Assembly: GCA_021108435.1 (NCBI GenBank)
Contig: JAIOQY010000084.1
Location: 1-35,478, forward strand
Reading direction: 5' to 3'
From: Candidatus Aegiribacteria sp.
Lineage (GTDB): Bacteria > Fermentibacterota > Fermentibacteria > Fermentibacterales > JCC-6
Length of the DNA stretch: 35,478 nucleotides
The notes beneath the pieces are model-generated. The model had not been told where the DNA came from. It did not search any database and was given only the letters and a program-made list of their open reading frames with translations. A program made the position numbers and the translations under genes. Positions 1 through 35,478 of this stretch are shown here, piece by piece. How positions within the stretch are numbered: position 1 is the first letter of the stretch; each line of letters begins with the position of its first letter.

Positions 1-113
1 TCAATATCCTTTATCCCCTTCTGGACAGATCAGCACAGAACAAGCTATTTATGACAGCAAACAAACAATTACTCAAATTACCCCAGCACAGGTTTCTTAG
101 GAATGTAAAAATA

Positions 114-145
114 CGGGGACATACAATTTTATATGCGTGTCCCCG
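114..145 (-). terminator. GC-rich hairpin, likely terminator of the minus-strand gene run
   Basis: A perfect 8-bp inverted repeat (CGGGGACA at 114-121, TGTCCCCG at 138-145) encloses a 16-nt A+T-rich loop. Read on the minus strand it lies just past the stop of the TPR protein gene and is followed by TATTTTT, so it fits an intrinsic terminator. GGGGACA...TGTCCCC palindromes also occur as dispersed REP-like repeats in some bacteria, so a mobile repeat recruited as a terminator is an alternative. The hairpin is seen directly; both functions are inferred. Confidence 0.6.
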
Positions 146-166
146 CGATGTTTGATTAACTATCTA

Positions 167-907
167 TTAGTTTCTGATGTCTTGAACCATATCCAGTCGT
201 GCAAGCTGGTAGAACATGAAATCCGTTGTATCCTTCGAGATTTCAAATGCTGAATGCAGATATTGCCTTGAAGTCTCATAATCGTTGTATCTCATGAAAA
301 TCCTGGAAAGTCCGTAATTGGATTCCCAGGCAAGCTGTGAACGTTCAGCAGTATTCTCGAGAATTTCAATGTAAAGTTCCTGAGCATTTATAAGGTCGTT
401 CTCTCCACCCCTGTTTTCAAGAGCGATTGCCAGGTGTAAACGTGCGGAATTTTCTATATCACCGCCGGGATCAGAAGCAATGAATGATTGCAATGCCGGA
501 ATGACCTCACTTTCCATACTGAGCATTATGCCTATTTTGGCTGCAAGAATAGCTGATCTCTTTCCAGAAATTCTTCCCGGGTATGCTCTGAAATTGTTAG
601 AGGCAACCTGTCGCGCGGTTTGAAATTGTCCTATTGCCATTTCATACTGACCATAACGGAAACTGTTCATTCCCATATCATAAAGCTGTCCTGCAAGATA
701 ATACTGCGCGGAGGCTTCATCTGCCTGTCTATCAGCATTTTGTGAAACTGACTGAACAACAAGTACAAACACTACAAGGATTACTGCGCCGATAATGAAT
801 TGCTTCAGGTGTTCCTGAAGATATGAAATGCTCTTCATGATACCATCATTAATGGGATCTTTCTTAAGTTCTGTTTTTGTTAATCTTTTTCTTGTTCTAT
901 GCGCCAT
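167..907 (-). CDS. Membrane-anchored tetratricopeptide-repeat protein
   Basis: This 246-residue protein has a basic cytoplasmic N-terminus (about 1-35), one hydrophobic helix (about 37-53) and a long helical, probably periplasmic domain. Helix pairs such as 'AQYYLAGQLYDMGMNSFRYG' and a segment near 195-225 read as TPR-like units. The layout resembles YfgM/TPR_21-type proteins, which assist envelope protein folding or complex assembly in other bacteria, but I see no motif that fixes a function. The gene is the last of the long minus-strand run, follows coaE after 18 bases and precedes the terminator-like hairpin. The topology is well supported; the role is unknown. Confidence 0.8.
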   Translation of the reverse strand: MAHRTRKRLTKTELKKDPINDGIMKSISYLQEHLKQFIIGAVILVVFVLVVQSVSQNADRQADEASAQYYLAGQLYDMGMNSFRYGQYEMAIGQFQTARQVASNNFRAYPGRISGKRSAILAAKIGIMLSMESEVIPALQSFIASDPGGDIENSARLHLAIALENRGGENDLINAQELYIEILENTAERSQLAWESNYGLSRIFMRYNDYETSRQYLHSAFEISKDTTDFMFYQLARLDMVQDIRN

Positions 908-925
908 TATTAACTCTCTTTCAGA

Positions 926-1546
926 TCAGTTCAGCATGTTTTTCTTAATACACTGGAATATAGTAAGAATCTGTTGCTTCATGTTATCCAGTTCTCCCGA
1001 ATTATTTACAACCTCATCAGCCATGATTGACTTGTTCTCAATTGGTAATTGAACTTCCCACCGTTTTGCCGCATCTTTTAATGATATGTTATCCCTTGCT
1101 GCAACACGACTTACAGATCTGTATTCTGAATCATGTATTACAATCAGATAATCAAGCATTTTATGAATTTCAAGCTCACAGATGAGCGCACCCTCAAGAA
1201 CCCATATTCCTTTCAGTTTTCTGAGAATTCGAGCGGAGTTTACAGCCCACCTGATCATTCTTGGATGAAGAACTGAATTCAGTATCGCATATGCCTTCGT
1301 GTCATTGAGTACCATCTTTCTCAGCTCAATTCGTATACTCTCTCCATCCATATGATTGAATTCAGTTCTAGAAAAAGAATCAGCCAGTTCGGAAATAACA
1401 TATCGACGGTCAAGCAGTCTGTGACCAACCAGATCAAGCGAGCATATGCCTGAGCACTCTTCACTTATATACTCTGCAGCTGTAGTCTGACCGCAGCCGC
1501 TGTTACCGGTTATACCTATCAGGAATCCACTATTACTATCTATCAT
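926..1546 (-). CDS. coaE: Dephospho-CoA kinase-like protein with altered Walker A motif
   Basis: This 206-residue protein has the length and layout of CoaE, which phosphorylates dephospho-CoA in the last step of coenzyme A synthesis. Family features visible are the N-terminal nucleotide-binding loop (about 11-22), 'LDLVGHRLLD' at the acceptor-site position, a conserved 'LHP' near residue 122, an Arg-rich lid around 160-170 and the C-terminal 'ADEVVNNSGE' segment. The loop reads GNSGCGQTT: the invariant Walker A Lys is Gln (codon CAG). Either catalysis is impaired, another residue compensates, or the protein has a different role. The ATG lies one base after the mtaB stop codon, so the two are probably co-translated. 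Family assignment is fairly secure; activity is uncertain. Confidence 0.8.
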   Translation of the reverse strand: MIDSNSGFLIGITGNSGCGQTTAAEYISEECSGICSLDLVGHRLLDRRYVISELADSFSRTEFNHMDGESIRIELRKMVLNDTKAYAILNSVLHPRMIRWAVNSARILRKLKGIWVLEGALICELEIHKMLDYLIVIHDSEYRSVSRVAARDNISLKDAAKRWEVQLPIENKSIMADEVVNNSGELDNMKQQILTIFQCIKKNMLN

Positions 1547-1547
1547 T

Positions 1548-2843
1548 TTATCTTGTATTCCAGCAGATATTATTATCCTTTATTGTCATCAAAACCAGCT
1601 CCCCCTCCCTGCTGCCGTCAGGAGTCAGAACCGGTATATAGTTATCAGTCATGCCTATAAGTCTTCCTGAAATTTTATCAAACCTGGATTCTACCAGAGC
1701 AAAAGCGCTTTTTCCCATCTGATCATTTCTGAACTTGCGTTTGATTTCGTCAGAATGTGATCGGAGGTAAACAGCTCTTTCTGTAATTGTCTCAGTATGT
1801 ATCATATCCTCTGTATACGAAGCAGCGGGAGTTCCGGGTCTGGCGGAAAATGGAAATACATGAAGATAGGATACCGCAGGATGCGATATGAGGTCAACAG
1901 TATCTTGAAAATCCTTTGAAGTCTCTCCTGGAAATCCGACAATGATATCCGCTCCGAGAGCAAGCCCGGGAAACAGTTCCATGCATTTATCGAGAAGTTC
2001 TATAATAACCTGTTTTGAATACTTTCTTTTCATTCGACTTAAAATTCTATCTGACCCGCTCTGAATGGGTATATGCATATGCCTGCAGACACCAGGCAAG
2101 GCAATACCCTCAAGCATGTTACTTGATAATCCAATTGGTTCCATTGAACTCAGTCGAACACGGAACCCTCCGATTGAAAGAAGATCACGAACCAGCTGTA
2201 CAAGGCCATAATCATCTCCGTACATATCATTACCGTACCTGACAAGATCCACTCCTGTCAGAAGGATCTCTTTAAATCCGGCAGAAGCGAGTTTCCGGGC
2301 CTGTGACAGCACCAGCTCTCTCGGCTGGCTTCTGGACCGCCCACGCGCAGCAGGTACTATGCAGTAGGAACAATGGTTATCACAGCCGTCCTGAACCTTC
2401 AGAAAAGCTCTTGTTCGAGAGATTACCTCAGGAGCATGGACTGGAAACAGAGCACCGGAAGGGATATCCTGCTCGCTGTTATCGGCAGAATATTCAATAT
2501 CAAGTATAGCAGCAATTGTCTCAACGAGATGACTCTTGTCGGTGTTTGGCACGATAATAGCGTTCTGATCACTGAATTCATCCGGTGCAACCTGGGCTAC
2601 ACATCCTGTAACTATCACAACGGCGTCTGTTCTTTTCCGAAAATACCTGACAGCCTTTCGTGAACGAGCAGTACTTCTTCCTGTAACAGCACAGGAATTA
2701 ACAAGTATCAGTGAAGCATTCTCCGGACAGTCAGCTCTCTCAATTCCACAACTGAGCCTGAACTCCTCAAGGAGCGCTTCAGTTTCATACGCATTCAAGC
2801 GACATCCAAGCGTATGACCGTAAATTCTCTGTTTTCTTTTCAT
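1548..2843 (-). CDS. mtaB: tRNA t6A37 methylthiotransferase (MtaB-type radical SAM enzyme)
   Basis: The 431-residue product has the three-part layout of methylthiotransferases. The N-terminal UPF0004 domain carries three cluster Cys (about 14, 51 and 81, the first in 'TLGCRLNAYE'). The radical SAM core has CxxxCxxC at 154/158/161 ('GCDNHCSYC'). A TRAM-like domain follows from about residue 370. 'TLGC.LN.YE' and the short C-terminus favour MtaB, which converts t6A to ms2t6A at position 37 of ANN-decoding tRNAs, over MiaB or RimO. The ATG has no clear Shine-Dalgarno directly upstream; a G-rich hairpin (2851-2875) lies between it and the rpsA stop, which may affect its expression. Confidence 0.9.
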   Translation of the reverse strand: MKRKQRIYGHTLGCRLNAYETEALLEEFRLSCGIERADCPENASLILVNSCAVTGRSTARSRKAVRYFRKRTDAVVIVTGCVAQVAPDEFSDQNAIIVPNTDKSHLVETIAAILDIEYSADNSEQDIPSGALFPVHAPEVISRTRAFLKVQDGCDNHCSYCIVPAARGRSRSQPRELVLSQARKLASAGFKEILLTGVDLVRYGNDMYGDDYGLVQLVRDLLSIGGFRVRLSSMEPIGLSSNMLEGIALPGVCRHMHIPIQSGSDRILSRMKRKYSKQVIIELLDKCMELFPGLALGADIIVGFPGETSKDFQDTVDLISHPAVSYLHVFPFSARPGTPAASYTEDMIHTETITERAVYLRSHSDEIKRKFRNDQMGKSAFALVESRFDKISGRLIGMTDNYIPVLTPDGSREGELVLMTIKDNNICWNTR

Positions 2844-2850
2844 TGTTTTA

Positions 2851-2875
2851 CGGGAGGAAGTTGTCCTCCCTCCCG
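2851..2875 (-). promoter_or_regulatory. Alternative-pairing hairpin between rpsA and mtaB
   Basis: In the 55-base gap between rpsA and mtaB, GGGAGGA (2852-2858) can pair with TCCTCCC (2864-2870), or CGGGAGG (2851-2857) with CCTCCCG (2869-2875). The two pairings exclude each other. No T-run follows on the minus strand, so a standard terminator is unlikely. The G-rich arm is the only Shine-Dalgarno-like sequence near the mtaB start. An RNA processing site, attenuator or translation control are possible; only the hairpin itself is seen. Confidence 0.45.
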
Positions 2876-2898
2876 CTCTCTTCTGTCAGGAAGGAAAC

Positions 2899-4929
2899 TC
2901 AGCCCTTCTCGACTTCATCATCGCCTTCGGGGCTATCGTCTTCACCTTTTTCAGAGTCTTCAGTAGATTCTTCTTCGATTATTTCCGCTTTTTTTTCAGC
3001 GGCTTCCTCTTCAACTTCCTCCACTGTTTCTTTGACTATTTCCTCAGCCTCTTCTTCAGCTTCCTCAACAGTGTCTTCTGCTGCCTTTGAAGTATCTTTT
3101 GAACTCCCAGGAGCTTCATCGGTTTCAGTAACAACTTCAGCTTCCTCCACAGTTCCTTCCGTATCCTCATCCGCAGATTCTTCAGATTCAACCTGTAAAG
3201 ATTCTGATTCGTCAGTACTAACCACCAGTTTTTCCCTGCCTTCAAGCTTCTCTCTGAAAGCGCTCAGTTCCTCCATTGGTCTTCCATTGAAATAACTGCG
3301 AACGCTGAGAACGATTCTTCTGCTGGTTGGTTCAAGTTCAATAATTCTGAGAGGAAGCTCGTCACCAATACGTATGACATCTGAAGGGTCTTCGAGATTT
3401 TCCCATCCAAGCTGACTCTGCGGCACGAATCCTTCAATGTAATCATCAAGCCGTACAACAACACCTCTATCCAGAAGCTGCACAACCTCGCCCTTTGCGT
3501 CCTTGCCTACGGGATAACGCTCCTCCATCGAGTTCCACGGATTCTCCTGAGTCTGTTTCAAACCAAGTGATATGCGATTGTTTTCGGTGTCGATGTTCAG
3601 CACAACCACTTTAAGAACATCACTCTTTGAGAGAATGTCGGAAGGATGATTGATTCTTCTTGTCCAGCTCATATCACTTATATGAACAAGACCATCAATT
3701 CCATCTTCAATTTCGACAAAAGCACCGAATGATGTCAGATTGCGGATTTTCCCCTCAATTTCTGTACCTACAGGATAACGTTCATCTATTGTATCCCATG
3801 GATTATCAAGAGTCTGCTTGAGTCCGAGAGATATCTTTTTCTCCTCTTCATCTACGCTGAGAATCATTACTTCTATATCGTCTCCAACCGTAAGTACTCT
3901 GGATGGATGTCGGATATGTTTCGTCCAGGACATTTCGGAGATGTGTACAAGCCCTTCAACGCCGGGCTCCAATTCAACAAATGCTCCGTAATCGGTAATA
4001 CTGGCTACTTTACCCATAATTATTGAGTTAATAGGGAATCTCTCCTGGACTCCCTCCCATGGGAACGGCTGCAGCTGTTTGAGTCCTAAAGAGATCCTTT
4101 CCCGTTCCTGATCGAATTTCAGTATTTTGACTTCGATCTCATCTCCAATTGCCAGAAGATGTGAAGGGTGACGAATGCGTCCCCAGCTCATATCCGTGAT
4201 ATGAAGAAGCCCGTCTATTCCTCCAAGATCAACAAATGCTCCGAAATCCGTGATATTCTTGACGATTCCAACGCGAACCTGATCCTCTTCAAGTTCCTTG
4301 ATGAGAGTGTCTTTCTGTTCGGCTCTTGCTTCTTCGAGAACCTGTCTCCTGCTTACAACAATATTTCGACGACGCTTGTTGAGTTTGATTACCCGGAAAC
4401 TGTATTCATTGCCCATGAAGTTCTCAAGATTAGGAACCTGCCTGAGAGCAACCTGTGATCCTGGCAGGAAAGCTTCAACACCCATGATTCGCACCTTAAG
4501 ACCGCCTTTGATCCTGCGGACAACTGTTCCCATGATCTCGGATCCTGTATCGTACGCTTCCTTGATATCCTTCCATACCATGTGGAAGTGCGCCTTTTCC
4601 TTGGAAACGGAAACCCTTCCATCCTGATCTTCAAGTGATTCTATAAGAACATCCACGGATTCACCCGGGATGATCTCCTCGTTCTTCCCGAATTCACTTA
4701 TCGGAATGATGCCTTCACTTTTGTAGTTGATATCTACAATTACTTCTTTTCCTACTTTTCTGAGCAGTTTTCCGCTAACAATAGCTCCTGGCTTTATTTG
4801 CCGAGAGCCTATGTTTTCCTCGTACTTTTTTTCCATCTCCTCGCGCTCAATCAGGGAGTAGTCCTGACCCTCTATGGCCTCTATCTCCTCAGAAGTGAGA
4901 CCTACGATGAGTTCTTCTTTACCTGTCAC
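2899..4929 (-). CDS. rpsA: 30S ribosomal protein S1 with six S1 domains and acidic tail
   Basis: Ribosomal protein S1 binds mRNA and helps recruit it to the 30S subunit. This 676-residue copy has six S1 (OB-fold) repeats from about residue 45 to 550. Repeats 3-5 are strongest, each with a 'FGAFV.L..G..GL.HI..MSW' core followed by 'ISLGLKQ' and an 'NPW' or 'FPW' linker. The last ~110 residues are a Glu-rich, low-complexity tail, which makes the protein longer than the usual ~550. The start is GTG, preceded by AAAGGA, and overlaps the plsC stop as GTGA. Location next to cmk and plsC is typical. Confidence 0.96.
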   Translation of the reverse strand: MTGKEELIVGLTSEEIEAIEGQDYSLIEREEMEKKYEENIGSRQIKPGAIVSGKLLRKVGKEVIVDINYKSEGIIPISEFGKNEEIIPGESVDVLIESLEDQDGRVSVSKEKAHFHMVWKDIKEAYDTGSEIMGTVVRRIKGGLKVRIMGVEAFLPGSQVALRQVPNLENFMGNEYSFRVIKLNKRRRNIVVSRRQVLEEARAEQKDTLIKELEEDQVRVGIVKNITDFGAFVDLGGIDGLLHITDMSWGRIRHPSHLLAIGDEIEVKILKFDQERERISLGLKQLQPFPWEGVQERFPINSIIMGKVASITDYGAFVELEPGVEGLVHISEMSWTKHIRHPSRVLTVGDDIEVMILSVDEEEKKISLGLKQTLDNPWDTIDERYPVGTEIEGKIRNLTSFGAFVEIEDGIDGLVHISDMSWTRRINHPSDILSKSDVLKVVVLNIDTENNRISLGLKQTQENPWNSMEERYPVGKDAKGEVVQLLDRGVVVRLDDYIEGFVPQSQLGWENLEDPSDVIRIGDELPLRIIELEPTSRRIVLSVRSYFNGRPMEELSAFREKLEGREKLVVSTDESESLQVESEESADEDTEGTVEEAEVVTETDEAPGSSKDTSKAAEDTVEEAEEEAEEIVKETVEEVEEEAAEKKAEIIEEESTEDSEKGEDDSPEGDDEVEKG

Positions 4930-5588
4930 TTTGTTCCTTTCATTTGATCCATGCTAATTAAATCGCTCGCGTATAAACCTGCATTAATACCTGTTTCAGC
5001 TATAGCGGACATCACTTTCTCCGCTACAGCTTTCGCTCCATATTTCTTCCTGATAGCCATTATCCTCCTGCTGGAAATCAACTTCCCGAAATGTATGCTG
5101 AATGGACTTCCTGTTCTTGTCATTGCCTTTCCAGGATGATCAGTTCCCCAGATGAACGCTGGCAGTATCGGAGCCCTGGAAGCTGATGCTATGAGGCTGA
5201 TACCGGCTTTCCCTGGAAGAAGCCTGCCATCTCTGCTTCTTGTTCCCTCCGGAAAAATAACAACTGCTATCCCATTCCTTAACTGATCTACAGTCGATCT
5301 GATAGCGTTTGTATCCACTCCTGACCTGTTGACAGGAATAGTATTGAGCTTCTTGAAGATGAAATCACCGAATCTGTTCCTGAACAGCTCATTTTTTGCC
5401 ATGAAAGCTATCGGTCTTGGAATCGCAAAACCTAGAACAGGCGGATCCATTTCGGAGATATGATTACAGGCAATAATAACTCCACCTTTCCGGGGTACTC
5501 TCTCAGTTCCATTTACAGCGAATCCAAAAAGTAATCGTGAAATTAAACCTCCATAGTACTGGATGCGGATGCGGACGGATTCTCTCAT
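4926..5588 (-). CDS. plsC: 1-acyl-sn-glycerol-3-phosphate acyltransferase
   Basis: This membrane-associated enzyme transfers an acyl chain to lysophosphatidic acid to make phosphatidic acid in phospholipid synthesis. At 220 residues it matches the compact PlsC family. The catalytic HxxxxD motif is in 'NHISEMD' (about residues 42-48), and the glycerol-phosphate-binding block is 'FPEGTRSRDG' (about 113-122). The N-terminus is basic with one hydrophobic stretch. The gene overlaps cmk upstream and rpsA downstream by four bases each, so all three are probably translated together. Confidence 0.94.
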   Translation of the reverse strand: MRESVRIRIQYYGGLISRLLFGFAVNGTERVPRKGGVIIACNHISEMDPPVLGFAIPRPIAFMAKNELFRNRFGDFIFKKLNTIPVNRSGVDTNAIRSTVDQLRNGIAVVIFPEGTRSRDGRLLPGKAGISLIASASRAPILPAFIWGTDHPGKAMTRTGSPFSIHFGKLISSRRIMAIRKKYGAKAVAEKVMSAIAETGINAGLYASDLISMDQMKGTK

Positions 5589-6250
5589 TGTATCACACTC
5601 ATTCGCTCTCTGAAAAGTTTCAATACTGTGGAAACCTGCTGGGTAACAGTCATCAGAGTTGAATCGAGTAAATAGGCTCCAGGTGCAATTCTGAGTGGAC
5701 TGTCCAATCGGCTTCTGTCTCTGTAATCTCTTTTAAGCTGAGAGCTTAGCAGCTTTCCATAATTTGCTTCATTCCCCAGCATGCGCAACTCTCTCCATCT
5801 CCTTAAAACACGGATGGCAACATCAGCAATGACATATATCTTTAAATCAGCATCCGGAAACACCACAGTTCCCATATCCCTTCCTTCAGCTACAGTATTG
5901 TGAGCTTTGCCGAATTTCTGCTGAAGGATTACCATTTCTCTGCGTACGGCAGATTTGGAGGATACTATGCTTGCTGCGTCGCTTATCTCTGGAGTTCTTA
6001 TTAAGGATGAAACATCCTCGTCATCAATAAACACGGCTCCGCTGCGAATATCAATGGAATGATTACGGATGTTTTCAGCAAGTAGAAGAGAATCATCAAG
6101 CGGTATTGAATTACGTATGGATAAAAGAGCCGAAGCGCGGTACATGGCTCCGGTATCAAGATATGAATAACCAAGCACATCAGCCACCAGGCGAGCGGTA
6201 GTACTCTTCCCGGAAGCGGCCGGTCCGTCTATTGCAATTACACTAGTCAG
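5585..6250 (-). CDS. cmk: Cytidylate kinase with non-standard start codon
   Basis: Cmk phosphorylates CMP and dCMP. The P-loop 'GPAASGKST' is encoded at about 6226-6200 and is followed by 'YLDTGAMYRA' (CMP-binding region), 'VAEGRDMGTVVFPDA' and an Arg-rich lid. The first ATG/GTG/TTG in frame is GTG at 6187, after the P-loop, which would destroy the enzyme. An in-frame TGA sits at 6257-6259. The start must therefore be non-standard: CTG at 6250, behind AAAGGGTG at good spacing, or ATT at 6238, which would give the usual 'IAIDGPA' N-terminus. I used CTG. A base error in the assembly could also explain this. About 220 residues is normal for the family. Confidence 0.9.
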   Translation of the reverse strand: MTSVIAIDGPAASGKSTTARLVADVLGYSYLDTGAMYRASALLSIRNSIPLDDSLLLAENIRNHSIDIRSGAVFIDDEDVSSLIRTPEISDAASIVSSKSAVRREMVILQQKFGKAHNTVAEGRDMGTVVFPDADLKIYVIADVAIRVLRRWRELRMLGNEANYGKLLSSQLKRDYRDRSRLDSPLRIAPGAYLLDSTLMTVTQQVSTVLKLFRERMSVIQ

Positions 6251-6330
6251 GCAAAGTCACACCCTTTCGTTCAAGATGGCTGCAAATATCAGAATATTTA
6301 TACGATACGTCAAGAGAGCTGGTAAAACAG

Positions 6331-7056
6331 TTAATTAAGATCAACGGCTGCTTTAAGCTTTTTGAGTTCTTCGGCACGCAGTATCCGCCATGAACCCCGT
6401 TCCAGTCCGTTCAGAGTTACGGGACCGTATCGAATTCTCTCCAGCCTTGAAAGCTCAAGCCGGAATTTCTCTGCAAGGCGTCTGACTTCTTTATTTCTTC
6501 CGGTATGCAGCACAATACTAATATTCTTCTTTCCAGTGATTTTCACCGACACAGGATTTGAAAATTCGCCTCGACCAAGGTATGTGCCTTTTCTGAGTTT
6601 TTTAATAGTGTCAGGCGCAGGAGGAGCTTTCAGTAATAATATGTACTCACGCTCTACTTGCCATGATGGGTGGGTAAGTCTGTGAATAAGCTCACCATCA
6701 TTACTAAGGAGCAGCAAACCTCCGGTGTTGATATCCAGTCGTCCAACGGGAACAGTTCCCGGCGGCAGTCCTTTGATAAGCTGTAAAACAGATCTCTCAG
6801 AATCGGGAGATAAAGTAGTCTCATAACCACAGGGTTTATTAAGAACGGCAGTCACCAACGCCAGCGGCTCTACTCTTCTTCCCTGACACATAACTTTATC
6901 ATCAGATGTAACCCTGAATCCAGGAATGGTGGTGATCTTATCATTGACTGATACAAAACCATTCTGAATCAGTTCATCACATTTCCGCCTAGCTGCAATA
7001 CCGGCTCGCGCAAGATATCTGTTAAGTCTGAAGCTATTCCTCTTCTGCTGCACCAA
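6331..7056 (-). CDS. rluB: RsuA/RluB-family rRNA pseudouridine synthase
   Basis: This 241-residue protein has an N-terminal S4 RNA-binding domain (about 10-55) and a pseudouridine synthase domain. The catalytic Asp is D108 in 'VGRLDINTGGLLLLSNDGEL'. A second conserved block, 'GRNKEVRRL', lies near residue 185. RluB in E. coli modifies 23S rRNA U2605; position after scpB favours RluB over RsuA or RluE, but substrate is inferred. The start is TTG behind AAAAGGA and overlaps scpB by 23 bases. An alternative GTG is the next codon. The coding end is followed by an 80-base gap before cmk. Confidence 0.9.
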   Translation of the reverse strand: MVQQKRNSFRLNRYLARAGIAARRKCDELIQNGFVSVNDKITTIPGFRVTSDDKVMCQGRRVEPLALVTAVLNKPCGYETTLSPDSERSVLQLIKGLPPGTVPVGRLDINTGGLLLLSNDGELIHRLTHPSWQVEREYILLLKAPPAPDTIKKLRKGTYLGRGEFSNPVSVKITGKKNISIVLHTGRNKEVRRLAEKFRLELSRLERIRYGPVTLNGLERGSWRILRAEELKKLKAAVDLN

Positions 7057-7615
7057 ATAAATCCTTTTCTTCCATTTCAGAGGAACTCAAAGACAGCAAC
7101 TCAGAGATTTCGGAAGATCTTGGCAGATGGTCAAGATCAGTCAGGCCGAAATATTCAAGAAACACCCTGGTTGTTGAATACAGAAGCGGTCTGCCCGGAG
7201 TCTCCATCCTGCCTGAGATCCTGATCATATCTCTTTCCAGGAGTGTTCTTATGGCACTGTCACAGTTGACTCCTCTTATGGATTCTATCGCCATTCTCGT
7301 GCACGGCTGACTGTATGCGATAACAGCAAGCGTTTCAAGTGCTGCTCTGGACAGTTTTCCCGGTTTCCGGCCTTCGAAGAGCTGAGATACTATCGAACCG
7401 AAATCCTTGTCAGTAGCAAGCCTGTATCCACCTGCAACTTCGATTATCATCAGTGCGTGCTGCTGATCGAGAAATGCTTTGTTGAGCCTGTCCAGCGCCT
7501 GATGAACTGAATCCTCACCACTTCCGGTATATTCACACAGTTGCTCAATACTCAATGGGGCATCTGAAGCAAAGATGAGAGCTTCAACTTCCCTGGCCAG
7601 TCTATCAAGAATCAA
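7034..7615 (-). CDS. scpB: Segregation and condensation protein B
   Basis: ScpB dimerises through winged-helix domains and, with ScpA and SMC, forms the bacterial condensin that compacts and segregates chromosomes. The 193 residues contain two winged helices; the second has the hallmark 'ALETLAVIAYSQPCTRMAIESIRGVN' region (quoted in part: 'LAVIAYSQP', 'IRGVN') near 90-115 followed by 'GRPLLYSTT'. The start is TTG. It overlaps the scpA end by 11 bases and the rluB start by 23 bases, the usual scpA-scpB-rluB order. An acidic C-terminal tail is present. Confidence 0.94.
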   Translation of the reverse strand: MILDRLAREVEALIFASDAPLSIEQLCEYTGSGEDSVHQALDRLNKAFLDQQHALMIIEVAGGYRLATDKDFGSIVSQLFEGRKPGKLSRAALETLAVIAYSQPCTRMAIESIRGVNCDSAIRTLLERDMIRISGRMETPGRPLLYSTTRVFLEYFGLTDLDHLPRSSEISELLSLSSSEMEEKDLFGAAEEE

Positions 7616-8342
7616 CAGTCCACCTTTCAGTACGTTTAAGCTCTATTTCAGAGAATGGATAGGCCTGATGAAAGGAAATCCACCCCCTTCTTATAAGCTC
7701 AAGGATTGCAATAAAATAGGATATTATTTTCGTTCTGGATGGCTGACGGCCTACGACTGATCTGAAAGAAATCAGATCACCGGTATGGAATACCTTATCA
7801 AGAGTCAGTATGCACTCCGAGATAGTCAGAAGTTTCCGCTGGATTCTCTGGGCCGGAAGTTCAGTCTCGTCCTGTGAAAGGTTATCCAGAGCTCTCAGAA
7901 GATCAAGTAAAGATGTCTGCCCCGGTTCTATAGAGGTATTATCCATTGACCATCTGTCACGCTCTCCGGGGGATGTGTAGATATCAGTCCAGGTCTCTTC
8001 GGTTCTCTGGAGTTCTTTTGCGATTTCACGAAACGTTCTGTAGAGAATAAGTTGACGCCTGAGCTCTGCTCCAGGATCTTCTTCCTCCTCCCCGTCGATT
8101 CTGTGAATCGGCAGAAGAGATTTGCTTTTCATCCTGGTTAGAGTAGCGGCCATAACCAGATATTCACTTGCAATGTCGAGATTCAGTTCGTGAGCTTCTC
8201 TGATATATTCAAGATACTGATCCGCTACGTGAGCCATTGGGATATCGTAGATATCTATTTCGTCTCTTCGAATAAGATAGAGAAGAAGGTCAAGCGGTCC
8301 TTCAAATGATTCGAGCTGTATACGGCAACTGTTACTCAGCAT
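7605..8342 (-). CDS. scpA: Segregation and condensation protein A
   Basis: ScpA is the kleisin that bridges the SMC heads and binds ScpB. The N-terminal signature 'FEGPLDLLLYLIRRDEIDIYD' region (key part 'FEGPLDLLLYLI', about 13-24) is nearly canonical, followed by 'YLVMAATLTRMKSKSLLP' near 60-78. The C-terminal winged helix near 205-235 ('ILELIRRG') fits the SMC-head contact. At 245 residues its length is normal. The gene lies 15 bases after era and overlaps scpB. Confidence 0.95.
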   Translation of the reverse strand: MLSNSCRIQLESFEGPLDLLLYLIRRDEIDIYDIPMAHVADQYLEYIREAHELNLDIASEYLVMAATLTRMKSKSLLPIHRIDGEEEEDPGAELRRQLILYRTFREIAKELQRTEETWTDIYTSPGERDRWSMDNTSIEPGQTSLLDLLRALDNLSQDETELPAQRIQRKLLTISECILTLDKVFHTGDLISFRSVVGRQPSRTKIISYFIAILELIRRGWISFHQAYPFSEIELKRTERWTVDS

Positions 8343-8357
8343 AGAATATTCTGCACT

Positions 8358-9230
8358 TCAGCAGACATATCCGAATTCAACCAGATCACTCTGGTTGCCG
8401 GGCCAGGATTCTCTGACTTTAACCCAGAGATCAAGATACATCGGTCTTTCAAGAATCTTTGAAGCTCCCTCTGCCGCTATATCGGCTATGTTCTGAAGCA
8501 TCGCTCCTTTTCTGCCGATAACCACGCCTTTATTTGAATGTTTCGCAACATGCAGATTAGCTCTGACATATCTTTTTTCATCACGAATAGAAAACTCTTC
8601 AATCTGCACTGCTGTAGTATTAGCTACATCAGAAGGAAGAACACTGAAAAGGCTTATCCTGATCTGCTCGCTGACAAGGAATCTCTCCGAATGGAGAGAT
8701 GTACAACCTTCGGGAAACAATCTGCCGCGGTCGGGAATGTAGCCTGCAATAACTTTTCGCAGTCTGTATGCGCTTTCCAGGCAAGGAGAACATACAGGTA
8801 CAATTTCCTGAAAACTGCCGAACATGGCAATCTGATTGATAAAAGCACTATGCAGATATCTTGGGAAACAGTCAATAAATGTTGGAGCGATAATTAGCGG
8901 AATAGGGGCTATCTCGTCAATAAACTCCCTTACTCTGTTTGATTTGAGCTGAGAGGACAGATCTGTAGAATTGATTGTCAGGCATATGACATCCATCCCA
9001 CTGAAAAACACCGCATCATCAAATACTTCAATCGGTGGCGTATCAATAAAACAGATCTGTGAGTCATCATTCATATATATGCTGGAGATCGGGACTCTGG
9101 TTGTTCCTTTGTGCACGTGGGAAGGCGATATTTTTCTTTCGGTAAGCGTGTTGATCAGAGTCGATTTACCGGAATTCGTCAGACCGGCTATCGCAACATA
9201 TCCTGCTTTGATTTCAGAATCGGATTTCAC
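8358..9230 (-). CDS. era: Era-type GTPase with degenerate G3 and G4 motifs
   Basis: Era binds the 3' end of 16S rRNA through a KH domain and acts in 30S maturation. Here G1 is intact (GLTNSGKST, 16-24), a G2 Thr is present ('KGTTR', 41-45) and the C-terminal KH domain has its GxxG loop (VIGRKG, 237-242). The G3 motif is DTPP (63-66) instead of DTPG, and the guanine-specifying NKxD is missing: the aligned position reads 'APTFID' (115-120). Nucleotide binding or specificity may be changed. The GTG start overlaps the upstream beta-propeller gene's stop as GTGA. Era identity rests on architecture and KH domain; activity is uncertain. Confidence 0.88.
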   Translation of the reverse strand: MKSDSEIKAGYVAIAGLTNSGKSTLINTLTERKISPSHVHKGTTRVPISSIYMNDDSQICFIDTPPIEVFDDAVFFSGMDVICLTINSTDLSSQLKSNRVREFIDEIAPIPLIIAPTFIDCFPRYLHSAFINQIAMFGSFQEIVPVCSPCLESAYRLRKVIAGYIPDRGRLFPEGCTSLHSERFLVSEQIRISLFSVLPSDVANTTAVQIEEFSIRDEKRYVRANLHVAKHSNKGVVIGRKGAMLQNIADIAAEGASKILERPMYLDLWVKVRESWPGNQSDLVEFGYVC

Positions 9231-10588
9231 TGACCTGTTACCTCTGTTTCCGGAATTATCTCAGTGGATACTTCCTCTATCTCTTCTTCTATCTCCACAG
9301 TTCCGGTAATGGCGAAAAATTCGCCTGATGAATTGCCATAATATAGAATTGAATTCGCAAGCAGAGGAGCTGTACCGGAATAACCATTCATTTCCAGAGA
9401 ATCAAGTTTCACTCCTGTGTTCAGGTCAATCAAGTGTAACCGCTGATCGTCACAGGAAACGTATATACAATTATCTCCGGCAACAGGCGGCAACTGCAGC
9501 CAATTCTCGAATTCCTGCTCCCAAAGCATATTCCCGGTTGATGAATTCAGTGCTACCAGTCTGCCATCGTTTGTTCCGATAAGAACGATATTATTCCTCG
9601 TAATAACCGGACGCGCAAGAACACATCTCGTGGGACTATCCACTATATCAGTCTCCCAGAGCAACTCTCCCCCCGTTACTGTCAGCTTCCTGACTAGACC
9701 ATCAGAGAAACCTGCATATATACCGGTACTGTCAGCAGATGGAGAAGATGCCTGCCTGCCGTATTCTCTAATCCACAGTCTATTGCCTTCAGTGTCAAAC
9801 ACTGCGATCTTCCCGCTCTCAGTTGAAAACACCGCCAGGGAATCTATAATTGCCGGACCAAGGACTATTCCGCCAATTTCACTTTCCCAGACAAGTTCCC
9901 CGTCATCCGCGTACAAAGCACATATCTTACCCATTGAGTTTCCGGATAGTATCAGGGAATCGGCAAGTATGCCAACACTGCAGAAGACATGATAACCGAG
10001 CCCTGTTGACCAGCGTTTACTGCCTGACGTCCTGTCCAGAGCATAGATAATTCCATCCTGACCGCCAAAATACACCAGGGCGGAATCAACCGCAGGTTCA
10101 CCGCAAATTCCGCATACTGTGCTGAAAGACCAGAGTATAGACCCATTCAGAGCATTTACCGCTCTTAGAAGTCCATCATTGCATCCGAAATACAATACGT
10201 TTTCGAGTATAGCCGGAGAGGAGAAGAATTCTCTACCCCCGTTTGACCGCAACCGCCAGAGTGTATCAAATGGTGCGATGATATCCGGTCCCCATGCTGC
10301 ATTGCCATAAGAACATCCTCTTGCCTGCAGCCATATTTCAGGAAGCTCTATTACATCGCTCATAGCATCAGGAGGAGCCAGACTGTCAATCTGTGCTGAA
10401 TCACCGGGAAATACCTGCAGTTCTTCATCGTGTTTTCCGTTACCTCCTGAATAGAAAACGGTTGAAAACAGAAAAAGAATGATAAGAGTGAAAATCAGAG
10501 TGATACCGATAATCATATTCTGTTTGTTTCCGCGATTCTCAATGATGTGCGTATCGTTTTCAGTCTGAATATGCGATTTAAGTATCAA
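9227..10588 (-). CDS. Membrane-anchored PQQ-type beta-propeller protein
   Basis: The 453-residue protein starts with a short cytoplasmic tail, one transmembrane helix (about 25-46) and then a large extracytoplasmic domain. At least seven repeats follow the PQQ-like blade pattern: 'VYFGGQDGIIYALDRTSGSKRW', in part, and similar 'G..DG.v.ALd..tG...W' units. The fold resembles BamB, but BamB is a lipoprotein, so I do not assign it. A Glu-rich tail follows the propeller. It likely acts as a protein-binding scaffold in the envelope. The start is TTG with AAAGG upstream, 10 bases after the L,D-transpeptidase gene. Confidence 0.85.
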   Translation of the reverse strand: MILKSHIQTENDTHIIENRGNKQNMIIGITLIFTLIILFLFSTVFYSGGNGKHDEELQVFPGDSAQIDSLAPPDAMSDVIELPEIWLQARGCSYGNAAWGPDIIAPFDTLWRLRSNGGREFFSSPAILENVLYFGCNDGLLRAVNALNGSILWSFSTVCGICGEPAVDSALVYFGGQDGIIYALDRTSGSKRWSTGLGYHVFCSVGILADSLILSGNSMGKICALYADDGELVWESEIGGIVLGPAIIDSLAVFSTESGKIAVFDTEGNRLWIREYGRQASSPSADSTGIYAGFSDGLVRKLTVTGGELLWETDIVDSPTRCVLARPVITRNNIVLIGTNDGRLVALNSSTGNMLWEQEFENWLQLPPVAGDNCIYVSCDDQRLHLIDLNTGVKLDSLEMNGYSGTAPLLANSILYYGNSSGEFFAITGTVEIEEEIEEVSTEIIPETEVTGQ

Positions 10589-10598
10589 AGCAAACCTT

Positions 10599-11405
10599 TC
10601 AGTAAATAATTACGGGAGCACCCACCGGAAGTGTTCTGAATATAGCCTCAAGATCAGCGTTGCCCATTCTTATGCACCCATGGCTTATATTTCTGCCTCT
10701 GCCGACACCGTAATGAATCAGAATTCCTCCACCAAGATCGATCTTGTACTCACCCAGCACGCCAGGCACCTTCTGAACCCAGATCCTCTCCTCTGCTGAG
10801 AGAGAATCACGATAATATACTATCTGATCATCCCAGGATAATGTATCTGGTATGACGACATACTCATCAGGCTCAGGTGGAGTGAGATTCATTTCCTGCC
10901 AGTACCAGTCCGGCCTGTACCAGTAAGGATTCTCCCCGATTTTGACAACATATCGGAGGCCTCTTGGTGTGCTGAAATTCCATACTGCTCCTGAATCGTT
11001 GTTTGTCCAGCCTTTTCCGGTTCCGCAGTAACCGGATCTTATCAGAATTTCCTCCCCGTTGCCGAAACTCCATCTCAGATGAAATCTATTCTGTCTGGTA
11101 TCAATAAGAAGGTAGTGCCCGTAGTAGCTGTTCCTCAGTTCATTTTCCCGCAGTCTGGCGTGAAGCGAGTCCGCCCTTTGAATGAGTTCATCAAGGGAAT
11201 ACTCCTTTGCCAGAAAGAAAGTGTTCACATCGGCCAGCGTATCACGCTCAGAACTCACGCGCTGGAGCTCGTTATCAGTGATATGAAATTCGTATTGGAC
11301 CGCCTGTAGCCTTCTGGAAAGCTGATCTGCGTTGATAAGACTGACTGCGAATCCGACTGTCAGAACTCCTGCAAGCGACAATAGAGCGGTTTTCAGTGAG
11401 TTCAT
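10599..11405 (-). CDS. L,D-transpeptidase (YkuD domain)
   Basis: L,D-transpeptidases make 3-3 cross-links in peptidoglycan or attach proteins to it. The 268-residue protein has an N-terminal membrane helix (about 5-24), a helical/coiled-coil stretch (about 28-92) and a C-terminal YkuD domain. The catalytic signature is near 231-246: a His in 'IHYGVGRG' and then 'SHGCIRMGN' with the nucleophilic Cys. The coiled coil suggests membrane-tethered reach into the cell wall. It lies directly downstream of an M15-type peptidase gene, so the two probably act together on peptidoglycan. RBS AAAGGGA precedes the ATG. Confidence 0.93.
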   Translation of the reverse strand: MNSLKTALLSLAGVLTVGFAVSLINADQLSRRLQAVQYEFHITDNELQRVSSERDTLADVNTFFLAKEYSLDELIQRADSLHARLRENELRNSYYGHYLLIDTRQNRFHLRWSFGNGEEILIRSGYCGTGKGWTNNDSGAVWNFSTPRGLRYVVKIGENPYWYRPDWYWQEMNLTPPEPDEYVVIPDTLSWDDQIVYYRDSLSAEERIWVQKVPGVLGEYKIDLGGGILIHYGVGRGRNISHGCIRMGNADLEAIFRTLPVGAPVIIY

Positions 11406-11415
11406 CCAGTCCCTT

Positions 11416-12345
11416 TCAGATTACCGGATCGGATACCAGAGTTCTGGCCGTCGGCCAGGATGCTCTGCTGCCACGGATATCAATATGAACAAAAGGACCA
11501 TGAGTGGAAATCCATCTGTACGCCGAAGCTCCGCCGGAGACAACATGTCCCTCAGTCTCGAGAATCCGGACAATTTCAACAAGGTACTCCCCGTCGTATA
11601 CATCAACTCGCTTGTTCCGATCAATATCATCCATGAGGTTATTAGATGGCCAGCTCTCAATCCAGACATCAGCAGCCTGTCCGTAAAGGTGAAGACTCTC
11701 TGTAGTTTCGTTACCAATTGAGGCATTATATGCCGGAGTTCTGAACCCACTGATGTTATGTATATCTGAAGCCTGTGGATAAACCTCCTTTACAGCAGCA
11801 AGCACCGCTTCGAGCTTATCGGCTAATCTTAGATCGAAAGCCATGTACTGAGGGTAATTGCCCTCAACATGACAGAGAAATTGCCCAATCGTAAGATGTG
11901 TGGATATTCTGGCGCCTGATGTTCCAGGTGTCAGCTCTATGAAACAGGCTGGTTTGCTTCTGCTGGAATTGCCGTCTCCATAGCTTCCAATAGGATAGGA
12001 ATTCAGCGTTGTTGTTCTCCACCTGCATGATTCCACCGGGATTATAATCGTATACTTCTCAGTAAGACTGTCACAGCTTATATCAATATAGTAGATGCCG
12101 TGGCTTCTCGGAGCTCTCCAGCCAAAGGTATTACCCTCTCCCCTTGCAGGCTCACCGACTGAAACAAACCAGACCGTATTCTCATCTTCTGATGAAAGCG
12201 TGACAGAATCACCGGGCATGACGACGAATGCCAGTCTGTCTTGAGGAAGATGTCTTCCATTCACGGATAGCCCATGTGCGGGGGATGTTGGAGATGGATC
12301 ATCAGATATTGAAAACAGCATCATCCAAATTATCAGCCAGTACAA
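11416..12345 (-). CDS. Exported M15-family (Peptidase_M15_3-like) peptidase
   Basis: This 309-residue protein begins with a short hydrophobic signal segment, then an Ig-like N-terminal domain (about 20-100) and a C-terminal metallopeptidase domain. The second part shows 'SGFRTPAYNASIG', 'HLYGQAADV' and 'VHIDIRG', matching the zinc-binding His, Asp and His of M15-type DD-carboxypeptidases. The likely substrate is a peptidoglycan stem peptide. The start is TTG with GAGAGGA seven bases upstream; no better in-frame start exists. It is followed after 10 bases by the L,D-transpeptidase. The catalytic class is well supported; exact bond specificity is not. Confidence 0.85.
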   Translation of the reverse strand: MYWLIIWMMLFSISDDPSPTSPAHGLSVNGRHLPQDRLAFVVMPGDSVTLSSEDENTVWFVSVGEPARGEGNTFGWRAPRSHGIYYIDISCDSLTEKYTIIIPVESCRWRTTTLNSYPIGSYGDGNSSRSKPACFIELTPGTSGARISTHLTIGQFLCHVEGNYPQYMAFDLRLADKLEAVLAAVKEVYPQASDIHNISGFRTPAYNASIGNETTESLHLYGQAADVWIESWPSNNLMDDIDRNKRVDVYDGEYLVEIVRILETEGHVVSGGASAYRWISTHGPFVHIDIRGSRASWPTARTLVSDPVI

Positions 12346-12388
12346 TTCATTATCCTCTCTGTATACTCTTCAATTTCATTGAGATCGT

Positions 12389-13027
12389 CTAATTCTCTTT
12401 CCTTAATATACGTCTTCCATCATGTGAGAGAACTCCCGAGCAGTGAAGTTTTACAGCTTCTGAATAAGCGATATGCTCCTGCTTGAGTATTCGAGCGGCA
12501 AGACTGTCTTCAGTATCATCATCCAGCACCGGAACCGTTCTCTGAAGAATTACCGGGCCAGTATCAGTTCCTGAATCGACATAATGAACCGTGCATCCGG
12601 ATACTCTTACCCCGTAATCCAGAGCCTGCCTCTGTGAATTCAAACCTGGAAATGAAGGCAGCAGCGAAGGGTGAATATTCATTATTCTTCCTGCAAATGT
12701 TTCAAGAACTGGACCTTTCAGGATTCTCATAAGACCGGCAAGACATACAAGTCCTATCCCTCTGTCAAGCATGAGGTCTGCCCATTGCTTCTCTTCATCC
12801 AGTCCGAATCTTGTGCGGTAGTTGCCTGGATACATATACAGAGCCTCTACATCAAGGTCCGACGCTCTATTCAGAGCGGGTGCTTCAGAGTTGTCCGAAA
12901 TGAGAAGAGTCACTCTTCCATGTCCTGTATCGCCTCTGCATAGAGCTTCAAAATTAGATCCTCTTCCCGAAGCAAGAACAGCGATCTTCCGTATATCATT
13001 CCGATTATCCGATCCGCTATGGATCAT
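12389..13027 (-). CDS. purN: Phosphoribosylglycinamide formyltransferase
   Basis: PurN transfers a formyl group from 10-formyl-THF to GAR in purine synthesis. The 212-residue protein has the N-terminal 'VLASGRGSNFEAL' phosphate-binding loop (about 17-29), the formyl-transfer signature 'NIHPSLLPSFPGL' (about 117-129, with catalytic Asn and His) and 'VDSGTDTGPVI' with the catalytic Asp. Length is normal. The start ATG overlaps the upstream gene's TGA as TGATG. No other purine genes are nearby, so its location in an envelope-gene run is unusual. Confidence 0.95.
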   Translation of the reverse strand: MIHSGSDNRNDIRKIAVLASGRGSNFEALCRGDTGHGRVTLLISDNSEAPALNRASDLDVEALYMYPGNYRTRFGLDEEKQWADLMLDRGIGLVCLAGLMRILKGPVLETFAGRIMNIHPSLLPSFPGLNSQRQALDYGVRVSGCTVHYVDSGTDTGPVILQRTVPVLDDDTEDSLAARILKQEHIAYSEAVKLHCSGVLSHDGRRILRKEN

Positions 13028-14268
13028 CAGTCTCCACCCTCCTCTTCCCCGGCTCTTCTCGGCGGGCTGTCATTGAATATCCAGGTGATCCCGAAGGTAT
13101 AACTGCGATAATCATCAAGGATATCTTCAACGGCAAAAATGAATGCAAATTTCCCCAATGTAAACAACGACTTAAGATCCATGGTTCCGCTGGTATGATC
13201 ATGAGCGTTTAGAAGATCCCATGTCACACCTCCATGAATCCTTCCGGAAGCTCCCCATCTAACGGATGGCATGACAGTGCCGGCGAATCTAATGGTATCT
13301 TCTTTCAGTGATACTCCACTGTGAAGATATCCGAATCCTGTGGTACAAATTGTCTGTAAGCCACCTTCAATACCACCTGAGTTGATACTCAGATTCAATT
13401 CCACTGGTCCTGCTCCAGCAATTCCGATAAATGAAATATCTGAACCGGGAGGTAGAACTGCTCCTGCCTGAATATCAAGAAAACCATACCGGGCAATCAG
13501 TCCTGCTGTGCCTCCGATAGAAAACTCATCCTGTGAATCTGTGATATCCGTTCTGAGTATGGTCGTCATTCCCTGAAATGGAAACTCCAGCCTCATATGC
13601 CCTTCAACCATCTGCATTTCATTGTCTGAGAGGCTCCCTGCCGCACCGGTCTGGAACAGAACCCCTCCAAAATGAGTGCTGTAGGAACCAAGAAGTTCCC
13701 ATTGTCTTCCTCCGGCATTAAGATGAACAAATGACAATCGTGAAAAACAATTTCCAGGGTTCCAGGAAGACCATAGAGTATAGCCGTCTTCAGTAGTCTG
13801 CCATCCTCTTCCTCCCAGAACAATATTGCCCCGGCTAATCGTATATCTCTGGTTCTTCAGAGTATCCTCCCGGGAAAGGGAGAAATCTATAAGTAGATCA
13901 GCTGGAAGCGGTCTCCTGAGATAAGCGGTGTACCTGTTCTGCTGAGACGTATTTTCAAGAAGACCAATACCACTGGAATATGAACTATCCGGAACCGCGG
14001 AGGATTCGAAATCTATCTCCCATTTTCCATTACCCCACAAACCTGCTTCCAGAGGGCTTCGAATGGTTACCGATTCAAAAGACCCCCATCCAGGGAAAGG
14101 TTCGTGTCCCCATATTAATAAAGGAGTACCGTCCCGCAACATTCGCGAAGGCCATCCAAGCATCTCTGAGCATGTCCATGAATAAACCGACGAAGTTTCC
14201 ATGATATCCTCAGGGGCAGGCCGCATCACAGGCAGAGCAATCAATGAAGCAAGGATAATTACACTCAT
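13027..14268 (-). CDS. Exported protein, predicted outer-membrane beta-barrel type
   Basis: I do not recognise a family in this 413-residue protein. It begins with a hydrophobic signal-like stretch ending near residue 15 and is then made of alternating polar/hydrophobic segments rich in Gly, Ser and aromatic residues. Near the C-terminus 'SYTFGITWIF' is a typical final beta-strand, though an acidic tail of ~15 residues follows. The pattern suggests an outer-membrane barrel. It sits between pgi and purN with one-base TGATG-type overlaps on both sides, so it is co-translated with them. Function is unknown. Confidence 0.7.
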   Translation of the reverse strand: MSVIILASLIALPVMRPAPEDIMETSSVYSWTCSEMLGWPSRMLRDGTPLLIWGHEPFPGWGSFESVTIRSPLEAGLWGNGKWEIDFESSAVPDSSYSSGIGLLENTSQQNRYTAYLRRPLPADLLIDFSLSREDTLKNQRYTISRGNIVLGGRGWQTTEDGYTLWSSWNPGNCFSRLSFVHLNAGGRQWELLGSYSTHFGGVLFQTGAAGSLSDNEMQMVEGHMRLEFPFQGMTTILRTDITDSQDEFSIGGTAGLIARYGFLDIQAGAVLPPGSDISFIGIAGAGPVELNLSINSGGIEGGLQTICTTGFGYLHSGVSLKEDTIRFAGTVMPSVRWGASGRIHGGVTWDLLNAHDHTSGTMDLKSLFTLGKFAFIFAVEDILDDYRSYTFGITWIFNDSPPRRAGEEEGGD

Positions 14269-15527
14269 CAGATGTTATATCCAGATCGGTTCATTGCTTT
14301 GTATATCAGCACTTTACAGCGCTCAACCCCTGGTTGATCAAAAGGATTGATATTCAGCGCCAGTCCGGTGAGTACAGTCGCTATCTCCAGGGACATTAAT
14401 AGCTCACCAAGAGAATACTCATCAAGAGATTGCATTGAAAGATAGCTTACGGGAATGCCGACCTCTTCAAGCGCTGCTCCGGTAGCTTCCGCTTCAGCAA
14501 GTCGAAGCTCATCCGGAGTTCGACCCTCAAGATATGCAATGGAAGGGTAGTCATTAAACCCACCTGGAATCCGTGCTGCGTCACTGTCTTCCGGAGTAGT
14601 TAGAACAGTCACTGTTTTATCCCTTGGCCCCTCCGCGAATAACTGCACCAGTGAATGCTGATCAGCAGGTCCACGGCAGGTCAGAGGCGTCTGGCCTATA
14701 AATAAATCATTCCCGGAAAGATCGGTCTTCTTGCCTAGACTTTCACCCCAGAGCTGAGCAAACCATTGTGCAGTATCGTACAGTCTATCATCATAGGGGA
14801 AGAATACATGTACAGGACAGGTGTTGAAATTATGAAGGTATCCTGCCGATATCCTCGCGGTTAAGCTTTCTGACCCATTCTTGAAGAAATCTTCAGTGAC
14901 AACCTCCGCTCCATGCAGAAGAGACTTGACATCGATTCCTTCAAATGCTGCAGGAAACAATCCGACAGGACTGAGAACACTGAATCTGCCGCCGACGGAA
15001 GGCGGCACCGGCAGTGAATTCCAGGTTCTGTCATGTGCAAGTCTCCTCAGATCACCTCTGACGGGATCTGTAATCGCTATAATTCTGCTGTCAGCATTCC
15101 TGGATTTCCTAAGCCACCTGTACAACGTAAGGAATATTGCCATAGTCTCAGCAGTACCGCCGGATTTGGTTATCACAGTAAGTGCCGTTGAATCCGGGTC
15201 ACAGCTGGAAACGAGCTTTTTCAGCATACGTGAATCAGGTGAATCGACTACTGATACCACGGATTGGGATTTCTCCATTGCGCTTAAAAGGGCTCTCAGA
15301 CCAAGTGATGATCCTCCGATTCCGCAAACGATCATCCTGTCAGAAGATTTTTGTATTTCATGCACAAGGTCAAGAGTTTCATGAAGAAGCGCAGTATCTT
15401 CCGGGAGTTCCATAAATCCCAGTTTTCCGTCCTCCAGCCATTTGTCAAAACGCTTTAAAACTTCTTCAGGGAGTGGATTAAAATCAAAAGACGTTCTGTA
15501 ATTAAGCATCGGTGCTCCGGTATTCAA
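14268..15527 (-). CDS. pgi: Glucose-6-phosphate isomerase (short bacterial type)
   Basis: This enzyme interconverts glucose 6-phosphate and fructose 6-phosphate. The 419-residue form is the compact type found in Firmicutes, Thermotoga and related bacteria. Visible blocks are 'GIGGSSLGLRAL' (about 69-80), the sugar-phosphate-binding 'ITKSGGTAETM', 'GGRFSVLSPVGL', 'WGESLGKK' with the catalytic Glu, 'DQHSLVQLF' with the catalytic His and 'FDQPGVE' near the C-terminus. The start is TTG behind GGAGA; an ATG six codons on is an alternative. The TGA overlaps the next gene's ATG. Confidence 0.95.
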   Translation of the reverse strand: MNTGAPMLNYRTSFDFNPLPEEVLKRFDKWLEDGKLGFMELPEDTALLHETLDLVHEIQKSSDRMIVCGIGGSSLGLRALLSAMEKSQSVVSVVDSPDSRMLKKLVSSCDPDSTALTVITKSGGTAETMAIFLTLYRWLRKSRNADSRIIAITDPVRGDLRRLAHDRTWNSLPVPPSVGGRFSVLSPVGLFPAAFEGIDVKSLLHGAEVVTEDFFKNGSESLTARISAGYLHNFNTCPVHVFFPYDDRLYDTAQWFAQLWGESLGKKTDLSGNDLFIGQTPLTCRGPADQHSLVQLFAEGPRDKTVTVLTTPEDSDAARIPGGFNDYPSIAYLEGRTPDELRLAEAEATGAALEEVGIPVSYLSMQSLDEYSLGELLMSLEIATVLTGLALNINPFDQPGVERCKVLIYKAMNRSGYNI

Positions 15528-15540
15528 GAATTATCTCCAT

Positions 15541-16410
15541 TCATCTCTCTGCCCAGGTGACAAGTTCTGAGCAAACAGGTTTGCTCACCTGGATAATAAT
15601 CAGTCCATTTGTCATAATTCCAGACCGCAATACTGATATTGTATCGTTATCTGCAGTAATAAGATAGCTGTCCAGATCATTTTCAAATACGGTTTCTCTT
15701 GGAACTGCCGCATACATTGAAAATTCGTCGTCACTTCCTGACAGTACCCCCGAATATACAGCCAGGCAATCATTCTGTTCAACAAAGCTCATCTCCCCTG
15801 CGCTCAGCGGCCATCTGTCAATAGTACAGTTATCCGGAGGGTATACAAGAAATACAGAACTGCTCTCAACGGATATTTCCGCCAGAACATCACCTGGCCT
15901 GATGTTCTGCCCTTCAGTGATGTTGATATTTATCAATATTCCATCAAGCACTGACAGGAATACACTGTTCTCAAAGGATGAAATGGAATCAAGCAGCAGT
16001 GAAAGACTGTCGACTCTATTCAGAAACATCGTATCCATGGGAGTGGAGTGTGAAAGCGCAAGGGCAACATCAAGCTCCATCGAAAGTCTTTCCTGCTCCA
16101 CAACACGAAGCCCCTCAAGAAGAAACAGCAGAGTGTCACCTTCAGCAACTTCCTGCCGGGCTGACACGAGAATATCTGAGATAACTGCTGATCCCTCGCC
16201 AAACCAGTGAAGGGGCAGTGTATCAGGTGGAGCAATCTTTACAGTAAATCCGGTAACAGTAAATGCTTCAGCAAAAACCGGATCACTCATACCTTGATCA
16301 GCCTGCTCTGCTGACTTCTCCTGACCTCCGCAACATGCGATCATGATCAGAAATAATATCAATATCATCGTCTGCACTGGACAATCAGAAGAATGATTAG
16401 TACTTTTCAC
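15541..16410 (-). CDS. HlyD-like periplasmic adaptor lipoprotein
   Basis: The 289-residue protein has a GTG start, a signal segment ending in a lipobox-like 'LIMIACCGG' (about 19-27) and a layout like membrane fusion proteins. A first lipoyl half ('VSARQEVAEGDTLLFL', about 82-97) is followed by a helical hairpin (about 104-150) and a second lipoyl half ('DGILININITEGQNIRPGDVLAEI'; key part 'EGQNIRPGDVL'), then a beta-rich C-terminal part. Such adaptors link inner-membrane transporters to outer-membrane channels, but no transporter gene is adjacent here. It is the first gene of the long minus-strand run. Confidence 0.75.
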   Translation of the reverse strand: MKSTNHSSDCPVQTMILILFLIMIACCGGQEKSAEQADQGMSDPVFAEAFTVTGFTVKIAPPDTLPLHWFGEGSAVISDILVSARQEVAEGDTLLFLLEGLRVVEQERLSMELDVALALSHSTPMDTMFLNRVDSLSLLLDSISSFENSVFLSVLDGILININITEGQNIRPGDVLAEISVESSSVFLVYPPDNCTIDRWPLSAGEMSFVEQNDCLAVYSGVLSGSDDEFSMYAAVPRETVFENDLDSYLITADNDTISVLRSGIMTNGLIIIQVSKPVCSELVTWAER

Positions 16411-16458
16411 TGATTCTATCGGCTCCTCGTAAAATAACTCATTCAGGAAAGAAGAAAT
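16411..16458. promoter_or_regulatory. Divergent intergenic region
   Basis: Only 48 bases separate the GTG of the HlyD-like lipoprotein (minus) from the ATG of the plus-strand lipoprotein. It carries AGGAAAG as ribosome-binding site for the plus gene and AGGAG for the minus gene. At least one promoter must overlap coding sequence or be compact; I could not pick out convincing -35/-10 boxes. Confidence 0.4.
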
Positions 16459-17178
16459 ATGAAATCCTGGTTCTTCACAATCATTATAACAGCAGTTGCA
16501 GTTGTCATGCTCTCAATACAGGGTTGTGGTGAAACCAGAACCTCTGGATTCTATGCCGGTCATGTAACAACTCAATCAACTCCGCGTGATACAACCGAAT
16601 CAAATACCCAGATAGTATATACAACGTCACCTCAGCTCGATGACACGCTGCTCAACTGCACTTTTGACAATCTTCTCACGAAACCTTTCGGTTCTTCATG
16701 TCGTTACGAAGTCTACCACGGTTCCATGCATATCGACAACTCCGTATTTCGTGATCCTGTCGTACTCCTGTCAACGGCAGGTCTTCTTGATGACGGTCTT
16801 GTCGAAGCGCAGTTCGATCTTGTGGAAGCCGCTGCTCATTGTATTGTAGGCCTGGTTATTGGAGCCGAATCCACCGGAGATTTGATTCTTCTCGGAGCAA
16901 ACTCCAGAGGACAGTACACCGTTCAGAGATGTATCAACGGACTCTGGCTTCCCGTTATGGGAATGGAAGCTTTCGAATCAAGCAGACTTATGCCATACAG
17001 TCTGCCAGGCGTTGAAATATCAGCCCTTGTTCACGGCAACTACATCGATTTAAGAGTAAACGGTCAGCTGATTCAGGTTGTACGGACTACACTGCCGGCT
17101 CTGGGTCAGGTTGGTGTCTTTGTTGATGGATATGTCAACGCGTCCCTTGACCGATTCACTGTGATTCCATCGCAATGA
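16459..17178 (+). CDS. Lipoprotein with laminin-G/DUF1080-like fold
   Basis: The 239-residue product has a clear lipoprotein signal (hydrophobic 5-20, lipobox 'SIQGC' with Cys at about 23). The rest has the beta-sandwich pattern of concanavalin-like domains, including 'YIDLRVNGQLIQVV', 'LGQVGVFVDGY' and 'ASLDRFTVIP', as in 3-keto-disaccharide hydrolase/DUF1080 and other glycan-binding domains. I infer carbohydrate binding. RBS AGGAAAG precedes the ATG. The stop overlaps the start of the deacetylase gene by four bases (ATGA), so the two form a unit. Confidence 0.7.
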   Translation: MKSWFFTIIITAVAVVMLSIQGCGETRTSGFYAGHVTTQSTPRDTTESNTQIVYTTSPQLDDTLLNCTFDNLLTKPFGSSCRYEVYHGSMHIDNSVFRDPVVLLSTAGLLDDGLVEAQFDLVEAAAHCIVGLVIGAESTGDLILLGANSRGQYTVQRCINGLWLPVMGMEAFESSRLMPYSLPGVEISALVHGNYIDLRVNGQLIQVVRTTLPALGQVGVFVDGYVNASLDRFTVIPSQ

Positions 17179-18119
17179 CCGGTCTTCTTCTATCTCTTCT
17201 GTTTCTCTGGACGCCTGAAACCGGTACTACCAGTATCCTTGAGCATTCTGATCCGGAAGAACCGTTAAGCAATTCTACAAGCGGAATACCTGTGCTCATG
17301 TACCACCATGTCAGCGATCCGGTTGACGGATATTACGGAGTATCCACCAGCCGGTTCCGATCAGATCTTGAGAAGCTCTGTGCAGCGGGATTCTACCTTA
17401 TCACTCCCTCAGACCTTGAAAACGGACTTCTGCAGGTCCCGGCGGATCGCCGACCGTTGATGATTACTCTGGATGATGGATGGCAGGACAATTTCACTTT
17501 CATTGAAACACATGGTTCAACCGAGATCGATCCGCTCTGTGTGGTCGGTATTCTTGAACAATTCTGTGATCAGAATCCGGAATTCGGTCGAGGCGTTACA
17601 TTTTTTATCTCCTGGGACAAGATCCCATTCGGTCAGGAGGAGTATATTACCGAGAAATTCAATCTTCTGATAGATATGGGTTATTCTATTGGTAATCATA
17701 CGAATATGCATTCGGATTTCATGATTCTTCCCCGTACTAAATGGGAACGGGCAGTTCTGCTGCCAATGGAAAAATTCCACAGAAGGCTTGGACTGAGAAC
17801 TTCCGAAATATTCGCTATGGCGTACCCCGGAGGTAGATTTCCAAAGGATCAGGGCGCAGAGGAATATCTCTCACACTTTCAATTTCAGAACAGACAGGCA
17901 GTGAGAATCGGATTTCTTGCCAATGGAAGCATATCTTCCATGAATCGTCTGCTTGATTCAACTGAAGGGATATTCCGGATAGGCAGGCTTGATATGAGCC
18001 AGTACAGCGTCAACAGGGTGCTCGGATGGAGAAATCTCATGACTGTGGGACCAAGAGATAATCTTCATGACCCGCTCCCGCCCCGCCTTCGTCAAATCTT
18101 GAACTTCAACACCATTTAA
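17175..18119 (+). CDS. Exported polysaccharide deacetylase (NodB-type)
   Basis: The 314-residue protein has an N-terminal signal-like stretch and a NodB/CE4 domain. 'IPVLMYHHV' (about 38-46) opens the domain, 'MITLDDGW' (about 96-103) is motif 1 with the catalytic and metal Asp, 'GNHTNMHS' (about 174-181) is the metal-binding H-x3-H, and 'AYPGGRFPKD' matches motif 3. Substrates in the family are N-acetylated glycans such as peptidoglycan, chitin or exopolysaccharide; which applies here is unknown. The neighbouring lipoprotein may bind the same glycan. Its 3' end overlaps the opposing nitroreductase gene by 14 bases. Confidence 0.88.
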   Translation: MTGLLLSLLFLWTPETGTTSILEHSDPEEPLSNSTSGIPVLMYHHVSDPVDGYYGVSTSRFRSDLEKLCAAGFYLITPSDLENGLLQVPADRRPLMITLDDGWQDNFTFIETHGSTEIDPLCVVGILEQFCDQNPEFGRGVTFFISWDKIPFGQEEYITEKFNLLIDMGYSIGNHTNMHSDFMILPRTKWERAVLLPMEKFHRRLGLRTSEIFAMAYPGGRFPKDQGAEEYLSHFQFQNRQAVRIGFLANGSISSMNRLLDSTEGIFRIGRLDMSQYSVNRVLGWRNLMTVGPRDNLHDPLPPRLRQILNFNTI

Positions 18120-18903
18120 CAGTGTAATTCCTTGGGGGAGCTTTCCATTCAGGAGTAATTTCGGGATACCCCATACACAGAACGGCTGTCAGTCTTGTTC
18201 CCCTTGTATCGCTGGAATTCCATGAGGGAAGTAATTGATAGAGTTTTTCAGCTATACCGTTCCATAATGTGCCATAACCCAACGTAACCGCGTGATGCAT
18301 GACTGTTGTAGCGGCAATAATGCCATCCGTACGCCACGTGATATTACTTCTGGGAACATGAAAGAAAAGCACGACAGGAGCTCCCCGAAATATGACATCC
18401 CTTCCCTCTCTCATTTTCCTCAGGTATTCAGACATTCCGGTCAGCTTTCCGATCAGGAACGATATTCCGGTACAGTCAAGTATTCTCAATAACTTTTTCA
18501 CCGGTCTGAGGAGTCCTTCTACAGCTTCGGCTCCTCGAACAACCCGGACACTGATATCCTGCTTGTTTACGCCGGTGGGAGATTGAGACAATACAGAAAG
18601 TACATTACCTATTTCTTCATCCGATGGGGTTATAGCCGAGAAATACCTGATAGAACGTCTTGCTTCCAGAAGCTTCAGATATTTCTCCGATGAGCAGATA
18701 TCTTCAGATTCAGGAACATGATCCAATCCATAACAGTTTGCAGGACAGTAAACACCGCAATGACCGCAGGCAATACATTCATCGATTCTAAAGAATGGAT
18801 GTCCATTCTGGATTTCAATTGCGCCAGAAGGACATACTTTCTCACAGATTCCGCATCCTGTGCATTCAGACTGATCAAATGACCGTTCAGGGGAGAATCT
18901 CAA
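18106..18903 (-). CDS. Ferredoxin-nitroreductase fusion flavoprotein
   Basis: An N-terminal bacterial ferredoxin domain has two CxxCxxCxxxCP motifs ('CTGCGICEKVCP' and 'CIACGHCGVYCP') for two 4Fe-4S clusters. A nitroreductase domain starts at 'RRSIRYFS' (about 85) and runs to the end. Such fusions pass electrons from low-potential donors to FMN; the physiological substrate is unknown. I put the start at TTG 18903, six bases after AGGAGG; a TTG at 18909 directly abuts the SD and is less likely. The gene starts inside the end of the upstream lipoprotein gene and ends inside the opposing deacetylase gene. Confidence 0.88.
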   Translation of the reverse strand: MRFSPERSFDQSECTGCGICEKVCPSGAIEIQNGHPFFRIDECIACGHCGVYCPANCYGLDHVPESEDICSSEKYLKLLEARRSIRYFSAITPSDEEIGNVLSVLSQSPTGVNKQDISVRVVRGAEAVEGLLRPVKKLLRILDCTGISFLIGKLTGMSEYLRKMREGRDVIFRGAPVVLFFHVPRSNITWRTDGIIAATTVMHHAVTLGYGTLWNGIAEKLYQLLPSWNSSDTRGTRLTAVLCMGYPEITPEWKAPPRNYTVKWC

Positions 18904-20497
18904 TATCAACCTCCTGAGTTATCAGGCCGGGTCGTACAAGAACCACTCCCGGATATGTACCATAAGCTTCCATGGAACTCCATTCTCCATCACCGTTATT
19001 ATCAATAAATGCAGCTACCGTATAGCGTCCGGCCGGTATTTCATCAACAATGTACTGCCCTGGTTGTATACGCTTATAAATTCTACTTTCATCACTGCCT
19101 CCACCGGTTCTGCTTATCTGAAGAATGAGATCCTGGGCATGTGTACCTGAGATATAACCCTCGATTAAACCCGGCTCATCTCCCCACGCAGTTGAGAATG
19201 ACCATGGGAAAGAGGAAAGCAGAGTATCACCCCATGCAGTTGAAATCCCTGGATGCAGTATAAAGCGGTACTGCTGTTCTCCTGTGAGCTGATGTTCGGG
19301 AATGAATTCAAAAGATCTTCCATCAATTCTATTTAATGTCCCCTCTATTAATGTGCTGTCTGATATCTGGTTAAGGGTAAGTCTGTTCTTCAGAGAATCA
19401 ATATCCACCCAGAAACTGAAGGATATGCTGTACGGCCCGGCAGGATTCACATTCTCGCTTCCCGGAGCAGGATAATATGATCGCAGTCTCAGACTGTCTG
19501 CTGGAAGTGAATCAACCCCGAAGAAGGTCATGGAGTCCGATTCTGAAGGATTAAGCATGAGATCGAAAATACCGGAGGTGTATACTGTAATTTCCTCCAA
19601 CGGTATTTCAGCGGTTTCCAATGTGACGGCTTTTCCGGAAAAGCCGCTTTGCAGCCAGAAACCGTGCAGATCTATGAAAGTACCTGATGTGTCCTTAATT
19701 GCCACCTGTCCCTGGCTGAAAGACGTCACTGATACTTCCTCGTTAAAAGAAATTTGCAGATGATATCGATCGAGCGCTTCAATTTCTGTGATGATGGGTC
19801 CAACTGTATCGATAACGGTTAATACAGCTTCAATATTGAGAATCTCACCTTCTGACAGGTTAACGAGAGTATCAATTCCTGCTTCCTGTTCAGAATTCCA
19901 CTCAAAAGACCTGTCAGGATCTTCATAACAGAGAATCCTGTAAAATCCCCGTTCAAGCCATTGCACATCAGCTATCCCGAGTGAGTCGGCAACGGTTCTT
20001 CGCACAAGCACAGAGTCACCGGTTGAGTCTGTCATGTACCTGTACAGTTCGATCAGAGTCCTGCGGGCAATATTACCTCCTCCCTGCCTGATCATTGACA
20101 GATTGATTATTCCAGTGGGAAGCGAATCAGCTCCGCTATATGCAAGATCTACGGGAATTCCAGTATCATTACCTTGTCTATCCTGTATTTCCGGCGGCAG
20201 ATGAATTATCAGCGGCATTTCTCCGGGAGGTGATTCAAGCTCTATTTCAATTCTGGAACCTTGAATGTCCAGACTGTAACTCATCTGTGGATAAAGGAAT
20301 ACGGTAACAGAAGCATCATCGAGCCTCTCACTCCATTCGATGGTTATCCTTTCCAGTTCAGGATATCCCGGCCCCGGGAGGGGCTCTATGGAAATAATCT
20401 CCGGCGGTGTTTCATCCTCCGGACCACCACCGGGAGCTGCCATTCGTGCGCAGGATGCTAGAATCAGCAGATATGATAGCAGGATGTATGACTTCAC
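18887..20497 (-). CDS. Lipoprotein with Big_5 (SbsA Ig-like) domains
   Basis: The 536-residue protein starts with GTG, a signal peptide and a lipobox ('LILASC', Cys about 16). 'PGGGPEDETPPEIISIEPL' and the following 'ITIEWSERLDD' are typical of the Big_5 Ig-like domain seen in Bacteroidetes-type lipoproteins. Two more Big_5-like segments follow ('LQISFNEEV', 'YSISFSFWVDID'), then a C-terminal domain with 'FIDNNGDGEWSS' (calcium-binding-like) near 500. It is likely a surface or periplasmic protein. Function is not known. It follows the ParB-like gene by five bases. Confidence 0.8.
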   Translation of the reverse strand: MKSYILLSYLLILASCARMAAPGGGPEDETPPEIISIEPLPGPGYPELERITIEWSERLDDASVTVFLYPQMSYSLDIQGSRIEIELESPPGEMPLIIHLPPEIQDRQGNDTGIPVDLAYSGADSLPTGIINLSMIRQGGGNIARRTLIELYRYMTDSTGDSVLVRRTVADSLGIADVQWLERGFYRILCYEDPDRSFEWNSEQEAGIDTLVNLSEGEILNIEAVLTVIDTVGPIITEIEALDRYHLQISFNEEVSVTSFSQGQVAIKDTSGTFIDLHGFWLQSGFSGKAVTLETAEIPLEEITVYTSGIFDLMLNPSESDSMTFFGVDSLPADSLRLRSYYPAPGSENVNPAGPYSISFSFWVDIDSLKNRLTLNQISDSTLIEGTLNRIDGRSFEFIPEHQLTGEQQYRFILHPGISTAWGDTLLSSFPWSFSTAWGDEPGLIEGYISGTHAQDLILQISRTGGGSDESRIYKRIQPGQYIVDEIPAGRYTVAAFIDNNGDGEWSSMEAYGTYPGVVLVRPGLITQEVDIEILP

Positions 20498-20502
20498 TCT
20501 AT

Positions 20503-21660
20503 CTAATCCTCGCTGAATCGTTTTCGAAGTAAACCTGACCTCTTGTAGAAAGTGGATGCTTCCGTATTCCTTTTAAGCTTCTCAAGCACAATGGCGAATT
20601 CAATAAGATAATCCGGATCATCCGGTACAAGTTCGAGAGCAGTCCTGAGATAGTTCTCGGCACTTGCCAGATCCCCTGTCAGATTACCGCATCTCCCAAG
20701 ATAAAAGAAAGCAGGAGCGTAATCGGGTTTGTTTTCAATAATTATCTCAAGAAGCTCGATTGCGCGATCATACAAACCGCTTCGAAGCATGAATACTCCC
20801 TGCAGAAGCATTATGTCCGTGTCTGACGCGCCTGCTTCTCTTGCACTTGTCTCCCACTCACTAATTTTCATCGAACTCACTTTACGTATCAGTTCCCTTA
20901 CGTATACCGTCTGGATGCCGGGATGATCCTTATCCTGTGAATCTGATTCGGGTTTATCCGCTTGTTCATTCACCGCACTTTCCTTTGGACTATGATCTTC
21001 AGACATCAGCTCCTCAATGTCAGGGCCTGTATCCTTTTTCTCCTCCTTCTTCCTATCTATGAAAAGAGCCATCTGCCTTCCGGTCAACTTGCTTCCTATT
21101 AGATGAGAGAACATCATCGTCTGCTTCTTCGGATCGATAATTCTTACCAGAGGTCGCAGCTGAAATTCACTTATTTCATCAGTAAGAAGGAGTTTTTTAC
21201 GCATTCCGGATGGAAGCTTCAGAAGATTGAGAATCTGTGTTATTCGAGCTCTTGAATAGCCCAGCAGTTCTGAAAGCCTGCTCCTGTTCTCGCATAATCC
21301 GTTTCGGAGCAGTCCGTCGAACAGGAGAGCTTCTTCGGTGCAATTCACTATGGATTCATGAGCCAGAGGAATATGCACGTTACTGCGCACTATAAGCGCT
21401 CTGATTGAAAGGGGCCTCTTTGCGAGCATCCGCCAGAAGCTTCTATGATGAGCAAGAAGAGTATATCTCACAGAAGCACTTTCTTCATCAGTTCTCTCGA
21501 AATCACGTTCCTCTATCAGAATTGGTGGAACATACGGTTCCTTCTGATGGAATTCCAGATCCCATTCGTCAGGAGGGTCCACGAAAGCAATCTGTTCCAG
21601 TTTTACCTCCTCAAGCAACATGTGCTCCAGCACTTCCCCGGATTCCCTTTTCTTCTCCAT
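20503..21660 (-). CDS. ParB-like HTH protein fused to TPR repeats
   Basis: The first part of this 385-residue protein resembles a ParB-type module: a degenerate ParB/sulfiredoxin-like N-terminus ('LLEEVKLEQIAFVDPP', then 'VRYTLLAHHRSFWRMLAKRP') and an HTH near 125-160 ('RLSELLGYSRARITQILNLLKLP'; key part 'ARITQILNLLKLP'). A charged linker (about 205-250) leads to TPR-like helices (about 285-375, 'PDYAPAFFYLGRCGNLTGD'). The usual GERR(Y/W)RA box is not seen; the aligned region is 'AHHRSFWRMLA'. DNA binding plus a protein-interaction module is likely. The start ATG overlaps the miaA stop (TAATG). It may be a regulator rather than a partition protein. Confidence 0.78.
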   Translation of the reverse strand: MEKKRESGEVLEHMLLEEVKLEQIAFVDPPDEWDLEFHQKEPYVPPILIEERDFERTDEESASVRYTLLAHHRSFWRMLAKRPLSIRALIVRSNVHIPLAHESIVNCTEEALLFDGLLRNGLCENRSRLSELLGYSRARITQILNLLKLPSGMRKKLLLTDEISEFQLRPLVRIIDPKKQTMMFSHLIGSKLTGRQMALFIDRKKEEKKDTGPDIEELMSEDHSPKESAVNEQADKPESDSQDKDHPGIQTVYVRELIRKVSSMKISEWETSAREAGASDTDIMLLQGVFMLRSGLYDRAIELLEIIIENKPDYAPAFFYLGRCGNLTGDLASAENYLRTALELVPDDPDYLIEFAIVLEKLKRNTEASTFYKRSGLLRKRFSED

Positions 21661-22577
21661 TACGATCCCCCTTCAGCAAATAGGAATTCATCTATTAAAT
21701 CCGGATTATCTTCCATCCAGTTTATTCCTTCAATTCTTCTGAACATGTTCTTCTGTCTTCGTACCAGGCGCCATGTATTGATGGAAATGGCTTCAATAAT
21801 CTCATCTTCTGTTGAAATACTTCCATCCAGGAATGCGAGTACTTCACTGTATCCAATTGTCCTGCCAAGAGCACTGTTCCTTCCCCATCCGGCACTCAGT
21901 AAAGCTTCCACTTCTTCTATCAATCCAGCATCCATCATTTTCATTGCTCTTCTCCGGATCCTCCGTCTGTGTTCATCACGCGGAATGGAGATCCCTGCTA
22001 TAAGAAACCTCTTCCTTTCTGAGGGATTCCCGCCTTTTCTGAAGGATGATGGTGGTTTTCCACTCTGAAAATAAACCTCCAGTGCTCTCTCCTGTCTTCT
22101 TTTATCGCTTTCTCCAATTTTATCCGCAAGCTCCGGGTCAACTCGCTGGAGAATTTCGTTTAGAAAACCGGGTCTCTCATTTTCAATCAATTTCAGGCCT
22201 TCTCTGATCTCATCACACCTGGGCGGCATTTCATCGAGGAAGCCGGTCAGAGCAAGGATATACAGCGCAGTTCCACCTGCTATTACAGGAACTGATCCTC
22301 CTGCGCCTATCTGAATGATAAGTTCCCTGGCTTTGTCGGCAAACATTCCGGCAGAGAAAACCTCATCCGGATCGATCTGATCCAGCAAATGATGCCTTAG
22401 CTGAGATTGCTCTTCAAGTGATGGTTTAGCAGTGCCGATATCCATTCCCCTGTAAACCTGTCTGGAATCAGCGTTAATGATCTCAATGCTGTGCCTGCTT
22501 GACAGTTCCAGCAGAATACTGGTTTTCCCTGAAGCTGTGCATCCAGTCAGAACAGGAGTTAAAGAATCATCTGCCAA
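21660..22577 (-). CDS. miaA: tRNA dimethylallyltransferase
   Basis: MiaA adds dimethylallyl to A37 of tRNAs reading UNN codons. The P-loop 'GCTASGKT' (12-19) is followed by 'DSRQVYRGMDIGTAKPS' (about 35-51) and 'GGTALYILAL'. I place the start at TTG 22577, preceded at six bases by GGAGG. This gives 305 residues, normal for the family. An in-frame ATG exists at 22814, but it would add 79 residues that run out of frame through mutL coding sequence. The gene overlaps the mutL stop by 11 bases. MtaB in the first block modifies the same tRNA position in other tRNAs. Confidence 0.94.
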   Translation of the reverse strand: MADDSLTPVLTGCTASGKTSILLELSSRHSIEIINADSRQVYRGMDIGTAKPSLEEQSQLRHHLLDQIDPDEVFSAGMFADKARELIIQIGAGGSVPVIAGGTALYILALTGFLDEMPPRCDEIREGLKLIENERPGFLNEILQRVDPELADKIGESDKRRQERALEVYFQSGKPPSSFRKGGNPSERKRFLIAGISIPRDEHRRRIRRRAMKMMDAGLIEEVEALLSAGWGRNSALGRTIGYSEVLAFLDGSISTEDEIIEAISINTWRLVRRQKNMFRRIEGINWMEDNPDLIDEFLFAEGGS

Positions 22578-24243
22578 ATTTTTCCTCCAGATCTTCAAAG
22601 GAAATCTCGATAAGTGTAGGCCTGCCGTGTGGACAGTGAAAGGGATCGGATGTTGAAAACAGCTGATCCACAAGATGTCTTGTTTCAATTGGAGAAAGGG
22701 AATCGCCGAACTTAACAGCTCCTGCACAGGCCGCAGCCGCTGCAACACGCTCCTGCAGGGGCATATCTTCATTTTCCGGATCCTGAAGAGATCTGAGAAT
22801 TTCCCGAAGAGCACTGATACCGTGAAATGTACCAGGAGGAACTGCGGTTAAAATGAGTGTATCATCTTCAATATGGTATTCGAATCCGGATCTGTTCAAA
22901 ACAACTCTATACTCTTCCAGATGGTCAAGTTCCTCTCCATCAAGCTTCACATTCTCAGGCAGGAGTAATTTCTGCTGACCGGATTCAGAGTCATTCCTGA
23001 TAGAATTCATTACTGTCTCGAAGAGTATTCGTTCGTGTGCTGCATGCTGGTCTATGAGAGCAATACCTGTTTCGGTCGATGTGACCAGGTATGACCTGCC
23101 TATCTGTACGATTGGAAAGGAGGATTCGGATCTGTCATACGCTTCAGTCTGCAGTGGCGCCTGAACCTCCATAGCCGTTCTGAACAGGTCCTCAGACCGT
23201 CTATCAGTCTTCGCAGCTCTAATGGACGATATACTGTATCCTGAGGGTGCCGGTGACAGCATCGCCTTCTTTCGGGAATCAAGAAGATCACCAAGCGCAG
23301 ATTCAACCGCTGACCTGACAGTTGAAGGCTCTCTGAACCTGACTTCCCTTTTTGCCGGATGCACGTTCACATCCACTTCAGAAGGTGGAAGCGTAACGCT
23401 GCAGAACAGCAGCGGATATCCAGCAGGCCCCGCAAGCACAGAGTCAATCGGCCCTGATACCAGACCTGTATAAACAAGCCTTCCGTTAACAAGAATGTAC
23501 TGATGAGTTTTTCTGTTCCACCGGTTATCCGGAAACCAGATCAGTTCAACATCTGTTTTCCCGGAACTGCCTTTTGATTCAACGTAACGGTTCTCACCCG
23601 GAATACCGTATCTTGCGCGCAGTCTTGCCGGAATAGACTGCCCCGCTGTAAGATAAAACACTTCTCTTGCATTATGAATGAATCTGAACGAGACGTCCGT
23701 TCTTGCCAGTGAGCAACCCGTGAGATATTTCTCCACCCAGGACAGTTCAGTTGACTGTCTTCTGAGGAATCGCCTTCTTGCCGGTTGATTATAAAAGAGT
23801 CCTGAGGCGGTAATAGTCGTTCCCCTGGTTCTTGCAGCCGAAGATACATCGCGGAGTTCACCGCCGTCCATTCTAAGTTTCCAGCCTTCAGAACCATCAG
23901 ACGTAAGTATTGAGAAATGAGTTACTGCCGCAATGCTTGGAAGGGCTTCGCCCCTGAATCCCAGTGTCATCAAACTATCAAGATCACTCTGCAAAGTAAT
24001 TTTACTGGTAGCGTGTCGTTGAACTGATAACAGAAGATCATGCCTGTTCATTCCTGAGCCGTTATCCCGAACGGTGATTGATTTTCTTCCACCCTGTTCA
24101 AGCTCTACGGTTATTAAAGTTGCTCCTGCATCCAGCGCATTCTCAAGAAGCTCCTTGACTACAGAAGCAGGCCGCTCTACAACTTCACCGGCTGATATAA
24201 GGTTGATAACACTGTCGCTGAGAACACGTATACTAGCCTGCAT
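22567..24243 (-). CDS. mutL: DNA mismatch repair protein MutL with endonuclease motif
   Basis: MutL couples mismatch recognition by MutS to strand removal. The N-terminal GHKL ATPase has 'ENALDAG' (34-40), 'DNGSGM' (60-65), 'RHATSKI' (76-82) and 'GFRGEAL' (95-101). The C-terminal domain has DQHAAHERILFE, matching the DQHA(x)2E(x)4E endonuclease motif, and 'CPHGRP'. This predicts a nicking MutL, as in bacteria without MutH. The start is ATG 24243 behind GGTGG; an in-frame ATG at 24315 lies inside the tRNA-Leu gene and is not credible. 558 residues is normal. Confidence 0.95.
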   Translation of the reverse strand: MQASIRVLSDSVINLISAGEVVERPASVVKELLENALDAGATLITVELEQGGRKSITVRDNGSGMNRHDLLLSVQRHATSKITLQSDLDSLMTLGFRGEALPSIAAVTHFSILTSDGSEGWKLRMDGGELRDVSSAARTRGTTITASGLFYNQPARRRFLRRQSTELSWVEKYLTGCSLARTDVSFRFIHNAREVFYLTAGQSIPARLRARYGIPGENRYVESKGSSGKTDVELIWFPDNRWNRKTHQYILVNGRLVYTGLVSGPIDSVLAGPAGYPLLFCSVTLPPSEVDVNVHPAKREVRFREPSTVRSAVESALGDLLDSRKKAMLSPAPSGYSISSIRAAKTDRRSEDLFRTAMEVQAPLQTEAYDRSESSFPIVQIGRSYLVTSTETGIALIDQHAAHERILFETVMNSIRNDSESGQQKLLLPENVKLDGEELDHLEEYRVVLNRSGFEYHIEDDTLILTAVPPGTFHGISALREILRSLQDPENEDMPLQERVAAAAACAGAVKFGDSLSPIETRHLVDQLFSTSDPFHCPHGRPTLIEISFEDLEEKFGR

Positions 24244-24270
24244 ATTCCACCGGAATTCCATTCTGAATAA

Positions 24271-24359
24271 TGGTGCCGGGAGAGGGACTTGAACCCTCAC
24301 GCCCCTAAGGAGCAACGGATTTTAAGTCCGTTGTGTCTGCCAATTCCACCACCCCGGCA
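24271..24359 (-). tRNA. tRNA-Leu(UAA)
   Basis: On the minus strand the acceptor TGCCGGG (5') pairs with CCCGGCA followed by encoded CCA. The anticodon stem-loop is ACGGA-CTTAAAA-TCCGT, anticodon UAA. A long variable arm and GTTCAAGTC T-loop fit a class II leucine tRNA; total 89 nt. It lies between the secreted protein and mutL, and is probably cotranscribed with mutL from the promoter at 24383-24411. Confidence 0.96.
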
Positions 24360-24382
24360 GCATAGTCTGTTTGTTAACGCAG

Positions 24383-24411
24383 AATATACGAAAGCATATT
24401 GTGTAGTACAA
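24383..24411 (-). promoter_or_regulatory. Sigma-70-type promoter for tRNA-Leu and mutL-miaA
   Basis: On the minus strand TTGTAC (24406-24411) and TATATT (24383-24388) are separated by exactly 17 bases. The -10 box ends 23 bases before the tRNA 5' end, a suitable distance. This match is seen directly; use by the host is inferred. Confidence 0.6.
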
Positions 24412-24420
24412 GCAATGTTT

Positions 24421-24432
24421 GAGAATATTCTC
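24421..24432. other. 12-bp perfect palindrome after the secreted-protein gene
   Basis: GAGAATATTCTC is a perfect palindrome; the flanks extend the symmetry with one mismatched pair. It lies 10 bases past the stop of the secreted-protein gene and just upstream of the tRNA promoter. It could be a short transcript hairpin or a binding site for a dimeric regulator. No T-run follows, so terminator activity is doubtful. Confidence 0.4.
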
Positions 24433-24441
24433 GAAGAATGT

Positions 24442-26175
24442 CTATTCCGAGATAATCAGACACCTTCCCGTTTCAATGGAATTCCCAGCCTGAATGCTGT
24501 AGAGATACATTCCGGATTCAATACCGGCAGGATTCCAGTCCACGGAGTAAGTTCCAGGTATCTGCTCTCCCTGTGTCAGTACAGAAATCAGTCTCCCTCT
24601 TATATCGAATACTCTGATGGAGACTTCACATGCGCCGGACAGTGAATAGACAAATGCGGTCTGAGAACAGAACGGGTTCGGATAATTCCGGATCGAACTG
24701 ATAAGTCCGTAACCGTAATCACCTGTCTCAATTCCTGTTCCGGGATAAGTAAATTCGTAGAGATCAACGCCGGTATCTCCTGCGGAATTTGACCCGGATA
24801 CCTGTACGGAATAAGCTCCATCACCGGAAGCTGCAAAAGTTCCCTCCCAGTCGGTTCCACTGCCTGTCATCTCTACAAAAGCTACGGAATCATCGGGAAA
24901 CTCCACTCTCAGCATAGGTATGGAGTTCAGTTTCATGTAGTACATAGCTTTCGGTACATGGCGGCCATATTCGCCTCGCTCAAAAATAACATGAATATTC
25001 ATGTATCCATCAACTTTGCATTTTACATACCTGACCTTCTGACTCGACAAAAAAGCGGCTTCCTGAATCAGTGTAAGGTCATCATCACTCATCGGCTGTC
25101 CTGCACCGTCGAGATTGCCGTTGATCTTCGTATAATAGGCTGATGTGGTCTGCTGGGAACTTTTTGCCCATACTATATGGATGTTGTCTTCTTCATCGAT
25201 ATCCATCTGCGGAGCCCAGACCTGATTGCTGGAATTTGTAAGGAAACTTTCGTCGATGCAGATACTTCCATCCGGATATAGCTTCATATAGGTAAGAAGA
25301 TTCGAGGCTCCGGTCCATTGCTGCCAGATGATGTGCGCGTTTCCGTTGCTGTCGCAGCATATCTGCGGTTTGTTCATCTGATTGGAACCATTGTAGCACA
25401 GAGAGATAGGAGTCGCCCAGTTTGCTCCGCCGTCATCGCTGTATGAACAGGTTATATCATGCATGTCACAGGACCAGACAATATAGATTCTTCCATCCGG
25501 TGTGACAGCGGTGCGTATTTCGTTAGTCCATGCGTCCGCTCCTGTGATAATGGTTTCCCCGTTAACGAGTATTGTACCGTCCGCACCGATTTTCGTAAAT
25601 TGAATACTGGAGCTGCCTGAAAAACAGTAAGTGATATTATCTTCATCAACTATTCCTTCAGCATCAATTGTAGGCTGCTCAAGATAGATGTTCGTGAAGG
25701 GATAATTGACGATAAGAGGATTGCCTCCGGGGCCATTCCAGTTAAGGTTCTCTTCATTGACATCCCCGTTGTTTTCAAGAACGTACATGTCAAAATTGCT
25801 GTTCGGGTCGGAATACTGATAGAGTTTGACCCCGGCGTAAATCATGTTGTCGATATCTCTGCCGATCCTTGTGTTAAGCCACCAGTAGTCCCAGTTTGAA
25901 TGGCTCCAGATTCCTTTGTCATTAGACCAGCCCTCAAAGAGATCTTCATTAGAAATAACATTAATGGTAATGTCCCCGCCTGATTCGGTATGGCTTATTG
26001 TAAATACCGGCGGATCGGAGCGATCAGATACAATCCTTGCTGATGATATTTCATTCGATAAATCGGGTGTTTCGGAATATCCGATATCATCCGGAATCAT
26101 CGGATCTCCGGAAATCGCGAAACAGGGCACCACACACAGAGCAACCATGCACATACCGAATCTTACAGCAGACAT
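24442..26175 (-). CDS. Large secreted protein with C-terminal FlgD/T9SS-type sorting domain
   Basis: The 577-residue protein has a signal peptide ending near 'PCFA' (about 20). The middle has beta-propeller-like BNR/Asp-box style repeats, e.g. 'YSDDGGANW' (about 241) and several 'IHIVW' or 'AHIIW' strands. The last ~80 residues start with 'RNYPNPF' and include 'VFDIRGRLI' and 'GMYLYSIQAG', the pattern of FlgD-like/T9SS type A C-terminal domains. I infer export to the cell surface. It has a strong RBS (AAGGAGGG). A TGCGAA/TTCGCA hairpin (26197-26211) lies in its leader. The substrate or function of the propeller part is unknown. Confidence 0.82.
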   Translation of the reverse strand: MSAVRFGMCMVALCVVPCFAISGDPMIPDDIGYSETPDLSNEISSARIVSDRSDPPVFTISHTESGGDITINVISNEDLFEGWSNDKGIWSHSNWDYWWLNTRIGRDIDNMIYAGVKLYQYSDPNSNFDMYVLENNGDVNEENLNWNGPGGNPLIVNYPFTNIYLEQPTIDAEGIVDEDNITYCFSGSSSIQFTKIGADGTILVNGETIITGADAWTNEIRTAVTPDGRIYIVWSCDMHDITCSYSDDGGANWATPISLCYNGSNQMNKPQICCDSNGNAHIIWQQWTGASNLLTYMKLYPDGSICIDESFLTNSSNQVWAPQMDIDEEDNIHIVWAKSSQQTTSAYYTKINGNLDGAGQPMSDDDLTLIQEAAFLSSQKVRYVKCKVDGYMNIHVIFERGEYGRHVPKAMYYMKLNSIPMLRVEFPDDSVAFVEMTGSGTDWEGTFAASGDGAYSVQVSGSNSAGDTGVDLYEFTYPGTGIETGDYGYGLISSIRNYPNPFCSQTAFVYSLSGACEVSIRVFDIRGRLISVLTQGEQIPGTYSVDWNPAGIESGMYLYSIQAGNSIETGRCLIISE

Positions 26176-26355
26176 TTGAACCCTCCTTGAGTTTCCTGCG
26201 AACTTTTCGCAAACAGTATAAAATTAAGTATTAATATTATTAAACATTCAGCGATCTATGTCATGTCGAAAATTAAGAACCAGTGCCACCCACCATTAAA
26301 AACGACAAATGAAGGCTCTACGACTCTATCCCACCGATGGGGCCACTTATCCAAT
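26176..26355. other. Intergenic region at the left boundary of the mobile element
   Basis: This 180-base stretch holds the leader and probable promoter of the secreted-protein gene on the minus strand (TATACT at about 26215-26220 with no good -35). It also has a 6-bp hairpin in that leader, TGCGAA (26197-26202) with TTCGCA (26206-26211). I see no gene. The boundary between chromosome and element probably lies in or just after this stretch. Confidence 0.4.
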
Positions 26356-27906
26356 CTAATTTCTTGTATGAATGCACAAGTTCGAATCCTGTTTGGGGTA
26401 CCAGACAGAATGCACAGCAGAAATATCACTACTTACAGCACCGGAAGATTTCCAAGCAATATTCGTATTGTAAAGTAAGTCAAAGGGATACTGCAATGAG
26501 GGTTTGATGGTTCCTTCATTTAAGATACAGTTCGATAATAGGTTTTCAAGGAATGGTTTCTTTTCATTGTTTGGTGCCTTAACAAACAGTCTGCCAGCAC
26601 TTTGATTGAGTTCTAAGATTCCTCTTGCGGTACTAAGAGGATCATGTATTGCAGAAGCTTCAAGGAAAGAAAGCTTCTCATTAATTACATCAAGTTCTCT
26701 TCTTATCTCTGCATCCTTCTGATCAAAACGTATCACAGTAATTCTTCCATCCAGCCTATCGTCATACAACACCTCTGAACGTCTCTGAAGTCTCTCACGC
26801 TGAGATGCAAGCCTTACCCGTGCTTCTTCAAGGGTTTTGCGTTCATCTATTGTTTCAGCTTCCAACCATTCAATAAGCAGATCAATTATTCCTTCGTCTA
26901 TTCTCAAAGTTCTAAGGAATGCTGAGAACTGAAGATCAAGTTTCACTTCTCTTACAGATGGCTCTCCATGGTGCCAGCCTTTGTGTCCGGTGCAGTGGTA
27001 GTAAGTGTATTTGCTCTTCTTGCGCTCCGCTGTAATCGCACACCCACAATGACCGCATTTCATTAAGCCGGTATATGCAAATACATATGACTGCTTCCGC
27101 TTCTCTACAGACCGCTCACCAAGCATATCATGTACATTGAACCACAATGAAGCGCTTACAATGGGTTTATGCTTACCATCGTACTCTATGCTGTTCCATA
27201 AGAACTTACCTCTGTATACTGGATTTCTAAGCATCATGTGTATATTGGAATTGCTTACCTTGTTACCTTTTTTCGAACGCAACCCTATTGAGAACAGTTC
27301 AGATGCAATTGTACTTATGGAAACATTGCCTTCAGCATATCTCTCATACATATGCTTTACAAGCGGAGCATTTACAGGATCAGGTACAATGATCTTCACA
27401 CCGCTTGCATTAACGGTGTTTATGTATCCTAGAGGTGCTACAGAAGGATAAAGACCTGCTTCAGCCTTTGCTTTCATGCCTTTTTTAGCTTCAGCACTGA
27501 TGTTACGGCTTAAGTACGCTGCTTGAGCTATTTCAATGTCCTGCATGAAGTGATCAGTAGGAGATGAATCACGTGACATTACCTTGCCTTCACGAACGAA
27601 ATGTATCTCAATACCGGTCTTTTCAATGTCCAGTGCAAGGTAATCAGCCATGTTTCGTGTAAGACGGTCTGTTTTCTCAACGAGAATCACATTGCATTCA
27701 CTATGTTTGTCAATATATGAAAGCATGGTGTTAAAGCCGGTTCGTCCGGTACTCCGCGCAGTTTCAGTGTCAATGTACTCATGTACAACAGTAAAACCAT
27801 GTTGTGCAGCATATGAACGTAGCATTTTAAGCTGCGCTTGTATCGAAAAGCCTTCTTTTTCCTGTTCCACTGTTGAAACACGTGCGTAAATGCACGCGTG
27901 ACGCAT
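26356..27906 (-). CDS. Large serine recombinase (integrase)
   Basis: This 516-residue protein is a site-specific recombinase that integrates and excises elements through a Ser-DNA intermediate. The N-terminal resolvase domain has 'YARVSTVEQ' (catalytic Ser about 11) and conserved Arg. The recombinase domain follows (about 160-260, 'PLGY', 'NPVYRGKFLWN'), then a zinc ribbon ('KCGHCGC ... YYHC') and a coiled coil near 370-420. The start is ATG 27906, five bases after GGGGGG; an ATG 18 bases upstream lacks an SD. The last ~15 codons ('YPKQDSNLCIHTRN') read antisense through a tRNA 3'-end fragment, as expected if the attachment site overlaps the gene end. Confidence 0.93.
   Translation of the reverse strand: MRHACIYARVSTVEQEKEGFSIQAQLKMLRSYAAQHGFTVVHEYIDTETARSTGRTGFNTMLSYIDKHSECNVILVEKTDRLTRNMADYLALDIEKTGIEIHFVREGKVMSRDSSPTDHFMQDIEIAQAAYLSRNISAEAKKGMKAKAEAGLYPSVAPLGYINTVNASGVKIIVPDPVNAPLVKHMYERYAEGNVSISTIASELFSIGLRSKKGNKVSNSNIHMMLRNPVYRGKFLWNSIEYDGKHKPIVSASLWFNVHDMLGERSVEKRKQSYVFAYTGLMKCGHCGCAITAERKKSKYTYYHCTGHKGWHHGEPSVREVKLDLQFSAFLRTLRIDEGIIDLLIEWLEAETIDERKTLEEARVRLASQRERLQRRSEVLYDDRLDGRITVIRFDQKDAEIRRELDVINEKLSFLEASAIHDPLSTARGILELNQSAGRLFVKAPNNEKKPFLENLLSNCILNEGTIKPSLQYPFDLLYNTNIAWKSSGAVSSDISAVHSVWYPKQDSNLCIHTRN
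26376..26403 (+). other. tRNA 3'-end fragment, probable attachment site
   Basis: ACAAG (26376-26380), GTTCGAATC-type T-loop, CCTGT, a 7-base acceptor strand, discriminator A and CCA follow the exact spacing of a tRNA 3' end. The T-stem has one A-C mismatch. No matching 5' half (such as ACCCCAA) lies upstream within tRNA distance, so it is a fragment, not a gene. It overlaps the 3' end of the recombinase gene. Confidence 0.65.
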
Positions 27907-28035
27907 GTTACCCCCCTTGTTCATGTGTATGTTTCCTTTCTGTAAGGCATATGTGTTTTATAGTGAATTGTATGTAATCCCGTAAACACTGCTTACAACC
28001 AATATGTAAAGCATATGTAATCTGTATTTTTCGCA

Positions 28036-28422
28036 ATGGGAATAACATGCTGTAAAGCTTGTTCTCAAGGGTGTTACAGCATGAAAACATATACAGTTGA
28101 ATGGGAAGAGCATTTACAAGGTATGTATTTATGCATTTCACATAGTAAATACTATGGTTTTTCAATGTGCATAACATGCTGTAAAACTCGTTCTCAAGGA
28201 CGTTACCGCATGAAAACATATACAGTTCAATGGGAAGATCATTTACAAGGTTTGCTTTTATGCATTTCACATAGTAAATATTATGGTTTTTCAATGTGCA
28301 TAACATGCCGTAAAACTCGTTCTCAAGGACATTACCGCATGAAAACATATACAGTTGAATGGGAAAAGCATTTTCAATGTATGTTTTTACCCGTTTCGCA
28401 TGGTGATCAGTATTTATTCTGC
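28036..28422. repeat. Three 129-bp tandem repeats with internal dyads
   Basis: Units start at 28036, 28165 and 28294. Units 1 and 2 are close copies; unit 3 diverges in its last third. Each has a ~10-bp inverted repeat with an 18-nt loop (unit 1: CATGCTGTAA at 28046-28055, TTACAGCATG at 28074-28083, perfect) and units 1 and 2 have a second dyad (unit 1: CATAGTA-AA-TACTATG at 28141-28156). Both strands are open across the array, but changes between units fall mostly at first codon positions in the plus frame and show no protein-type bias. A structured, possibly binding or replication region fits better than a gene. The whole gap 27907-28448 has no other gene I can support. Confidence 0.85.
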
Positions 28423-28448
28423 ACGGAAATACACAGTGCGGAGATAGA

Positions 28449-29810
28449 TTAAGCAGCATTGTCAATCTCCTCTATATTGGTGTCTTCCGTTTCAACTGAT
28501 TTGTGTCCCCGATAATCGACATTACCACTTGTTGTTATAGGGTCATTTCGATTATCGGGGATACAAACAGGTTCTTCAGGAGGGTGTGTAAAAGAATCAA
28601 CATACTCTCTTGTTTTATCTGAAAGCCAGAATTCGTTTTCAGTTCGTCCTTGACCGAAAGAACAGTCAAGAACCTTAACAGAATATAGATCACTCGCAAT
28701 TCTCTCATTGGTTCGTTGAGGTAGTCTTGTTATTAACCGTAATTCATTCAGAGTGAAATAGTGATTCTCAGCTGCTTTCTCACGCAGATAGATGGCTTCA
28801 AGTATCTGAGAACGCTGTTCTGGTATGGTATCTAAGGCTACTCTTACAACAGTCTGCCATGCTTCCGCAAGAGAGCATCCTATAGCAATACAACCGCAGA
28901 AAAGACCGTATAGCTGTTTTGCAAGCCTTGCATAGCCTTCAGTGGCATGTATGAACTGAATATCTCTACTATAGCTTGAACGCTCTACAGGAGTCCTACA
29001 GTCTGCAACAAAAGCCGTCAAAGGAGTAATGTAATCATGAATGTAACTCAAGGATTTCATTTGCAGATCAGAATCAGGTTCAAAATCCTGAAATAGCTGT
29101 CCTGCGAGTTCCTGCATTTCCGCTCTTATTTGCTGTTCCTTACCTGATGATCTAAGAGCAGTGCGAGCTTGAACCATCCTCAGATCATCGTTGTTGTAAA
29201 CTCGAATAGTGAGGAATCGGTCTCCCATGACACTGAAAGCGGAACGGTGCTTCTCAATTTCTGAGGTTACAGCTGCAAGAACCCCCAGTCTTCCATGCCA
29301 TTCTTTATGTGTGCCGCCATCATTTCCGAAGTATCTGATAAAGTCACCGTCATAAATTTCTCTAAAAGCACTGAATACTTCAGCAGCAACATCTGGATGT
29401 TTTGAGAGAAGTGATGTCATATCCTTGAAGATTATAAAGCCGAAGTCACCGAACTTCTTAAGGAGTCCTCCTGTTGCACCCTTAACTTTGTCCTTCTTTG
29501 AAGTACCGGAAAGAAGAGAGCTTTTGGTCAGATCACTTACTACTTCCGTGTCGGGAAGATTGTACATTGAACCGAGTATTTCAGTTTTACCGCTTGAAGG
29601 CGGTGCAACCATCATCATCCAGAGAGGGACTTGCTTCAAGTAGTTTGCTGCATATGTGGCAAGAGCAACTCTTACCGGTAAGAGATCTGACAAGGTTAAT
29701 AGTTCAGAAACCTTGTTTTCTATCTCTAGCAGCTTTACCCTTCTATAAGGAAAGCGTATAAAGGAATTCACCGGAGATTCCGGCTTGAAAGTAAGTATTT
29801 CAGCAAGCAT
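28449..29810 (-). CDS. AAA+-like ATPase with C-terminal winged helix
   Basis: The 453-residue protein has Walker A 'APPSSGKT' (69-76), a Walker B-like 'FIIFKDM' (125-131), 'EIYDGDFIRYFG' (151-162), 'AAVTSEIE' as sensor-like region (179-186) and 'GDRFLTIR' (197-204) with a possible Arg finger. Near 340-400 there is a winged helix ('TLNELRLITRLPQRTNERI'). This pattern is found in phage and plasmid ATPases of the replication-helicase type; I infer a role in element replication or maintenance. The tail is acidic. The ATG overlaps the upstream 66-aa gene by 11 bases and follows a GGAGAG SD. Confidence 0.75.
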   Translation of the reverse strand: MLAEILTFKPESPVNSFIRFPYRRVKLLEIENKVSELLTLSDLLPVRVALATYAANYLKQVPLWMMMVAPPSSGKTEILGSMYNLPDTEVVSDLTKSSLLSGTSKKDKVKGATGGLLKKFGDFGFIIFKDMTSLLSKHPDVAAEVFSAFREIYDGDFIRYFGNDGGTHKEWHGRLGVLAAVTSEIEKHRSAFSVMGDRFLTIRVYNNDDLRMVQARTALRSSGKEQQIRAEMQELAGQLFQDFEPDSDLQMKSLSYIHDYITPLTAFVADCRTPVERSSYSRDIQFIHATEGYARLAKQLYGLFCGCIAIGCSLAEAWQTVVRVALDTIPEQRSQILEAIYLREKAAENHYFTLNELRLITRLPQRTNERIASDLYSVKVLDCSFGQGRTENEFWLSDKTREYVDSFTHPPEEPVCIPDNRNDPITTSGNVDYRGHKSVETEDTNIEEIDNAA

Positions 29811-30000
29811 CCTTATACTCTCCTTCCTTCACAGGGAGAGCAGCAGTAGCAGCTTGCTTCTCATTCTCTGAGTGCCATTTGGCAAGCCATCTGAAGTGTA
29901 TTGAAAGCCTTTTCATGGCTACTCTGACTTGTTCTGCGGAAAGTTTGACATTGTAGCATTTCTTAAAGTGCGTTTGGGTTCTTTCTAATAGGTTTTGCAT
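29800..30000 (-). CDS. Small basic helical protein of the element
   Basis: This 66-residue protein, rich in Lys, Arg and His, is not a family I recognise. Its middle ('LSAEQVRVAMKRLSIHFRWLAKW') is helical and amphipathic, which could bind nucleic acid or the ATPase. Its start lies inside a 44-codon gene and its end overlaps the ATPase start, so the three appear translationally coupled. SD AAGGAAGAG lies ten bases upstream of the ATG. Confidence 0.65.
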   Translation of the reverse strand: MQNLLERTQTHFKKCYNVKLSAEQVRVAMKRLSIHFRWLAKWHSENEKQAATAALPVKEGEYKDAC

Positions 30001-30097
30001 GATTGCTTCTCTTCCTTACCCTGGCTTCCTGCTCTAAGCACGGCTCAGGGCGCACTAACTCATTGATCAGCGCAATTGTGATAAAATTTATTCTCAT
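29963..30097 (-). CDS. 44-residue small protein with strong ribosome-binding site
   Basis: ATG at 30095-30097 is preceded by AAAGGAGGAAATTAA, the best Shine-Dalgarno in the element. It encodes 44 residues: a hydrophobic N-terminus ('MRINFITIALINELV') and a basic C-terminus ('RVRKRSNHAKPIRKNP'), ending in TAA at 29963. It overlaps the next gene's start by 38 bases. It may be a real small protein or a leader for coupled translation of the next gene. Confidence 0.55.
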   Translation of the reverse strand: MRINFITIALINELVRPEPCLEQEARVRKRSNHAKPIRKNPNAL

Positions 30098-30137
30098 TTA
30101 ATTTCCTCCTTTTGCATTTGCATTGTTCATTAACAAC

Positions 30138-30416
30138 TCATCCAATATTGTGTATGAGTGCCTTCATTTCCTTTATCGCAGAAATGAGGGAAAGAGGGGG
30201 AACACTGCCTTCACCGTTATAGTAAGCCAGAATGTCACTATTTCTTTCCGGCTTATCTCCAAACTTGAAGATGGTTCGGTTTCCAGACTTACCAAGTCCT
30301 GCAAGCAAATATCCTGTAGATTTCAGGAAGCTTGCCAGATAGAAGTCTGTGGTTTCGTACTCCGGTGGAGACTCTTTGTTAAAGTTCTCTTCTGCATTAT
30401 GTGGGTGCTGAGTCAT
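30138..30416 (-). CDS. Small element protein, DUF5659-like
   Basis: The 92-residue protein has 'TTDFYLASFLKSTGYLLAGL' (about 22-41) and 'RTIFKFGDKP', a pattern I associate with DUF5659-type small proteins of mobile elements, with limited certainty. The function is unknown. The AAAGGAG SD is well placed before the ATG. It lies between the XRE repressor and the small-protein/ATPase genes, 37 bases after the repressor. Confidence 0.6.
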   Translation of the reverse strand: MTQHPHNAEENFNKESPPEYETTDFYLASFLKSTGYLLAGLGKSGNRTIFKFGDKPERNSDILAYYNGEGSVPPLSLISAIKEMKALIHNIG

Positions 30417-30453
30417 AGTTCAACTCCTTTCATAAAAAAAGGTTAATTGTTCT

Positions 30454-30963
30454 CTATCCAATGATATCATTCTCCCAACTGTCCATTAGATCACGAATAT
30501 GGTTGATCACTCCGAGTTGCTTCTCAGAGGGAAGCTTTTCAGCTTCTTTCCTGAGTTCAAGCATTAATTCCTTCCATTCATTCTTAGATATATCTTCTTT
30601 GTCATGTTCACCCTTTAACACAGCTATGAGAAGCATTATGATAACTGTTACTCCAAGCAAATCTCCCATTTTGTCAAATCCTCTTACAGCTTCAGACATC
30701 TTTTCAGGGTGCTTCTTTACTGCATTCATTACATCTGAAGAGATTTTTCCTGAAAGAGAGAGCATGTAGTCCCTGTTACCGCCTAAAGTATCGGCGATGG
30801 CTACTATTTTCTCCTCTGATGGAGGTTTAAAGAGACCTCGTTCAATACGAGATATGTACCCAGAGCCAAGACCGACAATTTCACCAAGCTTGCGCTGGCT
30901 GATGCCTTTAGCCAATCTAAGTCTCTTCATTTCCCGTCCAAAACGTCGATCACTAAGAATCAT
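30454..30963 (-). CDS. XRE-family repressor
   Basis: The 169-residue protein has an N-terminal HTH of the Cro/CI type (about 10-62; 'SQRKLGEIVGLGSGYISRIERG', key part 'GYISRIERGLFKPPS') and a C-terminal helical part with a hydrophobic stretch (about 104-118). The RBS AAAGGA precedes the ATG. A strong promoter lies directly upstream, with a palindrome centred on its -10 box, so it probably represses itself and likely the leftward genes. It is a good candidate for the element's lysogeny-type switch. Confidence 0.88.
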   Translation of the reverse strand: MILSDRRFGREMKRLRLAKGISQRKLGEIVGLGSGYISRIERGLFKPPSEEKIVAIADTLGGNRDYMLSLSGKISSDVMNAVKKHPEKMSEAVRGFDKMGDLLGVTVIIMLLIAVLKGEHDKEDISKNEWKELMLELRKEAEKLPSEKQLGVINHIRDLMDSWENDIIG

Positions 30964-30987
30964 TTAAATCCTTTCTGCATTGCTGAC

Positions 30988-31007
30988 TGCTGATGTATAA
31001 CTCAGCA
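30988..31007 (-). promoter_or_regulatory. Palindromic operator on the repressor's -10 box
   Basis: TGCTGA and TCAGCA arms are separated by eight bases, which contain the -10 box. The half-sites match perfectly. Binding here would block RNA polymerase. A further TGCTGA at 30981 may be a partial extra half-site. Confidence 0.7.
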
Positions 31008-31022
31008 CCAAATCATTGTCAA
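30994..31022 (-). promoter_or_regulatory. Sigma-70-type promoter of the XRE repressor
   Basis: On the minus strand TTGACA (31017-31022) and TATACA (30994-30999) are separated by 17 bases. The -35 is a perfect consensus and the -10 differs by one base. Transcription would start near 30987, about 24 bases before the ATG. Confidence 0.8.
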
Positions 31023-31087
31023 GCCAACTACTCAGTTAATGTGTGATATTCATCTAAATTAGACGATCTGATTTGGGAAGCTAACGA

Positions 31088-33556
31088 TTAAATACCTTTA
31101 GGTTCATCAGTTGAGAAGCGAAGTGTATACTCAAAAAGAGTTTGCGCATCCATTAATGTTCTATCAACTTTTCGACGTATGTTGTCGCTCAACAATGATG
31201 ATGGAAATAGAGTCCATAACTGTGATAAGTAATTAGCAGGATATACAATTGCATTAGATGATATTGCAGAATCAAGACCAGGATTGATGGGATAATGCCT
31301 TAGAATGTCTTCAAGTTTGGTTCTTAATTGTGTATGCAAACCAGTTATTTCAAGCCATGAACTTAGGAGGAGTAAATATCCTAAAAGAATTCTTGGGTAC
31401 TCTTGTGAATTTGCAGCTCGTATATTGGAGTATACTTCGATGATCATCTCGCCAAAGGTACATAGAACGACATCTACAAAGCAACTATTCCTTTCAGTCC
31501 TGAATACAAGTCCAAGAGCAGGAATCGCCATTAGATTCTCGTATTCTGTTAACCAATAACAATCGTTGTCAGGTTCGATTAGGATTTTTGAAGATCGAAC
31601 TGCTAATTCTCGGAAGAATACTCGGAAATATCTAGTAACAGATTCAATCCAATCATGGGTAACACCAATTCTATCATCGATCGAAAGAGTATTGATCCAG
31701 AAAAGAATTGCAATTGCTTTGGACAAATGTGACCATTGTAGTGAGTCTTGATATATGCCGTTGCAAGTAGTCAGAAGTGAATAAACACTGTGGATTTGTG
31801 AAATTTCATCTCTCGCATGAGCTAATGCATACTGAATACTCTCTGGTGAGTTTGGCCTACCTTGTTCATGTAACAGAGAGCTTGTTCTTTCAATTCCATC
31901 AGGTCCAATTTTGCACATACTAACTAGATAGCATTCAAGGAGGTGATCTTGATTAAGTACTGGGTGAATAAGGGGTGGAAAAGGCTCAATAATGACATTA
32001 CAGGGATAATTGTTGAGTTTAACCTTCATAATTGAGCATACTATATCTAACCAATTTCCAATAAATTTTGATTTCAAATGGCCATACTCGATAATATGCA
32101 TGCAGTACTCACGAAACACTCTATTCAAAGCTTCAAGTACAGTATTCATCAATGCAGTATGCCAGTGACTATTGGAGTAAGCGCAGGCTAATCCTATTGA
32201 TTCTAAATGCTTTAGCATTGTGAACTGAACAGAACGTACACGTCCAAGTTTCAACGATTCATTACATACTAAACCTATCGCTAGTACTGCCTTGCTTGTG
32301 GATGCTGTATTTTTTAACCCCAATGTCCAAATCGCGATATGCTCGAGTATCATCAACCAAGGTTCTACTAGGCTGATATTGTTTAGAGTTTCTATTTCGA
32401 TTGATCTACATACATTTAGTGTAATGTTCTTCACACTATCAGTTAAACATTCTAAATACTTTTCCTTGGTCGAATTGGTGCATTCATTAATTAGTTTAAG
32501 GATCTCACTTGTGAGAAAGAGATTAAATTGATCTAAGAAGTTGGTATAGCTACCTCTGAGGAAAAAGTACTTGTATGAGTACTTTGATAATTGATCAAGG
32601 GTAAATGATACATTAGCTACAGTATCTGCTTCTATTCCACGTCTAATAACAACAAGAAGAGGTTCTACTGCCTTAATCGCTTCAAGATAACACATATCTG
32701 GTAGCTGATTCCCTATTACAAAGGATAATGGTTGTGAATAGAAGCCCAGAATATGTGATCTGAATACATGATTGAACCTAGAACCACCAAATATAACATC
32801 AGGTGTATGTAAGTTGAATTTCTTTTTCAGTATAGATTCAGACCGATACCGATATAGTAGCAGCAAGGAAGATTGTTCAGATAATTTGAATGCATATACT
32901 GCATAAGCTATCACTGATATAAATAATATTGCTACAAGTAACAGGGAGAATACAATAAAGCTTGTGTGACCTAGACTGAAGAAAGGTGAGACGACAGCAC
33001 ATAGGAAAATGGCTATAAGAAGCATCCATATTGCTTTAGTTATTCTAGAGAGTGCATTCTTCGCGATTATTTCAGGAACTATTTGAGCAACTCGATTCTG
33101 CACAAATGCTGTTGCTGCAAATGTCATTGGGATAAACATTCCAAGGAAAGACAATAAAACGGATAGTGTTAACATAGTACCTGGAGTGATTTTCTTAGGT
33201 AGAAATCCCGCAAGATGACTCAAATACGTAGGCAAGAGCACAAATCCAATACAGACTAAAAAGAACACAAACCAGAAAGGCATTCCTGGACTACGTGGGA
33301 ACCTCTCACAAAAATCCTTAGTCTTTCTTAAAACTAAATACATTACGTTCACTATTTTCTTAATTGCTCTGATTCTTAAGGCTGGTATAAACGAACAGAT
33401 GATTGGAACCATCATTATAGCAATAGTTAGTATCCTGCTTAATTCGATGAGAGACAGGACATAACCAATAGCAACAGAAGAAATAGTTGCAGATAGGTAT
33501 AAAATTGCGCTTGGGAGCAATGCAAAAGGATTTATATACTGAAAGTCTAAATTCAT
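31088..33556 (-). CDS. Large membrane protein, 6 TM helices plus long soluble domain
   Basis: I do not recognise a family in this 822-residue protein. Six hydrophobic helices are near 11-36, 41-60, 93-112, 127-150, 175-193 and 199-222. The remaining ~590 residues are helical, Leu- and Ile-rich, with no Walker, nuclease, protease or other motif I can find. By the positive-inside rule the basic loop at 61-90 and the 'YRYRSESILKKKF' segment after the last helix suggest a cytoplasmic soluble domain. Codon and base use is more A+T-rich than in the chromosome. Its ATG overlaps the stop of a 2-TM gene (33553), so the two are coupled. It is probably cargo; a defence or superinfection role is only a guess. 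Confidence 0.8.
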   Translation of the reverse strand: MNLDFQYINPFALLPSAILYLSATISSVAIGYVLSLIELSRILTIAIMMVPIICSFIPALRIRAIKKIVNVMYLVLRKTKDFCERFPRSPGMPFWFVFFLVCIGFVLLPTYLSHLAGFLPKKITPGTMLTLSVLLSFLGMFIPMTFAATAFVQNRVAQIVPEIIAKNALSRITKAIWMLLIAIFLCAVVSPFFSLGHTSFIVFSLLLVAILFISVIAYAVYAFKLSEQSSLLLLYRYRSESILKKKFNLHTPDVIFGGSRFNHVFRSHILGFYSQPLSFVIGNQLPDMCYLEAIKAVEPLLVVIRRGIEADTVANVSFTLDQLSKYSYKYFFLRGSYTNFLDQFNLFLTSEILKLINECTNSTKEKYLECLTDSVKNITLNVCRSIEIETLNNISLVEPWLMILEHIAIWTLGLKNTASTSKAVLAIGLVCNESLKLGRVRSVQFTMLKHLESIGLACAYSNSHWHTALMNTVLEALNRVFREYCMHIIEYGHLKSKFIGNWLDIVCSIMKVKLNNYPCNVIIEPFPPLIHPVLNQDHLLECYLVSMCKIGPDGIERTSSLLHEQGRPNSPESIQYALAHARDEISQIHSVYSLLTTCNGIYQDSLQWSHLSKAIAILFWINTLSIDDRIGVTHDWIESVTRYFRVFFRELAVRSSKILIEPDNDCYWLTEYENLMAIPALGLVFRTERNSCFVDVVLCTFGEMIIEVYSNIRAANSQEYPRILLGYLLLLSSWLEITGLHTQLRTKLEDILRHYPINPGLDSAISSNAIVYPANYLSQLWTLFPSSLLSDNIRRKVDRTLMDAQTLFEYTLRFSTDEPKGI

Positions 33557-33876
33557 TCAGAAATTTCTGATTCAGTCTTCTTCATTAACGTAGTTATAAA
33601 GCTAGATGAATTTCTGTATATGCTGATAAGAGCTCTAATAAGAATAAGGAATATGAATACTATTAATAATAAGCCTACAAATAGTTGGCCTTGCATTACG
33701 AGAGGAGTATCAGTCTGCATAAATATTGAGAGACTAAGTGTCATATGATCTGAAGAGCTAGTCTCATTAAATAGCCCGATCAATAGAAGAATGAGAAAAA
33801 CCACTCCGCAAGCAAGAATCACTGCAAGTATCTGAATGATCATATTCACAATGATGCGAAAAATTATCTTAAACAT
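33553..33876 (-). CDS. Small 2-TM membrane protein partnered with the 822-aa protein
   Basis: The 107-residue protein has two long hydrophobic helices (about 10-36 and 63-85), a polar loop between them, and a charged C-terminus. The loop ('NETSSSDHMTLSLSIFMQTDTP') would face outside if both ends are inside. Its stop overlaps the 822-residue protein's ATG by four bases. I infer a two-protein membrane complex. No clear Shine-Dalgarno precedes the ATG. No family recognised. Confidence 0.75.
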   Translation of the reverse strand: MFKIIFRIIVNMIIQILAVILACGVVFLILLLIGLFNETSSSDHMTLSLSIFMQTDTPLVMQGQLFVGLLLIVFIFLILIRALISIYRNSSSFITTLMKKTESEISE

Positions 33877-34064
33877 AATCTATACTTACATACTATAGCA
33901 CATATTGAACTCATCCATACTACTCCATGCATTATCAGGTTCAAGAATCTATTCATTGTTAAAATAATCTAATACATGTAATAATCATCATGCTTCAGCT
34001 GTTTGTCCATACTACATGAAAAAGCATTTTGTGATAGTACGTAATACAATGCTTCAATTTTACA
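33877..34064. other. A+T-rich gap upstream of the membrane pair
   Basis: This stretch should hold the promoter of the 107-aa/822-aa pair, but I see no convincing -35/-10 pair, only TATAGT close to the start. No gene or clear repeat is visible. Confidence 0.35.
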
Positions 34065-34298
34065 TCAATATAGAGGCACATAGATATCATATTGAATCCG
34101 TTTAGGATTAATGAGACCTAGCACTCTGTGAACCGTGACTTCATCATAGTGACCTCTTGTCTTGAATTTACCAGAAAGTCTCATCCTTACAAGTGTCCTC
34201 CAAAGGTGGAAGCTTACATGATACTCATAGGCTTTCAACCTCTCCGCATTAATAGACTGAAGCATATTCGGATTCTGGAGAAGGAACCAGAGTTCCAA
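34065..34298 (-). CDS. Possible small protein of 77 residues
   Basis: A TTG-started frame encodes 77 residues with a charged C-terminal half ('RGHYDEVTVHRVLGLINP'). The start overlaps the 29-nt repeat at 34292-34320 and has only a weak GGAT upstream. It could be a real small gene or the end of a decayed one. An opposing 126-codon frame overlaps it. I have little confidence in either. Confidence 0.3.
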   Translation of the reverse strand: MELWFLLQNPNMLQSINAERLKAYEYHVSFHLWRTLVRMRLSGKFKTRGHYDEVTVHRVLGLINPKRIQYDIYVPLY

Positions 34299-34320
34299 GA
34301 GTATCCACTACGGGGTGCCA
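34292..34320 (+). repeat. Isolated 29-nt GTTC...GGGGTGCCA repeat
   Basis: This copy differs at three of 29 positions from the copy at 35155-35183. It lies about 860 bases from the main cluster, in the gap between the 77- and 179-residue frames. It ends like a tRNA 3' end but is five bases too long between GTTC and CCA to be one. Confidence 0.6.
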
Positions 34321-34368
34321 TAGAAGGGAATGTAGAATGTAGAATCATTGTGGAATATTCTCTGGAGT

Positions 34369-34908
34369 TTATTCTTGCTTCTCAATTTCGTGCCGAGCTT
34401 CTCTTTCTAATTGACGTTGTATTATGCCGATATCCTGAATGTTATAAACAGCGATTTCTTTCTTACAATCTTCGCAATAGTAATAATCATAAGGTTGTCT
34501 ACCTCTAATGTGTCGAGTACATGTAATCAATTCTAGATCACAATCCGGACAAAATGGGCCATATATTAATGGCAAAGAATTACTAAAGGTATATCTCCAC
34601 TGTAGCCCTTTTTTATCTTTGACTAATCTGCGTTTCATATTCCCTACTGTTACTTCGCGATCCTTCTTCGATGAAAAGTAATGAAAGCATTTTCTATAAA
34701 GAGAGATAGTAGCTAGAATTAAGAGTAGAGCAATCAGACTTAGTGGAAGTGAGATTTCGAATACAGCTAGGTGATATATATCTAAGATAGCATTCAAAAC
34801 AGAATCCCATCCAATTCTGAAAGCCGATTTCAATAGAATTAGTATCACACCTGATCCAATTGAAATGAACCAAGGATTTTTGTGTAGTTTTAAATGCTTG
34901 ATCCTCAT
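34369..34908 (-). CDS. 2-TM protein with C-terminal zinc ribbon
   Basis: The 179-residue protein has two hydrophobic helices (about 12-27 and 49-71), a basic linker and a probable zinc ribbon made of 'CPDC' (120-123) and 'CEDC' (145-148). A Cys at 130 lies between. The C-terminal ~20 residues are highly charged. I do not know the family. The zinc ribbon probably faces the cytoplasm and binds protein or nucleic acid. AGGAT lies nine bases before the ATG. The gene is the right-most intact one of the element. Confidence 0.75.
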   Translation of the reverse strand: MRIKHLKLHKNPWFISIGSGVILILLKSAFRIGWDSVLNAILDIYHLAVFEISLPLSLIALLLILATISLYRKCFHYFSSKKDREVTVGNMKRRLVKDKKGLQWRYTFSNSLPLIYGPFCPDCDLELITCTRHIRGRQPYDYYYCEDCKKEIAVYNIQDIGIIQRQLEREARHEIEKQE

Positions 34909-35341
34909 TTATCGAAAATCCTGTTCTTTGCTCATTATTCAGAACGAAGTAAACTAGTTTCGATAACATATGAGATACTTAACTAATTAGTGAGTGTTAA
35001 GAAAAAAAGCATCTGGATAAGAGAATGTACGGTGCTACCTATTCAAACACTGTGCAAAGTATAACCATTCTTCGTTATCAATCATTTTTTGCATAGTAAA
35101 AACAATATCACTTTGAAGAGATAGTTCTAAATGCAATTACTACTAGGTACCAAAGTTCTAAGAGTGTCCACTACGGGGTACCAGATTTCAGGATTTAGAA
35201 CTCATCCCCATCTATTGCAGCAGTTCGAAATACCTCCACCAGGGGGTACCAATAATCAGAGTTTAGAACTCATTTCCAGCCTTGGCAGCAGTTCAAAATA
35301 CCTCCACTACGAGGTACCATATAATCCTGTAAAGAATGCTT
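34909..35341. other. Gene-free right-hand region with repeats
   Basis: This 433-base stretch holds the leader of the 2-TM zinc-ribbon gene (left part) and the 29-nt/68-bp repeats (35124-35330). I see no supported gene. Two short plus-strand frames in it have no ribosome-binding site. Confidence 0.5.
35124..35330 (+). repeat. 68-bp tandem repeats containing a 29-nt core
   Basis: GTTC-N3...-GGTACCA cores of 29 nt begin at 35124, 35155, 35223 and 35291. The last three are at exact 68-base spacing; two full units (35155-35222, 35223-35290) and a partial third are present. In the third and fourth cores TACCTCC/GGGGGTA and TACCTC/GAGGTA form hairpins, and the first full unit has GTTCTAA/TTAGAAC arms. 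The cores resemble the tRNA fragment at 26376-26403 and share GGGGTACCAGA with it. They could be attachment or recombinase-binding sites. Confidence 0.75.
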
Positions 35342-35478
35342 TCAGATGTATCGAAAAATAAGAATATTCGATCCTTCGACCGGATCCCAGGTAGTGTAAC
35401 TCTGTCTGTGTGCTTCTTCAATTATCGAACCATACGATTCATGAACGAATATCTGCAAATCGCTCTTACCAAGTCTTG
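35342..35478 (-). CDS. C-terminal end of an unidentified gene, cut by the window edge
   Basis: A minus-strand frame is open from the window edge to TGA at 35342-35344 (44 residues, including 'HESYGSIIEEAHRQSYTTWD'). Residue use looks protein-like. The start is outside the window. It may be the first chromosomal gene beyond the element, or another element gene. No family recognised. Confidence 0.45.
   Translation of the reverse strand, partial: RLGKSDLQIFVHESYGSIIEEAHRQSYTTWDPVEGSNILIFRYI

Follow-up and report, generated by a model that had tools for sequence, protein, structure and literature searches.

A two-gene membrane protein cargo on a serine recombinase element with tRNA-tail-like repeats in Fermentibacterota and its possible role in phage defense

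The window analyzed here, which is the entire 35,478-nucleotide contig C84 of a 2.92-Mb Candidatus Aegiribacteria genome, contains a mobile element of ~7.9 kb (positions 26379 to 34320) that carries as its cargo an overlapping pair of genes for membrane proteins of 107 and 822 amino acids (aa). The cargo status of the pair is secure. As to its function, we give close to an even chance to the reading that it is the cargo operon of an element resembling the staphylococcal cassette chromosome (SCC) and that its two products would act as one inner-membrane complex protecting the host from phages.

Two overlapping genes for membrane proteins

Both genes are encoded on the reverse strand, that of the 107-aa protein at 33553 to 33876 and that of the 822-aa protein at 31088 to 33556. 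They share a 4-nt overlap, ATGA, at 33553 to 33556, in which the stop of the former meets the start of the latter. At the local composition, an open frame of 822 codons has a chance probability of ~1e-27. Hydropathy analysis places two transmembrane (TM) helices in the 107-aa protein (residues 16 to 34 and 66 to 84), with an acidic loop between them, and six in residues 18 to 217 of the 822-aa protein (18 to 36, 42 to 60, 94 to 112, 128 to 146, 175 to 193, and 199 to 217), followed by ~605 residues. Thus, the overlapping pair and the 2-TM and 6-TM topologies, all of which had been proposed from the sequence-only reading, are borne out exactly. The long helical domain that it had also ascribed to the large protein stands as far as the length of the region beyond the TM segments is concerned; its helical fold appears solely in a single-sequence AlphaFold model, which is all-alpha in this part at very low confidence (pLDDT 41). 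This model was left out of the fold searches on account of that score. Positive charges in loops 61 to 93 and 147 to 174 lead us to predict that the ~605-residue remainder is cytosolic. The expectation that the pair would be A+T-rich relative to the host was also confirmed, the GC content being 32.7% in the 107-aa gene and 36.2% in the 822-aa gene, as against ~46% in host genes; the element core, at 41 to 42%, is likewise less A+T-rich than the pair, as expected of cargo that is swapped.

Profile and sequence searches returned no match at a useful E value, which supports the earlier impression that no known family is involved. Neither protein had a meaningful match in profile searches of Pfam, NCBIfam, PHROGs, or PADLOC (best E values with the PADLOC models, 0.037 and 0.1), and the 822-aa protein had none among the PDB sequences. 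Relatives of the 822-aa protein were absent from 41 other genomes of the phylum and from phages and plasmids, and no close relative was found in viral or genome contigs, in scans sensitive to close relatives only; those of the 107-aa protein were absent from the same 41 genomes. BLASTP comparisons of the pair with the cargos of sister elements gave chance-level matches only. The check proposed for the two genes, co-occurrence elsewhere, gave no support: the pair was not found together in any collection searched (beyond the phylum, close relatives only), and as these collections contained no homolog of it, co-occurrence could not be shown.

The mobile element and its core genes

The left end of the element is marked by a site resembling the 3' end of a tRNA (AGTTCGAATCCTGTTTGGGGTACCA; 26379 to 26403, forward strand), and a similar site occurs at the left end of sister elements. 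The core genes, all on the reverse strand, encode a large serine recombinase with matches to the Resolvase, Recombinase, and Zn_ribbon_recom profiles (26356 to 27924), a P-loop AAA+ ATPase with an MCM/Cch-like fold in its AF2 model (pLDDT 75; 28449 to 29810), a 92-aa DUF5659 protein that is kept in sister elements (30138 to 30416), and an Xre/cI-type HTH repressor with one TM segment at residues 98 to 116 (30454 to 30963). The pair is situated past the repressor gene and shares its strand. We propose that the right end of the element is the first tRNA-tail-like repeat past the cargo (34291 to 34320, reverse strand). No copy of this repeat occurs in the interval between the pair and the repressor (30964 to 31087), so we rejected the possibility that the pair is a separate cassette and counted it as part of the recombinase element. 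The recombinase gene does not stop at the left attachment site; its 3' end (26356 to 26403) extends beyond this site into the host sequence, and hence the last residues of the protein depend on the place of insertion.

The best NCBIfam matches of the recombinase are CcrB (5e-33) and XisF and CcrA (2e-21); its score against the CcrB model, 114 bits with a cut-off of 900, marks it as related to this family and not as an equivalog. Homologs of it were recovered in 17 genomes, this one included, and those of the ATPase in G031, G032, G029, and G011. Foldseek searches with the ATPase model recovered MCM proteins and the SCCmec Cch structure (5dgk) with E values of 4e-6 to 2e-4 (5dgk, 2.4e-4), at low TM-scores of 0.32 to 0.40 by query length. 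Of three sister elements compared, two keep the TM segment of the repressor (L041, 2493 to 3023; L042, 8132 to 8728), the L044 homolog being devoid of it. Among named organisms, Candidatus Sabulitectum MAGs have the closest relatives of the element core, which places the genome in the Fermentibacterota. An Rfam search of the element gave no match. Between the ATPase and the recombinase, a 185-aa ORF contains three tandem 129-nt repeats (28029 to 28415); by analogy with the cch2-ccrC interval of SCC elements, which has repeats (PMC7581432), these might possibly constitute a replication origin.

Presence and absence among close relatives

Comparison with close relatives showed that the region from 26.4 to 35.2 kb is present in some and absent from others. 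G015 is colinear with the window at 86 to 87% identity up to position 26386, and colinearity resumes at 35223 and lasts until the contig ends; the intervening 648 bp of G015 carry HicA and HicB genes. The site is empty in G024, which has ~70 bp there, and in G018, where the insertion is missing along with the gene that precedes it. The last 55 bases of the contig (35424 to 35478) are identical to the last 55 bases of contig C96 (L010, 8241 to 8295), forming an assembly-graph overlap; from this overlap and from the sequence of the relatives, which runs on into C96, we conclude that C96 is the true right neighbor of C84.

A recurrent gene order unites the sister elements: recombinase, small gene, ATPase, small genes, and HTH repressor; the more distant of them lack some of these core genes. 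At the left end, nearly all have a 24- to 25-nt copy of a tRNA 3' end (AGTTCGAATCC..GGGGTACCA), and the element sequences agree after this site and differ before it. The site is the 3' end of a real tRNA-Arg gene in G011, G009, and G030 and a tRNA-like site elsewhere. While the core genes are conserved among the sister elements, the cargo beyond the repressor is different each time. Together with the empty and HicAB-filled sites described above, this swapping gives good support to the assignment of the pair, already made from its position beyond the repressor, to the cargo of an element. It also bears on the idea that the element itself is what the pair serves, for instance by aiding transfer, excluding entry, or causing addiction. 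Transfer and entry exclusion commonly involve membrane proteins, and this element's repressor is also membrane anchored. Sister elements have the core but not the pair, however, indicating that the pair is not needed for movement, and neither a toxin nor a relaxase signature is seen in it. We consider such a role highly unlikely.

Cargo of sister elements and array cassettes

Recognized defense genes occupy the cargo slot in two of the six elements with visible cargo: Upx (E = 3e-152), accompanied by a RES-domain gene and DUF6338, in L102, and two ThsB (Thoeris-type) TIR genes (best E = 1.7e-19) in L099. The remaining visible sister cargos have no recognized function; these comprise a 3-TM protein with a 462-aa partner (L041), proteins of 306, 409 (TM), and 239 aa (zinc ribbon) (L042), and proteins of 239 (2 TM), 258, 101 (DUF3892), and 240 aa (L044). 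Cassettes that stand between repeats include AbiEi/AbiEii (L015), HicAB (L021), and an NYN/HEC-09 protein (L042). The pair's own element contains no known defense gene, such genes being present in the sister elements and cassettes (Upx, ThsB, AbiE, HicAB, and the KAP NTPase described below).

The array cassettes of the phylum also include many secreted or surface proteins without a link to defense, which is consistent with the pair being instead a membrane transport or stress-response system that aids the host in its habitat and has no anti-phage role. Against this, neither protein has an ATPase, substrate-binding, or transporter motif, and we regard this explanation as unlikely.

A tRNA-tail-like repeat and one-way cassette arrays

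To the right of the cargo, there is a 30-bp repeat (AGTTCNAAAAGTGTCCACTACGGGGTACCA) that resembles a tRNA tail with a few extra bases. After the copy at the proposed right end, three further copies follow at 35154, 35222, and 35290, 68 bp apart (35154 to 35319, reverse strand). In the 19 loci examined, we counted 72 copies, with every copy within a locus on one strand and spacings of either 31 to 133 bp or 0.56 to 5.6 kb; the shuffled control gave none. Strictly one-way cassette arrays formed by the repeat were noted at 34291 to 35319 of the window and at L011 to L024, L042, L044 to L046, L105, and L106. The repeat is present in 28 of the 42 genomes of the phylum, all from one family, the reversed pattern giving zero, and none was found in viral contigs. 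In G018 (L097), the left end of a recombinase element remnant abuts the repeat directly, in place of the tRNA form, and this junction ties the repeat to the recombinase.

We tried and rejected integron attC sites as an identity for the repeats: single-strand folding did not exceed chance in five of six tests, and no IntI gene is nearby in this genome, so the repeat does not look like attC. This genome encodes two IntI-like integrases above the TIGR02249 cut-off (C30, 1314 to 2258, and C178, 443 to 1360; L033 and L034), and half of the genomes of the phylum carry IntI-like genes. No tRNA-tail repeat was found near either of the two (20 kb at C30 and 15.8 kb at C178).

Between the repeats of the window, a separate cassette (34369 to 34908, reverse strand) encodes a 179-aa protein with two TM segments and a zinc ribbon, with homologs in the array regions of G032 and G012. 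Proteins of this 2-TM and zinc-ribbon type form a mobile family (34369 to 34908 of the window; L105, 7352 to 7924; L020, 5047 to 5673), of which none was found in plasmids. The G012 homolog adjoins a KAP NTPase matching the defense candidate PDC-S49 (E = 7e-188). In open-access papers we did not find such elements or arrays described from this phylum, and the repeat array may be more novel than the pair itself.

Comparison with known systems

SCC cassettes stand in series between direct repeats, and some of them are without a recombinase. The present element recalls SCC in having (i) a large serine recombinase whose nearest named family is CcrB, as a distant relative; (ii) an adjoining gene for an MCM/Cch-like ATPase, a likeness seen at low TM-scores; (iii) variable cargo bounded by direct repeats; and (iv) an att site at a gene's 3' end, with cassettes in series separated by direct repeats, some of these cassettes lacking a recombinase. 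In SCC elements (CcrAB or CcrC with Cch or Cch2), too, an MCM-like helicase is found beside Ccr (PMC7581432). The element appears to resemble SCC in its mechanism. Unlike SCC, which uses a single site at the rlmH 3' end, it uses tRNA-Arg and many tRNA-tail-like repeats; it also has one recombinase gene scoring far below the Ccr cut-offs and a membrane-anchored repressor, and many of the cassettes are single genes. Because of the multiple sites and the distant relationship of the recombinase, we do not file the element as SCC.

The arrays are comparable to those of integrons in that short gene cassettes, toxin-antitoxin genes among them, are arranged one way with a repeated site. In contrast to integrons, the repeats have no attC core sequences along with the lack of folding noted above, the two IntI-like genes of this genome have no adjacent array, and the repeat is joined to the end of a serine recombinase's element. 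The pair itself is like the membrane-associated anti-phage systems covered by PADLOC in that membrane proteins stand in a slot where relatives carry defense genes but differs from them in that neither protein matches a PADLOC model.

Proposed function of the pair

The searches returned neither a homolog nor a domain match for either protein and the AlphaFold model was unusable, so the proposed function is read from the position of the pair. Because relatives carry defense genes both in this slot and on this platform, we regard defense as the best single guess. The Ccr-like serine recombinase would insert the non-conjugative element, with either the 3' end of a tRNA or a tRNA-tail-like repeat as the site; the MCM/Cch-like helicase probably copies the element while it is excised, and the membrane-anchored HTH repressor would keep it silent. 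Most likely, the 107-aa and 822-aa proteins assemble into one inner-membrane complex, in which the large cytosolic helical part of the latter may sense infection; the 6-TM part and the 2-TM partner might then either break the membrane barrier, resulting in abortive infection, or block DNA entry.

The sequence-only reading had suggested defense or superinfection exclusion. The defense genes in the slot of two of six elements and the AbiE, HicAB, and NYN cassettes lend this suggestion indirect support, and the lack of homologs of the pair in every collection searched weighs against it. Under superinfection exclusion in the narrow sense, the pair would block related phages or elements at the surface or during DNA injection without killing the cell. 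In favor of this, the 107-aa protein, with two TM helices and short loops, is similar in size and topology to small exclusion proteins, of which T4 Imm is an example. Its 822-aa partner, with a large cytosolic domain, points rather to an intracellular sensor, and the PADLOC and profile searches showed no homology of the pair to any exclusion protein, making this variant quite unlikely. Returning to an inner-membrane complex that protects the host, we hold as doubtful the more inclusive proposal that the two genes make up a membrane anti-phage system belonging to an undescribed family and that the SCC-like element carrying them builds one-way cassette arrays, within one Fermentibacterota family, by mimicking tRNA 3' ends.

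Significance

If the pair does protect against phages, it would add an unrecognized membrane system from an uncultured phylum. The combination of cargo slot and repeat offers a simple rule for finding more such systems, namely, to look between the repressor and the first repeat, and this rule is usable in genomes without a cultivated model. The repeat arrays further bear on how cassette collections can be formed without integron integrases: if our reading is true, a serine recombinase would drive such an array as a platform for collecting cassettes, one that differs from integrons as well as from SCC and is rich in toxin-antitoxin and defense genes.
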